Positions 1 to 64,000 of a stretch of DNA of 64,000 bases are shown here, one piece after another. The notes beneath the pieces were generated by a model that saw only the letters and a program-made list of their open reading frames with translations, did no database searches and had not been told where the DNA came from. Both the position numbers and the translations under genes were made by a program. Each line of letters opens with the position of its first letter. The stretch's first letter is position 1. This stretch comes from Thermococcus radiotolerans (GTDB lineage Archaea > Methanobacteriota_B > Thermococci > Thermococcales > Thermococcaceae): positions 372,001 to 436,000 of the forward strand of contig NZ_CP015106.1 in NCBI RefSeq assembly GCF_002214565.1, in the 5' to 3' direction.

Positions 1-223
1 CGAGGTCATGATCATCATCGCCGAGGCCCCGGTTGCGGAGATGTTCGGATTCGCCGGAGCCATCCGTGGTGCCACCAGCGGAAGGGCCCTCTGGAGCACC
101 GAGCACGCGGGCTTCAAGCGCGTTCCGGGAGAGCTCGCTGTGAACATCATCAGGCAGATCAGGCAGAGGAAGGGCCTCGACCCGAACCCGCCGAAGGAGC
201 AGGACGTCTGCCCGCAGCAGTGA
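1..223 (+). CDS. fusA: Elongation factor EF-2, C-terminal end (partial)
   Basis: The window opens inside this gene. Reading from base 2, 73 codons run to TGA at 221-223. The residues form the end of archaeal/eukaryotic EF-2 domain V: the stretch [18 protein letters not shown], then a tail rich in Gln, Arg and Pro. EF-2 is the GTPase that translocates the ribosome. The diphthamide loop and G domain lie upstream, outside the window. EF-1A and S10 follow on the same strand, the usual Thermococcales translation cluster, although a 343-bp gap with its own TATA elements separates EF-2 from EF-1A. I am confident of the family; nothing can be said about the missing N-terminus. Confidence 0.95.
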
Positions 224-457
224 GGGCTTTCCGCCCTCCGAGCTTTTCTATTCTAGCTTTATCCTTTCACCCGTTCATTCTCGCCGGAGAAAGGCTTTGT
301 AAGTTGACACGAGGCACTGGCGATGTGGTCTCTGAGGGGCGGATATTGACCATGAAGGCTGAACCTGCGAGTTTGCCCTGAAAATTGACAGATTCCTGCC
401 AACTCCAATTAGTTAACTTTTTAAACCCGCTTCGTAACTTAGGGACGGAACTCATGA

Positions 458-498
458 GGCCTCCCCGAGAAAAGGCGGGTTTCCCGCCCGAGGGGGCC
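458..498 (+). ncRNA. Nested hairpin with its own TATA element (possible structured RNA)
   Basis: An inner perfect stem GGCGGG (474-479) / CCCGCC (483-488) closes on a TTT loop. An outer stem of seven pairs (458-464 with 492-498, one G-U) encloses it. A TATA-like TTTTTAAAC at 418-425 would place a transcription start near 446, just before the structure. It could be a small RNA, a structured leader, or simply a stable hairpin that ends or pauses transcription before the EF-1A promoter at 511-519. No known family is recognised. Confidence 0.3.
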
Positions 499-504
499 GA
501 GGTT

Positions 505-519
505 CGAAAGATTTAAAAA
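505..519 (+). promoter_or_regulatory. Promoter of the EF-1A / S10 / tRNA-Ser unit
   Basis: A purine-rich BRE-like CGAAAG (505-510) is followed by the TATA box ATTTAAAAA (511-519). The expected start is about 25 nt downstream, near 538, which leaves a short leader carrying the GGAGGTG SD at 553-559. Confidence 0.55.
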
Positions 520-566
520 GCCATCCTAGTCAACGAGACTAGACCAAAATATGGAGGTGTATGAAA

Positions 567-1853
567 ATGGCTAAGGAGAAGCCGCACGTTAACATCGTCT
601 TTATAGGCCACGTCGACCACGGAAAGAGCACCACCATCGGAAGGCTGCTCTTCGACACCGCCAACATACCGGAGAACATCATCAAGAAGTTCGAGGAGAT
701 GGGTGAGAAGGGTAAGTCCTTCAAGTTCGCTTGGGTCATGGACAGGCTCAAGGAGGAGCGCGAGAGGGGTATCACCATTGACGTCGCCCACACCAAGTTC
801 GAGACCCCGCACAAGTACATCACCATCATCGACGCTCCGGGCCACAGAGACTTCGTTAAGAACATGATCACCGGTGCCAGCCAGGCCGACGCCGCCGTTC
901 TCGTCGTCGCCGCCACCGACGGTGTCATGCCGCAGACCAAGGAGCACGCCTTCCTTGCCAGGACCCTTGGTATCAACCACATCATCGTCGCCATCAACAA
1001 GATGGACATGGTCAACTACGACGAGAAGAAGTTCAAGGCCGTCGCTGACCAGGTCAAGAAGCTCCTCATGATGCTCGGCTACAAGGACTTCCCGATCATC
1101 CCGATCAGCGCTTGGGAGGGCGACAACGTCGTTAAGAAGAGCGACAACATGCCCTGGTACAACGGCCCGACCCTCATCGACGCTCTCGACCAGATACCCG
1201 AGCCGCCGAAGCCCACCGACAAGCCGCTCCGCATCCCGATCCAGGACGTCTACTCCATCAAGGGTGTCGGTACCGTCCCGGTCGGCCGTGTCGAGACCGG
1301 TGTCCTCCGCGTCGGCGACGTCGTCATCTTCGAGCCGGCCAGCACCATCTTCCACAAGGCCATCCAGGGTGAGGTCAAGAGCATCGAGATGCACCACGAG
1401 GCCATGCAGGAGGCCCTTCCGGGTGACAACATCGGATTCAACGTCCGTGGCGTTGGTAAGAACGACATAAAGCGCGGTGACGTTGCTGGTCACACCACCA
1501 ACCCGCCGACCGTTGTCAGGCCGAAGGACACCTTCAAGGCCCAGATCATCGTCCTCAACCACCCGACCGCCATCACCGTCGGCTACACCCCGGTCCTCCA
1601 CGCGCACACCCTCCAGGTCGCCGTCAGGTTCGAGCAGCTCCTCGCCAAGCTCGACCCAAGGACCGGTAACATCGTCGAGGAGAACCCACAGTTCATCAAG
1701 ACCGGTGACTCGGCCATCGTCGTCCTCAGGCCGACCAAGCCGATGGTCATCGAGCCGGTCAAGGAGATACCGCAGATGGGCAGGTTCGCCATCCGTGACA
1801 TGGGCCAGACCGTCGCTGCCGGTATGGTTATCTCCATCCAGAAGGCCGAGTGA
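567..1853 (+). CDS. tuf: Translation elongation factor EF-1 alpha
   Basis: This is a 428-residue EF-1A, the GTPase that delivers aminoacyl-tRNA to the ribosome. The P-loop GHVDHGKST is at residues 14-22, DAPGH near 90 and NKMD near 150. EF-Tu domains 2 and 3 follow, and the length is normal for archaea. Two in-frame ATGs exist, at 561 and 567. The SD GGAGGTG (553-559) lies 1 nt from the first and 7 nt from the second, so 567 (MAKEKPHVN) is chosen. Codon use is strongly biased to C-ending codons, as expected for a very highly expressed gene. S10 follows after 52 nt and is probably co-transcribed. Confidence 0.97.
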
Positions 1854-1905
1854 AGGCCTTCTCTGACCTTTCCTTTACTTCCTTGAACTCTTAGGAGGGA
1901 CTGAA

Positions 1906-2214
1906 ATGCAGAAGGCAAGGATTAAGCTCGCAAGCACCAACATTAAGGCCCTCAACGAGGTCACCGACCAGATCAAGCAGATAGCCGAGAGGACCGGCGT
2001 CAGGATGAGCGGACCCATACCGCTTCCGACCAAGAGGATAAGGATCACCACCAGGAAGAGCCCGGACGGCGAGGGCACCGCAACCTTCGACAAGTTTGAG
2101 CTCCGCGTTCACAAGAGGCTCGTCGACATCGAGGCCGACGAAAGGGCCATGCGCCAGATCATGCGCATCCGCGTCCCCGAGGACGTCACCATCGAGATCG
2201 AGCTCATCTCATGA
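1906..2214 (+). CDS. rps10: 30S ribosomal protein S10
   Basis: This 102-residue protein is the archaeal/eukaryotic S10 (uS10) type: it starts [10 protein letters not shown] and contains the conserved [10 protein letters not shown] loop near residue 40 and a C-terminal beta strand ending IEIELIS. It belongs to the small-subunit head. The SD GGAGGG sits upstream of the ATG with normal spacing. The gene follows EF-1A and is followed, after only 16 nt, by a tRNA-Ser gene, so one transcript may carry all three. Confidence 0.96.
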
Positions 2215-2230
2215 TTCTCCTCCTTTTTAC

Positions 2231-2317
2231 GCCGGGGTAGCCTAGCCTGGGAAGGCGCGGGCCTGGAGAGTCCGTGGGCGTTTGCCCGCCAGGGTTCAAA
2301 TCCCTGCCCCGGCGCCA
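2231..2317 (+). tRNA. tRNA-Ser (anticodon GGA)
   Basis: The 87-nt class II tRNA has acceptor strands GCCGGGG (2231-2237) and CCCCGGC (2307-2313), discriminator G and an encoded CCA (2315-2317). The anticodon arm has stem CGGGC/GUCCG with loop CUGGAGA, giving anticodon GGA. A long GC-rich variable arm and a T-loop with GGTTCAAAT complete it. There is no room for a private promoter: the gene begins 16 nt after the S10 stop codon. It is probably cut out of the EF-1A/S10 transcript. Confidence 0.95.
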
Positions 2318-2573
2318 AACAACCCTTTCTGACGAAAGCGTTGACCGTTCAATATCCTGTTTTAAAGCCAAACCCTCATCGCAGGCAAATTTCAGAGCGC
2401 ACGCTTTATTCTCCGCCAGTTCAGCAGGAAAGGAACTTCTTTTGGTGAAGCTAACGCCCCCACGCCCCCTTATATTCTGGTGTTAGAGTGCATACCAACA
2501 TTTCTCAGCCGTTCATGGAAAAGAACGCTTCTTTTGGTCAATTGTGCATAAACAGAAAAGTGAGAGGAGGGCT
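2318..2573. repeat. Noncoding DNA after tRNA-Ser with a dispersed repeat copy
   Basis: There is no gene here. Positions 2387-2453 contain an imperfect hairpin around AGAGCGCACGCTTT (2394 onward) and then GGAACTTCTTTTGGTGAAGC. The same two blocks in the same order recur after tRNA-Thr at 26330-26388, where the hairpin is perfect. A second run of CTTCTTTTGGT occurs near 2530, partly repeating the block. The copy looks decayed. No terminal inverted repeats or transposase are visible. Confidence 0.5.
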
Positions 2574-4475
2574 TCAAATACCAGCCCCGATGTCCTCGGC
2601 GATGTCCGGGAGGTCGAGGGCGATGAGTTTGACCTTGGTCGGGATTCCGTCCCTGCTCCAGCCCCTCGCCTGGTAGTACTCGTCGAGCATCCTGTCGAGC
2701 TCCCACGGCGGGACGTGGAGGCCCTTGCTGACTCCCTCCGGAATCGGCTCCCACATGACCCTGTACGGCAGGGTATCGTCCTTCCTGCTGAAGCCCTCGC
2801 GGACGTTGAAGGCCCTGGCGATGTTCATTATCCTCTCGCCGATGACCATCAGCTCGGCTTCGCCGATGTTCATGCCGGTGACGGCCTCGACGAGCGGCGG
2901 GAAGCCCTCGAGGAAGTACATGTGCCTCGAGAACTTACAGACGCCGGTGGCGTCGTAGACCGCCATGAGGTTCTCGTGGAAGGCAATCTCGAATCCCTTG
3001 TTCTCACCCTTGGTCCTGTCGACGCCGTCGAACTTCCACCACCTGCCGACCAGCTCGGTTCCGTAGGCGCCGCTGGTCAGGTGATCCGCACCGCGAACGC
3101 TGACCGCGAACGCTAAGGCCATTCCCTTTATGCCACGGACGTCATACGCTGGAGGCTCCATACCTTTGACGTGCATTGCGAACTTCCAGCTCTCCTTTCC
3201 TAGGCGCTCGCTGGCCCTCTTGACACCGTCAGCGAGGAGCTTTCCGAGGTTGCCCTCGCGGTAGGCCATCTTCTTGAGGGTCTCAACGGCAGCTTCGCCG
3301 TTGCCGAAGGTGAGCTCGAGGCCGTCGGCGTCTTCCTTCGTGAGAAGTCCACGTTCGTAGGCCTCCATAGCCCAGGCGATGGTGACACCGGCGGAGATGG
3401 TGTCGAGTCCGAGTTCATCTGCGAGGTAGTTGAGGTAGGCAACGGTCTCGAAGTCGTCGAGCTCAAGGACGCCACCGAAGGAGTAGAGGGTCTCGTACTC
3501 GGGACCGTCCACCATGAAGGTGCCCCACTTCTCGCTCTCCACCCTGACGTACTGGCTGCACGGCTTGTTACACATCGGGCACGGCTTCCTTCCCGCGCGG
3601 TACTTCGGTGCCCAGAAGTACGGGTCGATTCCGATGTGCTCCCTGCCCTCCTCCTTGGCCTTCTCGTAGGCCTTCTTGAAGAAGCCCATCTGCCAGTTCC
3701 TGGTCGGGAAGGTGCCACGCTCGCGGTTCATCCAGTCAAGGAACTCACCGCTTCCGTAGTCCATGTCCGCCTTGGTGGCCGGGTGGTCCTTAAAGACGAG
3801 CGCCCACTCCTTGATGAGCTCGCGGAGCTTTTCGGGCTCTGCTATGGGTATCTTCTTGGTTCCCCTGACGAGGATTCCCTTGAGCTTCTTGCTTCCAAGG
3901 ACGGCTCCGGGTCCTCCACGGGCGGCCTGCCTATCATCGGTCTCGATCGTTGAGATGAGGTTGAGTCTCTCGCCCGCGGGTCCGATGAAAGCGGTGGAGA
4001 ATCCGGGGTACTCCTCCTTCGCCTTCTTCCTGGCCTCGCCGGTGGTGAGGCCCCAGTAGCCCTCTGCCGGGACGAGCTTGACCTCATCGTCCTCTATGAC
4101 TAGGAGAACCGGCTTCTCGCTCTGGCCCTCGATTATCAGAACATCGTAGCCGGCCTTCTTGAGCTCCTCACCCATCTTGGCACCGGCCATCGAGCGGCCG
4201 TAACCGCCGGTGAGCGGGCTCTTGAAGTTGAACGCCGTCTTTGAACCGGTTCCGATTCCCGTGGCAACGAACAGGCCGGGGGTGATTATCATCTTGTTCT
4301 CCGGTCCGAGGGGGTCCGCCCCGGCTGGAACCTCATCGTAGAGAAGCCTGGTACCGAAGCCAACGCCGCCGAGGTACTTCCTTGGGAACTCCTCAGGCAG
4401 GGGCTCCACCTTGACCTCGTGGGTCGTCAGGTTGACCCTCAGAATCTTGCCCCAGTAACCACCTTTCGCCTCCAT
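2574..4475 (-). CDS. Aldehyde:ferredoxin oxidoreductase family protein (tungstopterin enzyme)
   Basis: This 633-residue protein matches the AOR family of Thermococcales, which oxidises aldehydes to acids with ferredoxin through a bis-pterin tungsten site and one [4Fe-4S] cluster. Visible marks are the N-terminal WGKILRVNLTT, the KSPLTGGYG and GPAGE stretches, the cluster motif CPMCNKPC (C299, C302, C306) and the fourth cysteine in DATGVC near 515. The family includes AOR, FOR, GOR and the WOR4/WOR5 paralogues. The subtype cannot be fixed by eye, and the sequence differs clearly from the classical AOR and FOR as I recall them. The SD GAGGTG precedes the ATG. The gene is monocistronic, and no cofactor-modifying protein gene is adjacent. 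Confidence 0.9.
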   Translation of the reverse strand: MEAKGGYWGKILRVNLTTHEVKVEPLPEEFPRKYLGGVGFGTRLLYDEVPAGADPLGPENKMIITPGLFVATGIGTGSKTAFNFKSPLTGGYGRSMAGAKMGEELKKAGYDVLIIEGQSEKPVLLVIEDDEVKLVPAEGYWGLTTGEARKKAKEEYPGFSTAFIGPAGERLNLISTIETDDRQAARGGPGAVLGSKKLKGILVRGTKKIPIAEPEKLRELIKEWALVFKDHPATKADMDYGSGEFLDWMNRERGTFPTRNWQMGFFKKAYEKAKEEGREHIGIDPYFWAPKYRAGRKPCPMCNKPCSQYVRVESEKWGTFMVDGPEYETLYSFGGVLELDDFETVAYLNYLADELGLDTISAGVTIAWAMEAYERGLLTKEDADGLELTFGNGEAAVETLKKMAYREGNLGKLLADGVKRASERLGKESWKFAMHVKGMEPPAYDVRGIKGMALAFAVSVRGADHLTSGAYGTELVGRWWKFDGVDRTKGENKGFEIAFHENLMAVYDATGVCKFSRHMYFLEGFPPLVEAVTGMNIGEAELMVIGERIMNIARAFNVREGFSRKDDTLPYRVMWEPIPEGVSKGLHVPPWELDRMLDEYYQARGWSRDGIPTKVKLIALDLPDIAEDIGAGI

Positions 4476-4636
4476 ATCAGAATCACCTCGAAAGATTTTC
4501 GGGTTGGAGGATATAAGGCCTTCGCAAAAGGAAGCGTTTCACTAGTCATCTTAAGTTAAGTTCATCTGTTAACTGAAGGCGGCCCGAGTGCCCAAAGGTT
4601 TATGTGGTGGCGCGAAAACCTTCATCGGTGAACTGA

Positions 4637-4792
4637 ATGGATGACCGGCTCAAGTCCTGCAGGAACTGCCGCTGGTTCGGCGCCATAGATTCCTACTTTC
4701 CAACGCAGGGGATATGCAGGAGGCACATGAAGACCGTCCACATGAACTTCGTATGCGACGACTGGGAGCCCCTGTGGGGTGTAGAAGAATAG
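4637..4792 (+). CDS. Small four-cysteine (zinc-ribbon-like) protein
   Basis: This 51-codon frame is flanked by larger genes. Cysteines fall at residues 8, 11, 27 and 40 (SCRNCRWF, GICRRH, FVCDDWE), a spacing that suits one zinc site or a small Fe-S site. Aromatic and charged residues between them give a compact protein-like composition. GGTGA at 4627-4631 serves as SD five bases before the ATG, and a TATA-like element (GGTTTATG) lies near 4598. The gene ends 1 nt before the convergent taw2 stop. No function is assigned. It resembles the small metal-binding proteins common in archaea. Confidence 0.7.
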   Translation: MDDRLKSCRNCRWFGAIDSYFPTQGICRRHMKTVHMNFVCDDWEPLWGVEE

Positions 4793-4793
4793 C

Positions 4794-5633
4794 TCACTTC
4801 TTGAAAACCCTCACGTCAACGACGACGTGCCAGACGCCAGGGGCGTAGCGCTTGATTACCAGCTCGTTGAGCTTCTCGGCCTCGTAGCCGTGCTCCCTTG
4901 CGATTCTCTGGAACGTCCTGAAGGGCTCCCCCGGCATCAGCCTCTCGGGCACGGTGTTGTGGTAGTGGATTACCGCCTCATCCTTCGCTATGCTCAGCGC
5001 CTTTGGTATGAACTCGTGGGTCGTTACGACATAGCCCATGATGACCCTGTCGGCTATGTTCTCCCCCGGAAAATCCCTGTTGTCGATGTTGTAGGCCGTC
5101 ATCCTGTCCTGAACCCGGTTCAGCTCGATGTTCTCAACGAGGAACCTGAACGTGTAAGGACTCTTCTCTATGGCTATCACCCGGGCCTTTCCGTGGACGG
5201 CCATGGGGAGGCTGAGGTGCCCGATTCCAGCGAACATGTCCACGATCAGCTCGCCTGGTTTGGCGACCTTCGCCATCCTTACGCGCTCCTTGACGTTGGC
5301 CGGCGAGAACATCACCTTTGCCACGTCCAGCTTGTACCTTATCCCGTTCTCGACGTGAACCGTCACCGTGTCGCTTCCGTAGAGAACCTCGTAGTTCGTC
5401 TCGCGGAACTCGCCGCCTATGCGGCCCTTCCTCAGGACTGTCTTGACGCCGAGGACTTCCGCGTAGACCTCGGCTATTCTGCCCTTGTAGGATTCGAGTT
5501 CGGGCCTAATCGGTAGAATCAGAACGTCGCCTATCCGAACCCAGTGCTTCGGGAGCATTTCAACTAGCTCCCCGGGGAGCTCCTTCGAGAGTATCTCCCT
5601 GATGCGCGGCTTTATCAGTTGCGTCTTTCCCAT
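4794..5633 (-). CDS. taw2: tRNA(Phe) wyosine enzyme Taw2/TYW2 (aminocarboxypropyl transferase)
   Basis: This 279-residue protein has a class I SAM-binding fold, with motif VDMFAGIGHLSLP near residues 131-143 and an acidic motif IEKSPY. It closely resembles the Pyrococcus Taw2/TYW2 group as I recall it. Taw2 transfers the 3-amino-3-carboxypropyl group of SAM to C7 of the wyosine precursor at position 37 of tRNA-Phe. The related Trm5 methyltransferases carry an NPP(Y/F) motif in the catalytic site; here the corresponding stretch reads GYVVTTHEF, which favours Taw2. The gene is convergent with the small four-cysteine gene and divergent from the next gene across a promoter region with two TATA elements. 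Confidence 0.88.
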   Translation of the reverse strand: MGKTQLIKPRIREILSKELPGELVEMLPKHWVRIGDVLILPIRPELESYKGRIAEVYAEVLGVKTVLRKGRIGGEFRETNYEVLYGSDTVTVHVENGIRYKLDVAKVMFSPANVKERVRMAKVAKPGELIVDMFAGIGHLSLPMAVHGKARVIAIEKSPYTFRFLVENIELNRVQDRMTAYNIDNRDFPGENIADRVIMGYVVTTHEFIPKALSIAKDEAVIHYHNTVPERLMPGEPFRTFQRIAREHGYEAEKLNELVIKRYAPGVWHVVVDVRVFKK

Positions 5634-5760
5634 CGGCCTTACTCAGCCCGGAAACTTTAAAAAGCCTTCTCCCGTCATTTCGGCAAAAAGCGAGGAGAAA
5701 GCCTTAAAAACCTGAAGAACGAATTTACAGCGAGAAATCCTCCGGAGGTCGATGAGGAGT
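5634..5760. promoter_or_regulatory. Divergent promoter region between taw2 and a hypothetical gene
   Basis: On the minus strand CTTTTTAAAG near 5655-5665 can serve taw2. On the plus strand CCTTAAAAAC near 5702-5711 can serve the gene beginning near 5752/5761. The SD GGAGGT of that gene is at 5744-5749. Confidence 0.4.
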
Positions 5761-6096
5761 ATGGATGATGAGCCTTCAAGTAGTTGGTTTTCCCGTCTGT
5801 TTAAGTCACGTGAAAAACCCGCCCTTCTTGAGCAGAAACTGAGTCGTGAGGCGTACGAGGACTACAGGCAGCTTTTAATGAAGGCCCGTCCAGAGGTGAA
5901 CGGCTCGAAGCTCACCCTCAGGCTCTCGAACGGAACCGTCGAGCTTGAGGACGGAGTCCTGCGCGTCAGGGCGAAGAACAGGAAAGCCGCGGAGAAAATA
6001 CTCCGCAACCTGCACCACTACGAGCAGCCGCCGAGCCTCTGGCCCGCGTACGGCCTCAGCTACTCGCTCAAGAGGAAGAAGGGCACCATACTCTGA
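5761..6096 (+). CDS. Conserved hypothetical protein, 111 aa
   Basis: I do not recognise this protein. It is charged, with an N-terminal region rich in Ser, Arg and Lys, then an alternating beta-like stretch (KLTLRLSNGTVELEDGVLRV) and a helix with many Lys/Arg residues, and a basic C-terminus. It has no signal peptide, membrane segment or cysteine cluster. In-frame ATGs occur at 5752 and 5761. The SD GGAGGT (5744-5749) is 2 nt from the first and 11 nt from the second, so the second is preferred; the longer form would have 114 residues. A separate promoter with TATA near 5702 suggests a single-gene unit. Confidence 0.7.
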   Translation: MDDEPSSSWFSRLFKSREKPALLEQKLSREAYEDYRQLLMKARPEVNGSKLTLRLSNGTVELEDGVLRVRAKNRKAAEKILRNLHHYEQPPSLWPAYGLSYSLKRKKGTIL

Positions 6097-6134
6097 TTTT
6101 ATTCCCCTTTTAATTCCGGTATTCTTTCCCCAAA

Positions 6135-6143
6135 GATTTAAAT
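6135..6143 (+). promoter_or_regulatory. TATA element for the C/D box sRNA and the Cas4-like gene
   Basis: GATTTAAAT lies about 26 nt before the predicted 5' end of the sRNA (about 6165). Its position fits the RNA exactly and would give the nuclease gene a leader of over 100 nt. Confidence 0.5.
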
Positions 6144-6165
6144 GGTGGGTTAGACTTAACTCTCC

Positions 6166-6224
6166 AAGCGGATGACGACCCTTGCCCAGTCTGATGGGTG
6201 ATGACGTCGGTATTAGCTGACGCA
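6166..6224 (+). ncRNA. C/D box guide sRNA (probable)
   Basis: The boxes occur in canonical order: C box ATGACGA (6172-6178, one mismatch to RUGAUGA), 12-nt guide (6179-6190), D' box CTGA (6191-6194), 3-nt linker, perfect C' box GTGATGA (6198-6204), 12-nt guide (6205-6216), D box CTGA (6217-6220). Archaeal C/D sRNAs that steer fibrillarin-dependent 2'-O-methylation have this compact form, and both guides are exactly 12 nt. The TATA element at 6135-6143 predicts a start a few bases before the C box. Candidate target sites are the complements of the guides, ACUGGGCAAGGG and CUAAUACCGACG. I did not identify the target RNAs. Confidence 0.75.
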
Positions 6225-6277
6225 GGGGCGGCGAGGTTCGCGGGCCGATGACCCGCCCCGTCTCTGGAGGGAAGACG

Positions 6278-6919
6278 ATGAGCAACAACGGTCACGATGA
6301 AGGTGATGAACTCATAGAGTTTTACGCCAGCGAGGCTCTAACCTGTCCCAGGAGGATATACTTCCGGCTCAAGGGCTATCCCGAGAGGTGGCCGGAGTTC
6401 GTTAAGGTGAGGCTTAACCAGGGAATAAACACCCATAACGTCCTTGGAGAGATTCTACAGAAACGTTTCGGCTTTGAGCTTGAGAAGCGCATGATCCTGC
6501 GCTCCTCCCGCCTGGGCTTCGAGATACACGGGAGGGTGGATGCCATAAGGGATTTCCCCATCGAAATCAAGGGGAAGACGAGCCTTCCGCGGAACCCCTA
6601 CGACTACCACCTTGCCCAACTCAACGTGTACCTTCGCTGGGCCGAGGCAGAGTACGGCTATCTCTACTACATCAAGCTCCACGAGGAGCCGATGAAGGTC
6701 ATCAACAAGATAGACTTCTCCCGCTTTCCCATAGTTAAGGGGCCGAACTTCAGGGCCTTCGAGGTTCCCTACGACGGCAAGCTTTTCCGCGAGACGCTGA
6801 GGCACTTCTACTCCGTTAAGCGTGCGTACGAGAAAGGAAAGCCCCCTAAGGGCTGGAACGACTTCACCTGCAGGTTCTGCCCCTACCGGTACCTCTGCTA
6901 TCCCGATGGGGACGAGTAG
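6278..6919 (+). CDS. Cas4/RecB-like PD-(D/E)XK nuclease with Fe-S cysteines
   Basis: This 213-residue protein has the Cas4-type layout: an N-terminal cysteine (LTCPRR, about residue 23), a nuclease core with HGRVDAI and IEIKGK (the D and ExK of the PD-(D/E)XK motif), the QLNVYL helix, and a C-terminal CRFCPYRYLC. Together these give four cysteines for a [4Fe-4S] cluster. Such enzymes cut single-stranded DNA ends; Cas4 acts in CRISPR spacer acquisition, but stand-alone copies are common in archaea. There is no cas gene or CRISPR array in the window. The start at 6278 is preferred over 6248 because GGAGGG (6266-6271) lies 6 nt before it. A hairpin (6225-6231 with 6253-6259) occupies the leader between the sRNA and the SD. 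Confidence 0.85.
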   Translation: MSNNGHDEGDELIEFYASEALTCPRRIYFRLKGYPERWPEFVKVRLNQGINTHNVLGEILQKRFGFELEKRMILRSSRLGFEIHGRVDAIRDFPIEIKGKTSLPRNPYDYHLAQLNVYLRWAEAEYGYLYYIKLHEEPMKVINKIDFSRFPIVKGPNFRAFEVPYDGKLFRETLRHFYSVKRAYEKGKPPKGWNDFTCRFCPYRYLCYPDGDE

Positions 6920-6920
6920 T

Positions 6921-7799
6921 TCAGTCCCCTCTAATCTTCCATTTCAGCCCCTTGTCAACCGCTGCCTCGATCCTCCCCTCGTTGTACAGCGTCGCTATGA
7001 AGGCCCTCAGCGGGACGAGGTTGAGGGCGAGTTTTTGAGGTGTCACCTCGACCCCGTAATGCCCCATGATTCTGAAGGCCAGCTCGTCGAGTCCCATGGG
7101 GTTTTTGAGGAGTTCTATGATGAGGTTCTCCATCTCCTCGACGCGGTTGAGATTGAAGTCGAGCAGTTCGAGTGCTTCCTCATCCTTCACGGCCTTTCCG
7201 TGGGAGGGTATGAGCAGGAAGCCCTTTTCTGCATAATTCTGCAATTCTTTAATTGAAGCTTTAAATAGTTCCGGATCGACCAGGTAGGGCAGTCCAACCG
7301 CTTCTATTACCCTCTCCCCAAAGAAAGCATCCCCTGCGTAGATGATGCCGTTCTCCTCGTCCAGAAAGCCAGTCATTCCCGGAGAATGGCCGTTCAGCTT
7401 GACCGCCTTCAGGCCGAAGGGTTCGTCACCCCACTCGAAGACCGCATGAACTTTAACCTCCTCCGGGAACTGGAAGACGAGGAACCCCTCAGGTGCCTTC
7501 GAGCCGAAGGTGAGAAGCTCCCTGTTGAGCGGGCTCTCGGCAATCGAGAACTCGAACCGGTGCATGAAGAGGGGCGCGTCTATCCTGGGCGCTACCGCGA
7601 TGTGGTCCGCGTGACCGTGCGTTGCGAGCTGGGCTTTTATCTCGAGCCCAAGCTTTCTGACCTCTCTCCTGAGGTCTTTGTGCCTCCCGCTCCCGTGACC
7701 GGGGTCAACGATGACAGCGCCCCCTTCGACCACCCTAATGAGGGTTGAGGGGCTTCCGGGGTAGAGGTAGGCCGAATCGCCTAGTTTCCTTAGTGCCAT
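6921..7799 (-). CDS. Metallo-beta-lactamase fold hydrolase
   Basis: This 292-residue protein shows the MBL metal motif THGHADHI, DPGHG before it, and downstream HSPG, YAGDAFF and a final SHG, the usual metal ligands of glyoxalase II-like hydrolases. The C-terminal third is helical and may form a substrate cap or DNA-binding-like domain of the kind seen in MBL proteins with winged-helix tails. Substrate unknown. The longer frame starts at 7853, but the ATG at 7797-7799 has GGTGG in front and begins the conserved part (MALRKLG), so it is chosen. The gene converges on the Cas4-like gene with a 1-nt gap. Confidence 0.85.
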   Translation of the reverse strand: MALRKLGDSAYLYPGSPSTLIRVVEGGAVIVDPGHGSGRHKDLRREVRKLGLEIKAQLATHGHADHIAVAPRIDAPLFMHRFEFSIAESPLNRELLTFGSKAPEGFLVFQFPEEVKVHAVFEWGDEPFGLKAVKLNGHSPGMTGFLDEENGIIYAGDAFFGERVIEAVGLPYLVDPELFKASIKELQNYAEKGFLLIPSHGKAVKDEEALELLDFNLNRVEEMENLIIELLKNPMGLDELAFRIMGHYGVEVTPQKLALNLVPLRAFIATLYNEGRIEAAVDKGLKWKIRGD

Positions 7800-7874
7800 A
7801 ATACCACCGTAGGGATTAGGCGGGGGAGAATAAAAGGGCATCGGCGTCAACACAAGGAAAAAGAAGGGGAGAAA

Positions 7875-8054
7875 TCAGACGTGCCTCGGGTAGAGGGTCT
7901 TCTTGCCCTCGTCCTTGGCCCTCTTGACGGCCTTCTCGATGAGAGCCTTGATCTCGGCCTCAAGGGCCTCGTAGAACTCTGGGTTAACCCTCATCTCGGG
8001 TTCTATGGCCTTGACGGCCTCCTTAACCTTGGACTTAACTATCAGCTCAGCCAT
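7875..8054 (-). CDS. DUF1931 family small protein (histone-fold-like)
   Basis: This 59-residue protein is Lys/Glu/Ala rich and predicted fully helical; it begins MAELIVKSKVKEAVKAI and ends KTLYPRHV. It matches my recollection of the DUF1931 family, whose structures show a histone-like helical fold. The role in DNA binding is unproven. GGAGGTG on the minus strand lies 7 nt before the ATG at 8054, so the upstream GTG at 8060 is rejected. The leader holds a strong hairpin (8075-8097) just before the SD. A TATA element (GTTATAAACC, about 8120-8129 on the minus strand) places transcription start close to the 5' side of that hairpin. Confidence 0.75.
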   Translation of the reverse strand: MAELIVKSKVKEAVKAIEPEMRVNPEFYEALEAEIKALIEKAVKRAKDEGKKTLYPRHV

Positions 8055-8074
8055 TTCCACACACCTCCATCTCA

Positions 8075-8097
8075 GGCACCGCCCTCAGGCGGTTGCC
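8075..8097 (-). promoter_or_regulatory. Leader hairpin of the DUF1931 gene
   Basis: Perfect arms ACCGCC/GGCGGT close on a 4-nt loop and extend by GGC/GCC past a single bulge. With TATA near 8120-8129 the hairpin would stand at the very 5' end of the mRNA, followed by the SD. It may influence translation or mRNA stability. Confidence 0.35.
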
Positions 8098-8240
8098 ATT
8101 TATTTTACCCCTCCGGGGTTTATAACCCTTCCTACGGTTCCTTGGGCGATGTGCGTCCTACCCCTAATCCAGTGGTGTCCATTCCGGAGTCTCGGCAAAA
8201 GGTTAAATCCACCTAGGGTTTAGATGTTAACGGTGGTGTT

Positions 8241-9548
8241 ATGGGAAAGGGAAGGCTCGTCCTGATTGACGGCGAGCATTACCCCGATGTCACCGCTTGG
8301 GCGGTGGGAAAGCTGGGTGATGTCTGCTGTGCGGTTTTTCTCGGCGGGAGTGAGAAGATTGGGGACATTGGTGAGATAGAGCGGAAGCTCGGCGTTGTTG
8401 TGTACCGCGGTAGCGATTACCTCTCATCCCTCAGAAGGGCCCTCGAGGAGAACGAGATAACCGAGGTTGTTGATTTAAGCGATGAGCCGGTGTTAGATTA
8501 CGAGGACAGGTTCAGGATAGCCTCGCTCTGCATGCTCTACGGCGTCCCTTACAGGGGAGCAGATTTTTACTTCACACCGCGCCGGCTCAAGAGGACGCGG
8601 AAGCCAAGCGTGGCGGTCATCGGGACTGGAAAGAGGGTCGGAAAGACCGCCGTGAGCGGATTCATAGCGAGGACCCTCAAGGAGATAGCGAGGCCTGTGA
8701 TAGTGACGATGGGACGCGGGGGTCCGGCCGAACCGGAGCTGATAGAGGGGGACAAGTTCGAGATAACCCCGGAGTTTCTCCTCAGGCTCGCCGAAAGCGG
8801 GAAGCACGCCGCATCGGATCACTTCGAGGACGCCCTAACCTCGCGCGTGACGACCATAGGCTGCCGCCGCTGCGGGGGAGGCATGGCGGGATTTTCGTTC
8901 TTCGACGTGATAGACGAGGGGATAATGTTAGCCGAGAGCCTTCCCAACGACCTCATAATTCTCGAGGGCAGCGGAGCGACATTCCCAGCCTACCGCGCCG
9001 ACGGGTACATCCTGATAACCAGCGCGAAGGGGAAGTTGGACTTCATAAGGGGCTACTTCGGCCCCTTCAGGGTGAGCCTCGCGGACATAGTCGTCGTCAC
9101 CATGGCCGACTCCGTGAGCGAGGGGCGCCTCAGGGCGCTGAGGAACGCGATAGGGTCCATCAATCCCGATGCGGACGTTCATTTCACGACCCTGCGCTCG
9201 AGGCCCTTAGGAAACGTTTCGGGGAAGAGGCTCGGCCTCGTCATGACCTCCAGTGATGCCCTCCCAAGGGCAGGAGAATGGCTCGAAAAGCTGGGAGCGG
9301 AGATAGTGTGCGCCTCGGCCAACCTCTCCAAGAGGGGCCCGCTCATGAGGGACCTGGAAGCCTTCAGTGGGATAGATGCGGTTGCGGTTGAGCTCAAAGC
9401 TGCCGCCGTTGACGTCGTTACGAGATGGGCGTTGGAGAGGGGGATAGAGGTCATCTATCTGGACAACGAGCCGGTCAACGTGGACGGCAAAGACCTGCGG
9501 GAGGCTGTTCTAAGGCTGGGACGCTCGATTCTGGAGGGAGGGGGATGA
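8241..9548 (+). CDS. cpgS: Cyclic 2,3-diphosphoglycerate synthetase
   Basis: This 435-residue protein resembles cyclic 2,3-diphosphoglycerate synthetase of methanogens: an N-terminal domain of about 120 residues ([10 protein letters not shown]), a P-loop [13 protein letters not shown] near 130-142, the RRCGGGMAG loop near 212, and a C-terminal Rossmann-like part. The enzyme closes 2,3-bisphosphoglycerate to the cyclic form with ATP. The next gene, overlapping by 4 nt, is 2-phosphoglycerate kinase, which makes the substrate, so the pair encodes the whole route from 2-phosphoglycerate. GGTGGTG precedes the ATG. Confidence 0.9.
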
Positions 9549-10435
9549 TAATCGTCACCGACCCCGAGAGAAAGATACGCCTGCCCTTTTCAAGGGGCAT
9601 CCTGACGCGCTCCATAACCCTCGCCGGCGTTGAGGTGGGTATAGCCTACATCATCGCGACAGAGGTTCAGAAGGAGCTCAACGAGGAGAGGCGCAAGCTG
9701 GTAACCACGGAGGAGATAAGGGCGCTGACGTACAGAAAGCTCATCGAGCACGGACTGGGTGAGGCCGCGAAGCGCTACCTCTTCTGGCGCCAGCTCCGGA
9801 GGCTCAAGATTCCCATAACCATACTCCTCGGCGGCGCGACCGGCGTCGGAAAGTCGACGATAGCCACCGAGCTGGCCTTCCGCCTCGGCATAAGGAGCGT
9901 CATAGGCACAGACACGATAAGGGAGGTCATGAGGAAGATAATCGCGCCGGAGCTCCTTCCGGACATACACACCTCGTCGTTCATGGCCTGGAAGGCGGTG
10001 CCGCAGGGCAGGGGGGAGGAATCCCCCCTCATAAAGGGCTTCAAAAACCAGGTCGAGCATGTCTCTGTTGGCATCGCGGCCGTTCTCGACAGGGCCTACA
10101 AGGAGGGATTTAACGCGATAATCGAGGGCATTCATCTCGTTCCCGGCTATGTAGAGCTCAAGGAGAACAGCTTCATGTACGTGATAACGGTCAGCGGGAG
10201 GAAGGACCTGGAGGCAAGGTTCTACGAGAGGGCGAGATACAGCAAGAGGCCGGCCGACTACTACCTGGAGCACCTCGATGCGATAATGGAGATACAGGAG
10301 TTCATCGTTGAGAGGGCAAAGGAACACGGAATTCCCGTTATAAACAACGTCGAGCTTGAGAAAACGGTCAACGCGATAATGGAAGACATAATGGAGAGGC
10401 TCATGGAGAGGATGGAAGCGAAGGTGAGGGAATGA
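9545..10435 (+). CDS. pgk2: 2-phosphoglycerate kinase
   Basis: This 296-residue kinase has an N-terminal ATP-cone-like region (about residues 1-90), then a P-loop [10 protein letters not shown] near 97-106 and the helical kinase core. It phosphorylates 2-phosphoglycerate to 2,3-bisphosphoglycerate. The ATG at 9545 overlaps the TGA of cpgS in an ATGA; the longer upstream frame lies inside cpgS and is not used. The 3' end overlaps the convergent metallophosphoesterase gene by 35 bp, so the last codons of both genes are antisense to each other. Confidence 0.9.
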
Positions 10436-11942
10436 AGGGGGCCTTTATCTTCCATATCCCGACGAGCCTTCCGGAGCCCCACGTTGCCTGAACCTCGAAG
10501 ACGACTACCATGTCCCGGTAGACGTCTATCACGTTGAAGCTGTTTCCGTAGGGGTTGCGGTGGAGTTCCCAGCTTACGGAGCCCGCGTTGACGATGGGCG
10601 TTTTCTCGACTTTGATTCCGAAGGAGTTGCCGCCATGGCCGGTCAGAACGAGGTTCGCTTCCCGCCTAGTGATGACGCGGAGAACGTCGCCCGCATCCTC
10701 CAGGAAGCCGACCTCCCTGCTTCTGGGTATTGGGACTATGTTGTGGTGCATTACGACAACGGTGAAGGTCTCCCGGTACTCTTCGAGGCGCACGGCGAGT
10801 TTTCTCTGACCTATCCTCCCTACAACGCCTATGGGCGTCTCGTACTGGGCACTTATGACCGGGATGAACGTGAAGCCCCCCAGTTCCTTTATCTCCGGCT
10901 CGCCGAAGTACTCCAGGAACAGGTCGTAGCCCAGGTAGGTTATGTCGTTGTGGCCCGGGACGACCAGCTTTTCCGCCTTTATCCTCTCGTAGAACTCGTA
11001 TGCTCTCTCGTAGTAGCGCTCTATGCCCATATCCACGACGTCGCCGCAGTGGATCACTATGTCCGGCTTGAGCTTCTCGTTTATGGTCCTGAGGGCGTTC
11101 TCCAGAACCTTGCGCCTGAAGTACATCCTGTCCGAGACGTTGCTCTCGCTCATCTGAACTATCCTGAGGAGCCTTTTACCCCTCGGGACGAAGAGCTTTG
11201 GCTTCACCGGCCGGTGCTCCTTGATTATTTGCTCCCCGGTAACGCGCTTTATCCTTACCTCTATCCTTCCGTCATCGTGGAGGGTTATGACGTTGTAGCT
11301 GTTGACGTCGCCCTTGCGGGTTTTTCTGCACGAGGTGCAGCCTGCGTTGTCCACCACCATGTCCTCGATGCGGTAGACGTTGGGTACGTGCTTGTGGCCG
11401 CAGGTGTAGAGGTTGACCTCGTGCCTGAGGAGAAGGTCGAGGACATCGCCTGCATTAAAGAGCACGTTCCTTTCCCGTCCCGTGTCCGGGAGCGGCACGA
11501 GGTGGTGGTGGGCGGCGACTATCTTGAATTTCCTGTCAGAGTACTCCTCAAGCTTTTTCTTCAGCCATCTGAACTTGTGGCCGCCAACGCGGCCATCGCT
11601 TAAGTCCGGAATCGTGGAATCCACCCATATCACGACGCCGTCGTTGAACTCAAAGACGCCGTTCAGCGGCCCGATAAACCGCTCAAAGAGCGTATAGCCG
11701 ACGTTTCTGACGTCGTGGTTGCCCGGAATAACAACCAGAGGCTTCTGGATTTTCCTGAGTTCGTAGGCGGCCCTCTCGTATTCCTCGCGCAATCCCTGGT
11801 TGGTCACGTCGCCCGTATGGATGACGAAGTCGAAGTCTCCCCTGTTTATTTCGTTGACTATGAGGTCGTAGGCGTACCCCTTGTAGGCGCTCTCGCCCGT
11901 TATGTGGGTGTCGCTTATGTGGGCTATCCTTATCATGGCCAT
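10401..11942 (-). CDS. Tandem metallophosphoesterase (active N half, degenerate C half)
   Basis: This 513-residue protein carries two calcineurin-like phosphoesterase domains. The first (about 1-250) has the full metal set: [25 protein letters not shown] and CGHKH. The second (about 265-490) aligns in order but has lost key residues: SESN replaces SDTH, GHND replaces GNHD and TGHGGN replaces GHKH, while CGDV and HHN remain. The first domain is probably the active one, with the second structural or regulatory. The start is the ATG within TGATG shared with the CBS gene (1-nt overlap), so translation is coupled. Substrate unknown. Confidence 0.85.
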
Positions 11943-12349
11943 CACTCAGCCGCTATGGCTGTCTCAAGTCTTCTCCTGCTGGCGGTGAGGAGGTCGCTCA
12001 GGCTGAATATCCCGACTATCTCACCTTCCTCCTCGATGAGCATGTGCTTGATGCCCTTCTTCGCCATCAGGTCCAGGACTTCCCTGAGAGGGGTGCTTGA
12101 GTCGACCTTTATCAGCTCCCCGCTCATTATCTCCCTCACGGGTGTTGTGTTCGGAAGTCCCGGAATGACGACGCGCCTTATTATGTCGCTCTTCGTGAAG
12201 AAGCCGACGACCTTGCCCTTCTCAACGACGACGAGAGAACCGATGTCAAACTCCACCATGACCTCGCAGGCCCGCTTTATGGTATCGTCCGGCTCAACGC
12301 CGATGAGCTTTCTCGTCATGTAAACCTTAATCGGGGCGTTCGTGTCCAT
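11942..12349 (-). CDS. CBS-domain pair protein
   Basis: This 135-residue protein consists of two CBS domains (about 9-62 and 70-125, with SLVVVEKGKVVGFFTKSDI and HMLIEEEGEIVGIFSLSDL). Such pairs bind adenine nucleotides and regulate partners. The start at 12349 is chosen because GGTGGG precedes the ATG; the longer frame begins with no SD. It overlaps the metallophosphoesterase gene by 1 nt and follows the glutamine amidotransferase by 44 nt, so the three form a probable operon. Confidence 0.88.
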   Translation of the reverse strand: MDTNAPIKVYMTRKLIGVEPDDTIKRACEVMVEFDIGSLVVVEKGKVVGFFTKSDIIRRVVIPGLPNTTPVREIMSGELIKVDSSTPLREVLDLMAKKGIKHMLIEEEGEIVGIFSLSDLLTASRRRLETAIAAE

Positions 12350-12393
12350 CCCACCACCCAAAATAAAAATGGGGAGACATCGTATATAACATT

Positions 12394-13185
12394 TCACAGG
12401 TGGACGGTCTCAACCTCAAAGGCGTCCTCACGAATGCGCACGAAGAACGCGGTTTCGTTCGGCGCCACCTCGTATTCCGCAGGATGATAGAGCTCTAGGG
12501 TCGATGAGACGACCGCGAAGAGTTTCTCCTTCTTCAGAACCAGGAGCTTGCCGTAGTCGTAGTTCAGGGGGTTCTCCATGTATTCGTCGCTCATCCTCGC
12601 AGTGACGAAGGCCATGAAGTCCCCGGTCGAGCGGTGGAAGAGGGTCACCGTGTTGAAGAGGGACTTCGTAGTCTCCTCGATGGTTCTGTAGTGGACGAGC
12701 AGGTTGCTGAGGCTCGGGTTCTGAAGCTTTCTGCACAGGTAGGTTGCGAAGGCGTAGGTGTCGGAGGCGTTCTCCAGCTCCTTCTCGTCCAGGTCTGCCA
12801 GCTCTATAATTCTGGACTTGTCGAGGTCGCCGTTGTGGATGAGCCAGAAGGTGAAGCCATGCCTTGAGGAGAACGCGAAGGGCTGGACGTTGAACAGGCT
12901 CTTGACACCCTGGGATGCCGCCCTGGCGTGCACCATGAGCGTTACGAATCCCTCCAGCTCACCTCTGAGGGACTCCACCGCCTCGGTGTCCTCAAAGACG
13001 GGTTTCATTGACCTGTAGTGTCTCACGCTTCCGTCCTTTAGCAGCACGTAGCCCCAGCCGTCGCGATGCTGTTTTCCCCTTCCGCGCTTTTCCTTGTAAG
13101 GATCGTTTTCGGACGCCTTGACCAGTGCATCCAGGAGGGGGGCGACGTCCCTGCCATCCCCAGCCGCGAAGAGTATTCGACACAT
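12394..13185 (-). CDS. Class II glutamine amidotransferase (Ntn hydrolase)
   Basis: This 263-residue protein starts MCRILFAAG, so removal of Met exposes the Cys nucleophile of class II amidotransferases. Further marks are HRDGWGYVLL, VHARAASQG and WLIHNGDLD, as in YafJ/DUG3-type proteins. It releases ammonia from glutamine or hydrolyses a gamma-glutamyl compound; the acceptor is unknown because no synthase domain is fused. The ATG at 13185 is required for Cys2 and has GGTGG in front; the longer frame starting with GTG at 13194 is rejected. It is the first gene of a set with the CBS and phosphoesterase genes. Confidence 0.88.
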   Translation of the reverse strand: MCRILFAAGDGRDVAPLLDALVKASENDPYKEKRGRGKQHRDGWGYVLLKDGSVRHYRSMKPVFEDTEAVESLRGELEGFVTLMVHARAASQGVKSLFNVQPFAFSSRHGFTFWLIHNGDLDKSRIIELADLDEKELENASDTYAFATYLCRKLQNPSLSNLLVHYRTIEETTKSLFNTVTLFHRSTGDFMAFVTARMSDEYMENPLNYDYGKLLVLKKEKLFAVVSSTLELYHPAEYEVAPNETAFFVRIREDAFEVETVHL

Positions 13186-13270
13186 GTTTTCCACCGGGCG
13201 ATACTACTCGACCAACCCCAAAAGCTTTTAGGTTGCCCGGAGCAGAACCTACGTGCTGGGGGGTATGTGC

Positions 13271-14143
13271 ATGGATGAACTCAGGGAAGCGGTGGTCAAC
13301 GTTCTCAGGAAGGTGCGCGCTCACAGGGGCCTCTACACCAAAAACGAGGAGGCTGTGAAGCAGCATCTCATCGGCGAGATATTTCGGGCCCTCGGCTGGG
13401 ACTGGAACAACCCGGAGGAGGTTCGACCAGAGGCCAGGACCGAAGATGGAAGGGCGGACTACGCCCTTATGCTGGACGGGAAGGTCTTCGCCTACGTCGA
13501 GGCAAAGAACATGGGTGTGAACATCCTGAAAAAGGACGAACCACTGCGCCAGCTGGCGCGGTACTGCTTCAACTCCGGCGTGAGGTACGGGATTCTTACG
13601 AACGGCACCGTCTGGATAGCGGTTAAGGCCTTTGAAGAAGGCTCCCGCCTCTGGGACAGGGTTTTAATAGCCGCCAACATCGAGGAGGAGCCCCTTGAAA
13701 GGGTCGTTCTCAAGCTTTCCATCCTCTCTAAGTCCAGGATACGGGACGTCGAGAGGCTTGCCTCCCTGCTTAAGGCACTTGAGCTGAGCTTCGAGGGGCT
13801 GAAGAGGGAGGGCTATTCCGAAAAAACCCTCGTCGAGTATCTGACTTCCCGCGAGGGCTCCACGACGCTACCCGTTGCCGAACTCCGGGGAGACGAAACC
13901 CCCAAGGCAGCTTACGTCTATGATGGCGGCTGGAAGCTCCTGCCTTTACCCGAGAAGAGCATCAAGGGAGTTCTCCTCGCGGTTCTGCTGTACATGGAGA
14001 AGACATCTTCGGGCTATCAGAGGGAGGAGATAAGAAAGGCTTATGAGCACCTCAGAACGGTTCAGCTGGACCCCAAAACGGCTCTTGAGATACTCCGGAA
14101 GCTTGAGGAAGAGGAAAGGCTGAGAATAGCCGTGGAGCTTTAG
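13271..14143 (+). CDS. Orphan HsdR N-terminal-like nuclease domain protein
   Basis: This 290-residue protein resembles the N-terminal nuclease domain of type I restriction R subunits (HSDR_N): KQHLIGEIFRALGW, ADYAL and VEAKNMG give the D and ExK of a PD-(D/E)XK site, followed by YGILTNG. No helicase domain, methylase or specificity subunit is present here. The C-terminal half (about 180-290) is helical with a winged-helix-like end. It may be an orphan nuclease or a DNA-binding remnant. The ATG at 13271 lies 7 nt after a G-rich SD (13257-13263); the ATG at 13265 is too close. Its stop overlaps the convergent AIR-synthase-like gene by 4 bp (TTAG). Confidence 0.7.
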   Translation: MDELREAVVNVLRKVRAHRGLYTKNEEAVKQHLIGEIFRALGWDWNNPEEVRPEARTEDGRADYALMLDGKVFAYVEAKNMGVNILKKDEPLRQLARYCFNSGVRYGILTNGTVWIAVKAFEEGSRLWDRVLIAANIEEEPLERVVLKLSILSKSRIRDVERLASLLKALELSFEGLKREGYSEKTLVEYLTSREGSTTLPVAELRGDETPKAAYVYDGGWKLLPLPEKSIKGVLLAVLLYMEKTSSGYQREEIRKAYEHLRTVQLDPKTALEILRKLEEEERLRIAVEL

Positions 14144-15132
14144 ACGACCTTCCAGAGCTCGTCGCTTTTGGGCCTCTCCAAGGGCCTCTCACTTCCGTTC
14201 TCAACGATCACCTTCACGCCCGGGTCTTCCACGAACTCGCCTATGACTGAGGCGTTTATGCCCTTCCTTCTCAGGGCTTCAACGACCGCATCAACCCGCT
14301 CCTTGGGTGCGGCTATCATCAGAGTCCCGGAGCTTATCAGTGCCAGCGGATCTAGGTTGTAGAACCCGCATATCCTCAGCGTCTCTTTCCTTATGGGGAT
14401 TCTCTCCCGATAAACGCGGAAGCCCAAGCCTGCTGCATCCGCCATCTCGTGGAGGCCGTTGGCTATGCCCCCTTCCGTTGGGTCGTGCATGGCATGGACG
14501 CCAACCTCGTTGGCAGTGAGTGCATCCTCCACGACGCTTATCATCTCGATGAAAGACATAGCCTTTTCCACGAACTCCCTTCCGAAGGCCTTCTCCAGCT
14601 CTTCGCTTCTCTCACTGGCTATTATCGACGTCCCCTCGAGGCCGGCCCACTTGGTGACGATAATCGCATCCCCCGGCATGGCCCCGTTGGAGGTTACGAG
14701 CTTCTCCCTCTCAACCTCACCGAGCATCGTCCCGACGACTATGGGCTTCTCCAGCCCAGGGGTCACCTCGGTGTGGCCGCCGACTATGGCGACCCCGAGC
14801 TTTGATGCGCTCTCGTGGAGCTCGCGCATTATCTCGGTGAGGAGCCTCTCATCGGCGCTCTCCGGGAGGAGTATGCTCACAAGAAACCACTTCGGCCTTG
14901 CGCCAAAGGTCGCAACGTCGTTGGCGTTGACATGAACCGCATAGAAACCTATCCCCTTTTCGGCCCCGGTTATCGGGTCCGTTGATGCCACGAGAACGGA
15001 AGAACCAAAATCGATTGCAGCGGCGTCTATGCCGAGGTCAGCGCCGATTATAACCCTCTCTCCCCTAGCCCCGAGGTGGTTAAAGACCAGCTCCCTGAGC
15101 TTCTCCGGGGGGATTTTACCTGGAGGCAGCAT
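14140..15132 (-). CDS. AIR synthase-related (HypE/PurM/SelD fold) protein
   Basis: This 330-residue protein has the PurM-like ATP-binding fold: GADLGIDAAAID, STDPITG, NANDVATFGA, VGGHTEV and HDPTEGG are the typical blocks. HypE, the hydrogenase maturation protein, ends with a conserved cysteine tail (PRIC); here the tail is ELWKVV, so it is not HypE. The metabolic role is unknown. The ATG at 15132 lies 1 nt after the stop of the small membrane protein gene, and GAGGAAG within that gene acts as SD. The order HTH, membrane protein, AIRS-like suggests one regulated transcript. Confidence 0.85.
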   Translation of the reverse strand: MLPPGKIPPEKLRELVFNHLGARGERVIIGADLGIDAAAIDFGSSVLVASTDPITGAEKGIGFYAVHVNANDVATFGARPKWFLVSILLPESADERLLTEIMRELHESASKLGVAIVGGHTEVTPGLEKPIVVGTMLGEVEREKLVTSNGAMPGDAIIVTKWAGLEGTSIIASERSEELEKAFGREFVEKAMSFIEMISVVEDALTANEVGVHAMHDPTEGGIANGLHEMADAAGLGFRVYRERIPIRKETLRICGFYNLDPLALISSGTLMIAAPKERVDAVVEALRRKGINASVIGEFVEDPGVKVIVENGSERPLERPKSDELWKVV

Positions 15133-15133
15133 T

Positions 15134-15331
15134 TCAGACTTCCTCAAGCTTTTTCTTGACTTCCTCGGTGTGCCTCTTGGTCTCTTCAAGTGTGTTCCTC
15201 AGCTGGGCGAGCTCAAGCTTGAGCTCCCCTAGGGTCCTGTTCATCTGGTAGAAGGCGAAGACCATTATCGCTATCAGTATGAGCCCGAGGACTATGCTTA
15301 TCCACCCGCTCGGGGTCGATGCGTAGGGCAT
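15134..15331 (-). CDS. Small single-pass membrane protein with coiled coil
   Basis: This 65-residue protein has one hydrophobic segment (about residues 10-28, ISIVLGLILIAIMVFAF), then a Glu/Lys/Leu heptad-like helix up to the C-terminus, so a membrane anchor plus coiled coil. ATGs at 15334 and 15331 both lie close to GGAGGTG. The second has the better spacing (5 nt); the first forms a TGATG overlap with the upstream HTH gene. Function unknown. It lies between an HTH regulator and the AIR-synthase-like gene. Confidence 0.75.
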   Translation of the reverse strand: MPYASTPSGWISIVLGLILIAIMVFAFYQMNRTLGELKLELAQLRNTLEETKRHTEEVKKKLEEV

Positions 15332-15333
15332 CA

Positions 15334-15630
15334 TCACACCTCCTTAAGGTTCTTTATGGTCTCATTATCAACGACGAACTTAAAGGGCTTTGCCCGGTAG
15401 TACTTCTTTGCCCTGGGGTCGTTGGGCTCCAGGCGGAGCTCGCTCTCGACGAGGTTGGCCTTCTCGAGCTTCTTGAGGTGGAGATAGAGCAGCTGGCGGG
15501 AGATGCCGAGGGCCTTGGCCAGCTCGTAGACGTACCACTCCTTTTCGCAGAGCATTTTGAGTATCCTCACCCTCACGGGGGAACTCAGGGCCTCTGCAAC
15601 CACTGTTATCTCCTGTATGCTCTCGACCAT
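15334..15630 (-). CDS. Winged-helix transcriptional regulator (ArsR-like)
   Basis: This 98-residue protein has a winged helix: LSSPVRVRILKMLCEKEWYV, then the recognition part [22 protein letters not shown], then a wing and short C-terminal tail. There is no metal-binding cysteine pair of the classical ArsR kind. It is the first gene of the HTH/membrane/AIRS-like set. A TATA element on the minus strand near 15685-15700 (GCTTTTTATTT) precedes it. It may regulate its own operon. Confidence 0.85.
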   Translation of the reverse strand: MVESIQEITVVAEALSSPVRVRILKMLCEKEWYVYELAKALGISRQLLYLHLKKLEKANLVESELRLEPNDPRAKKYYRAKPFKFVVDNETIKNLKEV

Positions 15631-15796
15631 CTCACATCACTCTTGAGCTTCCATAGGGCAGCGGACTCTTACATAAGTTGGTGGGGAGAAATAAAAAGCT
15701 TTCGAATCAGCTCCTCAGGAAGGCGTAAAGCAGGGTTCCAAGGAGCGAGAAGGGCGATAGAAGGGCAACGCGGGTGAAAGATGGTAAAGCAGTGAT

Positions 15797-15808
15797 AAAA
15801 AAAGAAAA
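15797..15808 (-). terminator. T-rich terminator after the CWB2-like gene
   Basis: On the minus strand a run TTTTCTTTTTTT begins 14 nt after the stop codon at 15822. Archaeal RNA polymerase stops at such U-tracts without a required hairpin. Confidence 0.5.
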
Positions 15809-15821
15809 TTCAAAAGCGGGT

Positions 15822-17003
15822 TCACGGCCTTGCGTGGCCGCCGTGCACTGGGAGTACCATACGCTCCCTGAACTTGCCCCTTCCGTTGGCGTATAGCTCA
15901 AGCAACTCGCGCCGTATCTGCTCCATGAGGGAGTCGATGGCATCGTAGTCCTTGTTTTCGATGGCTACTTTCAATTGTCCCACAAGTTCCTCCAGCTCCG
16001 TGACGTTGATTCCCGCCCGCTCCATGACATTGAGCTGTATCTCAACGCGGTGAACGAATATCTCTGCCCTCATGGCAGGTTCAAAACGCACTTTGACCTC
16101 CCACTCGTCGGAGGCCACCCGTATCACGAACTCCGCGTGGGCCTTGGCCGCTATTGCCTGACCGTAGGCCCTTCCGTACTTGCCCATGTCGTAGGCGTCC
16201 TTGGCGTTCTCCAGCTCCTTCTCCGCGAGAGCCAGCATCTTGGTTACGAGCATCTCCTCCTGCGGGTCCAGGGTTACGTTCTGGAGCATCTCTCTCGCGG
16301 TCGCTATCCTTTCCTCGCTCGCGTTGATGGCCGTGAGTGCCATCTCAGGGGTCACGTTCACCTCAATCTCCGTGATGTTGGCGTGGGTTCTCATCCTCTC
16401 CCTGACCCTCTCGGCAACGTGCATCATTACGTGGCTGTGGATTATCGTGATGTTCTTGGGCATTATCTGGAACTTCGCCATTATCCTGATGAGGTCTGTG
16501 GTATCGTTGGCGAATATTATGATGCCGTGAACCTTGACGGCCTTCCTGAGAGCCTCCTTTATCGCCCCGGTGTCGTTGCCGGGGACAACTATCACGCTGT
16601 TTTCAAACTTTATCCTGAGCTTGACTGTTGCGTTCCAGATGACCGCCACGTTGGTCTCGTATCTGTTCTGGCCCCACCAGCGTTCGACGGTGATGTTGAG
16701 ATCCTGGAGGTCACTGACGTACTGTTCCACCACGGCATCAGGACCACCGATTATTATCACCTCGTCCGGGGCGTAGCTCATGATCTCCGCCGTAACGTTC
16801 GGGTCGTAGGCACCCCACCCTGTGGTTACCACGATGGCCCCGGTAACGTTTGCCAGGTATTCGGCCAGGGCGCAGTCTGCTTCGTTGTCGCTTACCAGAA
16901 TCACGGTCACTGATGTATCCGCGGCGGCAACCCTTCCGAAGGACAGCGTGGTTGCTACAAGCATCAAACCAAAGAGCAATGCAATGCCTTTTTTCCACAT
17001 CAT
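15822..17003 (-). CDS. Secreted CWB2-like surface protein, heavily N-glycosylation-prone
   Basis: This 393-residue protein has a signal peptide (residues 1-28, KK then a hydrophobic core, ending VAAA), then two modules of the cell-wall-binding repeat 2 type (VSDNEADCALAEYLAN; EVIIIGGPDAVVEQ followed by GQNRYET), and a helical C-terminal half rich in Glu, Lys and Ala. I count twelve N-x-S/T sequons, spread along most of the chain, which suggests dense N-glycosylation outside the cell. GAGGTG lies 7 nt before the first of two ATGs. A shorter paralogue sits at 19249 on the other strand, with ABCE1 in between. Function unknown; surface attachment or protection is likely. Confidence 0.75.
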   Translation of the reverse strand: MMWKKGIALLFGLMLVATTLSFGRVAAADTSVTVILVSDNEADCALAEYLANVTGAIVVTTGWGAYDPNVTAEIMSYAPDEVIIIGGPDAVVEQYVSDLQDLNITVERWWGQNRYETNVAVIWNATVKLRIKFENSVIVVPGNDTGAIKEALRKAVKVHGIIIFANDTTDLIRIMAKFQIMPKNITIIHSHVMMHVAERVRERMRTHANITEIEVNVTPEMALTAINASEERIATAREMLQNVTLDPQEEMLVTKMLALAEKELENAKDAYDMGKYGRAYGQAIAAKAHAEFVIRVASDEWEVKVRFEPAMRAEIFVHRVEIQLNVMERAGINVTELEELVGQLKVAIENKDYDAIDSLMEQIRRELLELYANGRGKFRERMVLPVHGGHARP

Positions 17004-17066
17004 ACCGCTTCACCTCGATGTTCTCTATGAAATAAGACGTATTTAAGCTTTTTTCACGAAATCGTC

Positions 17067-17160
17067 CGTTTAGATTCACGTTCGTTTATTGAAGCGGTTC
17101 CTTCTCTCTTTTTTCGATTTTTATCGTTAAACAACGTTACCCATCGTTTATTTGCGTTTA
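17067..17160 (-). promoter_or_regulatory. Array of CGTTTA-type hexamers upstream of the CWB2-like gene
   Basis: CGTTTA occurs at 17067, 17083, 17145 and 17155, with CGTTAA at 17125 and CGTTAC at 17135, all in one orientation. The array lies upstream of a minus-strand TATA element (GCTTAAATAC, about 17040-17049) of the secreted-protein gene, the position of archaeal activator sites. Confidence 0.35.
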
Positions 17161-17225
17161 CAGAAATATGAGAGTAGTTGGTTTTTGTTGAATTGGTGGT
17201 ATGCGGACATAAACAAGAAAAGGAG

Positions 17226-19001
17226 TCATGCAGAGACGTAGTAGTACTCGCCCCTCTCCTTCTGCTCCCTGTCCTTAACGCTTCCTTCCTTGTTGGCCCT
17301 TGGCCTTCCGGTGTCCGGGTCTCTCCTGAAGGTTATACCGACCGAGGCCAGGAAGCGGTTCATGCCTTCCCTCATTCCCATGGGCTGGAGCGCCCTTCCG
17401 CTCTTTCCGGGCTCGCCCTCGAAGACTATGAGCCTGTCGCTGAGGTAGTCGACCATCATGACGTCGTGCTCGACTATCAATGCCGTCTTCTCGTTCTTGG
17501 CCATGAGGGAGCGTATGGCCTTTGAGACGGCCAGTCTCTGCTCGACGTCGAGGTGTGCGGAAGGCTCGTCGAGGAGGTACAGGTCAGCGTCGCGGATCAG
17601 GCAGGCGGTTATCGCAACCCTCTGGAGTTCTCCACCGCTCAGCTCGTTCACCTTTTTGTCGTAGAGGTCCGGGATGCCGAGCGGGTTCAGGAGTTCGGTC
17701 TTGTAGAAGCTGTTCATCAGCTTTCCTGCGTTTATCTTGCTCAGCAGGTCGAAGACCGTTCCCTCGTAGTCCACCTTGATGTACTGCGGCTTGTAGCTTA
17801 CGGTGAGCGTCCAGTCAACCTCGCCCTCGGTTGGTTTCTCAACACCGGCTAGCATCTTGACGAAGGTGGTCTTGCCTATTCCGTTGGGGCCCACTATGCC
17901 GACCACTTCGCCGACGTAGAGCGTTCCGCCCTCCGCCTCGAGCCTGAAGGCCCCGTAGTCCTTCACCAGCCTCGGGTACTCGACCAGTATCTCGCCCTCC
18001 TGGCTCTTCCTCTCGCTCTTCTTGGTGAAGCTGACCTCATACGGTCTGAAGCGAACGTTCTCGTCGCGGAGATAGCCGCGCAGGAACTCGTTTATGCCGT
18101 TGCGCGTTGACTTCGGCTGGGAGAATATACCGTACGCTCCAGGCTTGCCGTAGACGACGTGGATTATGTCGCTCATGTAGTCGAGAATCGCCAGGTCGTG
18201 CTCGACCGTCAGAACGGCCTTTCCGGAGTCGGCAAGCTTGCGGATGATCCTTGCCACCCTGAGGCGCTGCCTTATGTCGAGGTAGCTCGAGGGCTCGTCA
18301 AAGAAGTAGAAGTGGGCCTCCCTAAGCATCGCGGCCGCTATGGCCACGCGCTGGAGCTCACCGCCGGACAGCTGCTTTATCTCCCTGTCGAGGATGTTCT
18401 CGAGTTCAAGCTCCTTAACAACCTCATCGAACTTGCCCGCCTCGTCGGCCTTCTTCAGCAGGTCCCTAACTTTGCCCCTGACCGCCTTGGGTATCAGATC
18501 AACGTACTGCGGCTTGACGACTGGCCTTATCTCGCCCCTCTTCAGCCTCTCGAAGTAGTTCTGGAGCTCGTTGCCGCGGAATGCCCTGATAACGTTGTCC
18601 CAGTCCTCGTTGTCGCCGCAGAGATTTGGAACGATTTGCCCGGACAGGGCCTTAACGGCCGTCGTCTTACCCGTTCCGTTCGGTCCGAGAATACCGACTA
18701 CCATACCGTCCTTGACCACCGGGAGCCTGTAGAGGACGAAGGCGTTTATCCCATAGCGGTGCACACAGCCTTCCTCGAGCTCCTCGGGAAGGTTTACTAT
18801 GGTTATCGCGTTGAAGGGGCACTTGTGGACACAGATTCCGCAGCCGGTACAGCTTGCCTCCTGGATCACCGGGCGGTAGTTCTCCTCGTCTATGATTATC
18901 GCCTCTCCGCCCATTCGATTGACCGGGCAGACGCGCTCGCACAGGAAGTTGCCGCACTTGTCTGGATTACACCTGTCGTAATCGATGACCGCTATCCTCA
19001 T
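17226..19001 (-). CDS. abce1: ABCE1 (Rli1), ribosome recycling ATPase
   Basis: This 591-residue protein has all ABCE1 parts: an N-terminal double [4Fe-4S] domain (CNPDKCGNFLCERVCP and CTGCGICVHKCP), a first ABC domain with GPNGTGKT and LSGGELQR, a hinge, and a second ABC domain with GPNGIGKT and LSGGELQR. It splits ribosomes after termination together with aRF1/aPelota and is essential in archaea. The ATG at 19001 is preferred over the GTG at 19004 because GGTGGTG lies just upstream. A TATA element (CCCTTTAAAACC on the minus strand near 19033-19044) marks the promoter. Confidence 0.97.
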   Translation of the reverse strand: MRIAVIDYDRCNPDKCGNFLCERVCPVNRMGGEAIIIDEENYRPVIQEASCTGCGICVHKCPFNAITIVNLPEELEEGCVHRYGINAFVLYRLPVVKDGMVVGILGPNGTGKTTAVKALSGQIVPNLCGDNEDWDNVIRAFRGNELQNYFERLKRGEIRPVVKPQYVDLIPKAVRGKVRDLLKKADEAGKFDEVVKELELENILDREIKQLSGGELQRVAIAAAMLREAHFYFFDEPSSYLDIRQRLRVARIIRKLADSGKAVLTVEHDLAILDYMSDIIHVVYGKPGAYGIFSQPKSTRNGINEFLRGYLRDENVRFRPYEVSFTKKSERKSQEGEILVEYPRLVKDYGAFRLEAEGGTLYVGEVVGIVGPNGIGKTTFVKMLAGVEKPTEGEVDWTLTVSYKPQYIKVDYEGTVFDLLSKINAGKLMNSFYKTELLNPLGIPDLYDKKVNELSGGELQRVAITACLIRDADLYLLDEPSAHLDVEQRLAVSKAIRSLMAKNEKTALIVEHDVMMVDYLSDRLIVFEGEPGKSGRALQPMGMREGMNRFLASVGITFRRDPDTGRPRANKEGSVKDREQKERGEYYYVSA

Positions 19002-19248
19002 CACTCACCACCGGGTTAGGCTGAGGGAGAGGGTTTTAAAGGGTTGCGGGATGAATGGTCTCTTATCTTGATTATCTATGCATGAACATCCTTACTGCCC
19101 TGACGTCTCACATTTTGCTGGTTAATGTTTTTCAGCTCTTGGATAGTTTACTTGGCTCCAGGGGAGTGCTGACATTCTATGACAATTTTTTCACTGGAAA
19201 CCTTATTATATCCAAGGAATCAAATGTCCCTATTTAGGACGTGGTACT

Positions 19249-20127
19249 ATGGTCTGGAAAAAGTTCTCCATCCTCCTCGGCTTCCTTCTCTTGGGCTCCC
19301 TTTTCTTTGTTCCGGGCTCCACGGCAACCTCCACCTATGTCATTGTGGTGAGTGATAACCCCTCCGACTACGCCGCTGCAAAAGTCGCCTCCTCTGCAAT
19401 GGGCGCCCCCATAGTGACGACTCCCTGGGGCAGGTTCGACGGTGATGCCTTGGAGAAGCTGCTCTCCCTGGGCCCGGGGGAAGTTCTGATAATCGGCGGC
19501 AGGATTGCCGTGCCAGAGAAATACTCTGAAACCCTGGAGGAAAAGGGCATAAAGGTTACGAGGATTTCGGGAGAAGACCGTGCCGAGACCTCTGAGAAGG
19601 TTATGAACTGGATACTAGACAACGACTACAAGCTGAGAGGTGACGTCTACCTCGTAGACGGCTGGGACGAGGGCTCGATACTCTACATTCTGGAGAACGA
19701 GGAGAACCCGATAATCCTCGCGCTTCCCCATCACGACCTCGTCAACGCGATCCACGAGAAGTCAGGACTCACTGACAAGATGGCGTCGGCAGGCACATAT
19801 GGTCGGTCGGTGTACGTTTATCCGACGCTCGTGGACAGAGACAACGAGAATTCCAGTCCCTGTCCCAACTGCCACTTGATGGAGGCAGACGAGGCCAAGG
19901 CGATTTCTCTCTCTGTGAGCAGGCTCAGGGGACTCTCCGGGACAATCCCCACAGGGGAGGTTAAATCGGCCGTTCTCGAAAAGGCCTCCCTCGCGGAGGA
20001 ACTCGCTGCCAAGGGCGAGTTTGAGAAGGCCAGAGAAGTCCTGCTGGAGGGTTTTGGACTCACCTACTCAAGCATAGCCGCCGGAAACCCCGGGCCGGCG
20101 GATACGAGCTCAGGTAGCAATGGATGA
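19249..20127 (+). CDS. Secreted CWB2-like protein, paralogue of the 15822-17003 gene
   Basis: This 292-residue protein has a signal peptide (MVWKKFSILLGFLLLGS..., cleavage probably near residue 26) and CWB2-like modules matching its neighbour: VVSDNPSDYAAAKVAS, EVLIIGGRIAVPEKYSE and GEDRAETSEKV. It has a CPNC pair in the middle and ends in a Gly/Ser/Pro tail with no clear membrane anchor. In contrast to the longer paralogue only one sequon (NSS) is obvious. A TATA element (TTATTATATCC near 19202-19212) lies upstream. Divergent arrangement around ABCE1 suggests an old duplication. Confidence 0.72.
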   Translation: MVWKKFSILLGFLLLGSLFFVPGSTATSTYVIVVSDNPSDYAAAKVASSAMGAPIVTTPWGRFDGDALEKLLSLGPGEVLIIGGRIAVPEKYSETLEEKGIKVTRISGEDRAETSEKVMNWILDNDYKLRGDVYLVDGWDEGSILYILENEENPIILALPHHDLVNAIHEKSGLTDKMASAGTYGRSVYVYPTLVDRDNENSSPCPNCHLMEADEAKAISLSVSRLRGLSGTIPTGEVKSAVLEKASLAEELAAKGEFEKAREVLLEGFGLTYSSIAAGNPGPADTSSGSNG

Positions 20128-20166
20128 GACCGCTACTTTTTTAGCCGTTCTTTCTAATTTATCTCC

Positions 20167-22866
20167 ATGTCCCTCTTTGAGACACTCAAGCCCCTCAAGT
20201 CCGAGATAGCGAGGGTCCACGTTTTTCCTCCTAAGGAAGGCGAGTTCGGCAACTTCCGCTTCGACAATCCCGAAATAAACGCCCTCCTCGAAGAGCTCGG
20301 CTTTACCCTCTACCGCCATCAGGTTGAGGCCCTCGAGAGGCTCTACTCGGGAAAAAACATCGTCGTCACCACGCCAACGGCCAGCGGCAAGAGCGAGATA
20401 TTCCGGCTGGCCATCTTCGACTCCTATCTCTCAAACCCCCGCGCGACTTACCTGCTCATATATCCCACGAGGGCCCTCATAAACAACCAGCTTGAGAAGT
20501 TCTCGCTTCAGAACCTCGTCTTCTACCGCCTCACCGGAAAGCACGTGAGCGCGAGGATCCTGACCGGAGACGTCCCGTGGGAGGAGAGGAAAACCTTAAT
20601 TCGCGAGAAGCCGAGGGTTATCTTCACCACCCCGGACATGCTCCACTACAACATTCTGCGCCGCTGGAGGGACTACGAGTGGCTCCTAAGGAACCTCCGC
20701 TATCTGGTCGTTGACGAGCTCCACGTTTACAGGGGCGTCTTCGGGAGCAATGCGGCCTACCTCTTTCGCCGCCTCGACTTCAGGCTAAGGCGCCTTGGGG
20801 CGAAGCCCCAGATCATAGCGCTCTCGGCAACGCTCAGGAACCCGAAGGAGTTCGCGGAGAAGCTCTTCAGGAAGGAATTCGAGCCGGTAAGCGGTGCCAC
20901 CAACCCCTTTCCAAGGAGGTACTTGGTCCTCTTCGAGCCGAAGAACCTTGACGAGAGGCAGCTCCTCCGGGCGGCCGTTGAGAGGCTCGCTGGGGGGGAG
21001 GTTAAGACGCTGGTCTTCTTCGACAGCAGGAAGGGGACGGAAAAGCTCCTCCGTTTCCTCCTCAGCTCGCCGGTCTTTCACAGAACGAGTACCTACAAGG
21101 GGACCCTGCCGAAGAACGTCCGCTGGGAGATAGAGCGGGACTTCAAGGAGGGCAAACTGCTCGTTCTCCTAACGACCAACGCCCTCGAGCTCGGCATAGA
21201 CATCGGCGACCTCGATGCAGTCATCAACTACGGCATCCCTCCCGACGGCCTTTTCTCCCTCATTCAGCGCTTCGGAAGGGCCGGAAGGAAGGCCGACAGG
21301 GAGGCCCTCAACGCCATAGTCCTCAGAAAGAACGGTCTCGACTACTATTACAGGGATCACTTCGACGAGCTCGTCGATAGGCTGGAGCGGGGAATAATCG
21401 AGTACATGCCGGTCAACCTGGAGAACGAGCGCATAGCCAAGAAGCACCTTCACTACCTCCTCACCGAGCTGGGGATAGTCGACTGGGACGAGCTTGACGA
21501 GTTTGAGAGGAAGATAGCAGAGAGGCTCGTCATCGAGAGGAAGGCAGACCTGAAGAAAAATCCGCTCACGGGAAGGCTTGAAGTCCGCCTGAGGAAGCCG
21601 GCCTTCAGCTACTCGTCACTGAGAACCGCGAGCGACGAGACGTTCTTCCTCGTCAAGGACGAGCCGTGGATAAGGGGCAAGCTGATGGAGAAGTCCTCGC
21701 TCAGGGAGTTGCTCAACTTCATCAACTGGCTCAAGCTCAAGGGTTACATCATCGAGGAGGTCGATTCCGACGAGTACCACCGCTCGCTCCTCCCGGGAAT
21801 GGCCTACTTCTCGCGGGGAGAGCTCTACATGGCCGGAGACAGGCTTTCCCTCGGAAAGTTCCACTTCGTCTTCGCAAGGCAACTTAACCGCTTCTGGGAC
21901 GTGGAAACCTTCGTGGCCAAGAGGGAGGAAGTGGAGATACTGAAGAGCAGGGAGGAGAAAACCTACCGGGGAGTCGAGATACACCTCGGCCGGCTGAGGG
22001 TCAGGCACGTCTACACTGGATTCGCCGTCAAAGGGGCCGACACCGGGAACTACGTCGGTGAGCTGATCAGGTTGAAGGAGGACGGCATCCTACGTGGCGA
22101 GATACATTCCCCGATGACTGGCGAGAGAATCGAGGTCGGGGAGGACTTCTCGATCCTCAACTGGGAGAAGTTTGCGAAGGTCGAGTTTGAGGAACCCTAC
22201 ATCAGGGAGTTTGAGACCGATGGAATATGGCTCGTTTTCCCAGATTCGATAAGGGAAGTCACGAGCGAGGAGTTCAGGGAGTTCTTCGATGTGGCCGCCG
22301 AGAAGGGCTTTGAAGACCCTGCCTTTACCCTTTACACCAACCTCGACAGGAGGAAGCTCTTCCCGCTCTACCTCGGGACTACCACCCACGTCATAAGGAA
22401 GGCCATCGGTGACGCCCTCCAGAGGCTCGGAATCAGCGATGAAGAGCTGGCCTTTGCGATAAAGAAGATGATCGACAGCAAGGACGGAATCGGCTCGGCG
22501 CTTCACGCGATAGAGCACAACATGATAAAAATCGCCCCCATCTTCACCTACGTGGATTCGAGGGAGCTCGGCGGCTACAGCTACGCGAGCTTCCCGGGCT
22601 TACCCCACGTCGGAAGGCCGGTCGTGTTCATCTACGACGGCAACGAAGGGGGAGCGGGCCTCGCACCGATAATCTACGAGAACGTCGAGATGCTGATGGA
22701 GAAGAGCCTTGAGCACCTCCGCTCCTGCCCCTGCCAGGACGGCTGTCCCGTTTGCACGCTCTCCCCGAAGTGCGGCACCTTCAACGAGTTCCTGGACAAG
22801 TGGGCCGCGATAAGGGTCTGGGAGAGGGTTCTGGAAAATAAAGTGGAGAGCCTCAATGGGAACTGA
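20167..22866 (+). CDS. Hrq1/YprA-type DEAD/H helicase with DUF1998 zinc region
   Basis: This 899-residue superfamily 2 helicase has the motifs in order: TPTASGKS (69-76), PTRAL, TPDML, DELH, SATL, then the second RecA-like domain with TNALELGIDIG and QRFGRAGR. The C-terminal third ends in CPCQDGCPVC...C, the four-cysteine site of DUF1998/MrfA-type helicases. Relatives (yeast Hrq1, bacterial YprA/MrfA, archaeal homologues) unwind DNA 3' to 5' and act in repair of cross-links and other lesions. It stands alone on its strand; its 3' end overlaps the convergent ATPase gene by 14 bp. Confidence 0.9.
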   Translation: MSLFETLKPLKSEIARVHVFPPKEGEFGNFRFDNPEINALLEELGFTLYRHQVEALERLYSGKNIVVTTPTASGKSEIFRLAIFDSYLSNPRATYLLIYPTRALINNQLEKFSLQNLVFYRLTGKHVSARILTGDVPWEERKTLIREKPRVIFTTPDMLHYNILRRWRDYEWLLRNLRYLVVDELHVYRGVFGSNAAYLFRRLDFRLRRLGAKPQIIALSATLRNPKEFAEKLFRKEFEPVSGATNPFPRRYLVLFEPKNLDERQLLRAAVERLAGGEVKTLVFFDSRKGTEKLLRFLLSSPVFHRTSTYKGTLPKNVRWEIERDFKEGKLLVLLTTNALELGIDIGDLDAVINYGIPPDGLFSLIQRFGRAGRKADREALNAIVLRKNGLDYYYRDHFDELVDRLERGIIEYMPVNLENERIAKKHLHYLLTELGIVDWDELDEFERKIAERLVIERKADLKKNPLTGRLEVRLRKPAFSYSSLRTASDETFFLVKDEPWIRGKLMEKSSLRELLNFINWLKLKGYIIEEVDSDEYHRSLLPGMAYFSRGELYMAGDRLSLGKFHFVFARQLNRFWDVETFVAKREEVEILKSREEKTYRGVEIHLGRLRVRHVYTGFAVKGADTGNYVGELIRLKEDGILRGEIHSPMTGERIEVGEDFSILNWEKFAKVEFEEPYIREFETDGIWLVFPDSIREVTSEEFREFFDVAAEKGFEDPAFTLYTNLDRRKLFPLYLGTTTHVIRKAIGDALQRLGISDEELAFAIKKMIDSKDGIGSALHAIEHNMIKIAPIFTYVDSRELGGYSYASFPGLPHVGRPVVFIYDGNEGGAGLAPIIYENVEMLMEKSLEHLRSCPCQDGCPVCTLSPKCGTFNEFLDKWAAIRVWERVLENKVESLNGN

Positions 22867-23983
22867 ATTTTCCAACGGCCTCCCTGAGGAGCGGGTCTTC
22901 AACCCAATACCTTTTTTCCGATGAACGAACGAAGCCCGCCTTTTCCAGCGTTTCAAGGTATTTGTAGACGTGCTGTACCTTGGTAGGGGCGAGGCCGATG
23001 GATTGAAGCCTCCGGTAGATTTCGGCTCCCCTGAGGGCGCTGGGATAAGCCTCGGCCAGGACTCTGAGGACTCCTATGTAAACCTCACTGTTGTAGACGT
23101 TCAGAAAAGCCTCTATGTCCTTCCGCCATTCCTCAAGCGCATACCTCCTGCTTTCCTCAAGGGCCATCGGGAGCGCTTCTTCAGGGCTTTTTCCATCCCT
23201 CACGAAGTTGACGACCGTGATGCCGTAGTGGGAGATGAATCCAGGGACTCCCCCCAGCTCTTCAACGGCCCTTGAGAGCTCCAGTTCGTTCGCCACATTT
23301 ATCCCGTAGCTCCTGAACCCCTCCATGAGGTAGCCCCTTCCTTCTTCGGTGCTCCATCTCGGAAGGGTGAAGATTTCCGCCGAGCGCATGAAGTTGGGCC
23401 TTTCGGCTCCTGGGTTTAGATACTCAACCAGCATACCCGGCATTGAACCCGTGAAAACGAGGGAGATGTTCAGATAGCTGTCGGTTATCTCCTGCAGGAG
23501 ACCCCTGAAGTCGAGGTTCTTCAGCCTCGCCAGAACCTGGGCTTCATCGAATATCAAAACGCCCAGCCTGGCATTCTGGGAGAGGACTCTAACCAGTGTT
23601 GAAAAGTCCCTGCTGAACTCTTCGATGCTCGTTTTTCTCACCTCAACACTGAGGCCCCTGAAGGATATTGTATAGCTCTTGCTCGTCGTTATCATCTTCA
23701 ATGACGTTCTCTTTGGTTCTATATCTGATATTGAAATTGCCCTTGAGCCCATGAAGCGAGAGAAGTTGAAATAGACGTAGTGGTGTCCCCTCTTTCTCCG
23801 CAGCTTTTCCGCCATCACGCTGACCACGCTCGTTTTCCCCACCCTTCTCGGGCCGAGGAGAACCGCGGTGTTACCGCGAAGGACTGCACTGAGGAGGTCT
23901 TCAACGGCCTTTCTGTGACCCTCCCCCCAGAGACACTCCTCTTCCATCACTGGCCTCGTCCGGAAGAAGTTTTTACATGCCAT
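22853..23983 (-). CDS. Archaeal AAA-type ATPase (Arch_ATPase family)
   Basis: This 376-residue protein has a P-loop GPRRVGKTS near 44-52, LIFDEAQ (Walker B) near 143, FTGSMPG sensor 1, and a C-terminal winged-helix-like domain (RRLQSIGLAPTKVQHVYKYL). This is the archaeal ATPase family of STAND-related proteins, expanded in Thermococcales. Roles are unproven; links to mobile or defence elements have been suggested. There is no DUF234 region, unlike the second ATPase at 55362. The ATG at 23983 overlaps the edge of a perfect inverted repeat (23982-24010), and the only SD (GGGGTG) lies inside that repeat. It follows YigZ closely on the same strand. Confidence 0.85.
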   Translation of the reverse strand: MACKNFFRTRPVMEEECLWGEGHRKAVEDLLSAVLRGNTAVLLGPRRVGKTSVVSVMAEKLRRKRGHHYVYFNFSRFMGSRAISISDIEPKRTSLKMITTSKSYTISFRGLSVEVRKTSIEEFSRDFSTLVRVLSQNARLGVLIFDEAQVLARLKNLDFRGLLQEITDSYLNISLVFTGSMPGMLVEYLNPGAERPNFMRSAEIFTLPRWSTEEGRGYLMEGFRSYGINVANELELSRAVEELGGVPGFISHYGITVVNFVRDGKSPEEALPMALEESRRYALEEWRKDIEAFLNVYNSEVYIGVLRVLAEAYPSALRGAEIYRRLQSIGLAPTKVQHVYKYLETLEKAGFVRSSEKRYWVEDPLLREAVGKFSSH

Positions 23984-24024
23984 GTAATTTACACCCCATG
24001 TAAATTACATACCATGTAAATTTA
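23982..24024 (-). promoter_or_regulatory. Palindromic control region of the first archaeal ATPase gene
   Basis: Perfect 12-bp arms ATGTAATTTACA (23982-23993) and TGTAAATTACAT (23999-24010) flank a 5-nt spacer. Read as direct repeats, a 16-bp unit beginning ATGTAA starts at 23982, 23998 and 24014. On the minus strand a TATA-like CTTTAAATTT lies at about 24015-24024, which puts the transcription start inside the palindrome. The SD GGGGTG (23992-23997) is also inside, and the ATG overlaps its last two bases. The layout suits an operator for self-repression or an RNA hairpin hiding the SD. Confidence 0.55.
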
Positions 24025-24651
24025 AAGGTTCCCCTCAAACGAACTCATGAAGAGCCTCCTGAGCCGGATTCTCCCCCTCGTCCTCTCCGTCAAGAGCCCC
24101 ATCAGCCCCTCAGCTTCGCCTTTCCTCGTTTCGACGATGAACGTCACCAGCTCGCCGTAGTCCTCTCCAACGACTTTTCCTCCGGAATTCTCAACGGTCT
24201 CCCTGACGAGGTGGAAGAGACTGTAGGGGAAGGTGACTTGGAAGCGCTCTGTCTCGTAGACCTCAACGATGCCCGCGTTTTCGATGGCTAAGCTGGCGGC
24301 ATCGCTGTAGGCTTTGACCAGACCGCCGTAGCCGAGCTTTATGCCGCCGAAGTAGCGGGTAACAACGACGACAACGTTGCTCAACCCTTTGTTCTGGATA
24401 ACCTTGAGGACGGGCTTTCCCGCACTGCCCTTCGGCTCGCCGTCGTCATCGTACCTGATTGAGAAGTTCTTTCCGTCGTTGATGAGGTAGGCGGAAACGT
24501 TGTGCGTCGCGTCGCTGTGGTGGGCCTTGATTTTTGCGATGAACTCCCTCGCTTCGTCCTCCGTCTCCGCGGGCGATGCGTAACCTATGAAAACTGACTT
24601 CTTAACCACGAGCTCGGCAGTGCCGACTCCCCTCAGCGTTCTGTAGTCCAT
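24022..24651 (-). CDS. YigZ/IMPACT family protein (UPF0029)
   Basis: This 209-residue protein matches the YigZ/IMPACT family: SVFIGYASPAETEDEAREFI, HSDATHNVSAYLI, DDGEPKGSAGKP and VTRYFGGIKLGYGGLV are hallmark blocks (about 18-115). A C-terminal ferredoxin-like domain of about 70 residues follows. Eukaryotic IMPACT interacts with translation control, while the archaeal/bacterial role is unclear. GGTGA of the preceding stop region serves as SD; the gap to the upstream HAD gene is 3 nt, so the two are co-transcribed. Confidence 0.92.
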   Translation of the reverse strand: MDYRTLRGVGTAELVVKKSVFIGYASPAETEDEAREFIAKIKAHHSDATHNVSAYLINDGKNFSIRYDDDGEPKGSAGKPVLKVIQNKGLSNVVVVVTRYFGGIKLGYGGLVKAYSDAASLAIENAGIVEVYETERFQVTFPYSLFHLVRETVENSGGKVVGEDYGELVTFIVETRKGEAEGLMGLLTERTRGRIRLRRLFMSSFEGNL

Positions 24652-24654
24652 AGC

Positions 24655-25101
24655 TCACCCTCTGAGCGTAGCTATGAGCTTTCTCTCGTCGAGGAGCATG
24701 CCTATGGCGTCCTTAACGTCCCTCACAACCACATCGCTAGCGAGAAGGGCGTCGGTTGTCGCTCCCTCAGGTCCTATCACGCAGAAGGCTAACTCCGCGC
24801 CTTCCAGCATGGCCACGTCGTTGTTCCCGTTGCCAACGGCTATGTAGGGTTCGTAACCCTTCGCGATTTCTGCCTTCTCGGCACCGCTCGAAACCCTTTC
24901 TATCCTCACGGGAAGTTCCCTGAACTCCTCCTCCAGCGTTCCAAAGGTGTCCGCGCTCAGAACGACGACCGTGTACTTGTCCGCAAGCCTTTCGAGGAGA
25001 TGCTTTACCTCCTCCTCGACTTTTCCGCTTTCTCCAAGTGTGCCGTTGAGGTCGAAAAGGATGCTCTGAGCCCTTATTTCCCCATAGTTCGGTATTTGCA
25101 T
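24655..25101 (-). CDS. HAD-superfamily protein, COG4087-like (soluble P-type ATPase-like phosphatase)
   Basis: This 148-residue protein has HAD motif I as FDLNGTL, with Asn in place of the second Asp of DxDxT; VVLSADT (motif II) and AVGNGNNDVAML (motif III/IV) follow. It lacks a cap domain. This Asn variant matches the small P-type-ATPase-like HAD proteins of archaea as I recall them. Phosphatase activity is possible but the acid/base Asp is replaced, so it may be weak. GGTGGTGA precedes the ATG. It is the first gene of a pair with YigZ. Confidence 0.85.
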   Translation of the reverse strand: MQIPNYGEIRAQSILFDLNGTLGESGKVEEEVKHLLERLADKYTVVVLSADTFGTLEEEFRELPVRIERVSSGAEKAEIAKGYEPYIAVGNGNNDVAMLEGAELAFCVIGPEGATTDALLASDVVVRDVKDAIGMLLDERKLIATLRG

Positions 25102-25210
25102 GTTCTCACCACCCCTTATTCAAGTGTAAGGTTTTTAAGGGTTGGAGTCGAAGGCGATAGTGTGTTTAAGAGCGGAGAATTAAAGGTTTGACTACTCGGG
25201 GGTAAAAGTT

Positions 25211-26026
25211 ATGAACCTGCTCCAGCGTCGCCTTCAGGACCCGGAGGTGCTCGTACGGCTTAACGCGTTCTTTCTCAGCTACTTTGGATGGATAGCCTTC
25301 GGGGTGCTGTACGGAGTTATCGGCCGCTGGAGTGTTGACGTGACCTCTGAGTTCCTGAGGCTTCCTCTAACCTCAAGGGAATTCGTGGTTGGGCTCGTGG
25401 AATTTACAAAGAGTATTCCGCCCCTGTATTCGCTCTTTACGGTTGTTTATTACCTGGGCTTTTCGGGCTCGATAGCCCTAATAGTAGCGTATCTCCTCAT
25501 TTACAAAAAAGACCTTAAGGCCTCGGACGAACTGTTCATCCGCTATCTGATGGCCTACGCCGTGGCGGGGGCTATATACCTCGCCTTCCACATCTACGCG
25601 CCCCATATAGTCTACAATCTGCCGGGATACAACTCGTCGAACACGCTCCTGACGAGGCAGGAGTTCGTCCTCCCGTCCCTCCACAACACCATCATAACGA
25701 TAAACATCGTTACCCTCTGGAGATACAGAAAAGAGCTCGGCGGCAAGCTCCTTATACTGGTGAACACCCTCATACCCTTTGCCACGGTCTTCCTGGGCCA
25801 TCACTGGGTCTACGACGTTCTGGCGGGCATAGCACTCGGCGCCCTCATAGCCAAAGTCACTGACGGGAGAACGACCCGGATTCCGGAGACCATTTACAAC
25901 CTGGAGATCGCCTCCCTTCGGAAGGTAACGGTGGTGAACTTCCTCCTCGCGGTTCTCGTCCTTATAGTCGCCGCCAATCCAGACAGGTGGCTGGAGATTA
26001 TAAACGGGCTCCTTCCAGGCCCCTGA
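25211..26026 (+). CDS. PAP2-family membrane phosphatase/transferase
   Basis: This 271-residue membrane protein has about six hydrophobic segments. PAP2 motifs are FVLPSLHNT (motif 2, His near residue 160) and FLGHHWVYDVLAG (motif 3, His near 198 and Asp near 202). The KxxxxxxRP motif 1 is not obvious, and the usual SR before motif 3 is missing, as in the inositolphosphotransferase-like (PAP2_3) branch. It may act on an isoprenoid or inositol phospholipid head group. GGGGGTA lies six bases before the ATG. A TATA-like element (GTTTAAG near 25163-25169) marks the promoter. Confidence 0.8.
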   Translation: MNLLQRRLQDPEVLVRLNAFFLSYFGWIAFGVLYGVIGRWSVDVTSEFLRLPLTSREFVVGLVEFTKSIPPLYSLFTVVYYLGFSGSIALIVAYLLIYKKDLKASDELFIRYLMAYAVAGAIYLAFHIYAPHIVYNLPGYNSSNTLLTRQEFVLPSLHNTIITINIVTLWRYRKELGGKLLILVNTLIPFATVFLGHHWVYDVLAGIALGALIAKVTDGRTTRIPETIYNLEIASLRKVTVVNFLLAVLVLIVAANPDRWLEIINGLLPGP

Positions 26027-26065
26027 GAAAAACTTATAAACTTCCCGTTAACCTTAACATCGGGT

Positions 26066-26142
26066 GCCGGGGTAGCCTAGCTCGGCAGGGCGGCGGACTC
26101 GTAATCCGCAGGTCGCGGGTTCAAATCCCGCTCCCGGCTCCA
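26066..26142 (+). tRNA. tRNA-Thr (anticodon CGT)
   Basis: The 77-nt tRNA has acceptor strands GCCGGGG / TCCCGGC (one G-U pair), discriminator T and an encoded CCA (26140-26142). The anticodon arm has stem GCGGA/UCCGC with loop CUCGUAA, so the anticodon is CGU. The T-loop GGTTCAAAT is normal. A TATA element ACTTATAAAC (about 26033-26042) suits a start near the 5' end, so this tRNA has its own promoter. Confidence 0.95.
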
Positions 26143-26509
26143 CAACAAACTTTTGCATGGCAAAAGTTTGATCAAAAAGTTGGTGATTCCTTTTGAAAAG
26201 TGTGTGCTGGAGTGGATTTCTTTGAAAATCCCTTTTTGGGCAGAACAAGGATTCATTCAACGGGAGTGTTTAAGTGAGGGTTCAAGAGTCTTTAGCGCTC
26301 CTTTGGAGCGCGGTTCAAGTATCACGGACAAGTTTTAGAGCGCACGCTCTATCTTATAGCTGTTTAAAGGGAACTTTTGGTTAAGCTTGGCCGATCAGAG
26401 ACTGCACTGCCATCCTCAACCTTGCCGGCAAAAGTTTAATCAAGAGGTGATGATTTTTGGGCGCTCCTTTGAGGAGGTTGCCTTGTTGAATGGTCTTTAA
26501 TGAAGAATT
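26143..26509. repeat. Repeat-rich noncoding DNA after tRNA-Thr
   Basis: There is no gene in this 367-bp AT-rich stretch. It holds: an inverted repeat AAACTTTTGC/GCAAAAGTTT (26147-26169); two direct copies of GCAAAAGTTTRATCAA followed by GGTGAT (26160 and 26428); two copies of GCGCTCCTTTG (26295 and 26461), the first a perfect hairpin GCGCTCC-TTT-GGAGCGC; and a perfect hairpin TAGAGCG-CA-CGCTCTA (26336-26351) followed by GGGAACTTTTGGTTAAGC. The last two blocks recur after tRNA-Ser. No transposase or integrase remnant was recognised. Confidence 0.6.
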
Positions 26510-26911
26510 TCACCACAGAACCAGCCCGCCCTTCACGCGGAGGGAGACTGAAACGGGGTCGCCGTTTGAGTCGGGGATTATCACTAGGTACATCGGACCG
26601 TTCTTGGGAAACCGCCAGATTTTGTCAACCTTGGTGGCGCCGTCGACCTTGAACAGACACAATGCTCCATCGCCGGACTTCAGGATTCTGAAGCCCACTT
26701 CGTCCGTGATGCATATAGTCACCGGTTCGTTGGACTTCACGGAGAACTGTATCACGCTCCATTCGTATCCATCCAGCTTGTATGCGTAGTATTCCCCAGT
26801 GGGTATCACGACGTTCTCTTGGAACTTGTACGAGACTCCCCCCAGGGTGGCGGCTAGGAGGATAGCTCCGACGATTAGAATCGTGAATCCGAACGCCTCT
26901 ATCCTCTTCAT
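26510..26911 (-). CDS. Hypothetical membrane-anchored or secreted protein
   Basis: This protein of about 133 residues is not recognised. It has a short N-terminus (MKRIEAFG), one hydrophobic segment (about residues 6-28), and an outside domain predicted mainly beta, with two Cys residues (TICITD and ALCLF) that could pair. The GTG at 26941 gives a longer form, but a minus-strand TATA element (GATTATAATG near 26953-26962) predicts transcription to start close to 26933, inside that longer form, so the ATG at 26911 is preferred. No clear SD is seen. Confidence 0.6.
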   Translation of the reverse strand: MKRIEAFGFTILIVGAILLAATLGGVSYKFQENVVIPTGEYYAYKLDGYEWSVIQFSVKSNEPVTICITDEVGFRILKSGDGALCLFKVDGATKVDKIWRFPKNGPMYLVIIPDSNGDPVSVSLRVKGGLVLW

Positions 26912-27052
26912 CGTGAGGGGCCCCACAGTTATCGCCGCCACCCCGATCCCTCATTATAATCTTGTTATCGCTGTATTTAAACCTTGTGACTTTAAGTTTT
27001 AGTTTTATTCTTTTTTGTTACGTATGTCCCCACAATCTGGAGCCTGCCCACC

Positions 27053-27073
27053 ATCTTGGACAAAATCCAAGAT
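27053..27073. repeat. Short perfect inverted repeat upstream of the DMT gene
   Basis: ATCTTGGA (27053-27060) and TCCAAGAT (27066-27073) flank a 5-nt loop CAAAA; outer CCAT/ATGG bases nearly extend it. It lies in a gap of about 230 bp, about 65 bp before the transporter TATA element (27136-27147). It may be an operator or a remnant of a larger element. Confidence 0.35.
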
Positions 27074-27172
27074 ATGGAGGGGCATTACTCGGGCTTTCCT
27101 CGACCGTAGGAGTTTGTAGAAGTCTCCACAATTTTCCGAGGATTTTTTAAGATGAAGCGCTGAGAGGGAAGT

Positions 27173-28015
27173 ATGAGGCAGGAAACCCTCGGCGCGCTCT
27201 TCGCAATCGTTGGAATGTTTATTTATGGCCTTGAGCCGGTTGTGATAAAGTCCAACCCATCCAATCCCATAAGCTTTGCCGCCTTTTCAGCACTCGTGGC
27301 ATCGGCCTTTCTGTGGGTCAAACTCATCGTTTCCGGGGGACTGGAAGAAATCCGGGAGAATCCGAGGAATCTAAAGAGGGCCTTCCTCGTGGGTCTTTTC
27401 GGCACGGCCCTTGCCTACCTTGCGTATTCCTTCGGGGCGCGAATGAGCACGGCGATAAACGCAGCACTGATAACGCGGAGCGAGGTGCTCTTCTCGTTCT
27501 TCCTCTCGTGGCTCTTCCTCGGCGAGAGAATAACGCGGAGGCTGGTTGGCTACTCCGCCGCCATACTGGTCGGACTGATCGTCGTCATACTCCAGGGGCG
27601 CTCGATGGAGCTACACCTCGGCGATTTCCTTCTCCTCCTAGTTCCGCTCTTCTGGCAGCTGGGCCACGTGATAGCCAAGAGACTGCCGTACAGTCCGCCC
27701 ACGATAGCGGCTCTGAGGAACACCTTCGGATTTCTGCTGCTCTTTCCACTCGCCATCGCCACCGGCCTGGAGTTCTCCCGCTTTGTTATCGCGGAGGGCC
27801 TGGTGATAGCCGTCGGTCAGCTGGTCTGGTACAGGTCGATAAAGCTCATCAACCTCTCCAAGGCTACTGCCATCATAACGCCAGCGCCGGCCGTTGCAAT
27901 CGGACTGGGCGTCCTGCTGGGCGAGAGCTTTACGATTTACCATGCGGTTGGCTTTCTCCTCATAACCCTGGGAACCCTGGGCGCGGTGAGGGTGGAAAGC
28001 GAGCTCAGAACCTGA
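27173..28015 (+). CDS. DMT (EamA) family transporter
   Basis: This 280-residue membrane protein has about ten hydrophobic segments in two EamA repeats (about 5-135 and 145-275). The YSFGARMSTAINAALITRSE and LGERITRRLVGYSAAILVG stretches are typical. Such proteins export metabolites or amino acids; the substrate cannot be predicted. GAGAGGG lies just upstream of the ATG, and a TATA element GATTTTTTAAG (27136-27147) precedes it. The 3' end overlaps the convergent glycosyltransferase gene by 11 bp. Confidence 0.88.
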   Translation: MRQETLGALFAIVGMFIYGLEPVVIKSNPSNPISFAAFSALVASAFLWVKLIVSGGLEEIRENPRNLKRAFLVGLFGTALAYLAYSFGARMSTAINAALITRSEVLFSFFLSWLFLGERITRRLVGYSAAILVGLIVVILQGRSMELHLGDFLLLLVPLFWQLGHVIAKRLPYSPPTIAALRNTFGFLLLFPLAIATGLEFSRFVIAEGLVIAVGQLVWYRSIKLINLSKATAIITPAPAVAIGLGVLLGESFTIYHAVGFLLITLGTLGAVRVESELRT

Positions 28016-28673
28016 ACAGCGCCCTGACGAAGCGAAAAACGTCCCTCGGGCCGAAACGTCCCTCCCGGGAGGGATCGTATATCATGCTCACGGGCACCTC
28101 CTTTATCCTCGCCCCCCTCTTGGCGGCCTTTATCAGCATCTCTGTTTCGACCTCGTAGCGGTCGCTCTCTATCTCCGGGAGGAACTCCCGGCTGAACGCC
28201 CGAAAGCCGCTCTGGGTATCGTAGACGTACTGCCGCAGCTTGAGGCGGATGAGGCGCGTCGTTATTATGTTGCTGAGCCTTCTGTGGAGCGGTCTCTTTC
28301 CGGCTTCTTCGACCTTCCTCGCTCCTATCACCAGATCCGCCTCGCCGGCGACTATAGGCTCCACGAGGTTCCTTATCTCCTCGGCCCTGTGCTGGCCGTC
28401 GGCGTCCATGAAGACCACGACGTCTCCACTGGAGTGCTTGATTCCCTCCCGCATCGCACAGCCCTTGCCACAGTTCTTCTCAAGTCGGATGGCATTTATC
28501 CTGCCGTCCTTCTCGGAAAACGCCTTGGCTACCTCGTACGTCCCGTCGCTTGAGCCATCGTCAACTACTATGACCTCATCAACAAAGTCTGGAATCCCCT
28601 CAAGAACCTTCGGGAGTCTCGTCTCCTCGTTGTAAGCGGGTATGATGACGGTGATCCTTCTGCCCTTCAGCAT
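28005..28673 (-). CDS. GT2-family glycosyltransferase (dolichol-phosphate mannose synthase-like)
   Basis: This 222-residue GT-A glycosyltransferase has VIIPAYNEE, EVIVVDDGSSDGT, the metal-binding FMDADGQH and SGFRAF. It resembles polyprenol-phosphate sugar synthases without the C-terminal membrane segments, so it is a soluble or peripheral enzyme on the cytosolic side. It probably moves a sugar from a nucleotide donor to a lipid phosphate for N-glycosylation or surface sugars. The ATG follows directly on the panB stop codon (TAGATG), so translation is coupled. Confidence 0.88.
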   Translation of the reverse strand: MLKGRRITVIIPAYNEETRLPKVLEGIPDFVDEVIVVDDGSSDGTYEVAKAFSEKDGRINAIRLEKNCGKGCAMREGIKHSSGDVVVFMDADGQHRAEEIRNLVEPIVAGEADLVIGARKVEEAGKRPLHRRLSNIITTRLIRLKLRQYVYDTQSGFRAFSREFLPEIESDRYEVETEMLIKAAKRGARIKEVPVSMIYDPSREGRFGPRDVFRFVRALFRF

Positions 28674-29531
28674 CTAGTCATCCTCTCCGAGCCTTTCGAG
28701 GGCTCTTTGGGCTTTTCTCCGGAAGTCGTCCTTATCGAGGAACTCCCAGTAGTGTTCCCTCGCCGGAAACTCGCCGCTCTTTACCTCCTCGCGGTAGTTC
28801 TCAAGGGCAAGTCTTATCATGCCGCCGATGTCGGCGTATTTCTTGACGAAGGGAGGTGTATTTTCGTAGATTCCCAGGAGGTCGTGCCAGACGAGAACCT
28901 GTCCGTCAACGTAGGGGCCGGCACCGATTCCGATGGTGGGGATCGAGACCTCTTCGGTTACGAGCTTCGCAACGTCCGCCAGCGTGAACTCTAGAACTAT
29001 GGCGAAGGCACCGGCCTTCTCAAGTGCCCTAGCATCGCGGAGGATTTCCTCGATTTCATCATCCGTTTCGCCCATCAGCCGATAGCCGCCGAGGCGGAGA
29101 TAGCGCTGTGGCGTAAGCCCCGTGTGCCCCATCACCGGAATTCCCATGCGAACCAGCTTCCTCACGAGCTTTCGGTGGTCGTAACCGCCCTCAATCTTCA
29201 CCGCGTCCGCCCCGGCCTGTATGAGCCTAACCGCGTTTCTGACGCCATCCTCGGTGTCCACCTCATAGCTACCGAAGGGCATATCGGCCAGGACGAGCGC
29301 CCTCTTGACGGCCCTTGCGACCGCTTTGGTGTGGAACACCATCTGCTCCATCGTGACGTTCAGCGTGTTTTCCTCACCGTAGACAACCATTCCCAGGGAA
29401 TCGCCGATGAAGATTATGTCCATCCCCGCCTTATCGGCTATGAGAGCCGAGGGGTAATCGTAAGCGGTTATCATGGCTATCTTTTCCTTCCCCTTCATCT
29501 CGATTATTTTCCGAGGCGTTATCTCCCTCAT
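28674..29531 (-). CDS. panB: 3-methyl-2-oxobutanoate hydroxymethyltransferase
   Basis: This 285-residue protein is Pan[35 protein letters not shown] and MGHTGLTPQ are its conserved blocks. It makes ketopantoate for coenzyme A, with the metal ligands in GDS and DMP. Length is normal. GGTGGG precedes the ATG. The pathway partners (ketopantoate reductase, archaeal pantoate kinase, phosphopantothenate synthetase) are not in the window. The glycosyltransferase behind it has no evident pathway link. Confidence 0.95.
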
Positions 29532-29589
29532 TTTCCCACCCGTAGGCTAATAAACCTCCGTCCCTATAAGCCTTCTGGGGGTGAAGGGC

Positions 29590-30018
29590 ATGAGGAAGTG
29601 GGAGCACTACGAGCACACGGCTGATGTTGGAATCAGGGGGTACGGTGAGAGCCTTGAGGAAGCCTTCGAGGCCGTTGCGCTCGCCCTCTTTGATGTGATG
29701 GTTGACGTGAGGAAGGTGGAGAGCAAAGAATGCCGCGAGGTTAAGGTTGAGGGCGAAGATCTGATGGCGCTCCTCTACAACTTCCTTGAGGAGCTTCTCG
29801 TGCTCCACGACATGGAGGAACTGGTCTTTGGAGACGTTGACGTCGAGATAGAGAGAACCGGGGAAGGCTACCGGCTCAGGGCGAAGGCCTGCGGTGAGGT
29901 TCTCGACTACGAGAAGCACGAGCCAAAGGAAGAGGTGAAGGCGATAACCTATCACGAGATGAAGATAGAGCAATTGCCGGACGGGAGATGGATGGCGCAG
30001 CTGGTGCCGGACATCTGA
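29590..30018 (+). CDS. Archease
   Basis: This 142-residue protein is archease: [28 protein letters not shown], and the C-terminal [10 protein letters not shown] with the metal-binding Asp/His residues. Archease speeds guanylylation and turnover of the RNA ligase RtcB, and in Pyrococcus abyssi is also reported to tune the specificity of the neighbouring tRNA m5C methyltransferase. Both partners lie downstream. The GTG at 29581 gives a longer form, but the ATG at 29590 is preferred because GGGGGTGA (29577-29584) forms the SD. Confidence 0.93.
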
Positions 30019-30027
30019 GGTGGTTCC

Positions 30028-30963
30028 ATGAGCGCGAGGGACAGGATTAAAGAAACCAACCCTGCCTTTTACAAGCGCTATTCGAGGCTCGAAGATACCG
30101 ACGAGTTCTGGGAGTTCATAATCCGACCGCTCAGGCAGAGCATAAGGGTGAACACCCTCAAGGCGCCGCTCGAAGTGGTGGTTGAGAGGCTTAAGGAGGA
30201 GTTCGAGCTTGAACCGGTTCCCTGGGTTCGCGAGGGCTTCTTCATCAACGTTGACAACCTCGCGAAGGTCCCGGAGCACAGTCTTGGCTTAATCTTCGGC
30301 CAGGAAGCGAGCTCCATGATACCTCCGGTCGTCCTCGACCCGAAGCCCGGCGAGCTGGTTCTCGACATGGCGGCAGCCCCTGGCTCAAAAACCGGGCAAA
30401 TGGCCCAGTACATGAAGAACGAAGGATGCATAGTGGCAAACGACCCGAAGCTCAGCAGGGCCAACGTCCTCATAGCGAACCTCAACAGGATGGGCGTCCT
30501 CATAGCGAGGGTGACAACGAAGGACGGGGCTTACTTCGGTCGTTTTGAGAATACCTTTGACAGAATCCTCCTCGACGCACCGTGCTCTTCCGTGGGGATG
30601 ATAAGGAAGAGGTGGAAGTTTCTGGAGAGCTGGCGCCTGAGGGGCGTCATCAAATACATGAACATCCAGAAGAGATTAATCTTAGCCGCCTATCGGGCAC
30701 TCAAGCCGGGCGGAACTCTGGTTTATTCGACCTGCACGATAGACCCCCTTGAAAACGAGGAGGTCGTGGACTATCTCCTCAGAAAGACCGACACGAGGCT
30801 GGGGAAGATAGACCTTCCCGTGAAGACCAGCGAGCCAGTCCTTGAGTGGGAGGGACGAACCTACTCTGAGGAGCTGAAGAAAGCCCTCCGCATACACCCC
30901 AACGACAACGACACCGAGGCCTTCTTCATCGCGAAGATGGTCAAGCCGGAGGGAGGGGCATGA
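30028..30963 (+). CDS. tRNA/rRNA cytosine-C5 methyltransferase (NOL1/NOP2/Sun family)
   Basis: This 311-residue protein has an RNA-binding N-terminal part and a SAM domain with MAAAPGSKTGQMAQ (about 112-125), the two catalytic cysteines in LDAPCSSVG and YSTCTIDP, and a C-terminal NDNDTEAFFIA. It makes m5C; the homologue next to archease in P. abyssi methylates tRNA, and I infer the same here. The PUA domain found at the C-terminus of many relatives is encoded separately by the next gene, which overlaps by 4 nt (ATGA). Confidence 0.92.
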   Translation: MSARDRIKETNPAFYKRYSRLEDTDEFWEFIIRPLRQSIRVNTLKAPLEVVVERLKEEFELEPVPWVREGFFINVDNLAKVPEHSLGLIFGQEASSMIPPVVLDPKPGELVLDMAAAPGSKTGQMAQYMKNEGCIVANDPKLSRANVLIANLNRMGVLIARVTTKDGAYFGRFENTFDRILLDAPCSSVGMIRKRWKFLESWRLRGVIKYMNIQKRLILAAYRALKPGGTLVYSTCTIDPLENEEVVDYLLRKTDTRLGKIDLPVKTSEPVLEWEGRTYSEELKKALRIHPNDNDTEAFFIAKMVKPEGGA

Positions 30964-31424
30964 GTGACAACCCGAGGGCTGAGATAGGGCAGACGAATGA
31001 CACCGAACTCGTCAAAAGGCTTCTCATTGAGAACTACGGATATGCGCCGGAGCTGGTATACGAGATACGCGGGAGGTATCACAAGGTCTACGCCTGGAAG
31101 CCCTGCTCCTTCGAAATCAGAGGGCCCGACAGGAACGGGGTGTACTTCGGGAGAATAGAGAGCGACGGGATAAGGCTGAGTATCGAAGGCTCATTCCTCG
31201 TTGGACCGAAAGCCACGAAGAACGTCGTCGAGCTGGACGACGAGAGGGCGAGGCGGTATTTATCCGGCGAGAGCGTTGAGATCGACGATAAGGACCTTCA
31301 CGGATGGGTGATAGTTAAATGGCGCTCATACTACCTCGGCTCGGCTAAGGCCAAGGAGGGTAGGCTCATAAACTACGTGCCGAAGGAGAGAAGGCTGAAG
31401 CTCGAAGACCCCGCGAAAGCTTAA
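30960..31424 (+). CDS. RsmF C-terminal/PUA-like protein
   Basis: This 154-residue protein resembles the C-terminal RNA-binding region of RsmF/YebU-type m5C methyltransferases, a PUA-like fold (FEIRGPDRNGVYFGRIE, HGWVIVKWRSYYLG). It probably supplies RNA recognition to the methyltransferase encoded just before it; the ATGA overlap supports equal synthesis of the two. In bacteria the two parts are one chain. Assignment of the domain is by eye and moderately sure. Confidence 0.75.
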   Translation: MSDNPRAEIGQTNDTELVKRLLIENYGYAPELVYEIRGRYHKVYAWKPCSFEIRGPDRNGVYFGRIESDGIRLSIEGSFLVGPKATKNVVELDDERARRYLSGESVEIDDKDLHGWVIVKWRSYYLGSAKAKEGRLINYVPKERRLKLEDPAKA

Positions 31425-31460
31425 AATAACGTTAGGGTAATCTAAAACGGAGGTGGGAGG

Positions 31461-32900
31461 ATGGTGCCGCTGAAGAGGATAGATAAAATACGCTGGGAGA
31501 TACCGAAGTACGACAAGAGAATGCGCGTTCCGGGCAGAGTTTACGCTGACGACCAGCTGATAGAGAAGATGAGGGGAGACAGAACCCTTGAGCAGGCCGC
31601 CAACGTTGCGATGCTCCCCGGCATCTACAAGTACTCCATCGTCATGCCCGACGGTCATCAGGGCTACGGCTTCCCGATCGGTGGTGTTGCAGCCTTCGAC
31701 GTGAAGGAAGGCGTCATAAGCCCCGGAGGAGTGGGTTACGACATCAACTGCGGTGTCAGGCTTATAAGGACGAACCTCACCGAGAAGGAAGTGAGACCGA
31801 AGATAAAGGAGCTCGTTGACACTCTCTTCAGGAACGTGCCGAGCGGTCTGGGAAGCAAGGGAAGAGTAAGGCTCCACTGGACGCAGCTCGACGATGTTCT
31901 GGCGGACGGTGCCAAGTGGGCCGTCGATAACGGCTACGGCTGGAAGGAGGACCTCGAGCACCTTGAGGAAGGCGGAAGGATGGAAGGGGCGAATCCAGGA
32001 GCAGTTAGTCAGAAGGCGAAGCAGAGGGGAGCGCCGCAGCTCGGTTCCCTCGGCTCCGGAAACCACTTCCTCGAGGTTCAGGTCGTTGACAAAATCTTCG
32101 ACGAAAAGATAGCTAAAGCGTATGGCCTCTTTGAGGGGCAGGTCGTTGTCATGGTTCACACCGGAAGCAGGGGTCTCGGCCACCAAGTGGCGAGCGACTA
32201 CCTCAGGATAATGGAGAAGGCCAACAGGAAGTACGGTGTGCCTTGGCCCGATCGCGAGCTTGTCAGCGTTCCCTTCCAGACCGAGGAAGGGCAGAGGTAC
32301 TTCAGCGCGATGAAGGCCGCCGCCAACTTTGCCTGGGCCAACAGGCAGATGATAACCCACTGGGTCAGGGAGTCCTTTGAAGAGGTCTTCAAGAGGAAAG
32401 CGGAAGACATGGAGATGAGCATCGTTTACGATGTGGCGCACAACATAGCCAAGGTTGAGGAGCACGAGGTCGACGGAAGGAAGGTCAAGGTCGTGGTTCA
32501 CAGGAAGGGAGCGACGAGGGCATTCCCTGCCGGACACCCCGACGTGCCGAGGGCCTACCGTGACGTCGGTCAGCCGGTTCTGATTCCAGGCTCGATGGGA
32601 ACGGCGAGCTACGTCCTTGCCGGTGCGGAGGGTTCCATGAGGGAGACCTTCGGTTCAACGTGCCACGGAGCCGGAAGGCTGATGAGCAGGCATGCCGCAA
32701 CCAGGCAGTACCGCGGCGACAGGCTGAGGAGCGAGCTCCTCCAGAGGGGAATCTACGTCCGCGCGGCTTCGCTGAGGGTAGTTGCAGAGGAGGCCCCTGG
32801 AGCCTACAAGAGCGTCGACAACGTTGTGAACGTCGTCCATCAGGCAGGCATAGCGAACCTCGTGGCGAGAATGCGCCCGATGGGAGTTGCCAAGGGCTGA
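31461..32900 (+). CDS. rtcB: tRNA-splicing ligase RtcB (3'-phosphate/5'-hydroxyl RNA ligase)
   Basis: This 479-residue RtcB carries the metal-binding Cys97 in [39 protein letters not shown] and the HGAGRLMSR motif, whose histidine takes GMP. It joins tRNA halves after intron removal and repairs RNA. Length shows no intein, unlike some Pyrococcus copies. GGAGGTGGGAGG precedes the ATG. A TATA-like GCTTAAAATAAC (31419-31430) suggests its own promoter at the end of the archease cluster. Confidence 0.97.
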
Positions 32901-32948
32901 TTTCGATTTTTCACTCCCCTTCTTTTCTAAAATAAGAAAGGCGGAGAG

Positions 32949-33875
32949 TCAGTTGATGTCGCTGGTCATGAACCGGACGTAGGCGAAGGCGAAGGGCAGG
33001 AAGAGCATGACCAGCAGCATCGCCAGGTTGTTGAAGCCGTAGGTGAAGGAGTCACCCAGGGGGAGGTAGTAGTTAAGGAATTTGTCGCCTCCGAAGATGT
33101 ACTGAACGAGTTGGGCGTAGTGGTGTGCGGGATTCAGGAAGTGGAGCCTCGTCATCCATGCGTTCACGGTTTCCCGCCAGATCTCGTGGGCACTCGTTCC
33201 CCACGGCGGCTCGGGCCCCGCGAGCTTGGGCGCCACGATCTCCACCACGATGCCGTAGAAGACCGTGAGGAAAATCGCCAGACCGACTGCGGCGAGCATT
33301 GAGGTCTCCGGCTTTTTAAAGAGCGTTGAGAACAGCACTCCCAGCGAGAGGAAGACCAGAGTGTACAGCATCGTCGCCAGAATCGCTAGGAAACCCCTGA
33401 AGAGCGAGTCACTGTCCATCGGAATTCCCAGTATGAGCATCACGGCGACTATGGCAACGTAGACCACGATGTTGGTCAGAACTATCAGAACTCCCATCCC
33501 AAGGAACTTTCCGTTGATGACCTCGTCCCTGTAAACGGGGTGACCTAGGAGAACCTTGGCAGTTCCGGTTTCGATCTCTCGGTTTATGGCATCCGATCCG
33601 AGGGCGGCCCCGAGAACGGCGCCGATGATGGTGATTATCATCATGTTTATCATGAAGAGCATCGCCAGCGGCGTCATGTAGACCTCACCGCTGGTCCCCC
33701 ACAGGCCGAACTCGTTTGATTCAACGTCCGGAACGCCCATCTGAATCAGGTAGTCCTTGATGCCGTAGACCGCGAGGCCAAAAATGAGGAGGTAGAGGCC
33801 CATGATGACAATGAACCTCTTGCTCTTCACAGAGGTGTAGAGTTCCTTGAGGGCTATGTTCCAGGCCGGGTTCAT
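32949..33875 (-). CDS. ABC-2 type transporter permease (NosY-like)
   Basis: This 308-residue membrane protein has about six hydrophobic segments. The pattern is of ABC-2 permeases of the NosY/Gld group: NIALKELYTSVKSKRFIV at the N-terminus, ALGSDAINREIETGTAKVLLGHPVYRDE in the loop after the second segment, and a long outer loop (about 215-260). The ATG at 33875 overlaps the stop of the NEW3-protein gene in an ATGA, and GAGGAGG lies upstream. It works with the ABC ATPase at 35998; the cargo is unknown. Confidence 0.88.
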   Translation of the reverse strand: MNPAWNIALKELYTSVKSKRFIVIMGLYLLIFGLAVYGIKDYLIQMGVPDVESNEFGLWGTSGEVYMTPLAMLFMINMMIITIIGAVLGAALGSDAINREIETGTAKVLLGHPVYRDEVINGKFLGMGVLIVLTNIVVYVAIVAVMLILGIPMDSDSLFRGFLAILATMLYTLVFLSLGVLFSTLFKKPETSMLAAVGLAIFLTVFYGIVVEIVAPKLAGPEPPWGTSAHEIWRETVNAWMTRLHFLNPAHHYAQLVQYIFGGDKFLNYYLPLGDSFTYGFNNLAMLLVMLFLPFAFAYVRFMTSDIN

Positions 33876-36001
33876 CTTCTGCCGACCCTCCTCATGAGCC
33901 ATATCACGATGCCGAATACGACCACGAGCAAAACGATGCCGATGTAAGCGCTGCTCGAGCCCTGCGTAACCCTGACGGTTATCACGGTCTCTGCTTTGGC
34001 CTGGTCGCCCGTGGCGGTTATGGTTATGGTGTAAGTCCCTGCGGGGGCTGACTTGGGGACCTTGATCCTCAGCTCCACCCTCTTGGGTCCCCCGATGGTC
34101 GCTACGTTTCCCTGCCTGGTGAGTCCGAGGCGGGGTATGCTGCTGGGGACCGCCTCAACCTCCCATCCGCTGGGCGCCTGGGTGGTTATCTTGATGTTGG
34201 TGACCGTGGTTCCCATGCTGTCAACCCATATCGTGGTGGCAGTCGAACCTCCCGCCTTGACCGTAAGCGTTGGATAATCCACGTTAAGGGAGAGGGTCGC
34301 GGGGTTCTCGACTTTGATCGTGACGGGGTTCTCGACCTTGGTGCCCTTCCCGGTGATGACGAGTTTGGCGTTTATTTCCCCCGACACTACGTTGAACGGG
34401 GCTATGACTACGAGGTACGCGCTGGCACTCTCGCCGGGGTCGGCTTTTAGTGTTCCAATCGGGGTGGCGCCGTTGGGGTCTTGGCTGATCACGTAGCTCC
34501 ATCCGGGCTCAAGGCCCTCGAGAGTGACCCGGTATTCATCCCCGTTGGAGCCAAGGTTGGTGACCGTTATCTCAGTGCTGGCACTCCCTCCCGCGGTCAC
34601 GGTAAGAACGTCGTTTTGGAGCTTGGCCTCGAAGTAATAAGGGGCCCTTGTGAGGGTTATCCGGAGGGTCTTCTCCTCGCCGTCTCCCAGCTTCACAGTT
34701 TCCTCCTTTGGAACGGCTCCGGGGGCACCGGCGGTGATTCTGTACTCACCCGCTGAGAGCTCAACAGTCACGCTGCCCACAGCAGACGTCGTAACGTTCT
34801 TTCCGCCGATGCTTACCCATCCCTTCACGGGGTTCCCACTCTCGTCGGTCAGGATCACCGTCAGTTTCGCCGGCTGTCCGAGGTAGGTCTTGTATACGTG
34901 AACCGTCAGACTGTATTCCCTTCCGTTTACGATGAACCTCAGCCTGTGGTCACCAAGGGTCGCGTTCCTCGGTATCTCGATGAGCAGGGTGGCGCTGAAG
35001 GTTCCTGAAACGGTAAAGCTCCTGAGTCTGTACTGGCCGTCCGTCAGATACATCGTCCACCCTGCCGGGAGGTCCATCGGCTGGAACTCCACGGTACCGC
35101 TCCCTGTGAATGTTATCGGAATCGTGAGTTTCTGCCCCGCCTCCACGTCCAGGCTCAGATACGGAATCGAGACGTCAACGGCGGCGGTCTCTATCTGGAC
35201 GCTTCCAGGGAAATCTCCAATGGAGAATCTGAGGGTTCCACTGCCTGCAGGCTCGATGTGCAGGCTGATGGTTACCGAGCCCTTCGGGGGAAGCGTTATC
35301 TCCTCGATCTCGACTCCCCCGTACAGGAAGCTCGCCCTCCATCCTTCCGGCATCGAGGTAACTTGGAGGCTCAGGCTGAGCTCCGAGTTTGAGGCGCTGG
35401 TTATCGTTATCGGTACGTCAACGGGCCCGGAGACCCTTATCTTCCCGTAGGGGTAGAACACCGAGTATTCCATGCTGACCGTTTCCGAGGCGGGTTCCGC
35501 GGCGTACACCTTTATCTCCTTCCCGTCGTACTCAAGGGCTATAAGGTCAACGATGGCGCTTCCGTTCACCTCCAATGTTCTCGCAACGCCGTTCACGGAG
35601 ACATCGATGGTCTTGTTGCCCACCGCGGTAACGCGAACAACGTTTCCATCGAAAACCGCCTTGGCACCGACTTCAGGTTTTAGGGACGTAACGAACTCGG
35701 GCTTCACGGACACAACTATAAAGCCGCCCTGCGCGGTGTAGCTCCCGATGAGTATCTTGAGACCGTCGCGCTCTATCTCAGTTCCGAATGCGAAGGGCTT
35801 CAGCTCCAGTATTCTGCTTCCGTTTCTGAGCATCAGATAGTAGCTTCCATCGGCGGCCTGAACTACAGTTATCGTGTAGTTCCCAACGGCGACCGTCTGC
35901 CCAGTGGAAACTCTACCCTCAAACACCGTCACGTAAGGCTGAGCAGCGACGAGCGACGACAGAATAACCAGCGAGAGGAAAACCGCCAAAAGCTTCCTCA
36001 T
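33872..36001 (-). CDS. Secreted membrane-anchored protein with NEW3-like beta domains
   Basis: This 709-residue protein has a signal peptide (about 1-20), a long chain of Ig-like beta domains, and a C-terminal membrane segment (about 685-703) followed by RRVGRR. Several domains show the NEW3 (alpha-galactosidase-associated) pattern, e.g. VTNLGSNGDEYRVTLEG and VKVEN/VKAGGSTATTIWV. A Gly/Val-rich region near 390-430 looks like a carboxypeptidase-regulatory (PEGA-like) domain. It lies between, and overlaps by 4 nt with, the ATPase and permease genes of an ABC system, so it is probably the extracytoplasmic partner. Confidence 0.8.
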   Translation of the reverse strand: MRKLLAVFLSLVILSSLVAAQPYVTVFEGRVSTGQTVAVGNYTITVVQAADGSYYLMLRNGSRILELKPFAFGTEIERDGLKILIGSYTAQGGFIVVSVKPEFVTSLKPEVGAKAVFDGNVVRVTAVGNKTIDVSVNGVARTLEVNGSAIVDLIALEYDGKEIKVYAAEPASETVSMEYSVFYPYGKIRVSGPVDVPITITSASNSELSLSLQVTSMPEGWRASFLYGGVEIEEITLPPKGSVTISLHIEPAGSGTLRFSIGDFPGSVQIETAAVDVSIPYLSLDVEAGQKLTIPITFTGSGTVEFQPMDLPAGWTMYLTDGQYRLRSFTVSGTFSATLLIEIPRNATLGDHRLRFIVNGREYSLTVHVYKTYLGQPAKLTVILTDESGNPVKGWVSIGGKNVTTSAVGSVTVELSAGEYRITAGAPGAVPKEETVKLGDGEEKTLRITLTRAPYYFEAKLQNDVLTVTAGGSASTEITVTNLGSNGDEYRVTLEGLEPGWSYVISQDPNGATPIGTLKADPGESASAYLVVIAPFNVVSGEINAKLVITGKGTKVENPVTIKVENPATLSLNVDYPTLTVKAGGSTATTIWVDSMGTTVTNIKITTQAPSGWEVEAVPSSIPRLGLTRQGNVATIGGPKRVELRIKVPKSAPAGTYTITITATGDQAKAETVITVRVTQGSSSAYIGIVLLVVVFGIVIWLMRRVGRR

Positions 36002-36927
36002 TCCCCATCCCTCCCGTAGATGGTCCGGAGGAAAACGTCCTCCAGGCTGGGTTCTTCTATATCAAGCCTCAGTATCGTGAGGCCTTTTTCGGAGAGGTAT
36101 CTGGAGAGGTCTTCTCTTATGTCGGTTCTAGCGAATATTATCGCCCTGTTCGGCTGAATCACCTCAACCCTTGTTATCTCGGGATGCTCTATCTCCGGCA
36201 GCGGTTCCTTGGTCTCAACCTTTATCTCGTAGCCCTCAAGCTCCATAAACTGCCTCTTTATCTCCCCGAGGGTTCCAACGGCCTTCAGCTTCCCCTTCAC
36301 GATTATGCCCACCCTGTCGCTGAGCTCCTCGACCTCGCTGAGCACGTGGGATGAAAAGAAGACGGTCCTGCCCTCGGCCTTTGCCTCCCTGATGAGCCTC
36401 TTGACGAGGTGAGCCCCCTCCGGGTCGAGGCCGCTCGTCGGCTCGTCGAGGATGAGCAGCTCGGGGTCGTTTATGAAGGTCTGGGCTATCAGGAGTCTCT
36501 GTTTCATTCCCTTGGAGAATGTCTTCGCCTTCCGGTAGCGAACCTCCCAAAGGCCGACCATCTTCAGGAGCTCGGTTATCCGCCTCTCCTTCTCAGCGTT
36601 CGACATCCTGTAAAAGTTGGCAAAGAACTCGAGGTTTTTCCATGCTGTCAGCTCGCCGTATATCGTGGCATTTTCCGGGAGGTATCCAAGCCGTTCCTTT
36701 ATCCGAATCGGCTCCTTTGTCACGTCCATTCCGAGAAGCTCCACCCTTCCTTCGTCAGGTATGACCAGATTGAGCATGCTGAGGATGGTGGTGGTTTTAC
36801 CCGCGCCGTTTGGACCCAGAAAACCGAAGATCTCCCCCTCGTTGACCTCCAGAGTGAGGGAATCAACCGCCCTCAGGGTCCCGTACGATTTGGTGAGGTT
36901 CTCGATGAGTATGGCGGGTGATGGCAT
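35998..36927 (-). CDS. ABC transporter ATP-binding protein (NosF/CcmA-like)
   Basis: This 309-residue ABC ATPase has GPNGAGKTT (Walker A, about 37-45), the signature FSKGMKQRL, LLILDEPTSGLDPEG (Walker B) and SSHVLSEVEEL, plus the C-terminal extension typical of ABC-2 exporters. The start has GAGGTGG upstream. It overlaps the NEW3-protein gene by 4 nt and that gene overlaps the permease by 4 nt, so three proteins are made from one transcript as one machine. Confidence 0.92.
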   Translation of the reverse strand: MPSPAILIENLTKSYGTLRAVDSLTLEVNEGEIFGFLGPNGAGKTTTILSMLNLVIPDEGRVELLGMDVTKEPIRIKERLGYLPENATIYGELTAWKNLEFFANFYRMSNAEKERRITELLKMVGLWEVRYRKAKTFSKGMKQRLLIAQTFINDPELLILDEPTSGLDPEGAHLVKRLIREAKAEGRTVFFSSHVLSEVEELSDRVGIIVKGKLKAVGTLGEIKRQFMELEGYEIKVETKEPLPEIEHPEITRVEVIQPNRAIIFARTDIREDLSRYLSEKGLTILRLDIEEPSLEDVFLRTIYGRDGE

Positions 36928-37024
36928 GAGCTACCACCTCTAGCGATAGTAAGGGGGACATAACTTAAAAGGATTACGGGCAGGGTTTTAAAAGGGGAGC
37001 GACTTATATAGCCGGGGGAGAGTC

Positions 37025-37504
37025 ATGAAGGAGTTCACTCACTTCGATGAAAGGGGCGTTAAGATGGTCGAGGTTGGGCACAAGAGGGAGGTTTTCAGAA
37101 GGGCCGTGGCGAAGGGCAGGATAAGGCTCAGGCCGGAAACGATAGAGTTGATAAAGTCCGGGAAGACGAAGAAGGGCAACGTTATAGCCACTGCTCAGAT
37201 AGCGGGCATCCTGGCCGTCAAGAAGACGCCGGAGCTGGTTCCCCTCTGCCACCCGATACCACTCACGGGTGTTGACATCTCATTCGAGTTCGGCGAGGAC
37301 TACATAGAGGCGACCTGCGAGGTTCGCGCCTATTACAAGACTGGTGTCGAAATGGAGGCCTTAACCGGCGTTACGGTTGCCCTGCTGACGATATGGGACA
37401 TGGTCAAGGCCGTTGAGAAGGACGAGAAAGGTCAGTACCCCTTCACGAGGATCGAGGGCATTCACGTGGTTGAGAAGGTGAAGGAGGTCTACTCTTCACA
37501 GTAG
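37025..37504 (+). CDS. moaC: Cyclic pyranopterin monophosphate synthase
   Basis: This 159-residue MoaC carries [28 protein letters not shown] and DMVKAVEK with the catalytic Asp/Lys. It closes the ring to cPMP in molybdopterin/tungstopterin synthesis, a cofactor needed by the AOR-family enzyme at the start of the window. GGGGGAG lies directly before the ATG. Two TATA-like elements exist, TTTTAAAAG (36986-36994) and TTATATA (37004-37010); the first fits the start codon better. It overlaps the convergent next gene by 16 bp. Confidence 0.96.
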
Positions 37505-38001
37505 CCGATCAGGGCGTATTCAACTAGTTTCGCTAAATCGTTCAGTATGAAACCAAAGAATACCAGAAAGAGGCTTCCGCCGGGATTGTCTCTGAAGGCC
37601 CTGTTTATTATCCCTAGAAACACGGCCCCCCATATCACAAGGGGAGGCAGCTCTGTAAGAAGCCTCTCCCTTAGGGAGGTTCTGGACACGATGAAGCGCT
37701 TTAGCCCGTTCTCGTCCCTCGCCATGAACCTCTTTGGGGTCGGCCATGAATCTTCTTTGATGGGTTCCGTGCTCCTGGCGAGGAACTTCCTGCCCTCCCC
37801 GAAGTCGATTATGTACACATACCCTCCGTAGCTTGAGGCGAGAAAAGACTCCACCGCGAGCTCCGCGTCGAGGTCACGAGTAAGTTCAAAAACGTAGATT
37901 CCCTTTCCTCTGAGTCCTTTCACCACCTCATTGGGCTCGAATTTTCTGAGTTCCAGAACCCTGATGCGATAGCTTGGCTTCAGAAGCCTCTCGACTATCA
38001 T
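37489..38001 (-). CDS. Hypothetical protein with C-terminal membrane segments
   Basis: This 170-residue protein is not recognised. The first 110 residues look like a cytosolic alpha/beta domain ([33 protein letters not shown]), and two hydrophobic segments follow (about 118-135 and 145-165). The ATG at 38001 has GGTGA five bases upstream; the GTG at 38010 is rejected. It is convergent with moaC by 16 bp of overlap and divergent from the MutS-like gene. Confidence 0.7.
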
Positions 38002-38107
38002 CCATCTCACCCGAGGCTATTGTTTAGATGTTACTTCACGGGCTTATAAGACTTGCCGTTTCTGGGCTTCAGGTAACTTTTTTAGCCCTTTGGACATTCC
38101 TTCAACG

Positions 38108-39838
38108 ATGGCGCTCAAGCTGAACCCCGAGGCTAAAGCGATATACCGCTCAATCCGGGAGGAGATAAAGAGACGGTTAGTCCTTCCAGGGAGTTCGACA
38201 TTTCTTGAGCGATTCGAGCCTGTCTCTGAAGAGAAGGAGATTCTCCGCAGGCAGGACTATTTCCGGGAAAACCTCCCCAAAATCCGGCCCGAGCTGAGGG
38301 AGCAGATAGCCAAAGTCAAGCCGATAAAGTTCCGCCGCGATTACCTCCACGACAGGATTCTCATAGTTGACGAAAGCGAGCTCGAAAGGGCCCAGGGCCT
38401 GGGGCTCTGCGAGGTTTCGACGGGTTTGGAAGACAGCGAGGGCTATCATTTAGTGCTCAGCACCGTCGGCTACGGGATTGACGTCGAGCTAACACCGTCC
38501 CAGATAGCCCCGGAACTCTACATCATGCCCCTCTGGGAGAACCGGGAAACGCTTGAGGCCTTGGCCAAGATCGGCGAGCTAACCGGCGAGGGCAGCGTCG
38601 CCTTGGAGATACTCCGTGAGTTGAACGAACTTGGGGAGGTTATGGAAAAGCGGAAGCTCCTCGACGGTCTTGAGGAGCTGGTTGCGGAGAAAGAGCGCGA
38701 GCTTAACGAGGAAATAGCTGAGAAGCTAGAGAAGTTCAGCCTGACGCTGAGCGGGAAAGAGTTGCTCGACTTCCTCGGGGAGCTCAAGGCCGGGAACTAC
38801 GAGGCTATATTCAGGCACTTCGGCGAGGTCGAGGGGGAAATCCTTGATCTGATAAACGCGGCCGAGAACGAGCTGAGCGAAAAGCTTGGCATCACCGTTG
38901 AGCTCTTCTCCCGGGAGGAGCTGTACCCGGTGACAGTTCCCCCGGACAGGATAGAGATGCTCCGCGAGGAGCTCGAAAGGGAGCTCAAGGTCGAGCTGTA
39001 CCTCAGGAGCAGGGAAGTGCTTGAGAGAATCATGCCCCTCCTCCCCGAGCTCAAGGAGGAACTTGGCCGCGTCCACGAGCTGGACTTCCTGCTGGCCGTG
39101 AGGGACTTCACCGAGGGCTTTTCCTTCCCGGAGCTCTGGAAGGGTGGAATAGCGTTCGTCAACGGGCGGCATCTCTTCATTGAAAACCCCCAGCCGGTCA
39201 GCTATGCAGTCGGGAAAAGGCCCGATGGGTTCCCAGTCCCGGGAGCCGAAGATATACACGGCGAGAGGGTGGTCATCCTCACCGGTGCCAACAGCGGTGG
39301 AAAGACCAGCCTCTTGGAGCTGATGACGCAGATAACCGTTCTCGCCCACATGGGATTCCCGGTTCCGGCGGAGAGGGCCTGGGTCGAGCCTCTCGATGAG
39401 CTGTTCTTCTTCAGGCGGAAGAGGAGCGCCTACGGTGCCGGTGCCTTTGAGACGGCCCTGCGCTCCTTTGTTAGAGCCCTTCGCGGAGAGGGCAGAAAGC
39501 TCATCCTCATAGACGAGTTCGAGGCCATAACCGAGCCCGGCGCGGCTGTCAAGATAATCGGCGAACTTTTGAAGATAGCCCACGAGAAGGGCTTCTACGT
39601 TGTCATAGTGTCGCACCTGGGGGAAGACCTCATGAAGGAGCTTCCCTTCGCCAGGGTCGACGGAATAGAGGCCAAAGGCCTGGATGAGAAGCTCAACCTC
39701 ATCGTCGACCGGCAGCCCATCTTTGGAAAGCTCGGAAGGAGCACGCCGGAGCTCATCGTTGAAAGCCTTGCTAGAAAGAAACGTGGGAAGGAGCGGGAAA
39801 TTTTCGAGAGGGTTCTAAGGGCATTCAGGCAGGATTAG
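38108..39838 (+). CDS. MutS-related ATPase (MutS2/MutS5-like, no mismatch domain)
   Basis: This 576-residue protein has a long helical N-terminal part with a clamp-like coiled coil (about 190-330) and a C-terminal MutS-type ATPase: LTGANSGGKTS (Walker A, about 395), LIDEFEA (Walker B, about 470) and IVSHLG. It lacks the mismatch-recognition domain of MutS1 and the Smr nuclease of bacterial MutS2. Such archaeal proteins may bind branched DNA; no mismatch partner MutL is present here. The frame can extend to a TTG at 38090, but the ATG at 38108 is preferred. There is no SD, and a T-rich element near 38078 fits a leaderless or short-leader start. Confidence 0.85.
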   Translation: MALKLNPEAKAIYRSIREEIKRRLVLPGSSTFLERFEPVSEEKEILRRQDYFRENLPKIRPELREQIAKVKPIKFRRDYLHDRILIVDESELERAQGLGLCEVSTGLEDSEGYHLVLSTVGYGIDVELTPSQIAPELYIMPLWENRETLEALAKIGELTGEGSVALEILRELNELGEVMEKRKLLDGLEELVAEKERELNEEIAEKLEKFSLTLSGKELLDFLGELKAGNYEAIFRHFGEVEGEILDLINAAENELSEKLGITVELFSREELYPVTVPPDRIEMLREELERELKVELYLRSREVLERIMPLLPELKEELGRVHELDFLLAVRDFTEGFSFPELWKGGIAFVNGRHLFIENPQPVSYAVGKRPDGFPVPGAEDIHGERVVILTGANSGGKTSLLELMTQITVLAHMGFPVPAERAWVEPLDELFFFRRKRSAYGAGAFETALRSFVRALRGEGRKLILIDEFEAITEPGAAVKIIGELLKIAHEKGFYVVIVSHLGEDLMKELPFARVDGIEAKGLDEKLNLIVDRQPIFGKLGRSTPELIVESLARKKRGKEREIFERVLRAFRQD

Positions 39839-39853
39839 TTCTGCACTTTGTCC

Positions 39854-40522
39854 CTACCCGACCCAGCTCCGCTCCCTGTACCTCCCCCTGCTCTCGATTT
39901 CTTCTATCTTCGCCCTGATCTCCTCTGCCTTCTCCCCGCCCCTGACCTCGGCGTAGCCCTTAAGAACCTCCTCAAACCCTCTCTCGAACCAGGTATAGTG
40001 GGTGCTCTCCATGGCGCGCTTGAGGAGGTGCAGGTCAACGCCCCTCGCCTCCAATGTGGGGTCAAAGTCAGCTAAACCAAAGTCTATCAGGTAAACCCTT
40101 CCGTCCCTGAGTATCATGTTGCTGGTGGTTAGGTCGCCGTGCACTATGCCCACCTCATGGAGCCTTCCAATCTGTCTCCCAATCTCGCGGCAGAGGGGAA
40201 GCCTTTCCTCCATCGGCAGCCTCTCCAGAAGCTCCTTCAGGCGCTCACCGTCTATGAACTCCATGGCTATCTTCATCTCCCTCATATCAACCTCGTAGAC
40301 GTAGGGGCAGTTCACACCGAATTCCTTCGCCCTGTGGAGAACCCTCGCCTCTCTAACCGTCCTCTCCTTTCTCAGCCGTTCGTCTATCTCCTTTATCCGG
40401 TAGCGCTTTGGAATTCTGTGTTTGATGATTATTCTCTCGCCTGGAAGGAGCTCCGCACCAAAGTACTCTCCGAACTCCGCCAGGTATATCTTGGCCTCCG
40501 CGCCCTGCTTTATCAGCTTCAT
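39854..40522 (-). CDS. bud32: KEOPS kinase Bud32 (PRPK-like)
   Basis: This 222-residue protein is an RIO-like small kinase: KLIKQGAEAKIYL, an ATP-binding Lys in IIIKHRIPK, FIDGERLKE, the catalytic IVHGDLTTSNMI and LIDFGLAD. It ends in a basic tail with RGRYRERSW. Bud32 is the ATPase/kinase of KEOPS, which makes t6A37 in ANN-decoding tRNAs with Kae1, Cgi121 and Pcc1. It is a stand-alone form, not fused to Kae1. The ATG at 40522 has GGGGTGA four bases upstream; the longer frame is rejected. The next gene upstream ends 4 nt away. Confidence 0.93.
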   Translation of the reverse strand: MKLIKQGAEAKIYLAEFGEYFGAELLPGERIIIKHRIPKRYRIKEIDERLRKERTVREARVLHRAKEFGVNCPYVYEVDMREMKIAMEFIDGERLKELLERLPMEERLPLCREIGRQIGRLHEVGIVHGDLTTSNMILRDGRVYLIDFGLADFDPTLEARGVDLHLLKRAMESTHYTWFERGFEEVLKGYAEVRGGEKAEEIRAKIEEIESRGRYRERSWVG

Positions 40523-40526
40523 GAAA

Positions 40527-40898
40527 TCACCCCTGGTTAAGTGCGAACTCCTCAATCAGCCTTGAGTAGTCCCGAACGGTGACCCTTATTTCAACGACGT
40601 TCTCCATTTTGATGACCAGAATCCCCGTATCATCTCGTACAACTAAAACGGCCTTATCAACGTTTCCATCGTCGAGAATTCTGCGGGCGTAGTGGAGCTT
40701 TTCGGCATTAGAGTCTAGCATATCATCTAGAATTGATGCGGCGTTGTCAACGTCCACACTCACGACGCCGTAGTTCTCTATGACGTCAAGAATGCTCAGG
40801 GCTTTCTCTGGGGCCAGCTGGTATATCATGGGTTCCATCGCTCCCACCAGCGGTGCCTTGGTCCTCAAGGTTTTAGCCCTTTCCCCCAGTTTCGACAT
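40527..40898 (-). CDS. Conserved hypothetical protein upstream of bud32
   Basis: This 123-residue protein is not recognised. It is soluble, starts with a basic helix, and has a central helical region (APEKALSILDVIENYG...DNAASILDDMLDSNAEKLHYARRIL) and a C-terminal beta-rich part (KAVLVVRDDTGILVIKMENVVEIRV). It is co-directional with bud32 and separated by 4 nt, so probably co-transcribed and possibly linked to the same process. It does not look like Cgi121 or Pcc1. Confidence 0.65.
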   Translation of the reverse strand: MSKLGERAKTLRTKAPLVGAMEPMIYQLAPEKALSILDVIENYGVVSVDVDNAASILDDMLDSNAEKLHYARRILDDGNVDKAVLVVRDDTGILVIKMENVVEIRVTVRDYSRLIEEFALNQG

Positions 40899-40953
40899 TG
40901 GTTTCTGTCATTTATTCAAGTATATCGGTATTTTTTGAAATTTTTGACCCAAA

Positions 40954-40981
40954 AATTTATATGCAACGCTGACGAAGCGTT
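40954..40981 (+). promoter_or_regulatory. Thermosome promoter with adjacent inverted repeat
   Basis: TATA box AATTTATAT (40954-40962) is followed at once by the inverted repeat AACGCT (40965-40970) / AGCGTT (40976-40981) with a 5-nt spacer. The repeat lies between TATA and the expected start near 40985, where the Thermococcales heat-shock repressor Phr is known to bind its targets. I could not match the Phr consensus with certainty. Confidence 0.5.
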
Positions 40982-41015
40982 TCTGCAAAAAGGAATCTGA
41001 TAGGAGGAATGTCAA

Positions 41016-42668
41016 ATGGCACAGCTTAGCGGACAGCCGGTTGTTATTCTGCCTGAGGGGACCCAGAGGTACGTTGGAAGGGATGCCCAGAGGCTTAACA
41101 TTCTGGCTGCTAGGATTATTGCTGAAACCGTTAGGACCACCCTCGGTCCAAAGGGTATGGATAAAATGCTCGTCGACAGCCTTGGTGACGTCGTTGTCAC
41201 CAACGATGGAGCCACGATTCTCGACAGGATAGACCTCCAGCACCCCGCTGCCAAGATGATGGTTGAGGTTGCTAAGACTCAGGACAAGGAGGCTGGCGAT
41301 GGAACCACTACCGCCGTCGTCATCGCTGGCGAACTCCTGAGGAAGGCCGAGGAGCTTCTCGACCAGAACATCCACCCGAGCATCATCGTCAAGGGCTACA
41401 CCATGGCCGCTGAGAAGGCCCAGGAGATACTTCAGGAGATCGCCATCGAGGTTACCCCGGATGACGAGGAGACCCTCATGAAGATAGCCATGACCTCAAT
41501 CACCGGCAAGAACGCCGAGAGCCACAAGGAGCTCTTTGCGAAGCTCGCCGTTGACGCTGTTAGGCAGGTCGCCGAGAAGAAGGATGGAAAGTACGTCGTG
41601 GACATCGACAACATCAAGATAGAGAAGAAGGCCGGTGAGAGCGTCGAGGAGAGCGAGCTCATCCGCGGAGTTGTTATCGACAAGGAGCGCGTCCACCCGA
41701 GGATGCCGACCAGGATTGAGGGCGCCAAGATCGCGCTCATCAACGAGGCCCTCGAGGTCAAGAAGACCGAGACCGATGCCAAGATAAACATCACCAGCCC
41801 GGACCAGCTCTTCCAGTTCATCGAGCAGGAGGAGAAGATGCTCAAGGAGATGGTCGACCAGATCGCCGCCACCGGTGCGAACGTTCTCTTCGTCCAGAAG
41901 GGTATTGATGACCTTGCCCAGCACTATCTGGCCAAGTACGGCATCCTCGCTGTGAGGAGAGTTAAGAAGAGCGACATGGAGAAGCTCGCCAAGGCCACTG
42001 GAGCTAAGGTCGTTACCAACGTTAAGGACCTCACCCCGGAGGACCTCGGCCACGCCGACCTCGTTGAGGAGCGCAAGATCGCCGGCGAGAGCATGATCTT
42101 CGTTGAGGGCTGCAAGAACCCGAAGGCGGTCACCATCCTCATCCGCGGTGGCACCGAGCACGTCATCGACGAGGTTGAGAGGGCCCTTGAGGACGCCATC
42201 AAGGTCGTCAAGGACGTCATGGAGGACGGCTACGTTCTTCCGGCCGGAGGTGCCGGCGAGATAGAGCTCAGCATCAAGCTCGACGAGTACGCCAAGCAGG
42301 TCGGCGGCAAGGAGGCTCTGGCCATCGAGAACTTCGCCGACGCTCTCAAGATAATCCCGAAGACCCTCGCTGAGAACGCCGGTCTCGACACCGTCGAGAT
42401 GCTCGTCAAGGTCATCAGCGAGCACAAGAACAAGGGCAGGGCCATAGGCATCGACGTCTTCGAGGGCGAGCCGGCCGACATGCTCGCCAAGGGTATCATC
42501 GAGCCGCTCCGCGTCAAGAAGCAGGCCATCAAGAGCGCCAGCGAGGCCGCCATAATGATCCTCAGGATCGACGACGTCATCGCCGCCAAGATAAGTAAGC
42601 CCGAGGGCGGCCAGGGCGGCGGAATGCCTGGTATGGGCGGAATGGGCGGCATGGACATGGGCATGTGA
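41016..42668 (+). CDS. Thermosome (group II chaperonin) subunit
   Basis: This 550-residue chaperonin has [31 protein letters not shown] (catalytic Asp), VLRIDDV-type C-terminal ATPase block ([12 protein letters not shown]), and a tail of GGM repeats. It folds proteins in a two-ring, ATP-driven cage. Thermococcus species commonly have two subunits, one for cold and one for heat; which one this is cannot be read from the sequence alone. GGAGGAATG-type SD (about 41002-41008) precedes the ATG. It opens a plus-strand run with two HtpX proteases. Confidence 0.97.
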
Positions 42669-42769
42669 TGCCCTCTATTCTCTTTCCTTATACTCAACCT
42701 TGTACCAAAAGGTTTTATTTGTAGATTCGCCTCTCCTTATGGGAGTGAGAGTTCGCTGGAGGTGAGATC

Positions 42770-43648
42770 ATGGGGCTTGGTCTGTGGCTCAGAACGGGTC
42801 TGCTGATGGCCGTACTGACCGGGTTACTGATGGCCATCGGCTACGTCTTTGGAGGCCCCAGCGTGGCTTTCCTGATGTTCCTGTTCTCGATGGTCTTCAA
42901 CTTCATAACCTACTGGTACAGCGATAGAATCGTCCTGAGTTGGTACCGCGCGAGGATAGTTGACGAGTTCGAGGCCCCTGAGCTCTACGCGATAGTCAGA
43001 AAGCTCGCCGAGAACGCAGGCCTGCCGATGCCGAGGGTGGCCATAATTCCCAGCGAGACGCCAAACGCGTTCGCCACGGGGAGAGACCCGAAGCACGCGG
43101 TCGTTGCAGTCACAACCGGCCTGCTCAGAATCCTCGACAGGGACGAGCTCGAGGGAGTGATAGGCCATGAGCTTACTCATATAAAAAATAGAGACATGCT
43201 CATCGGAACCTTCGCGGCGGCCTTGGCCGGTGCCATCGTCCAGCTCGCCTACTGGGCCCGGTGGATAGCCATCTTCGGCGGTTTCGGAAGGGATGAAGAC
43301 GATGCCGGCAACGTGCTTGCGGCCATACTGATAGCGGTTCTGGCTCCAATAGCGGCGATGCTCATCCAGGCCGCCGTGAGCCGCTCGAGGGAGTTTTTAG
43401 CGGATGAAGGCGGGGCAAAGATAAGCGGCAAACCTTGGGCGCTCGCGAGTGCGCTGATGAAGATAGAGCGCGCCGTCAGCTACCGCCCGATGAGGGAAGG
43501 AAACCCAGCAACGGCTCACATGTTCATAGTGAACCCGTTCAAGGGAACCAGCCTGGCGAGTCTGTTCTCAACTCACCCGCCCACCGAGGCGAGGATTGAG
43601 AGGCTTAGGAAGATAGCGGAAGAAATGGGCTACGCCCCCACCTTCTGA
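42770..43648 (+). CDS. htpX: HtpX-like M48 membrane metalloprotease, copy 1
   Basis: This 292-residue protease has two N-terminal membrane segments (about 5-22 and 28-47), the zinc motif [10 protein letters not shown] (about 136-145), two further hydrophobic stretches, the third ligand in [12 protein letters not shown], and [10 protein letters not shown] at the end. HtpX removes misfolded membrane proteins under stress. GGAGGTGA lies 4 nt before the ATG, and a TATA element GGTTTTATTTG (42711-42721) gives its own promoter. A paralogue follows on the same strand after 80 nt. Confidence 0.93.
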
Positions 43649-43728
43649 CTTCCCATTTCTGCCCACTTTTGGAGTGAACGAAAGGTTTGTAAAGGCGGTT
43701 TGAAAGGTAAACCAAAGAGGTGATGGAT

Positions 43729-44628
43729 GTGAAACTCTGGTTGTTCCTCAGGACAACGTTCATGATAGCCCTTCTAACCGGTCTTCTGATGGCCATGGGC
43801 TACCTTCTCGGCGGCGCTAGATGGATGACCTACATGTTCTGGTTCGCCGTTGGCATGAGCTTCCTCTCCCTCTGGTACAGCGACCAGCTCGTTCTCAAGA
43901 TGATGAAAGCCAAGATAGTGAGCAGGGAGGAGGCACCCGAGCTCTACGAGATAGTGGAAAAGCTCAGCAAAAGGGCCGGCCTTCCGATGCCTAGGATAGC
44001 GATAATCGACGACCCAACGCCGAACGCATTCGCCACGGGCAGAAACGCGAAGCACGCCCTCGTCACGGTCACGACCAGGATACTGGAGCTCCTCGATAGG
44101 GACGAGCTTGAGGGCGTTCTCGGCCACGAGCTGACCCACGTGAAGAACCACGACATCCTCGTGGGGACGATAGCGGGTGCCCTGGCCGGAGCTGTGGTTT
44201 ACATAGCGTACATAACCAAGTACCTGGCCTTCTTCAAGGTCATCTTCGGGGGCCTCAGCCTCGACCGCTTCATCTACGCCCTCCTCATCGCCATAACCGC
44301 CCCGATAGCGGCCATAATAATCCGCTCGGCTATAAGCAGACGGAGGGAGTTTGCGGCCGACGAGGGCGGGGCAAGACTCAGCGGGAAGCCTTGGGCCCTC
44401 GCGAGCGCTCTCCTCAAACTCGACGAGGCGGTTAAGAAACTTAAGGAGGAGGCTGCGGCCAAGAAGAAAAAGCCCCTCGGCAACCCTGGGCTGGCCCATC
44501 TCTTCATAGTGAATCACTTCGAGGGCGACAGGGTTTCCCAGCTCCTCGCAACCCATCCACCGACCAGGGAGCGCATAGCTCACCTCCGCGAGATAGCGAA
44601 GGACATGGGTGTCGAGTTCCCCTACTGA
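43729..44628 (+). CDS. htpX: HtpX-like M48 membrane metalloprotease, copy 2
   Basis: This 299-residue paralogue of the previous gene has the zinc motif HELTHVKNHD, ligand motif RREFAADEGGARLSG and ATHPPTRERI, with the same membrane plan. An insert with KEEAAAKKKK near 250 is not in copy 1. In-frame starts are GTG 43720, ATG 43723 and GTG 43729. The SD GAGGTGA (43717-43723) leaves about 5 nt to GTG 43729, the same geometry as in copy 1, so that start is chosen; annotators may prefer 43723. Confidence 0.9.
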   Translation: MKLWLFLRTTFMIALLTGLLMAMGYLLGGARWMTYMFWFAVGMSFLSLWYSDQLVLKMMKAKIVSREEAPELYEIVEKLSKRAGLPMPRIAIIDDPTPNAFATGRNAKHALVTVTTRILELLDRDELEGVLGHELTHVKNHDILVGTIAGALAGAVVYIAYITKYLAFFKVIFGGLSLDRFIYALLIAITAPIAAIIIRSAISRRREFAADEGGARLSGKPWALASALLKLDEAVKKLKEEAAAKKKKPLGNPGLAHLFIVNHFEGDRVSQLLATHPPTRERIAHLREIAKDMGVEFPY

Positions 44629-44668
44629 GCCTTTTCCGTTCTTACACCTTTTCCGACTGTATAATTAT

Positions 44669-44692
44669 CGAATTGTGTAATTCTTCAATTCG
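44669..44692 (+). promoter_or_regulatory. Inverted repeat and TATA element upstream of the amidohydrolase
   Basis: CGAATTG (44669-44675) and CAATTCG (44686-44692) are perfect arms around a 10-nt spacer. A TATA-like CATTTAAACG follows at 44704-44713, so the dyad stands directly upstream of the promoter where an activator could bind. Confidence 0.35.
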
Positions 44693-44737
44693 GGAATCGA
44701 CAAGCATTTAAACGTTAGTGCACATTTCTTAACGGTG

Positions 44738-45886
44738 ATGAACGTGAAAGCTGTCAAGGCTAATCTTCTCTACGACGGTCTGGGCAACGTTTTGAGGGAC
44801 GTCTACGTCGTTTTTGATAGAAACATCGTGGGCGTAACGAAGGAGAAGCCAAAGGAAGCCGAGGTGATAGCGGAGGGCGTTGTGACCCCTGCCTTCATAG
44901 ATGGCCACAGTCATATAGGAATGGATCGCTACGGCGAGCCCTATCAGGAGGGAGAGGCCAACGAGCAGATGGACGCGGTTCTTCCCCTGGTGGATGCCCT
45001 CTACTCCATCTACATGGACGACAAGGCCTTCCAACACTCCATTGAGTTCGGTGTGCTGTATTCATCGGTTCTGCCGGGGAGTGGAAACATCATCGGCGGA
45101 AAGGCCGTCTTCATCAAGAACTATGGACGCGACATAGAGGATACCTTCATCCAGTACGCCGGCGTTAAAGCGGCCTTCGGCTACAACCCGCGCTCGACAA
45201 AGGAGTGGAAAGGGACGAGGCCTAGCACGAGGATGGGTGCGATAGGGATTCTCCTCAACTGGCTGATAAAAACCAAAAACACCATAGCGCTCCTTGAGAA
45301 GGGCAAGAAGGAGCCGGAGGAGGTCGAGCCTACCGTTGAGGCCCTGATTCCTGTCCTGAAGGGAGAAGTTCCGCTCCGCGTCCACGTCCACAAGGAAGAT
45401 GACATCGCGGCGCTCCTCATGATAAAGCGGAAGTTCGGGCTCAAGATAACCATCGAGCACGCCGGCGACGTCCACAGCAGGGAGACCTTTGAGAAGATTA
45501 AGGCAGAGGGCGTTCCTGTAATCTACGGCCCCTTCGACTCCCATCCCTATAAGGTCGAGCTGAAGCACGAGGACTGGAAGAACGCGAAGTATTTACTTGA
45601 GGTCAAGCCCCTCTTCGGACTCATGAGCGACCACCCAGTTACGCTCCAGGCCAACCTTTACCTCCAGCTCAGGCACTTCATAAGGCTCGGCATGAGCAAG
45701 GCGGAGGCGATAAAGGTTATCACTCACAACAACGCGAAAATACTCGGCGTTGACGACAGACTCGGAAGCATAGAGAAGGGCAAGTGGGCCTCGCTGGTGG
45801 TCTGGAACGGCGATCCGTTCCACATGGAGAACTACCCGACGCACGTCTTTGCGGAGGGAGAGCTGATTCACGAGGCGGACTGGTGA
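44738..45886 (+). CDS. Amidohydrolase family protein (imidazolonepropionase-like)
   Basis: This 382-residue protein is a metal-dependent amidohydrolase: HxH in IDGHSHIGMD, the ligand Lys region after ~120, HVHKEDD, IEHAGD and the late LMSDHPV Asp, with a small beta domain formed by both termini (LLYDG...; KWASLVVWNGDP). The closest type is imidazolonepropionase and related amidohydrolases. The substrate is unknown. The ATG at 44738 sits where transcription is expected to start from the TATA element at 44704-44713, so the mRNA may be leaderless; a GTG at 44744 with GGTGAT upstream is the alternative. Confidence 0.88.
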   Translation: MNVKAVKANLLYDGLGNVLRDVYVVFDRNIVGVTKEKPKEAEVIAEGVVTPAFIDGHSHIGMDRYGEPYQEGEANEQMDAVLPLVDALYSIYMDDKAFQHSIEFGVLYSSVLPGSGNIIGGKAVFIKNYGRDIEDTFIQYAGVKAAFGYNPRSTKEWKGTRPSTRMGAIGILLNWLIKTKNTIALLEKGKKEPEEVEPTVEALIPVLKGEVPLRVHVHKEDDIAALLMIKRKFGLKITIEHAGDVHSRETFEKIKAEGVPVIYGPFDSHPYKVELKHEDWKNAKYLLEVKPLFGLMSDHPVTLQANLYLQLRHFIRLGMSKAEAIKVITHNNAKILGVDDRLGSIEKGKWASLVVWNGDPFHMENYPTHVFAEGELIHEADW

Positions 45887-45898
45887 TTTGAAGGTTTT

Positions 45899-45918
45899 CC
45901 AGTTTTTGTTTTTACTGG
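45899..45918. terminator. Bidirectional hairpin/T-rich terminator
   Basis: CCAGT and ACTGG arms flank a T-rich loop in the 44-nt gap between the convergent amidohydrolase and SDR genes. T-tracts on the + strand (45903-45913) and TTATTGTTC behind it suit termination of the amidohydrolase transcript. Confidence 0.45.
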
Positions 45919-45930
45919 TTTATTGTTCTT

Positions 45931-46737
45931 TCAGAGGTCAACACTCCTCGTCATCGCGCCGTCTATGACCACCGTCGAGCCGAGCATGTACTCTGCCTCC
46001 TCGCTCAGGAGAAAGGCCACCAGCGAACCTAACTCGTCCCATCTGCCGGTTCTGTGGAGGGGCGTTCTTCCAAGCACTTCCCGCTCCCAGGTCTCATCAA
46101 AGGGCTCTCCCCTCGACTCGGCGACTGCCCTAAGGTTCTCCCTCGCGCCGGGTGTATCGAAGCTTCCGAGCAGAACGCTGTGGGCCCTTATTCCGTGCTT
46201 TCCGTAGGTTCTCGAAACGCTCTTCGCCAGCTGAACCAGGCCGGCCCTCGTAACGTCCGCCAGAACCAGCGGCGGCATTGGCTCCTTTATCGAGACGGAG
46301 TTGAGGTAAACGAGGATGCCTTTCTTCCCGTTCTCAATCCATTTCCTGATGAGAAGTATCGTTAGATAACCTGGAGCGATCGAGTGAAGCTTCGCCGCCT
46401 CCAGCCAGTCCGCATAGTCAGCTTCATGGACTAAACATGGCTCGCAGGAGACGTTGGGGGCATTCCAGACGAGGGCGTCAACACCGTCTAGGGCATCCCA
46501 GGCCTTTGATACCAGATTTTCCAGATCTTCCTTTTCCCCGACGTCCGCAATCACGCCGTAGACCTCTCCGTATTCCGAGAGCTTCTCCAGAGCTTTTTTC
46601 AGGTTCTCCTCATTCCGTGAGCTTACCACGACGCGTGCGTTCCTCTTCAACAGTTCCCTTGCAACGTTGAAGCCTATACCGCGCGATGAGGCCGTGACGA
46701 TGACCCCAAGGCCGTCCAGATTTATCTCCACCGGCAT
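45931..46737 (-). CDS. SDR-family oxidoreductase with altered catalytic residues
   Basis: This 268-residue protein has the SDR nucleotide-binding start (VTASSRGIGFNVA), ADVGEKEDL and a C-terminal LGSTVVIDGAMT. However, the usual NNAG is NAPN, and the stretch that should hold YxxxK reads VLADVTRAGLVQLAK, so the catalytic Tyr seems absent and the Lys appears as Arg. Upstream Ser (NSVS) is kept. It may act on an unusual substrate or not at all. The ATG at 46737 has no SD; a TATA-like element on the minus strand near 46762 puts the start close to the ATG (leaderless). The longer frame is rejected. Confidence 0.8.
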   Translation of the reverse strand: MPVEINLDGLGVIVTASSRGIGFNVARELLKRNARVVVSSRNEENLKKALEKLSEYGEVYGVIADVGEKEDLENLVSKAWDALDGVDALVWNAPNVSCEPCLVHEADYADWLEAAKLHSIAPGYLTILLIRKWIENGKKGILVYLNSVSIKEPMPPLVLADVTRAGLVQLAKSVSRTYGKHGIRAHSVLLGSFDTPGARENLRAVAESRGEPFDETWEREVLGRTPLHRTGRWDELGSLVAFLLSEEAEYMLGSTVVIDGAMTRSVDL

Positions 46738-46763
46738 GGAGAAAAGTTGGGGAAGGGGAATAA

Positions 46764-47819
<1,056 letters not shown>

Positions 47820-47931
47820 CGCTCTTTTCTTTCCAATCTCCCTGACCTTCCTTCTTGTCGGTACTGTGGTTCCCGGGGCACTGCAAAATGCTTTTATTTG
47901 TGCATGCAGTATGTGCATCAGGGGTGGAATC

Positions 47932-49362
47932 TTGACGCTGACGTTTGATGAAGTCCTTAAGCGCCCCAAAAGGGGCAGCGTTGATGAAGCCATCGCCGAA
48001 CTCAAAAATCTTCTCGGGGACAAGGTTTCGACCAAGCCTGCTGACCTCTTTTCGTACAGCCACGACTACTGGCTCATAACCTTCCACTGGCTGCTGAAGG
48101 GTAAAGTTCCAGCGCTTCCCGATGCGGCGGTGTTTCCGGAGAGCGAGGAAGACGTTGTGAAAGCAGTTAAGGTGGCTCACGAAAAAGGCGTTCCTCTCTA
48201 TCCCTACGGCGGCGGCTCTGGAGTTTTGGGAGCAACAGTGCCTGAGTACGGGGGCATAGTGGTTGACCTGAAGCGTCTTAGGGACCTGAGACTTTACGAG
48301 GATGACCTTATGGTCGAGGCCGGTGCTGGAGTCAACGGCTATTACATCGAGGAGTACCTCAACAGAAGGGGCTACACACTCGGCCACTTTCCGCAGTCGC
48401 TCTACCCCTCAACGGTGGGCGGCTGGGTTGCCACCAAGGCTATAGGCCAGTTCTCGACCAGATACGGCGGCATCGAGGATATGGTGCTTGGCATAAGGGC
48501 GGTAATTCCGCCCGGGAAGCTCATCGAGCTCAAACCACACCCAAGGACGGCAACGGGTCCCGACCTGCGGAAGCTCTTCGTTGGGAGCGAGGGAATATTC
48601 GGCATCATGACTAGAGTATGGCTCAAAGTCCGCCCCTACCCGGAGGAGCGCTTTTTGCTCTCCTTTGCATCGGAGAGCCTTGAGGAGGCCCTGGACTCCG
48701 TCAGGCGGATACTCCACCGAGGCGCGAGGCCGGCGGTGGTGAGGATATACGACCGGGTCGAAACGAAGAGGCACTTCTACAAATTCGAAGAGCTGTACGG
48801 AAAGATAGGGACGGTCATCATAGTCGAGGGAGACTCTAGGCTGGCAAGGGCCGAGAAGGAAATCGTTGAGGGGGAATTCAAGGGGGTGCCTGCCGGAGAG
48901 GAACCCGTGAGGCACTGGCTCAAGACGAGGTTCAACGTGAAGGAGATATCCGAGTTCGCGCCGATCGGAGTGGTCATAGACACGATAGAGGTTGCGGTAA
49001 ACTGGAGCAGGGCTGCGGAACTTTATGGGAACGTCATCAGGGCCATGAAGTCTGTGAAGGGTACGCTGATGGCTTCCGCCCATGCTTCGCACTTTTACGA
49101 CCAGGGTGTCTGCTTCTACTTCACCTTTGCAGGCGTTCCCCCGAAGGGCAGAAGCGCGGAGGAGTTCTACAACGCGGTCTGGGATGCCGCAATGAGGGCC
49201 ACGCTCGATAGTGGAGGCACGATAAGCCACCATCACGGAATAGGCCGTCACAGGCGGGGATGGCTCGCGGAGGAGCTGGGAGATGCCTACGAGGTGCTGA
49301 GGAAGATTAAGCTCGCGATAGATGAGAAGGATGTTATGAACCCTGGCAATATGGTGATGTGA
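47932..49362 (+). CDS. FAD-linked oxidase, AGPS/GlcD-like (operon gene 1)
   Basis: This protein of 476 residues has a VAO-type FAD domain (YPYGGGSGVLGATVPEYGGIVVDL, then PSTVGGWVATKAIGQFSTRYGGIEDMV) and a C-terminal substrate domain ending in ISHHHGIGRHRRGWL and DEKDVMNPGNM, a pattern shared with alkylglycerone-phosphate synthase and D-lactate/glycolate dehydrogenases. It is an FAD enzyme for a 2-hydroxy-acid or phosphorylated substrate. GGGGTGG (47921-47927) sits 4 nt before a TTG at 47932, and a TATA element CTTTTATTTG (47891-47900) puts the start near 47922, so earlier in-frame ATGs are rejected. Its stop abuts the next ATG. Confidence 0.82.
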   Translation: MTLTFDEVLKRPKRGSVDEAIAELKNLLGDKVSTKPADLFSYSHDYWLITFHWLLKGKVPALPDAAVFPESEEDVVKAVKVAHEKGVPLYPYGGGSGVLGATVPEYGGIVVDLKRLRDLRLYEDDLMVEAGAGVNGYYIEEYLNRRGYTLGHFPQSLYPSTVGGWVATKAIGQFSTRYGGIEDMVLGIRAVIPPGKLIELKPHPRTATGPDLRKLFVGSEGIFGIMTRVWLKVRPYPEERFLLSFASESLEEALDSVRRILHRGARPAVVRIYDRVETKRHFYKFEELYGKIGTVIIVEGDSRLARAEKEIVEGEFKGVPAGEEPVRHWLKTRFNVKEISEFAPIGVVIDTIEVAVNWSRAAELYGNVIRAMKSVKGTLMASAHASHFYDQGVCFYFTFAGVPPKGRSAEEFYNAVWDAAMRATLDSGGTISHHHGIGRHRRGWLAEELGDAYEVLRKIKLAIDEKDVMNPGNMVM

Positions 49363-50499
49363 ATGCCCGGGAAGTGGGACTGGCTCAAGGACGAAATCGG
49401 CTTCTCGAACCTTCTTACAGGCGGAAGGATGATCTTCAAGGTCGTTCAGGGAAAGCTCTCGGCGGATGACCTGACCAAGTGCGCCCTCTGTCCCAACATG
49501 TGCCGCCATGCTTGTCCAGTTTCGATAGTTGAAGGGCGCGAAACGACCTCCCCTGCAGGGAAGGCGCGGGTCGCGCTCATGATACGCGAGGGACGGCTCG
49601 AACTGAACCTCGACAACCTGGAGCCTCTGTACACCTGCCTCGGCTGCGACCTGTGCACCCTCTACTGTCCGTTTGAGTTCTCGGTCGCCGACCTCATCCA
49701 GCCGGTGAAGGAAGAGGCCGTGAATATGGGCGTGGTGTTCGAAGAGTTCAGGAAAGTTTTTGAAAACCTTGAAACGTCGGGGGACGTCTACGGGAACGCT
49801 GATTCGGGTACGGACGGTTCGGGGAAAGTCCTCTACTTCAAGGGCTGTACCGTGAGGAACGAGAGGCCGGAACTGGCCGAAAAGACCCTGGTCCTCCTTG
49901 AGAAGCTCGGCTATGAAGCCTTCACCATAAGCGAGACCTGTTGCGGCCTCCCGGCGTACAACCTTGGCAATACGGAGCTGTTTAAGAAGGTCGCCAAGAG
50001 AACCGCGGAGAGGCTCAACGCAACCGGTGCAGAGCTGATAGTCACCTCGTGCCCCTCTTGTGCCTACACCTTCCACGTCCTCTACCCCAAATACGGGATA
50101 AAGCTCAAACCTCAGGTTCTGCACATAACGGAGCTCCTTGGCGAGGTCATCGGCGGTCTGAAGCTGAAGGGGGCTGGAACGGTGACCTACCACAATCCCT
50201 GCAAGCTCGCGCTGCATCTCGGGCGGAGGGGGCTCCTCAAGAGTCTGCTGGAGAATGTGGAAGGGCTTGAAATCAGGGAGCCGCGCAGGGAGCTCTTCTG
50301 CTGCGGTCACGGTGGGAGTGCCGTCTCAAGGCTGAAGCCGGAGCTTGCCGAGGAAATTGCCGCGGAGAGGAGGAAGCAGCTCAGGGACGGCGCAGCCAGA
50401 GTCGTGACGGCCTGCCCGAGCTGTGAACTGGCACTCAACGGTGATGGTCTGGAGGTTCTCGATATAGTCGAGTTCCTGCTGGAGAGGATGGAAGAATGA
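49363..50499 (+). CDS. GlpC/HdrB-like Fe-S protein with two CCG domains (operon gene 2)
   Basis: This 378-residue protein has two ferredoxin-like [4Fe-4S] sets (CALCPNMCRHACP and CLGCDLCTLYCP, about 38-105), then two cysteine-rich CCG domains (CT...ETCCGLPAYN with TSCPSCAY, and HNPC...LFCCGHGG with TACPSCE). This architecture is found in GlpC of anaerobic glycerol-3-phosphate dehydrogenase and in GlcF and LldE/LutA, where it moves electrons from flavoproteins. It partners the FAD oxidase upstream or the GlpA-like protein downstream. ATG follows the previous TGA with zero spacing; GGTGATG acts as SD. Confidence 0.9.
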   Translation: MPGKWDWLKDEIGFSNLLTGGRMIFKVVQGKLSADDLTKCALCPNMCRHACPVSIVEGRETTSPAGKARVALMIREGRLELNLDNLEPLYTCLGCDLCTLYCPFEFSVADLIQPVKEEAVNMGVVFEEFRKVFENLETSGDVYGNADSGTDGSGKVLYFKGCTVRNERPELAEKTLVLLEKLGYEAFTISETCCGLPAYNLGNTELFKKVAKRTAERLNATGAELIVTSCPSCAYTFHVLYPKYGIKLKPQVLHITELLGEVIGGLKLKGAGTVTYHNPCKLALHLGRRGLLKSLLENVEGLEIREPRRELFCCGHGGSAVSRLKPELAEEIAAERRKQLRDGAARVVTACPSCELALNGDGLEVLDIVEFLLERMEE

Positions 50500-52259
50500 G
50501 CCTCGAATCAAAGGTTCGGAAGGTCCTTGGGAGGTTTCCTTACAGAATCACCTTCGAGATCAGGGACGGCGTGGTCTTCCTCGACGGGGAAGTGGAGGCT
50601 TACGAGGAATGGGTCGAGATTGGGCTTGCAATAGGGAGCATCAAGGGCGTTGAGGGCGTGGTGAACAGGATAAAATGGAAGGACTACCCCGAGGAGGAGT
50701 TCAGGCGTAAGGAAGAGCGGAGGAGGGAGCTCTACGAGGAAAACAAGGATAGAATCATCGGCGAGTACGACGTCCTCATAATCGGGGGCGGTGTTACCGG
50801 GACGGCGATAGCGAGGGAGCTCTCAAAGTACCGGCTGAAGGTCGCCCTCCTCGAAAAAGCCACCGACGTTTCTGTGGGAGCATCGAAGGCGAACAACGGG
50901 ATGATACACCCTGGCGTGGCCCCGAAGCGCGGCACGCTGAAGGCCAAACTCAACGTCAGGGGAAACGCGATGTATGATGAGCTTGCCAGGGATTTGGGGG
51001 TCAAGTTCAAGCGCGTCGGAAGCCTCTGGCTGATAACCCCACGGACACTCCAGAAGTACAGGAGATACCTGCCGGGCCCGTTCTACAAATTCGTCTCGGC
51101 CTACATTCTTCCGTACATCGTGAAGCTCAAGGGCATGCTGAACGGCGTTAAGGGGATACGCATAATCAGAGGCGAGGGAATATGGAAACTGGAACCTAAG
51201 GCCACGAGGGGAGCCTGGGCCGCGGTTTACGTGCCGTCAACGGGAATACTTGACCCCTACGACCTCGTCGTTGCCCTGGCGGAAAACGCGATTGCCAACG
51301 GGGTTGAAATACACCTCGAGACAGAAGTGGTGGGCTTCATCCGGGAAGGGGAGACCATTAAGGGCGTCGTTACGAACAGGGGGACTTTTCTGGCGAGGTA
51401 CGTCGTGAACGCCGCCGGCGTTTTCGCTGATGAGATAGCCGAGCTCGCCGGCTCGAGGGAGTACACCATACACCCGAGGAAGGGCGTGATCCTTCTCTTC
51501 GACAAAGAGCTTGAGGGATGGGTGAACCACTGCGTCACCGAGCTCAGGTTTCCTGCGCCGGCCCACACCAAGGGCGGTGGCATAAACCCCACCGTTCACG
51601 GAAACATCCTCTGGGGGCCGACTGCAGTGGAGGTGCCGGATAAAACCGACACGTCAGTCCATCCCGAGGAGATCGAAGAGATACTCGAGCGCTACAAGGA
51701 GGTATACCCGGACTTTCCGAAGCACAGGATAATCCGCTACTTTGCCGGGGTCAGGGCGCCGACCTTCACGGAGGACTTCATAATAAGGCCCGCCAAGTGG
51801 GTGAAGAACCTCCTCCACGTCGCAGGGATACAGTCTCCCGGGCTCGCGTCAGCACCTGCGATAGCGGAGTACGCCGTCGAGCAGCTGCACTCGATGGGAC
51901 TCACTCTAGAGCCGAAGCCCGACTTCAACCCGCACAGGGAACCGATTCCTCGTGCGAGCGAGATGAGCCTTGAGGAACTCGATAGGAGGATAAAGGAAGA
52001 CCCGCGCTGGGGCAACATCGTGTGCACCTGCGAGATGGTCTCGGAGGCTGAAATAGTGGAGGCGATACGCCGGGGCGCGAGAACCCTTGACGCCATCAAG
52101 AGACGTACGAGGCTCGGAATGGGAACGTGCCAGGGCGGTTACTGCACGCTGAGAGCGGCGGAGATACTGTCAAGGGAGCTGGGAGTTCCGATTTCCCAGG
52201 TCGTCAAGGAGAACGGTGGAAGGCTCTTCAACGGCACCGTTAGGGGTGAGGAACCGTGA
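50496..52259 (+). CDS. GlpA-like FAD dehydrogenase with N-terminal BON and C-terminal [2Fe-2S] BFD domain (operon gene 3)
   Basis: This 587-residue protein has three parts. Residues about 5-70 resemble a BON domain (RITFEIRDGVVFLDGEVEAY...GVEGVVNRIKW). About 85-490 is a DAO/GlpA FAD domain (VLIIGGGVTGTAIARELS, GMIHPG, HPRKGVILLFD, GIQSPGLASAPAIAEYAV). About 510-560 is a BFD-like [2Fe-2S] domain with CTCEMVSEAEI and GMGTCQGGYC. The last two match anaerobic glycerol-3-phosphate dehydrogenase subunit A; the BON part is not usual there. The substrate may be glycerol-3-phosphate or an analogue. It overlaps its neighbours by 4 nt on both sides. Confidence 0.85.
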   Translation: MSLESKVRKVLGRFPYRITFEIRDGVVFLDGEVEAYEEWVEIGLAIGSIKGVEGVVNRIKWKDYPEEEFRRKEERRRELYEENKDRIIGEYDVLIIGGGVTGTAIARELSKYRLKVALLEKATDVSVGASKANNGMIHPGVAPKRGTLKAKLNVRGNAMYDELARDLGVKFKRVGSLWLITPRTLQKYRRYLPGPFYKFVSAYILPYIVKLKGMLNGVKGIRIIRGEGIWKLEPKATRGAWAAVYVPSTGILDPYDLVVALAENAIANGVEIHLETEVVGFIREGETIKGVVTNRGTFLARYVVNAAGVFADEIAELAGSREYTIHPRKGVILLFDKELEGWVNHCVTELRFPAPAHTKGGGINPTVHGNILWGPTAVEVPDKTDTSVHPEEIEEILERYKEVYPDFPKHRIIRYFAGVRAPTFTEDFIIRPAKWVKNLLHVAGIQSPGLASAPAIAEYAVEQLHSMGLTLEPKPDFNPHREPIPRASEMSLEELDRRIKEDPRWGNIVCTCEMVSEAEIVEAIRRGARTLDAIKRRTRLGMGTCQGGYCTLRAAEILSRELGVPISQVVKENGGRLFNGTVRGEEP

Positions 52260-53500
52260 AGGACGTCGTTGTGATCGGCGGAGGGCCGAGCGGGATGGCC
52301 GCGGCGGTTAAGCTCGCCGGTAAGGGCTACGATGTCGCGCTCATCGAACGAAAGGAAGAACTTGGAGGTATCCTCGACCAGTGCATCCACGACGGCTTCG
52401 GGACCAAAATATTCGGAAAGGCCCTCTCCGGGCCGGAGTTTGCGGGCCACTTTATGGATGAGGTTAGCAAACTCGGCCTTGATGTGCACCTGAACACGTA
52501 CGTCAAATCCGTAAACGCCGGGGGAGACGTCAAGGAGCTTGTGACGGTGAGCCCGCGAGGTGTCGAGCGCATAAAGGCCCGCTCGATAGTGTACGCCATA
52601 GGCTGCAGGGAGAGGCACCCCTTCGAGATAAAGGTCGGTGGGACAAGGCCGGCAGGTGTTTACACGGCCGGAATGGTGCAGAGACTTGTGAACCTCTACG
52701 GGATCCTGCCCGGGAAGAGGGTCCTCATAGTCGGCGGCGGGGACGTTGGCATGATCGTCGCCAGGCATCTTTACCTGGAGGGGGTTGAGTCTATAACCGT
52801 CGTCTTTCCGGAGGAGTTCTTCGTTGGGCTCCCGAGGAACGTCCAGCAGTGCATCCTCGACTTCAACATACCTTTCAGGCCCAGGACTGTGGTGAAGGAG
52901 ATAGTGGGGAAGGAGCGCGTTGAGGGAGCGATCCTTGTGAAGGTGGACGAGAACTGGAGGCCCATACCCGGCACCGAGGAGTTCTACCCCTGCGACACGG
53001 TGATATTCTCCGTTGGCCTCGTGCCCTATGCCAAGAAGTTGAGGGCAATTGGGGCCGAGATAGACCCGAGGACCAGGGGACCGGTCGTGAACGAGTTCTT
53101 TGAGAGCACGGTGCGGGGAGTTTTTGCCGCCGGCAACCTCGTCCAGATATTCGACTACGTTGACGACGCCGTTGAGAGCGCTTACATCGCGGCAGACGGC
53201 GTTGAGAAGTACCTGGCGGGCGAGGAACGGCTTGATAATCCAGTACCTTTCAAGCCCGGGAGCAACGTCCGGACGCTGACACCCCACCGGCTGGAATGGA
53301 AGGACGAGAGACCGGTGGTTGCTTTTCTCAGGCCTGCCGTCGAAGGTCGCGCGTGGATAATCGTCAGGGGCGGGAATGGAGAGATCCTGAAGAAGGAGTT
53401 CAGGCAGTACGTGAGGCCCTCGACGCTTGAGCGGATTGAGATCCTCCGGGAAGCTATCAGCGGGGCGGAAGAGGTGTATGTGGATGTCGCGAGAGTATGA
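52256..53500 (+). CDS. FAD-dependent pyridine nucleotide-disulphide-type oxidoreductase (operon gene 4)
   Basis: This 414-residue flavoprotein has two Rossmann sets (VVIGGGPSGMAAAVKLA and VLIVGGGDVGMIVARHL), a CQQ...-free redox centre, and the C-terminal FAAGNLVQIFDYVDDAVESA FAD contact. The DQCIHDGFGTKIF stretch is typical of the partner of GlpA-like proteins in archaea and Thermotogae. It likely passes electrons between the dehydrogenase and NAD(P) or ferredoxin. Start GTG at 52256, overlapping the GlpA stop in GTGA. Confidence 0.87.
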   Translation: MKDVVVIGGGPSGMAAAVKLAGKGYDVALIERKEELGGILDQCIHDGFGTKIFGKALSGPEFAGHFMDEVSKLGLDVHLNTYVKSVNAGGDVKELVTVSPRGVERIKARSIVYAIGCRERHPFEIKVGGTRPAGVYTAGMVQRLVNLYGILPGKRVLIVGGGDVGMIVARHLYLEGVESITVVFPEEFFVGLPRNVQQCILDFNIPFRPRTVVKEIVGKERVEGAILVKVDENWRPIPGTEEFYPCDTVIFSVGLVPYAKKLRAIGAEIDPRTRGPVVNEFFESTVRGVFAAGNLVQIFDYVDDAVESAYIAADGVEKYLAGEERLDNPVPFKPGSNVRTLTPHRLEWKDERPVVAFLRPAVEGRAWIIVRGGNGEILKKEFRQYVRPSTLERIEILREAISGAEEVYVDVARV

Positions 53501-53852
53501 GGTTCTCTGCATTCGGTGCCCCAAGGGGTGCAGGCTGAGGATCACGGTCGAGGGGAACGCGGTTCATGTCGTTGGCTTTGCCTGCCTTGAGGGCAAGAGA
53601 TTTGGGGAGGAGGAAGTGCAGAACCCGAGACGGGTTGTCACGACGACCGTGAGGATACTCAACGCCCGCTATCCGCGCCTTCCGGTGAGAACGGCAGAAC
53701 CCGTACCCAAGGACAGGATTCGAGACGTTATAGATGCCCTCAAAGGGCTCGTTGTGGAGGCCCCGGTCAGGCGCGGTCAGGTTATCGTGAAGGATGTTGC
53801 TGGAACCGGTGTTGATGTGATTGCGGAGCGCGATATGGAGGCGGTTGGATGA
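53484..53852 (+). CDS. DUF1667 cysteine protein (operon gene 5)
   Basis: This 122-residue protein has CIRCPKGCRLRI near the N-terminus and a further FACLEGKRF cysteine, giving four cysteines, then a region RVVTTTVRI...RLPVRTAEPVPKD. It matches DUF1667, a small protein that goes with GlpA/NAD(FAD) oxidoreductase pairs and resembles the N-terminus of molybdopterin enzymes. It is probably a small Fe-S electron carrier or assembly subunit. The ATG at 53484 has GAGGTG seven bases upstream, lies 17 nt inside the previous gene, and is preferred over the longer frame. Confidence 0.85.
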   Translation: MSREYEVLCIRCPKGCRLRITVEGNAVHVVGFACLEGKRFGEEEVQNPRRVVTTTVRILNARYPRLPVRTAEPVPKDRIRDVIDALKGLVVEAPVRRGQVIVKDVAGTGVDVIAERDMEAVG

Positions 53853-55345
53853 GTTACTACCTCATCCTGGACGTTGGGACTACGAACGTCAAGGCCTACG
53901 CTTTTTCCGAGGAGGGGGAAAAGCTCCTGGAGAAGAGCATGAGAACACGGCCCGTTTATCCGGAGCCTGGCTGGGCCGAACTCGACCCCGAAGAGCTCAT
54001 TGAAACGGTCAGGCGACTCATAGACGAGGTTACCTCTTCCCTTGGGATGCCAAAGGGAATGGCCATCACCAACCAGCGGAGCTCCACCGTCGTGTGGGAC
54101 GACGAAGGAGCGCTCCACAACATGATAACCTGGCAGGACACGAGGACCAAAGATATCGTGGAGGCCTTTTCCCGCAACTTCCTCGTTCGCTTTGGTAGGG
54201 CTCTCGGAAAGGTCTTCTACGGACTCTCCCGCCTCGTTCCCGGAATAGCCAGCCTACCAAAGGGAGCCTATATAATCACCCTGGCCCACGTGGGCTTCGG
54301 CACTTCCCACTCCTCGATGCACCTACGCTGGCTAATGGACAACGTGCCAGAAGTCAGGAAGGCCGTCGAGGAGGGAACTGCGAAGTTCGGCACGATGGAC
54401 AGCTGGATAGCGTGGAACCTGACGGGGAAGCATGTGACGGACTACACGAACGCATCCGCGACGGGCCTCTTTGACCCGTTCTACCTCAAGTGGAGCGACA
54501 ACATCATGGGCATCGTGGGAATTCCCAAGAAAATCCTTCCTGCCCTCCAGCCGAACGACCTCCCAGTGGGGGAAACGGACTACGGTGTGCCCCTCCTCAC
54601 GATGGTGGCGGATCAGCAGGCGGCCCTTTACCGTGCGGGTGTTGAGCCGGGGAGCGCGAAGATGACCCACGGAACAGGGACCTTCGTCGATCTGAACGTT
54701 GGAGAGAAACCCAAACCCGCATCGCCAGGCCTCTACCCGATGGTCGCCCTTAAAACCAGGAAAAAGACGCTCTACCTCCTCGAGGGAATAATAAACGCCT
54801 CCGGCTCGGCCGTTGACTGGCTGCTGAAAGTGGGGCTCGTCGAGGACTACTCCGAGATCAGCGCTGCGTTTAAAGATCCCACCCTTCCAAGGGTGCTCTT
54901 CATACCCGCCTTCGCCGGCCTCTCGACGCCCTATCTGAGGCCTGACTTCAGGGGAGCGCTCCTCAACCTGTCGTTCAGCGTCGGAAGGGATGACGTCATC
55001 AAGGCGCTCATAGCGGGGATAGCGATGAGGGTCGCGGAGGTTATAGCCGCCATGGAATCGGGAACCAGGGTTGAGATTGGCTCCCTGACCTCCGACGGGG
55101 GCGCTTCGCAGATCGACCCGCTCCTGCAGCTGATAGCCGACTTCAGCGGGAAGAGAATAGTCCGGCCGGTGGAGCTCAACGGCTCCGCGCAGGGAACCTT
55201 CATGATAGCACGCGCGGTTGCGGAGGGGAGGGACGTTCTGAGCGCGTGGGAAGAGCCTAGGGTGGAGAGGGTTTTCGAGCCGAGCGGGGAGAAGCACGAG
55301 GACTTCAGAAAGCTGTGGGAGGAGTTCATGGAGAGGCTGCTTTAA
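53849..55345 (+). CDS. FGGY-family carbohydrate kinase, divergent (operon gene 6)
   Basis: This 498-residue kinase has the FGGY fold: LDVGTTNVKAYAF (phosphate loop), ITNQRSSTVVWD, the catalytic-base region MVADQQAALY, THGTGTFVDLN and a late SDGGASQIDPLLQ. It resembles glycerol kinase and xylulokinase, but differs clearly from the canonical Thermococcus glycerol kinase, so the substrate (glycerol, a polyol or a sugar) is open. It overlaps DUF1667 by 4 nt (ATGA), and closes the operon. This is the likely entry step: phosphorylation, then oxidation by the flavoproteins upstream. Confidence 0.83.
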   Translation: MSYYLILDVGTTNVKAYAFSEEGEKLLEKSMRTRPVYPEPGWAELDPEELIETVRRLIDEVTSSLGMPKGMAITNQRSSTVVWDDEGALHNMITWQDTRTKDIVEAFSRNFLVRFGRALGKVFYGLSRLVPGIASLPKGAYIITLAHVGFGTSHSSMHLRWLMDNVPEVRKAVEEGTAKFGTMDSWIAWNLTGKHVTDYTNASATGLFDPFYLKWSDNIMGIVGIPKKILPALQPNDLPVGETDYGVPLLTMVADQQAALYRAGVEPGSAKMTHGTGTFVDLNVGEKPKPASPGLYPMVALKTRKKTLYLLEGIINASGSAVDWLLKVGLVEDYSEISAAFKDPTLPRVLFIPAFAGLSTPYLRPDFRGALLNLSFSVGRDDVIKALIAGIAMRVAEVIAAMESGTRVEIGSLTSDGGASQIDPLLQLIADFSGKRIVRPVELNGSAQGTFMIARAVAEGRDVLSAWEEPRVERVFEPSGEKHEDFRKLWEEFMERLL

Positions 55346-55361
55346 GAAGCGAAATGATCAC

Positions 55362-56705
55362 TCAAGCGGGCCTTTCGAAGTCCCCCAAGTCCCATACAAG
55401 CCGACCCCCTTCCCTCAGCTCTTCCTTCCCTTCAACACCCTTAGCCACCAGCCCATAGCTCTTCTCCCAATCGTCAAGCCTCACAAGCTCGGCCTTCCTC
55501 TCCAAGTCCTTCAAGATTCCTCTTGCTTCCCTTTCACTCAGCTCCTTCCATTTGACTTCAACAAATAGGACTTTTTTCTCCCTCTCGTTCAAAGTCACCA
55601 AGTCAATCTCCTCGTTCTTGTACCACCACTTTCCAATCCTCGTGAATCTGAAGGGAAGTTCCCGTGCCTTGTTCAGCTCGATTAAAAACTGCTCGGCAAT
55701 CTTCTCAAACACCGGGCCGAGATAGTGGTTGTAGTCCCTTTCAATCTCCTCGACGTCAAAGATTCCCTCCTCGATGGCCGAGAGGTTCGGATAGATGAAG
55801 CGGAACCAGAAGGCGAGGAAGTTGTCGGCCACGTAGTAGCGGCCCCTTTTCGAGTTCGGTTTTTCGGTTATGGGAACCTCCCTAACAACGAGGCCAGTTT
55901 CGATTAAGTTCCTCAAGTAGGGTGTTACATCTGAGTGTCTCATTCCGATGAAGTCCCTTATCTCCTTTGGTGTCGTTTTGCCGAGGGCTATCGCCTCAAG
56001 GATTCTTCTGTACGTCCTTGTCTCCGTGAATTCGTACCTCAGCAGGAAATCTACTTCGTCGCGGAAGAAGCTTACAGGGTTTCTCAACTCCCTATCAAGC
56101 CACTCCCAGAAGGGCAACCGGACCTGCGTTATGTAGAACGGAATCCCATCGGTCATGCCGTAGACTTCCACGAGCTCCTCCCAGCTTGAGCGGGGATAGA
56201 ACTCCCGCAGGTGAAAGAACTTTAGGGGTTTGAGCTTCATTGAGCCCGTCCTCCTCCCGTAGAGGGGACTCTTGTAGCTGAGCACCTTCTCCGTCATCAT
56301 GCCCACCGAAGAGCCAAGGAGAATTAGCTTCGTGTTTGAATTCGAAAGATCTGTGTCAATAACTCTCTGAAACTCGCTTAGAACTCTCGGATCTTCTTTT
56401 ATCAAGTTCGGAAACTCGTCAATGACGATGACCTTCCCTCTTAGGGTGTGGAGGAGGGCCTCCCAGCTTCCACGGGCGTATCTCGCCTCTGGAAAAACCC
56501 TCTCGGCGGTCTCCCGAAAGTGCCTCAGGTTATCTCCTTCAATGGCCAAGTAGTAAACGTGGGGAACGTCTTTCACTGCTTCGAGGACGAGACGGGTCTT
56601 CCCAACGCGCCTTCTCCCATAGATGACGATTAGCTCGAAATTCTCGCTTGAGAGCCGTTCTCTCAGTGCCTTAAGCTCCTCATTCCTATTTACGAACTTG
56701 ACCAT
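55362..56705 (-). CDS. Archaeal ATPase with DUF234 nuclease-like tail
   Basis: This 447-residue protein has a P-loop IYGRRRVGKTRL (about 28-39), VIVIDEFPNL (Walker B), LLGSSVGMM (sensor 1), a winged helix (about 240-290) and a DUF234 C-terminal domain with EEIDLVTLNE and LFVEVKWKE, which suit a PD-(D/E)XK nuclease-like fold. It is the second archaeal ATPase of the window. Base composition is more AT-rich than in the neighbours, which hints at transfer. The ATG at 56705 abuts a 12-bp perfect palindrome arm; GGTGAT within the arm is the only SD. It follows tiaS on the same strand and ends 16 nt from the FGGY stop. Confidence 0.85.
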   Translation of the reverse strand: MVKFVNRNEELKALRERLSSENFELIVIYGRRRVGKTRLVLEAVKDVPHVYYLAIEGDNLRHFRETAERVFPEARYARGSWEALLHTLRGKVIVIDEFPNLIKEDPRVLSEFQRVIDTDLSNSNTKLILLGSSVGMMTEKVLSYKSPLYGRRTGSMKLKPLKFFHLREFYPRSSWEELVEVYGMTDGIPFYITQVRLPFWEWLDRELRNPVSFFRDEVDFLLRYEFTETRTYRRILEAIALGKTTPKEIRDFIGMRHSDVTPYLRNLIETGLVVREVPITEKPNSKRGRYYVADNFLAFWFRFIYPNLSAIEEGIFDVEEIERDYNHYLGPVFEKIAEQFLIELNKARELPFRFTRIGKWWYKNEEIDLVTLNEREKKVLFVEVKWKELSEREARGILKDLERKAELVRLDDWEKSYGLVAKGVEGKEELREGGRLVWDLGDFERPA

Positions 56706-56750
56706 GTGATAATCACCGTTATGATAATGGTGATTATCACTTTAAGCCTT
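56706..56750 (-). promoter_or_regulatory. Palindromic control region of the DUF234 ATPase gene
   Basis: Perfect 12-bp arms GTGATAATCACC (56706-56717) and GGTGATTATCAC (56729-56740) flank an 11-nt spacer that itself holds TTATGATAA. On the minus strand a TATA-like GGCTTAAAGT lies about 56741-56750, which puts the start near 56720 inside the palindrome. The ATG follows the proximal arm directly, with GGTGAT inside that arm as the SD. The distal arm overlaps the last four bases of tiaS. Confidence 0.55.
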
Positions 56751-58029
56751 TCGCTTGCAGGAGTTCTAAAACCCTCTCCTCTCCACCCGGCAGAACCAGC
56801 GGCCTCGACAGGTGCTTCCTCGCGTCTGGCGGCACTTCGTAGATTTTCCTCTCCAGCTCGCGCGGGACTTCAACCGGAATGAGCTTCTTTGGCATCTTAT
56901 GGCCACAGCGCTTGCACTTGAGGTAATCACCCTTGCTCTTCATCGTCCCGCCGCACTTCGGGCACTTCGGCTTCTGGTACTCGATCCTCGGAACGAGCTT
57001 CACCGGATAGAACTTCTCGAGGTTGAGGGTTAGCACTCCTTCGTGCTCCTTAACGCCACCAGCGGCGATTATCTCGTCTCCAGGGAGGAGCTTCCTCACG
57101 TAGTTCCTGAACTTCTTGGTCGGCTCGAAGGCAGCAACGCGAATCCTTCCCGTTTCATCCTCCAGCTCGAAGAAAACGTGCCTCCCGCGCTCCCAGTAGG
57201 GCTTAACCACCGTTCCCCTAACCACCGCGCTGTCGTATAGCTTGAGCTCGCCGATTTTCTTGTATGTAAGGTGGTCGTCGGTGTTCTGGTTCGTTTTGAA
57301 TAACTGGTAGAAGGCGACGGGCTCCTTAAACTTAACTCGCTCGAAGGTCTGGATGACCCTTCCTCTGTCGATTCCCCTGATGCCGACCAGAACGGGATCC
57401 TTGCCGTGGGGCGTTATGAGGACGCTCCTCTTGTAGGGGTCAAGGTTGTCGTAGGTGAAGGGATAGCTCCAGCTATCGGCCAGAAAGACACTCTCCTTGT
57501 CCACTCTCCTCTGCGTTCCCCAGTTGTCCGGCTCCCTGTAAGCCAGTAGTTCGTAGGTGAAGCGTTCAAGGGGATAGCCTATCGCCGCGAGGGAGCCTAT
57601 TATACCCCTCCCGACCTTGAACTTGAAGTACTCTGCCTCAACTTCCCTCGCGATTCTTTCAGCCTCCTCGATCGTAACGTGCTCCCTTAAAGCCCTCAAA
57701 GAGAACTCGCGGAGCTCTTCTGGAGTGTTCCCTTCGAAGAAGACAACACCGGGGTTAGTGTTCTCGTGAGTGAAGTCGGAAAGCTGGTTTACGTAGAAAA
57801 GGACGGTGTCTTTGATTTCCGGGATGGTCTCCTCATCGACCTCAAAGGTCATCGCGACCGCTCCGTTGCCGCGGGTCTTGTACGGGATATTTGGGTTAAG
57901 CCTAATCAAGCGGGGAAGGTCTATGGGCTCCGCTAGGCGGGAAAGCTCGCGGTACAGGAGGGCACCGAGGTAGGTGGTGCACATGCCGTTTGGTGAGTCG
58001 GTGTCGTCGATTCCGATGTGAAGCCTCAT
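56737..58029 (-). CDS. tiaS: tRNA(Ile2) 2-agmatinylcytidine synthetase TiaS
   Basis: This 430-residue protein is Tia[19 protein letters not shown] (N-terminal kinase-like part), [13 protein letters not shown], a central OB-like domain ([16 protein letters not shown]) and a C-terminal zinc ribbon [20 protein letters not shown] (about 355-375). It attaches agmatine to C34 of tRNA-Ile(CAU), so that AUA is read as isoleucine; it is essential in archaea. Length normal. Its stop codon overlaps the palindrome of the following ATPase gene. Confidence 0.96.
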
Positions 58030-58060
58030 CGTTGAGAGAAAAGGGAGGGGGTTTAAAAAG

Positions 58061-58591
58061 CTAAGCTCTGAACCTCTCGTACATCAGCACGTCAACGAAG
58101 CCCTCCCCTGGCACGTACTGGTGCTTCCTCCAGCGGCCGGCGAGTTTGAAGCCGTTCTTCTCCAGCACCCGGATGGAGGCGATGTTGGTTTCGAAGACGT
58201 GGGCGTAGACCTTCCGCAGGTTGAGCCAGTCGAAGGCATACTCAAGGGCGAGCTTTACGGCCTCGCTCGCGTAGCCGTGGCCCCAGTACTCCTTGGCCAG
58301 GAAATAACCCAGTTCGGCGCGTCCGTTGTGGTAGTCTATCCTGTGCAGGCCTATGAGGCCAACGAGGGAGCGCGAGGAGTTTTCTATGATTGCAAAAACT
58401 TTTTCGTGCTTCTTCTCCCGCCTCAGGGCCTCGTACCACTCCAGCTCGTCCTCGTAGAAGAATATCTCCTCCGAGAATGAGAGGTAGCGCCTGACGTCGC
58501 GGTCGTTGTACCAAACCCAGGCGTGCTTCAGGTCCTCCCGGATGAGCACGCCCAGGGAAACCAGATTGCCCTTAACGATTATCGGCCTCAT
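58061..58591 (-). CDS. GNAT-family N-acetyltransferase (RimJ/RimL-like)
   Basis: This 176-residue protein has the acetyl-CoA fold of the GNAT family: [23 protein letters not shown], the acetyl-CoA loop [16 protein letters not shown] (about 100-115), and [19 protein letters not shown]. It may acetylate an N-terminus or a small molecule. The AAGGTG SD precedes the ATG. It is divergent from the HTH regulator gene; the shared 41-bp gap holds TATA elements for both. Confidence 0.88.
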
Positions 58592-58632
58592 GCGAACACC
58601 TTAACTTTATTAAGCCCTACGCGTATTTAAAA

Positions 58633-59592
58633 ATGATGGACAGGGAGAGGCTCATAAGAACCGTCGAGGCGATACTCAGGGGCACGGGGTACAAGACGGC
58701 ACGGATGGACTTCAAGGGCTCGTGCTTCGACATAGTGGCGAGCAGGTTACTCCTTCTGCTCTTCGTCAAGGTGGCCACCAACATAGACACCGTCACCGAG
58801 GAGCAGGCCGAGGATCTCAAGCGGCTCTCCAAGTTCTTTAAGGCCTCACCCCTGATAGTGGGGCTGAAGACGAAGAACGCCGAGCTTGAGGAGGGCGTCG
58901 TTTATGAGAGGTTTGGAATCTACGCCCTCCGGCCGGAGACCCTCTACGACGTCCTCGTCGAGAACGAGTTGCCGGCGATATTCGCCGAACGCGGTGGCTT
59001 CTACGTAAGGATAAACGGCGGACTTCTGAAGCGGCTGAGGGAGAAGTACGGCTACTCCGTGAACGAGCTGGCGCAACTCTTGGGAGTCTCACGCAAGAGC
59101 CTGATAAACTACGAACGCGGGGAGCAGGCGGTGTCTCTCGAGGTTGCGATAAGGCTTGAGGAACTGTTCGACGAACCCCTCGCAGAGCCGATTGACATAC
59201 TCCATTCAACGGTCGAGGCCAACCTCAACGTGACCCCGGAGAGTCCTCTCGAGAGGGAGATTTTTGAGCGCCTCAAGGGGCTGGGCCTTGGAGTCGTGAA
59301 GGTCAAGAAGGCACCTTTCAACGCGGTGTCCAAGGAGGACGAGTTCAACATCCTCACTGGGATAGACGAGACGAAAACCCGTTCAACGGTGAAGCGGGCC
59401 GAAATGGTAACGGAGGTCAGCAAGATAATCAACAGCGACGGAGTTTTCATCCTGGAAAAGACCAGAACCGAGGTTGTCGGTGAGGTCCCGCTGATACCGA
59501 AGGAAAGCCTCGAGGAAGTCAGGGACGCCGACGAACTCATAGAGATGATAGAGGAGCTCAAGAAGGAGATAAAGAAGCAGCTCTTCAGCTGA
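58633..59592 (+). CDS. HTH transcriptional regulator, archaeal family with XRE-type helix-turn-helix
   Basis: This 319-residue protein has an N-terminal domain (about 1-120, ARMDFKGSCFDIVASRLLLLLFVKV) and a Cro/XRE-type helix-turn-helix (about 130-190: LKRLREKYGYSVNELAQLLGVSRKSLINYERGE in pieces). It belongs to the widely conserved family of putative archaeal HTH proteins. Two ATGs are adjacent (58633, 58636). TATA-like CTTTATTAA (58604-58612) is 25 nt before the first ATG, so the mRNA is probably leaderless. It overlaps the convergent HD gene by 8 bp. Confidence 0.9.
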   Translation: MMDRERLIRTVEAILRGTGYKTARMDFKGSCFDIVASRLLLLLFVKVATNIDTVTEEQAEDLKRLSKFFKASPLIVGLKTKNAELEEGVVYERFGIYALRPETLYDVLVENELPAIFAERGGFYVRINGGLLKRLREKYGYSVNELAQLLGVSRKSLINYERGEQAVSLEVAIRLEELFDEPLAEPIDILHSTVEANLNVTPESPLEREIFERLKGLGLGVVKVKKAPFNAVSKEDEFNILTGIDETKTRSTVKRAEMVTEVSKIINSDGVFILEKTRTEVVGEVPLIPKESLEEVRDADELIEMIEELKKEIKKQLFS

Positions 59593-60835
59593 AGATGACT
59601 TTTCTCCAGACCTCCCTTACCTTCGGGACGTATTCCTTCGGTGCCGCTATGAGGACTGCCCAGCGCGGCGTCTGGCGTCTCTTGAGGGCGTTGGCGAGCG
59701 GCGTCACCTTCGTCAACGGTTGAAGCTCCCCGTTGCCCAGGAGGACGTTTATCTCCGTTGCCTTGAGCCTCGGCTCGCTGAGCATGAGGTCTGCTATGCT
59801 GAACTCAAGGATGACCTCGCCCTCCCTCGCGCCGACCATGTCCGCGAGGGTTCTCTCTATCTCCTGCCTCCGCTTCACGTTCCGGTATGCCGTCAGCAGT
59901 TCCCTCTTCTCCTCACTCGTCAGTTCGTCCGCGCTTGCAAGAACCGCGGCCTTGTAAAGCTCGCGGTACCTTATGCGCCTCACCATCTCGGCCGGGAAGC
60001 CCTCAAGGTCCTCCAGCTCGACCAGAACCCTGCAGTCGGTCATGCGCCAGAAGTCCCAGAGGTAGCCCTCCTCCAGGGCGAACTCCAAAGCTCTAGTCAG
60101 CATGCCCTCGGCTATCTTGACCGTGTGGTGGAAGTAGACGCGCGAGTACATAAGCGAGCGGGCCACCATCATGCCCTCGACGGCCTCTATACCCTTCTCG
60201 TCAACGACGAGTTCACCCTCATGAATCCGGAGAACCTTCAGCAGCCTCTCAAGGTCTATTATACCGTGGGCGACGCCGGTGTAGTGGGCGTCCCTCACGA
60301 GGTAGTCGAGCTGGTCAACGTCAACGTCGCCGTGCAGCATGTGACCGAGGTAATGCTTTTCGTGCTTCCCGCGTATGAGGTCGGCAACGTCCTTGGGCGT
60401 GAAGTCGTAATCGTAGCCCTCGATTATCTCCGGGATCCTTCCTCCGTTCTCGCTCTCCGTTATGTTCACCTTTCCCAGCACCATATCTTGGCCAAGGTGC
60501 ATGTGGTCGTGCTCCTTGACGTAGTGCTTGTATATGCTCTCGAAGGTGTGGCTGAAGGGCCCGTGGCCGATGTCGTGGAGGAGCGCTCCCACCTGCAGGA
60601 GCATGCTCTCGTTCTCATCCAGTCCGACCTCCTGCGAGAGCCTCTTGGCGAGGTGCCACGCGCCGAGGGAGTGCTCGAACCTGCTGTGGTTGGCACCGGG
60701 ATAGACGAGGTAGGCCAAACCGAGCTGTCTTATGTTTCTGAGCCTCTGAAACTCGGGGGTCTTGACGAGGTCAAGGATAATGCCGGTGAGCTTCATGCTA
60801 CCGTGAACCCCATCGTGAATAATCTTTCCATCCAT
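59585..60835 (-). CDS. HD-domain phosphohydrolase (SAMHD1/dGTPase-like)
   Basis: This 416-residue protein has the HD motif set: RLRNIRQLGLAYLVYPGANHSRFEHSLG in pieces, LLHDIGHGPFSH (His-Asp) and DVDQLDYLVRD. It is like archaeal relatives of SAMHD1 and dNTP triphosphohydrolases, which split dNTPs into nucleosides and triphosphate. The C-terminal part (about 250-416) is helical plus beta. GGTGGTG precedes the ATG at 60835; the GTG at 60844 is rejected. A TATA element (TTTATATAAGG about 60870-60880, minus strand) lies upstream. Confidence 0.9.
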   Translation of the reverse strand: MDGKIIHDGVHGSMKLTGIILDLVKTPEFQRLRNIRQLGLAYLVYPGANHSRFEHSLGAWHLAKRLSQEVGLDENESMLLQVGALLHDIGHGPFSHTFESIYKHYVKEHDHMHLGQDMVLGKVNITESENGGRIPEIIEGYDYDFTPKDVADLIRGKHEKHYLGHMLHGDVDVDQLDYLVRDAHYTGVAHGIIDLERLLKVLRIHEGELVVDEKGIEAVEGMMVARSLMYSRVYFHHTVKIAEGMLTRALEFALEEGYLWDFWRMTDCRVLVELEDLEGFPAEMVRRIRYRELYKAAVLASADELTSEEKRELLTAYRNVKRRQEIERTLADMVGAREGEVILEFSIADLMLSEPRLKATEINVLLGNGELQPLTKVTPLANALKRRQTPRWAVLIAAPKEYVPKVREVWRKVIFS

Positions 60836-60918
60836 CGACACCACCGCTGGAAGTTTGAGAAGAGCCTTATATAAATTTTCGGCATTGTGACAAAATTGGA
60901 AGGAAAAGGACGGCAGAA

Positions 60919-62202
60919 TCAGAGGTCCTTGCCGACGATGTATATCCTCTTGGTCTTTCCGAGCCTCTTCGGAAGGTCGGCCCTGAGCTTCTCAAGGGGA
61001 ACCGCCTCGATGACCAGCTCTGCCTGCTTGGACTCCTCCACCTCGTAGCGAACCGGGTTGTTCGCCTCGTAGATGAGCTCCCTGACTTCGTCCTCTATTC
61101 CTGCCGGCTTTTCTCCGCTGTAGGCGACGCGGAGTATGGCCTTCGGCTTGGGGTTCTCGGGTGAGAGCGGGTGGTAGATTATCACGAAGTCAAGGAGGTC
61201 CGGATGGTCGTAGACTATCTCCATCACCTGGTCGATGTGGAGCTTGGCTCCAGCGAGCGTTACGACGTCCTTGATGCGGATTATATTCCTGACCTCGCCG
61301 TTCTCGATCCTTGCGAGGTCGCCGATGTCGTAGTTGAAGAGGGGCAGACCTGTAAGTTCGCCCTCCCTCATGACCTTGGTTATGTAGATGCGCTTGTAGT
61401 CGTCGTAGCCGTCGCCGTTGTCCTTGAGGACTACTATGGACTCCTCGAAGTTGAACTTCGTTGCCTTCTTCCTCGTGATGACTCGGTATCCGGTTATGGC
61501 GTCCTCCGTCGATCCGAAGTTGTCTATTATCACGGCGTTTTCAAACAGCTCGAGGGTCGCCCTCGCGAGCTCTGGGGTCAGGGTTTCTCCTCCGACCACT
61601 ATTGTCTGGATGTCCTTCTTTATGGACTCGGGGAGAACGAGGCCAAGGTTGTAGGCAGTTGCCGTCAGGCAGAACAGGGCAGTTGGTTTTATGTCCTGAA
61701 GCTCCCTGAGGAGCATCTCCTTGTCGAGGAGGTATTGAATTGGTATCTGGTAATAGGCGGACTTCGCGTTGAGCGCTTCAAAGCTTCCGAAGGCAAACAT
61801 GCCCGACGAAGATGGCAGCGGTGGGAAGAACGAGGCAATTCTGTCTCCTTTGTCCATGTACTCCCTGATCCAGGGCCTCACCTGTCGGGCCGTTCTGAAA
61901 CGGTCGTCCCGGGAGTACGCAATCCGTTTGGGTTTCCCGGTCGTGCCGCTCGTCCTCATCACGGTGTAAAATATCCGCGCCTCCTGGATGTAGTCGGGCC
62001 ATACCTTATCGATGGCATAGAGGTCGTGGGGGGTTATCTTTACGGTATCGACGAGATTGGCGAGGTCCTCGAGGGACAGTCCATCGGGGTCAACGCTTGA
62101 GAACTTCTCCTGCCAGAATCGTGTCGTCTCCAGGGCTTTTCCAAGGGTGTACCTGAAGTCATCAAACCCCTCCCCATCAACCCTTCCAACAATCAAAGTC
62201 AT
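60919..62202 (-). CDS. PaaK-like AMP-forming ligase (ANL superfamily)
   Basis: This 427-residue protein has the adenylation P-loop MRTSGTTGKPKRIAYS (about 82-97), FGSTED near 240, YDIGDLARIENGEV near 290, and a C-terminal lid domain. It resembles phenylacetate-CoA ligase (PaaK) and related acyl-activating enzymes; the acyl substrate is unknown. GGTGA lies 6 nt before the ATG at 62202; the GTG at 62208 is rejected. It is divergent from a related, shorter gene across a 119-bp intergenic region with two TATA elements. Confidence 0.85.
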   Translation of the reverse strand: MTLIVGRVDGEGFDDFRYTLGKALETTRFWQEKFSSVDPDGLSLEDLANLVDTVKITPHDLYAIDKVWPDYIQEARIFYTVMRTSGTTGKPKRIAYSRDDRFRTARQVRPWIREYMDKGDRIASFFPPLPSSSGMFAFGSFEALNAKSAYYQIPIQYLLDKEMLLRELQDIKPTALFCLTATAYNLGLVLPESIKKDIQTIVVGGETLTPELARATLELFENAVIIDNFGSTEDAITGYRVITRKKATKFNFEESIVVLKDNGDGYDDYKRIYITKVMREGELTGLPLFNYDIGDLARIENGEVRNIIRIKDVVTLAGAKLHIDQVMEIVYDHPDLLDFVIIYHPLSPENPKPKAILRVAYSGEKPAGIEDEVRELIYEANNPVRYEVEESKQAELVIEAVPLEKLRADLPKRLGKTKRIYIVGKDL

Positions 62203-62237
62203 GTACACTCACCGGAACAATACATCGCGCTAATGGT

Positions 62238-62302
62238 ATATAACCGTTGGGGTTTGTCCAACCAACTACGGATGAATTCCAACAAGAAAGGTTTTTATAT
62301 GG
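62238..62302. promoter_or_regulatory. Divergent TATA elements of the PaaK-like gene pair
   Basis: TTATATACC on the minus strand (about 62240-62250) serves the left gene. GGTTTTTATATGG (62290-62302) lies about 25 nt before the ATG at 62322 of the right gene, which is then probably leaderless. A short dyad (GTTGG/CCAAC) stands between the two. Confidence 0.5.
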
Positions 62303-62321
62303 TTCCTGTTAAATCATCTCC

Positions 62322-63380
62322 ATGAACTATCGAGAAATATTGGATAACCTCTATAAGGATCCGCTGAAAATCGATGACTCAGATATAAAGGAGTATCTCA
62401 GAGAGGTTTTTGAGTTTCATTTTCAAACTACCCCTTACTGGAGAAGAGTCTCCGCAGAGCTTCGGCTGGATTTGGATTCGATATTCCAAGGAACTCTGGA
62501 GGAGATTTTCGAGAATATTTTTAATTCCGGCCTCATCGTGGAGGAGGAATACCTCCGGCACAACTGGGTGGAGTTCGTTCCCGACGGGTACACCGGGAGG
62601 ATCAGGTTCTATCAATCCTCCGGAACCACCAGGGAACGGGCCATCGGCCACTGGGATAGAGAGTACCTTATCGCGGTCCGCAGGTATCTGAGGACCTCTC
62701 TCGATGAGATTTACGCCCTCGATAAAACTTACGATGAGAGCCACCGGATGAGAACGATCGCTCACGGTCCCTACGGATGGTTTCAGGAGGAGATCAGCGA
62801 GCTGGTGTGGAGCTACGGGGGTTTGCTATACTTCATAGGCATGGAAACCGATGGGCTGAAAAAAGTCTACGAAACCCAGGGATTGCCTGCGGTTTTGAAG
62901 ATACTGGATCCGCTGGTCAGGTACACGAACCGCATCATGGAGCGGGACTCCATAAACACCGTACGCTCGGCGCCTCCGCTGATGACTCTCTTTGAACCGT
63001 ACAGCGAGGACATCGAGACGGCGATAATCAGCGGTGTAGGTGTGAACCACGAATTCTTCGAGGCCCTGGGTGAGAAATTCGAGGGCGCAAAGCTTATACC
63101 CCTCTACGGCTATTATCTCATTGGCGATCTGATGGGCATACACAAGGGCAGGGAGTTCTGGTACTATCCCAACTACCCGTTCACGATAGTCTTCCCAATG
63201 AAGAGGGAGGGGGATGGGTACAGGATAGTGAAGCACCACGAACGCGGAAGGGTGGCCATGCTGATAGCCAGACCCGAAGTCCTGGTTGTTAAATTTGAGG
63301 ACGAAACGGCGCTCAGAACCCCTCCGTATGGGCCGTTTAAATGGGACGGATTCGGAGACCCCGAAAGGAAAGTGGGGTGA
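62322..63380 (+). CDS. Divergent PaaK-like protein, probably without lid domain
   Basis: This 352-residue protein resembles the N-terminal adenylation part of PaaK-like enzymes: an early PYWRR, the P-loop FYQSSGTTRERAIGHW (about 95-110) and LIPLYGYYLIGDLMG in the place of the YGxTE region. The P-loop lacks the usual GxPK, having RERA. It ends after RPEVLVVKFEDE...GDPERKVG, at a point where the C-terminal lid domain (about 100 residues) would begin. It may be a carrier-dependent activating enzyme or a pseudo-enzyme. It is followed by a membrane-protein gene on the same strand, 3 nt later. Confidence 0.65.
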   Translation: MNYREILDNLYKDPLKIDDSDIKEYLREVFEFHFQTTPYWRRVSAELRLDLDSIFQGTLEEIFENIFNSGLIVEEEYLRHNWVEFVPDGYTGRIRFYQSSGTTRERAIGHWDREYLIAVRRYLRTSLDEIYALDKTYDESHRMRTIAHGPYGWFQEEISELVWSYGGLLYFIGMETDGLKKVYETQGLPAVLKILDPLVRYTNRIMERDSINTVRSAPPLMTLFEPYSEDIETAIISGVGVNHEFFEALGEKFEGAKLIPLYGYYLIGDLMGIHKGREFWYYPNYPFTIVFPMKREGDGYRIVKHHERGRVAMLIARPEVLVVKFEDETALRTPPYGPFKWDGFGDPERKVG

Positions 63381-63383
63381 GAT

Positions 63384-64000
63384 GTGTTGGATGGCATTCA
63401 TGCGTTGGTGCTTACCGAGGCCGCAATGGTCCTGATAGCGGACCTAATGGCCGCAGGATGGATATTCCGCATATACCTTCGTAATCGGAGAAGATCAGCC
63501 CTGGCCTTCTCGTTGGCGTGGATATTTGATTTCCTGGCTATTCTCTCCACAACCCTTACAAACCCCACAATTCAGATGATCGGTATACTCCTGCTGCCGG
63601 CGTTCTCTGCCTTACTCTTCTACGGTGCTGTGAGGTTCCTTGAGGAGGAGTCCATCACCGTCAGGTACAGAACTCTGGCCGTACTGGCGGTAATGCCAGT
63701 GGCGTTTATGGTATACATGGTTGGGGTGTATCTCTACACCGGAGACGCTGTGTGGACCATAACGAGCGCCGCCACCCTTGGAATAACGGGCGTGTTCGTC
63801 ATAGCGGGAGGGCTCCTGTTGAGGGAGACCGAGGAGATTTACAAGAGCGCCGTTAAATACCTCTACATCAGCATAATTCTCTTTGGGCTGCACCTGATTC
63901 CCGCCGCGCTCTTTGGAATCGAGGAGTGGTACAAGGCCGTTGGTTTCACGCTCTCCACGATACTGATAGTGAGCATGGTAGTGGCCATGGTAAAGCTCAC
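63384..64000 (+). CDS. Multi-pass membrane protein, 5' part (runs off the window)
   Basis: An uninterrupted frame runs from GTG 63384 to the end of the window, 205 codons. The protein has about six hydrophobic segments (for example LVLTEAAMVLIADLMAAGWIF, in pieces, and VMPVAFMVYMVGVYLY, SAATLGITGVFVIAGGLLL, LYISIILFGLHLIPAAL), so it is an integral membrane protein with short charged loops. The start may be GTG 63384 or TTG 63387; GGGGTGA (63374-63380) is the SD and favours the second for spacing. It follows the short PaaK-like gene by 3 nt and is probably made from the same transcript. No family recognised. Confidence 0.7.
   Translation, partial: MLDGIHALVLTEAAMVLIADLMAAGWIFRIYLRNRRRSALAFSLAWIFDFLAILSTTLTNPTIQMIGILLLPAFSALLFYGAVRFLEEESITVRYRTLAVLAVMPVAFMVYMVGVYLYTGDAVWTITSAATLGITGVFVIAGGLLLRETEEIYKSAVKYLYISIILFGLHLIPAALFGIEEWYKAVGFTLSTILIVSMVVAMVKL

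Follow-up and report, generated by a model that had tools for sequence, protein, structure and literature searches.

Tandem palindromes from TATA box to fourth codon of an archaeal ATPase gene: a candidate self-repression operator in Thermococcales

What is the function of a palindrome that covers the predicted transcription start, the Shine-Dalgarno sequence and the ATG of a gene for an archaeal ATPase? The original prediction for this locus, which lies in a window of 64,000 nucleotides of Thermococcus radiotolerans DNA (56% GC; all coordinates below refer to this whole stretch), described a perfect 12-bp palindrome and suggested a strict self-control operator or an RNA switch. We find that the palindrome belongs to an array which is part of a wider promoter plan of the ATPase family, with letters that differ between paralogues and a layout that is kept, and that self-repression is its most likely function.

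The array at the ATPase gene

The palindrome as first described proved right in all its coordinates and incomplete in its extent. The arms, ATGTAATTTACA (23982-23993) and TGTAAATTACAT (23999-24010), flank the spacer CCCCA (23994-23998) and overlap the ATG by two bases (CAT on the plus strand, 23981-23983); GGGGTG lies within the structure on the minus strand, and ATGTAA recurs at 23982, 23998 and 24014. The full array consists of three 15-bp palindromes at a 16-bp step (23973-24019), which together extend from the TATA box to the fourth codon and take in the predicted start site and the Shine-Dalgarno sequence. It can be read as a chain of six half-sites, TTACA or TGTAA, with the sequence TTTAAATTTACATGGTATGTAATTTACATGGGGTGTAAATTACATGGCATGTAAAAAC on the sense strand of the ATPase, and a repeat search of the region returned both a 22-nt inverted repeat at 91% (23972-23993 / 23999-24020) and an 18-nt unit present three times at a spacing of 16. 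The features of this locus, and of a second ATPase locus in the window, are:

20167-22866, plus strand: DEAD-box helicase gene with an MZB domain, convergent neighbour of the ATPase gene
22853-23983, minus strand: Arch_ATPase gene, 376 aa, ATPase_2 / AAA_14, AAA+ core
22871-23086, minus strand: predicted C-terminal winged helix of the ATPase, residues 300-371 (AlphaFold2 pLDDT about 85-95; sub-threshold HTH_69 match, E 1e-4)
23973-23987, minus strand: palindrome unit 3, TTACATGGCATGTAA, covering the ATG and codons 2-4
23989-24003, minus strand: palindrome unit 2, TTACATGGGGTGTAA, covering the predicted start site, Shine-Dalgarno sequence at its centre
23992-23997, minus strand: GGGGTG, likely Shine-Dalgarno (from the sequence)
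24005-24019, minus strand: palindrome unit 1, adjoining the TATA box, TTACATGGTATGTAA in the sense of the gene
24019-24026, minus strand: predicted TATA box of the ATPase promoter, TTTAAATT (from the sequence; same position in orthologues)
24022-24651, minus strand: UPF0029 (YigZ-type) gene, upstream neighbour of the ATPase gene
55362-56705, minus strand: second Arch_ATPase gene of the window, ATPase_2 and DUF234, 447 aa
56706-56740, minus strand: second array, GTGATAATCACCATTATCATAACGGTGATTATCAC, directly before the ATG (palindrome scan, tandem score)

The 3' end of the helicase gene overlaps the ATPase gene, and the stop codon of the upstream UPF0029 gene sits inside the ATPase TATA box, the 5' end of which lies 43 nt from the ATG. 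In published start-site studies the TATA motif and the start site are a median of 23 bp apart, with a median leader of 16 nt, in T. kodakarensis (PMC4247193), and the TATA box is centred about 27 nt upstream, with a median leader of 12 nt and a pyrimidine-rich -1 position, in T. onnurineus (PMC5316973). Since the TATA box of the window ATPase is at -43, transcription is predicted to start near the first G of GGGGTG, at 23997, giving a 14-nt leader. Within codons 1-4 (23972-23983), which hold part of palindrome unit 3, C3 and K4 of the ATPase are invariant in 20 of 20 aligned orthologues, so that the operator and this end of the protein may constrain each other. Elsewhere in the window, Rfam matches comprise an SscA RNA (447-543), a Pyrococcus C/D box RNA (6168-6223) and two tRNAs (2231-2314 and 26066-26139).

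Conservation with the gene and rarity in the genome

One way in which the original prediction could fail was absence of the palindrome at orthologues. From 94 Thermococcaceae genomes we obtained loci for 27 full or near-full ATPase orthologues, and all 27 carry the array at the gene start, one of them in truncated form (the first half is lost in G062); the G023 orthologue is frameshift-broken. Half-sites are letter-perfect in 144 of 162 cases, and identity to the window is 0.967 over 780 half-site letters, 0.769 over 442 letters of spacers and linkers and 0.498 over the 624 letters directly upstream of the TATA box. The ATPase gene occupies several genomic sites with unrelated upstream DNA, adjoining the UPF0029 gene, and often the helicase gene too, in two genera and lying elsewhere in two others; the persistence of the array at several sites indicates that it goes with the gene. 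In a phylum-level search of 115 genomes the subfamily of the window ATPase was confined to Thermococcaceae. Judged by coordinates, about 1.3 kb (G042) and about 1.9 kb (G023) of extra DNA lie between the UPF0029 gene and the ATPase array.

A search pattern built from two units was positive in 39 of the 94 genomes, at one place in each, and the reversed control pattern in none. These positives are the 27 orthologues, three decayed copies (G018, G021 and G059), one relic (G041) and eight genomes in which the array stands alone, the ATPase being absent (G020, G026, G031, G033, G037, G047, G070 and G071). Such solo arrays lie between convergent helicase and UPF0029 genes, with borders TTTTTACA and TGTAAAAA, and their half-sites are mostly intact (loci L049, L053, L056, L058, L061, L067, L085 and L099); degenerate forms occur in three further genomes (G016, G027 and G066). 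On a tree of the UPF0029 protein with 39 rows, genomes with the full locus and those with the solo array intermingle; each state shows six label changes, four and two of them, respectively, being forced by starred branches. A search of the eleven genomes with solo or degenerate arrays for the ATPase winged helix gave no good relative, the one match having E 0.0014 and 36% identity over 42 residues. The solo arrays might be remnants of gene loss, perhaps retained as terminators.

At no more than one mismatch the unit TTACATNCCATGTAA is found nowhere else in the 1.87-Mb genome, and at two mismatches there is one further site. When the starts of 431 genes were scanned by one rule for all, the window ATPase ranked second, the best palindrome being that of the other Arch_ATPase of the window. 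On a score for two tandem palindromes in the region -60 to +30, for which ATPase starts were picked by hand and controls were taken at their first in-frame start, the window ATPase exceeds all 429 control genes (control maximum 21). The earlier statement that the repeat is far from chance is thus borne out. We also considered a wider regulon for the array motif and rejected it, because the motif occurs at one place per positive genome, with no second site at one mismatch or fewer here.

The same layout with other letters in paralogues

We inspected the starts of the eight PF01637 matches in the genome, one of which is Orc-like, together with 40 further paralogues fetched from about 100 further matches listed; subfamily letters (A to N) are our own labels. 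Many of these paralogous Arch_ATPases have palindromes of different sequence at the equivalent place, for example GTGACGGCCCGTCAC; ACTTGCAGGGGTGCAAGT and ACTATCGGGGTGATAGT, each with a near copy behind it; and GTTACAGGGGTATAAC together with GTTACAGGGGTGTAAC. All 14 representatives have their start 39-46 nt from the TATA box. Measured from the TATA 5' end, the outer units are centred at 13-14 and 30-32.5 nt in those of subfamilies A, G and N; the first centre (12-15 nt) is seen in B, C, D and M and the second in F, and H, I and J carry a single long inverted repeat centred 26-28 nt from the TATA box. The half-sites of A and F have TTACA in common, and their main difference is spacing.

How strongly this layout stands out varies among subfamilies. 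By tandem score, five of the genome's seven Arch_ATPases reach 22 or 23, above all 429 controls, with one more at 21 and one at 17; one of the seven, L160, has no apparent array. Outside this genome, F scores 23 and one row of C 21, and the representatives of B, D, E, H, I, J and K, at 18-20, lie within the range of the 429 controls and are not significant. In the one-rule scan the other Arch_ATPases of the genome are matched or exceeded by 17 (L160), 25 (L161), 2 (L162), 39 (L163) and 2 (L164) of the 431 genes; for L160, L161 and L162 the highest-scoring palindrome is not any of the arrays reported here. When the 40 paralogue regions were compared with the 429 controls, 17 lay above the 95% point and 15 above the 99% point; the accompanying p = 2e-14 is not to be read as a probability, because the regions are mutually related, and for the G subfamily the best palindrome in this comparison is a separate upstream hairpin. 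This hairpin is strong, lies just upstream of the TATA box, about 40-67 nt before the start, in five G genes (L147, L155, L156, L157 and L158), is separate from the array and varies in sequence (e.g., TCAACCTTTGCTTGCGCAAAGGTTGA).

The second Arch_ATPase of the window, of DUF234 type, offers a further case. It is among the five whose tandem score exceeds that of every control. Its array, GATAAT-N4-ATTATC, recurs with minor changes, as judged by eye, at 24 of 25 orthologue loci; L230 is the exception, and the L232 copy is more distant from the assumed start.

Function of the array and relation to known systems

The product of the window gene scores 35.3 bits against ATPase_2 (cut-off 33.2) and 37.8 against AAA_14 (cut-off 27), which places it in the archaeal ATPase family PF01637, of SSO1545/PAB2304 type. 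Its Walker A motif, GPRRVGKTS, is invariant save for one I/V position in 20 aligned rows. An AlphaFold2 model (mean pLDDT 76, residues 75-121 poorly predicted) has an AAA+ core followed by a C-terminal winged helix, which is the likely DNA-binding part of the protein. The nearest solved structures are SSO1545 (2fna; Z 27.6 over 321 residues) and PAB2304 (2qen; Z 26.7 over 328), which are also the sole sequence matches in the PDB; ORC2 (1w5t) follows at Z 20.1, NLR or CED-4 type cores at Z 15.5 to 19.6, and DNA-bound Orc1/Cdc6 entries at Z 15.8. A profile search detected no separate sensor domain in the ATPase. Membership of a defence system was considered and rejected, the PADLOC matches being weak and explicable by shared ATPase motifs.

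Taken as a DNA operator, the array is well supported: it accompanies the gene across species, is found nowhere else in the genome, and keeps a fixed distance to the predicted TATA box that is repeated in paralogues with other half-sites. That part of the predicted strict self-control operator therefore stands. Binding by the ATPase itself is what we infer, since likeness of the recognition helix and likeness of half-sites are uncorrelated (r = -0.05 over eight subfamilies, in a small test of hand-picked and hand-aligned half-sites and helices, with rows A_G007 and A_G082, which came from neighbouring genes, left out). The helix is nearly invariant among orthologues down to 61% identity and differs between subfamilies.

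Our best explanation is that the operators serve autorepression and are probably bound by the ATPase's own C-terminal winged helix. A dimeric sequence-specific protein, most likely the ATPase, would bind two or three adjacent palindromes between TATA box and start codon and block RNA polymerase at the start site, which would make the gene self-repressing. The oligomeric state of the ATPase, and hence its grip on DNA, would probably change when it binds ATP or ADP or senses a signal. Because related Arch_ATPases of Thermococcales share the layout and differ in half-sites, each would act mainly on its own gene. As a whole explanation, autorepression by the ATPase through its winged helix at tandem palindromes seems to us reasonably probable.

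Three other readings have to be weighed against it. The array could be the site of a separate transcription factor that serves only the ATPase gene; the persistence of solo arrays in genomes with neither the ATPase nor a good relative of its winged helix, together with the missing covariation between helix and operator, fits such a factor. However, a motif tied to one gene, at one place per genome, would be odd for a separate factor, a different array for each paralogue would call for as many extra factors, and no regulator is seen beside the ATPase gene in the window, so that we consider this reading unlikely. An RNA element, whose leader hairpin would hide or expose the Shine-Dalgarno sequence and the AUG, either as the RNA switch first suggested or as a guard against read-through translation from UPF0029, draws on the strong fold of RNA through the whole array (-33 kcal/mol, z -5.7), with the Shine-Dalgarno sequence in the loop region, and on the position of the UPF0029 gene upstream on the same strand. 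Yet the predicted mRNA would begin within the array, at GGGG, and folds no better than shuffled sequence (z -0.04), which makes a switch less likely, and a search of Rfam 15 at gathering score gave no match in the array region. Unit 1, between TATA box and predicted start, would moreover be untranscribed from this promoter, although its half-sites are conserved, and the recurrence of the unit-to-TATA spacing in paralogues agrees with competition between a bound protein and the transcription machinery. The RNA reading thus loses ground, and we hold it to be improbable.

Finally, the array could be one end of a mobile cassette carrying the ATPase, or its target site, with solo arrays as empty sites or scars. 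The gene is indeed found at several sites, always with the array at its 5' end; solo arrays lie between the same convergent gene pair as the window ATPase, and full and solo states are interleaved in the neighbour-gene tree. Against this, inspection by eye found an array after the stop codon in none of the 27 loci, a count that also ruled out an insertion-type element with inverted ends on both sides. Searches of plasmid, phage and viral collections gave no match, an empty result that is not proof of absence, and at the window's site the gene is decaying in place in G018, G021 and G059, as ordinary loss would leave it. We regard the cassette as the least probable of the three, and very improbable. 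Self-repression by the ATPase remains our preferred reading.

As a tentative extension, we suggest that the Arch_ATPases of Thermococcales, a large family of paralogues with NLR- and Orc-like cores, may be ATP-controlled autorepressors. Each would have a tandem operator of its own at a constant position between the TATA box and the start, in a promoter plan recoded many times as the paralogues multiplied, and some operators would outlive their gene and serve another purpose where two convergent genes meet. In hyperthermophilic archaea, Arch_ATPase genes are common and unexplained. A private operator would give each a direct and cheap handle in the form of a DNA target of known sequence, so that each ATPase becomes a regulator open to test and the family a natural set of protein-operator pairs. 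The literature that we searched, most subscription journals lying outside its coverage, contained no report of palindromic operators at Arch_ATPase genes.

Among known proteins, SSO1545 (2fna) and PAB2304 (2qen) have the overall fold of the window ATPase at about 22-23% identity, and no operator for them is described in the literature searched. Orc1/Cdc6 proteins (2v1u, 2qby and ORC2, 1w5t), two of these entries being DNA-bound, likewise have an AAA+ core followed by a winged helix. They act at replication origins, whereas the window array occurs a single time, at one gene, where it spans promoter and start codon; nothing comparable precedes the Orc-like match of this genome, whose tandem score of 19 is reached by 83 of 429 controls. 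Autoregulated archaeal repressors such as Phr and Lrp-type proteins bind palindromes at or next to the TATA box or start site of their own gene. Unlike the window protein, these are dedicated small regulators and not ATPases, and they are not known to form a family of many paralogues in which every member has a private array. STAND regulators such as MalT and IniR are NTP-dependent switch ATPases that control transcription, and the ATPase domain of IniR was predicted to resemble SSO1545 (PMC5760070). MalT and IniR, however, are large proteins with a sensor domain, a different type of DNA-binding domain and other target genes, whereas no separate sensor domain was detected in the window ATPase. 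A private operator for each ATPase also suggests a possible role for such NLR-like cores before they gained sensor domains, namely that of a switch on DNA.

Follow-up and report, generated by a model that had tools for sequence, protein, structure and literature searches.

Class-specific palindromes at the promoters of DUF234-type ATPase genes suggest autorepression in a candidate defence family

Two ATPase Genes and Their Upstream Palindromes

The window analyzed here, a 64-kb stretch of the Thermococcus radiotolerans genome, contains a gene for a DUF234-type ATPase of 447 aa (55362..56705, minus strand) that comprises an ATPase domain, a winged helix, and a PD-(D/E)xK-like C-terminal domain according to Pfam, PADLOC, and AlphaFold2. 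Read 5' to 3' on the minus strand, the gene is preceded by CGAAAGG-CTTAAA-GTGATAATCACC-attatcataac-GGTGATTATCAC-ATG, in which a BRE-like CGAAAGG (56747-56753) lies just upstream of a TATA-like CTTAAA (56741..56746, minus strand), followed by a perfect 12-bp inverted repeat with an 11-nt spacer and the start codon (56703-56705). The distal outer arm GTGATAATCACC (56729..56740) overlaps the tiaS stop codon, the spacer (56718..56728) holds an inner dyad TTATCATAA centered at 56723, about 23 nt from the first base of the TATA-like element, and the proximal outer arm GGTGATTATCAC (56706..56717) includes the SD-like GGTGAT. This order of elements and the GGTGAT within the proximal arm, both claimed in the preliminary description, were confirmed, with 41 nt from the start of the TATA-like element to the ATG. 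Each outer arm is a dyad of 11 bp in its own right (GTGAT-W-ATCAC), and GTGATWATCAC has three copies in the 1.87-Mb genome, two of them at this site. At 56737-56760, tiaS has CAA where a close relative has the stop codon TAA, and its reading frame continues to a TGA within the operator of the DUF234 ATPase gene.

The first ATPase of the window (22853..23983, minus strand) belongs to the ATPase_2 family, is without DUF234, and has its own, different operator (23972..24020), which covers the start codon with 22-bp arms (23972-23993 and 23999-24020, two mismatches) separated by a 5-bp spacer. At both sites, an inner dyad is flanked by two outer arms. The motif TGTAAWTTACA occurs twice in the genome, both times at the first ATPase, whose operator is kept in homologues of 58-100% identity; those of 35-40% identity have a different upstream repeat. 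An ATPase_2 search of the same genome gave 12 matches, and several of these genes have differing palindromes upstream: CCCAGTAGTTAACTACTGGG (L006), AGTACAA..TTGTACT around the TATA element (L010), and CTTGCCGAA..TTCGGCAAG (L012); none was seen upstream of an Orc1/Cdc6-like gene (L008) or at L011. Perfect inverted repeats with arms of at least 11 bp and a spacer of at most 25 number three in the window. Two of them are the ATPase sites, the sole ones in the 64 kb with perfect 12-bp arms, and the number expected in shuffled windows for arms of at least 12 is 0.12. The third (26146-26170, CAAACTTTTGC, 11-bp arms) lies just 3' of a tRNA-like stretch and is possibly a terminator or an integration remnant. 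The two ATPases do have tiaS and YigZ as neighbours, as had been claimed, and following a same-strand housekeeping gene looks incidental. An analogy to toxin-antitoxin systems that had also been drawn is not supported because the DUF234 ATPase gene is a lone gene, flanked by tiaS and a convergently oriented FGGY kinase gene, with no partner gene in the same operon of the kind found in type II systems.

The ATPase as a Member of a Candidate Defence Family

The protein matches the Pfam models ATPase_2 (PF01637, 114.5 bits, curated cut-off 33.2) and DUF234 (PF03008, 121.7 bits, cut-off 22.5) and has a MarR_2-like match; no NCBIfam family matched it. Residues 1-403 match the PADLOC profile PDC-S27 (E 1.5e-42), so that the protein is the same as the phage-defence candidates grouped under that name and related to PDC-S01. 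A 2026 paper (PMC12988326), in its passages on these families, describes PDC-S27 as an ATPase fused to a domain of the PD-(D/E)xK superfamily, counts 3503 archaeal copies of PDC-S27 and 9986 of PDC-S01, and states that validation is pending for most PDCs. We accordingly treat the window ATPase as a candidate defence protein with a putative anti-phage role.

In the AlphaFold2 model (mean pLDDT 95), helices 246-253 and 257-270 and strands 273-276 and 289-292 form a winged helix, with residues 257-270 as the recognition helix. Over the ATPase and winged-helix part, the fold best matches those of the solved archaeal ATPases PABY2304 (2QEN) and SSO1545 (2FNA), followed by STAND proteins and Orc/Cdc6 initiators; unlike the window ATPase, PABY2304 and SSO1545 are about 350 aa long and lack the C-terminal DUF234 part. 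The Orc1/Cdc6 initiators (2QBY, a DNA complex, and 1W5T) likewise combine an AAA+ ATPase with a winged helix. Their binding sites, however, are replication origins, whereas the dyad described here is in the promoter of the ATPase's own gene, and the ATPase carries a nuclease-like domain. Across 51 sequences, D368 and K385 are invariant and E383 is nearly so, which fits a PD-(D/E)xK nuclease; with this D...ExK motif the C-terminal domain is predicted to be PD-(D/E)xK-like. Its motif residues, the Walker motifs, and the winged helix are conserved together.

Dyads in the Thermococcaceae

DUF234 ATPases are present in 58 of 61 Thermococcaceae genomes, with 0 to 19 matches per genome. The palindrome survey that had been proposed was carried out on 115 distinct ATPase starts and 356 control genes of the same loci, with an inverted-repeat score computed over -45..+15. 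The mean score is 8.06 at ATPase starts versus 4.96 at controls, and a score of at least 8 is reached by 51% versus 1.7% (p=5e-43), the reverse of the equal frequency that the preliminary description had named as a refutation. Because orthologues are not independent, the proteins were grouped into 14 classes. The class-median dyad score exceeds the control 95th percentile in 12 of the 14, classes 3 and 14 falling below or at it, and nearly every class has its own operator, common to its members. The general plan of outer arm, inner dyad, and outer arm recurs in, for example, GTTTACT-N5-GTAAWTTAC-N5-AGTAAAC (class 11), AGTTAT-N7-GTATWATAC-N7-ATAACT (class 5), AGTTCAC-N6-TTATSATAA-N6-GTGAACT (class 7), and TACTC-N4-GTATGATAC-N4-GAGTA (class 10); some operators, such as those of classes 2 and 9, have elements in common. 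The operator of the window's DUF234 ATPase belongs to class 8, in which the inner dyad is conserved. Dyads are also found near the starts of Thermococcaceae DUF4143 genes (34% versus 3.4% reach 8, p=2e-8).

Several class-9/10 ATPases, among them L116, L053, L102, and L060, are preceded by a stretch that resembles a different ATPase gene at its 3' end (WDL.DFE.L) and whose FERLI codons (TTCGAAAGGCTTATA) read as BRE plus TATA. The 3' end of a preceding ATPase gene may, from this resemblance, supply the promoter of the next.

Position of the Dyad in the Promoter

When the dyad centre was located without reference to TATA, it lay 22-26 nt from the first TATA base in 67% of ATPase genes and in 7% of controls. 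In 13 of 14 classes, the median distance between the TATA start and the dyad centre is 22-27 nt, irrespective of where the ATG falls; class 10 is the exception at 31 nt. The scatter of the medians is smaller in the TATA frame than in the ATG frame (sd 2.0 versus 5.9), in a comparison that searched only 14-36 nt from TATA and so somewhat favours the TATA frame. The dyad straddles the ATG in several classes, and in several one operator arm lies within the first codons. With its distance fixed to TATA and not to the ATG, the dyad looks like a promoter operator and not an RNA element. In archaeal promoters a dyad at such a distance from TATA is placed over the start site and the transcription bubble, a location that is apt for a repressor which acts once TBP/TFB have bound and that speaks against an RNA hairpin.

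The Recognition Helix as Candidate Reader of the Operator

When windows of the protein are ranked by class specificity, residues 256-262 come second (99.5th percentile). When 200 proteins were pooled and windows were scanned for their ability to predict operator similarity, corrected for overall identity, the top four started at 260, 261, 257, and 256 and fall in the recognition helix; among relatives outside the Thermococcaceae the best window starts at 262. In the Thermococcaceae, Bacteria, or other Archaea alone, the recognition helix ranks only as one of the better windows (z 1.5 to 2.1), in one-per-class resamples it lies at the 75th to 96th percentile, and when operator similarity was regressed on domain identities, the ATPase domain could not be told apart from the winged-helix domain. 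We consider this moderate support for the recognition helix as the reader of the operator. The co-variation of operator and winged helix that had been proposed as a check holds insofar as both operators and recognition helix are class-specific, and is only moderate within sub-sets.

The ATPase and winged-helix parts have identities of 0.79 and 0.84 within classes and of about 0.41 and 0.43 between them. The C-terminal nuclease part (residues 351-445) shows almost no class structure, with residues 351-400 at 0.77 within versus 0.75 between classes. The protein appears to be a mosaic, as if its C-terminal part had been exchanged between classes.

Operators in Other Lineages

Relatives drawn from many archaeal and bacterial phyla show the same dyad pattern, 61% of 72 starts reaching a score of at least 8 versus 10% of 175 controls (p=1e-15). 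Plasmids and a few phage records also contain members of the family, and the closest plasmid relative, on the 58-kb plasmid of M. jannaschii (62% protein identity), is preceded by TGATAATTTCAATTATCATAATTATAATTATCA, a sequence that agrees with the window's class-8 operator. Operators like those of class 13 lie 5' of 44-47% identical proteins in Methanosarcinales, Methanomicrobiales, Altiarchaeales, and Thermoplasmata. On these comparisons of sequence, the same operator accompanies its protein into other lineages.

Orphan Operators and Gene Turnover

The class-8 pattern is present in 23 of 41 Thermococcus genomes, mostly as one copy per genome, and the reversed pattern is absent from all 41; no wider regulon beyond the ATPase gene is thus visible with this pattern in these genomes. 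Eight loci have a class-8 palindrome at the 3' end of tiaS and no class-8 ATPase ORF (L130, L132, L133, L135, L136, L140, L142, and L144); a class-11 ATPase adjoins the orphan at L142. One orphan-bearing locus, L141, retains an internally deleted ATPase remnant, and in many genomes the tiaS 3' end has neither palindrome nor class-8 ATPase. In the seven orphans examined, 13-15 of 16 base pairs are intact, versus 11-15 at operators with an ATPase, a degree of preservation that would fit either recent loss of the ATPase or sites still in use. L161, L171, L179, and L142 each have a class-8 palindrome a short way 5' of an ATPase of class 10 or 11, which gives the impression that one ATPase took the place of another there.

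The preliminary description had likened the gene to a mobile cassette. Copy number, losses, and swaps bear this out only in part; the operator, however, occurs only at the 5' end of the DUF234 ATPase gene and is not repeated at its other end, and neither terminal repeats nor the defined insertion ends of a transposon or homing element were found there. The orphan operators leave some doubt over rejecting such an element.

Autorepression and Its Alternatives

We consider it probable that, in this candidate defence family, each class of ATPase represses its own gene through its winged helix. The winged-helix domain, as a symmetrical oligomer, would bind the nested dyad immediately 3' of TATA, at the expected place of the start site and transcription bubble, and would block polymerase loading or initiation so that the ATPase-nuclease stays scarce; every paralogue class would pair a recognition helix of its own with a separate operator, which could let many copies coexist per genome with little cross-repression. 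The proposal builds on the dyads, their enrichment, class specificity, and TATA-locked position, and the near-uniqueness per genome of the operators tested. From these we infer binding by the ATPase itself, repression and not activation as the effect of binding, and a role of induction in defence. As expected of an autoregulated gene, a dyad operator lies over the gene's own promoter and the encoded protein has, in the model, a winged helix. The self-control and the private operator for each ATPase that had been suggested thereby gain support from the survey and the class-specific operators, and the mirror-image site across the promoter is probably where the ATPase switches off its own gene. 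Against autorepression count the modest recognition-helix signal in sub-sets, the deviating dyad centre of class 10, the unexceptional classes 3 and 14, and the operators that persist at ATPase-less tiaS loci.

These same orphans would suit dyads that are operators of separate host transcription factors, a reading we regard as very unlikely, given that operator type goes with protein class from genome to genome, even into a different archaeal order, that there is about one class-8 site per genome, and that the ATPase has a winged helix of its own; a dedicated regulator would need to travel with each gene, and none adjoins the window's DUF234 ATPase. The orphans at tiaS, the class-8 palindromes 5' of class-10 and class-11 ATPases, and the variable copy number could also be read as traces of a recombination or insertion site used by a mobile cassette. 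A palindrome at a single end, locked to TATA, makes this very unlikely, and the remnant at L141 is what decay would be expected to leave. It is very unlikely that the palindrome acts in RNA, as a leader hairpin hiding the SD or as a tiaS terminator: GGTGAT does lie in the proximal arm and the site does abut the tiaS stop codon, but many tiaS genes are without the palindrome, and the hairpin was set aside on the TATA-locked, ATG-straddling position of the dyad.

The conserved combination of PD-(D/E)xK-type residues, Walker motifs, and winged helix, in a listed defence candidate found on plasmids and in phage records, raises the further idea that the dyad is also a target of the ATPase's nuclease activity, marking related incoming DNA for exclusion. 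We consider this quite unlikely, since the host's own operator would be at risk and so long a site is rare anyway by expectation. A broader version, unlikely as well, would make the operator both repression site and identity tag: the ATPase-nuclease would recognise the same dyad in incoming DNA and exclude related elements, each class would be a compatibility group, and maintained orphans would be decoys or immunity tags.

Relation to Known Systems and Implications

Archaeal Phr and the C proteins of restriction-modification systems are autorepressors with dyad sites at their own promoters. These are small dedicated regulators, whereas in the autorepression proposed here the regulator domain is part of an ATPase-nuclease. 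No description of operators or autoregulation of DUF234, ATPase_2, COG1672, or DUF4143 genes was found in the open-access literature searched, and a literature match in M. maripaludis proved to be a prefix match to DUF2341 and was discarded. The passages on PDC-S27 in the 2026 account (PMC12988326) contain neither operators nor autoregulation, and the promoter dyads are the difference here. Class-specific promoter dyads of this ATPase-nuclease family are new relative to the open-access literature searched.

PDC-S27 and PDC-S01 comprise abundant defence candidates, most of them untested, and a class-specific self-operator throughout the family would make them directly accessible to experiment by predicting the DNA target of each protein. 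The promoter sequence lets the family be split into specificity groups, and the class-specific operators suggest how up to 19 paralogues may coexist in one genome and would supply naturally occurring, mutually orthogonal repressor-operator pairs for use in archaea.
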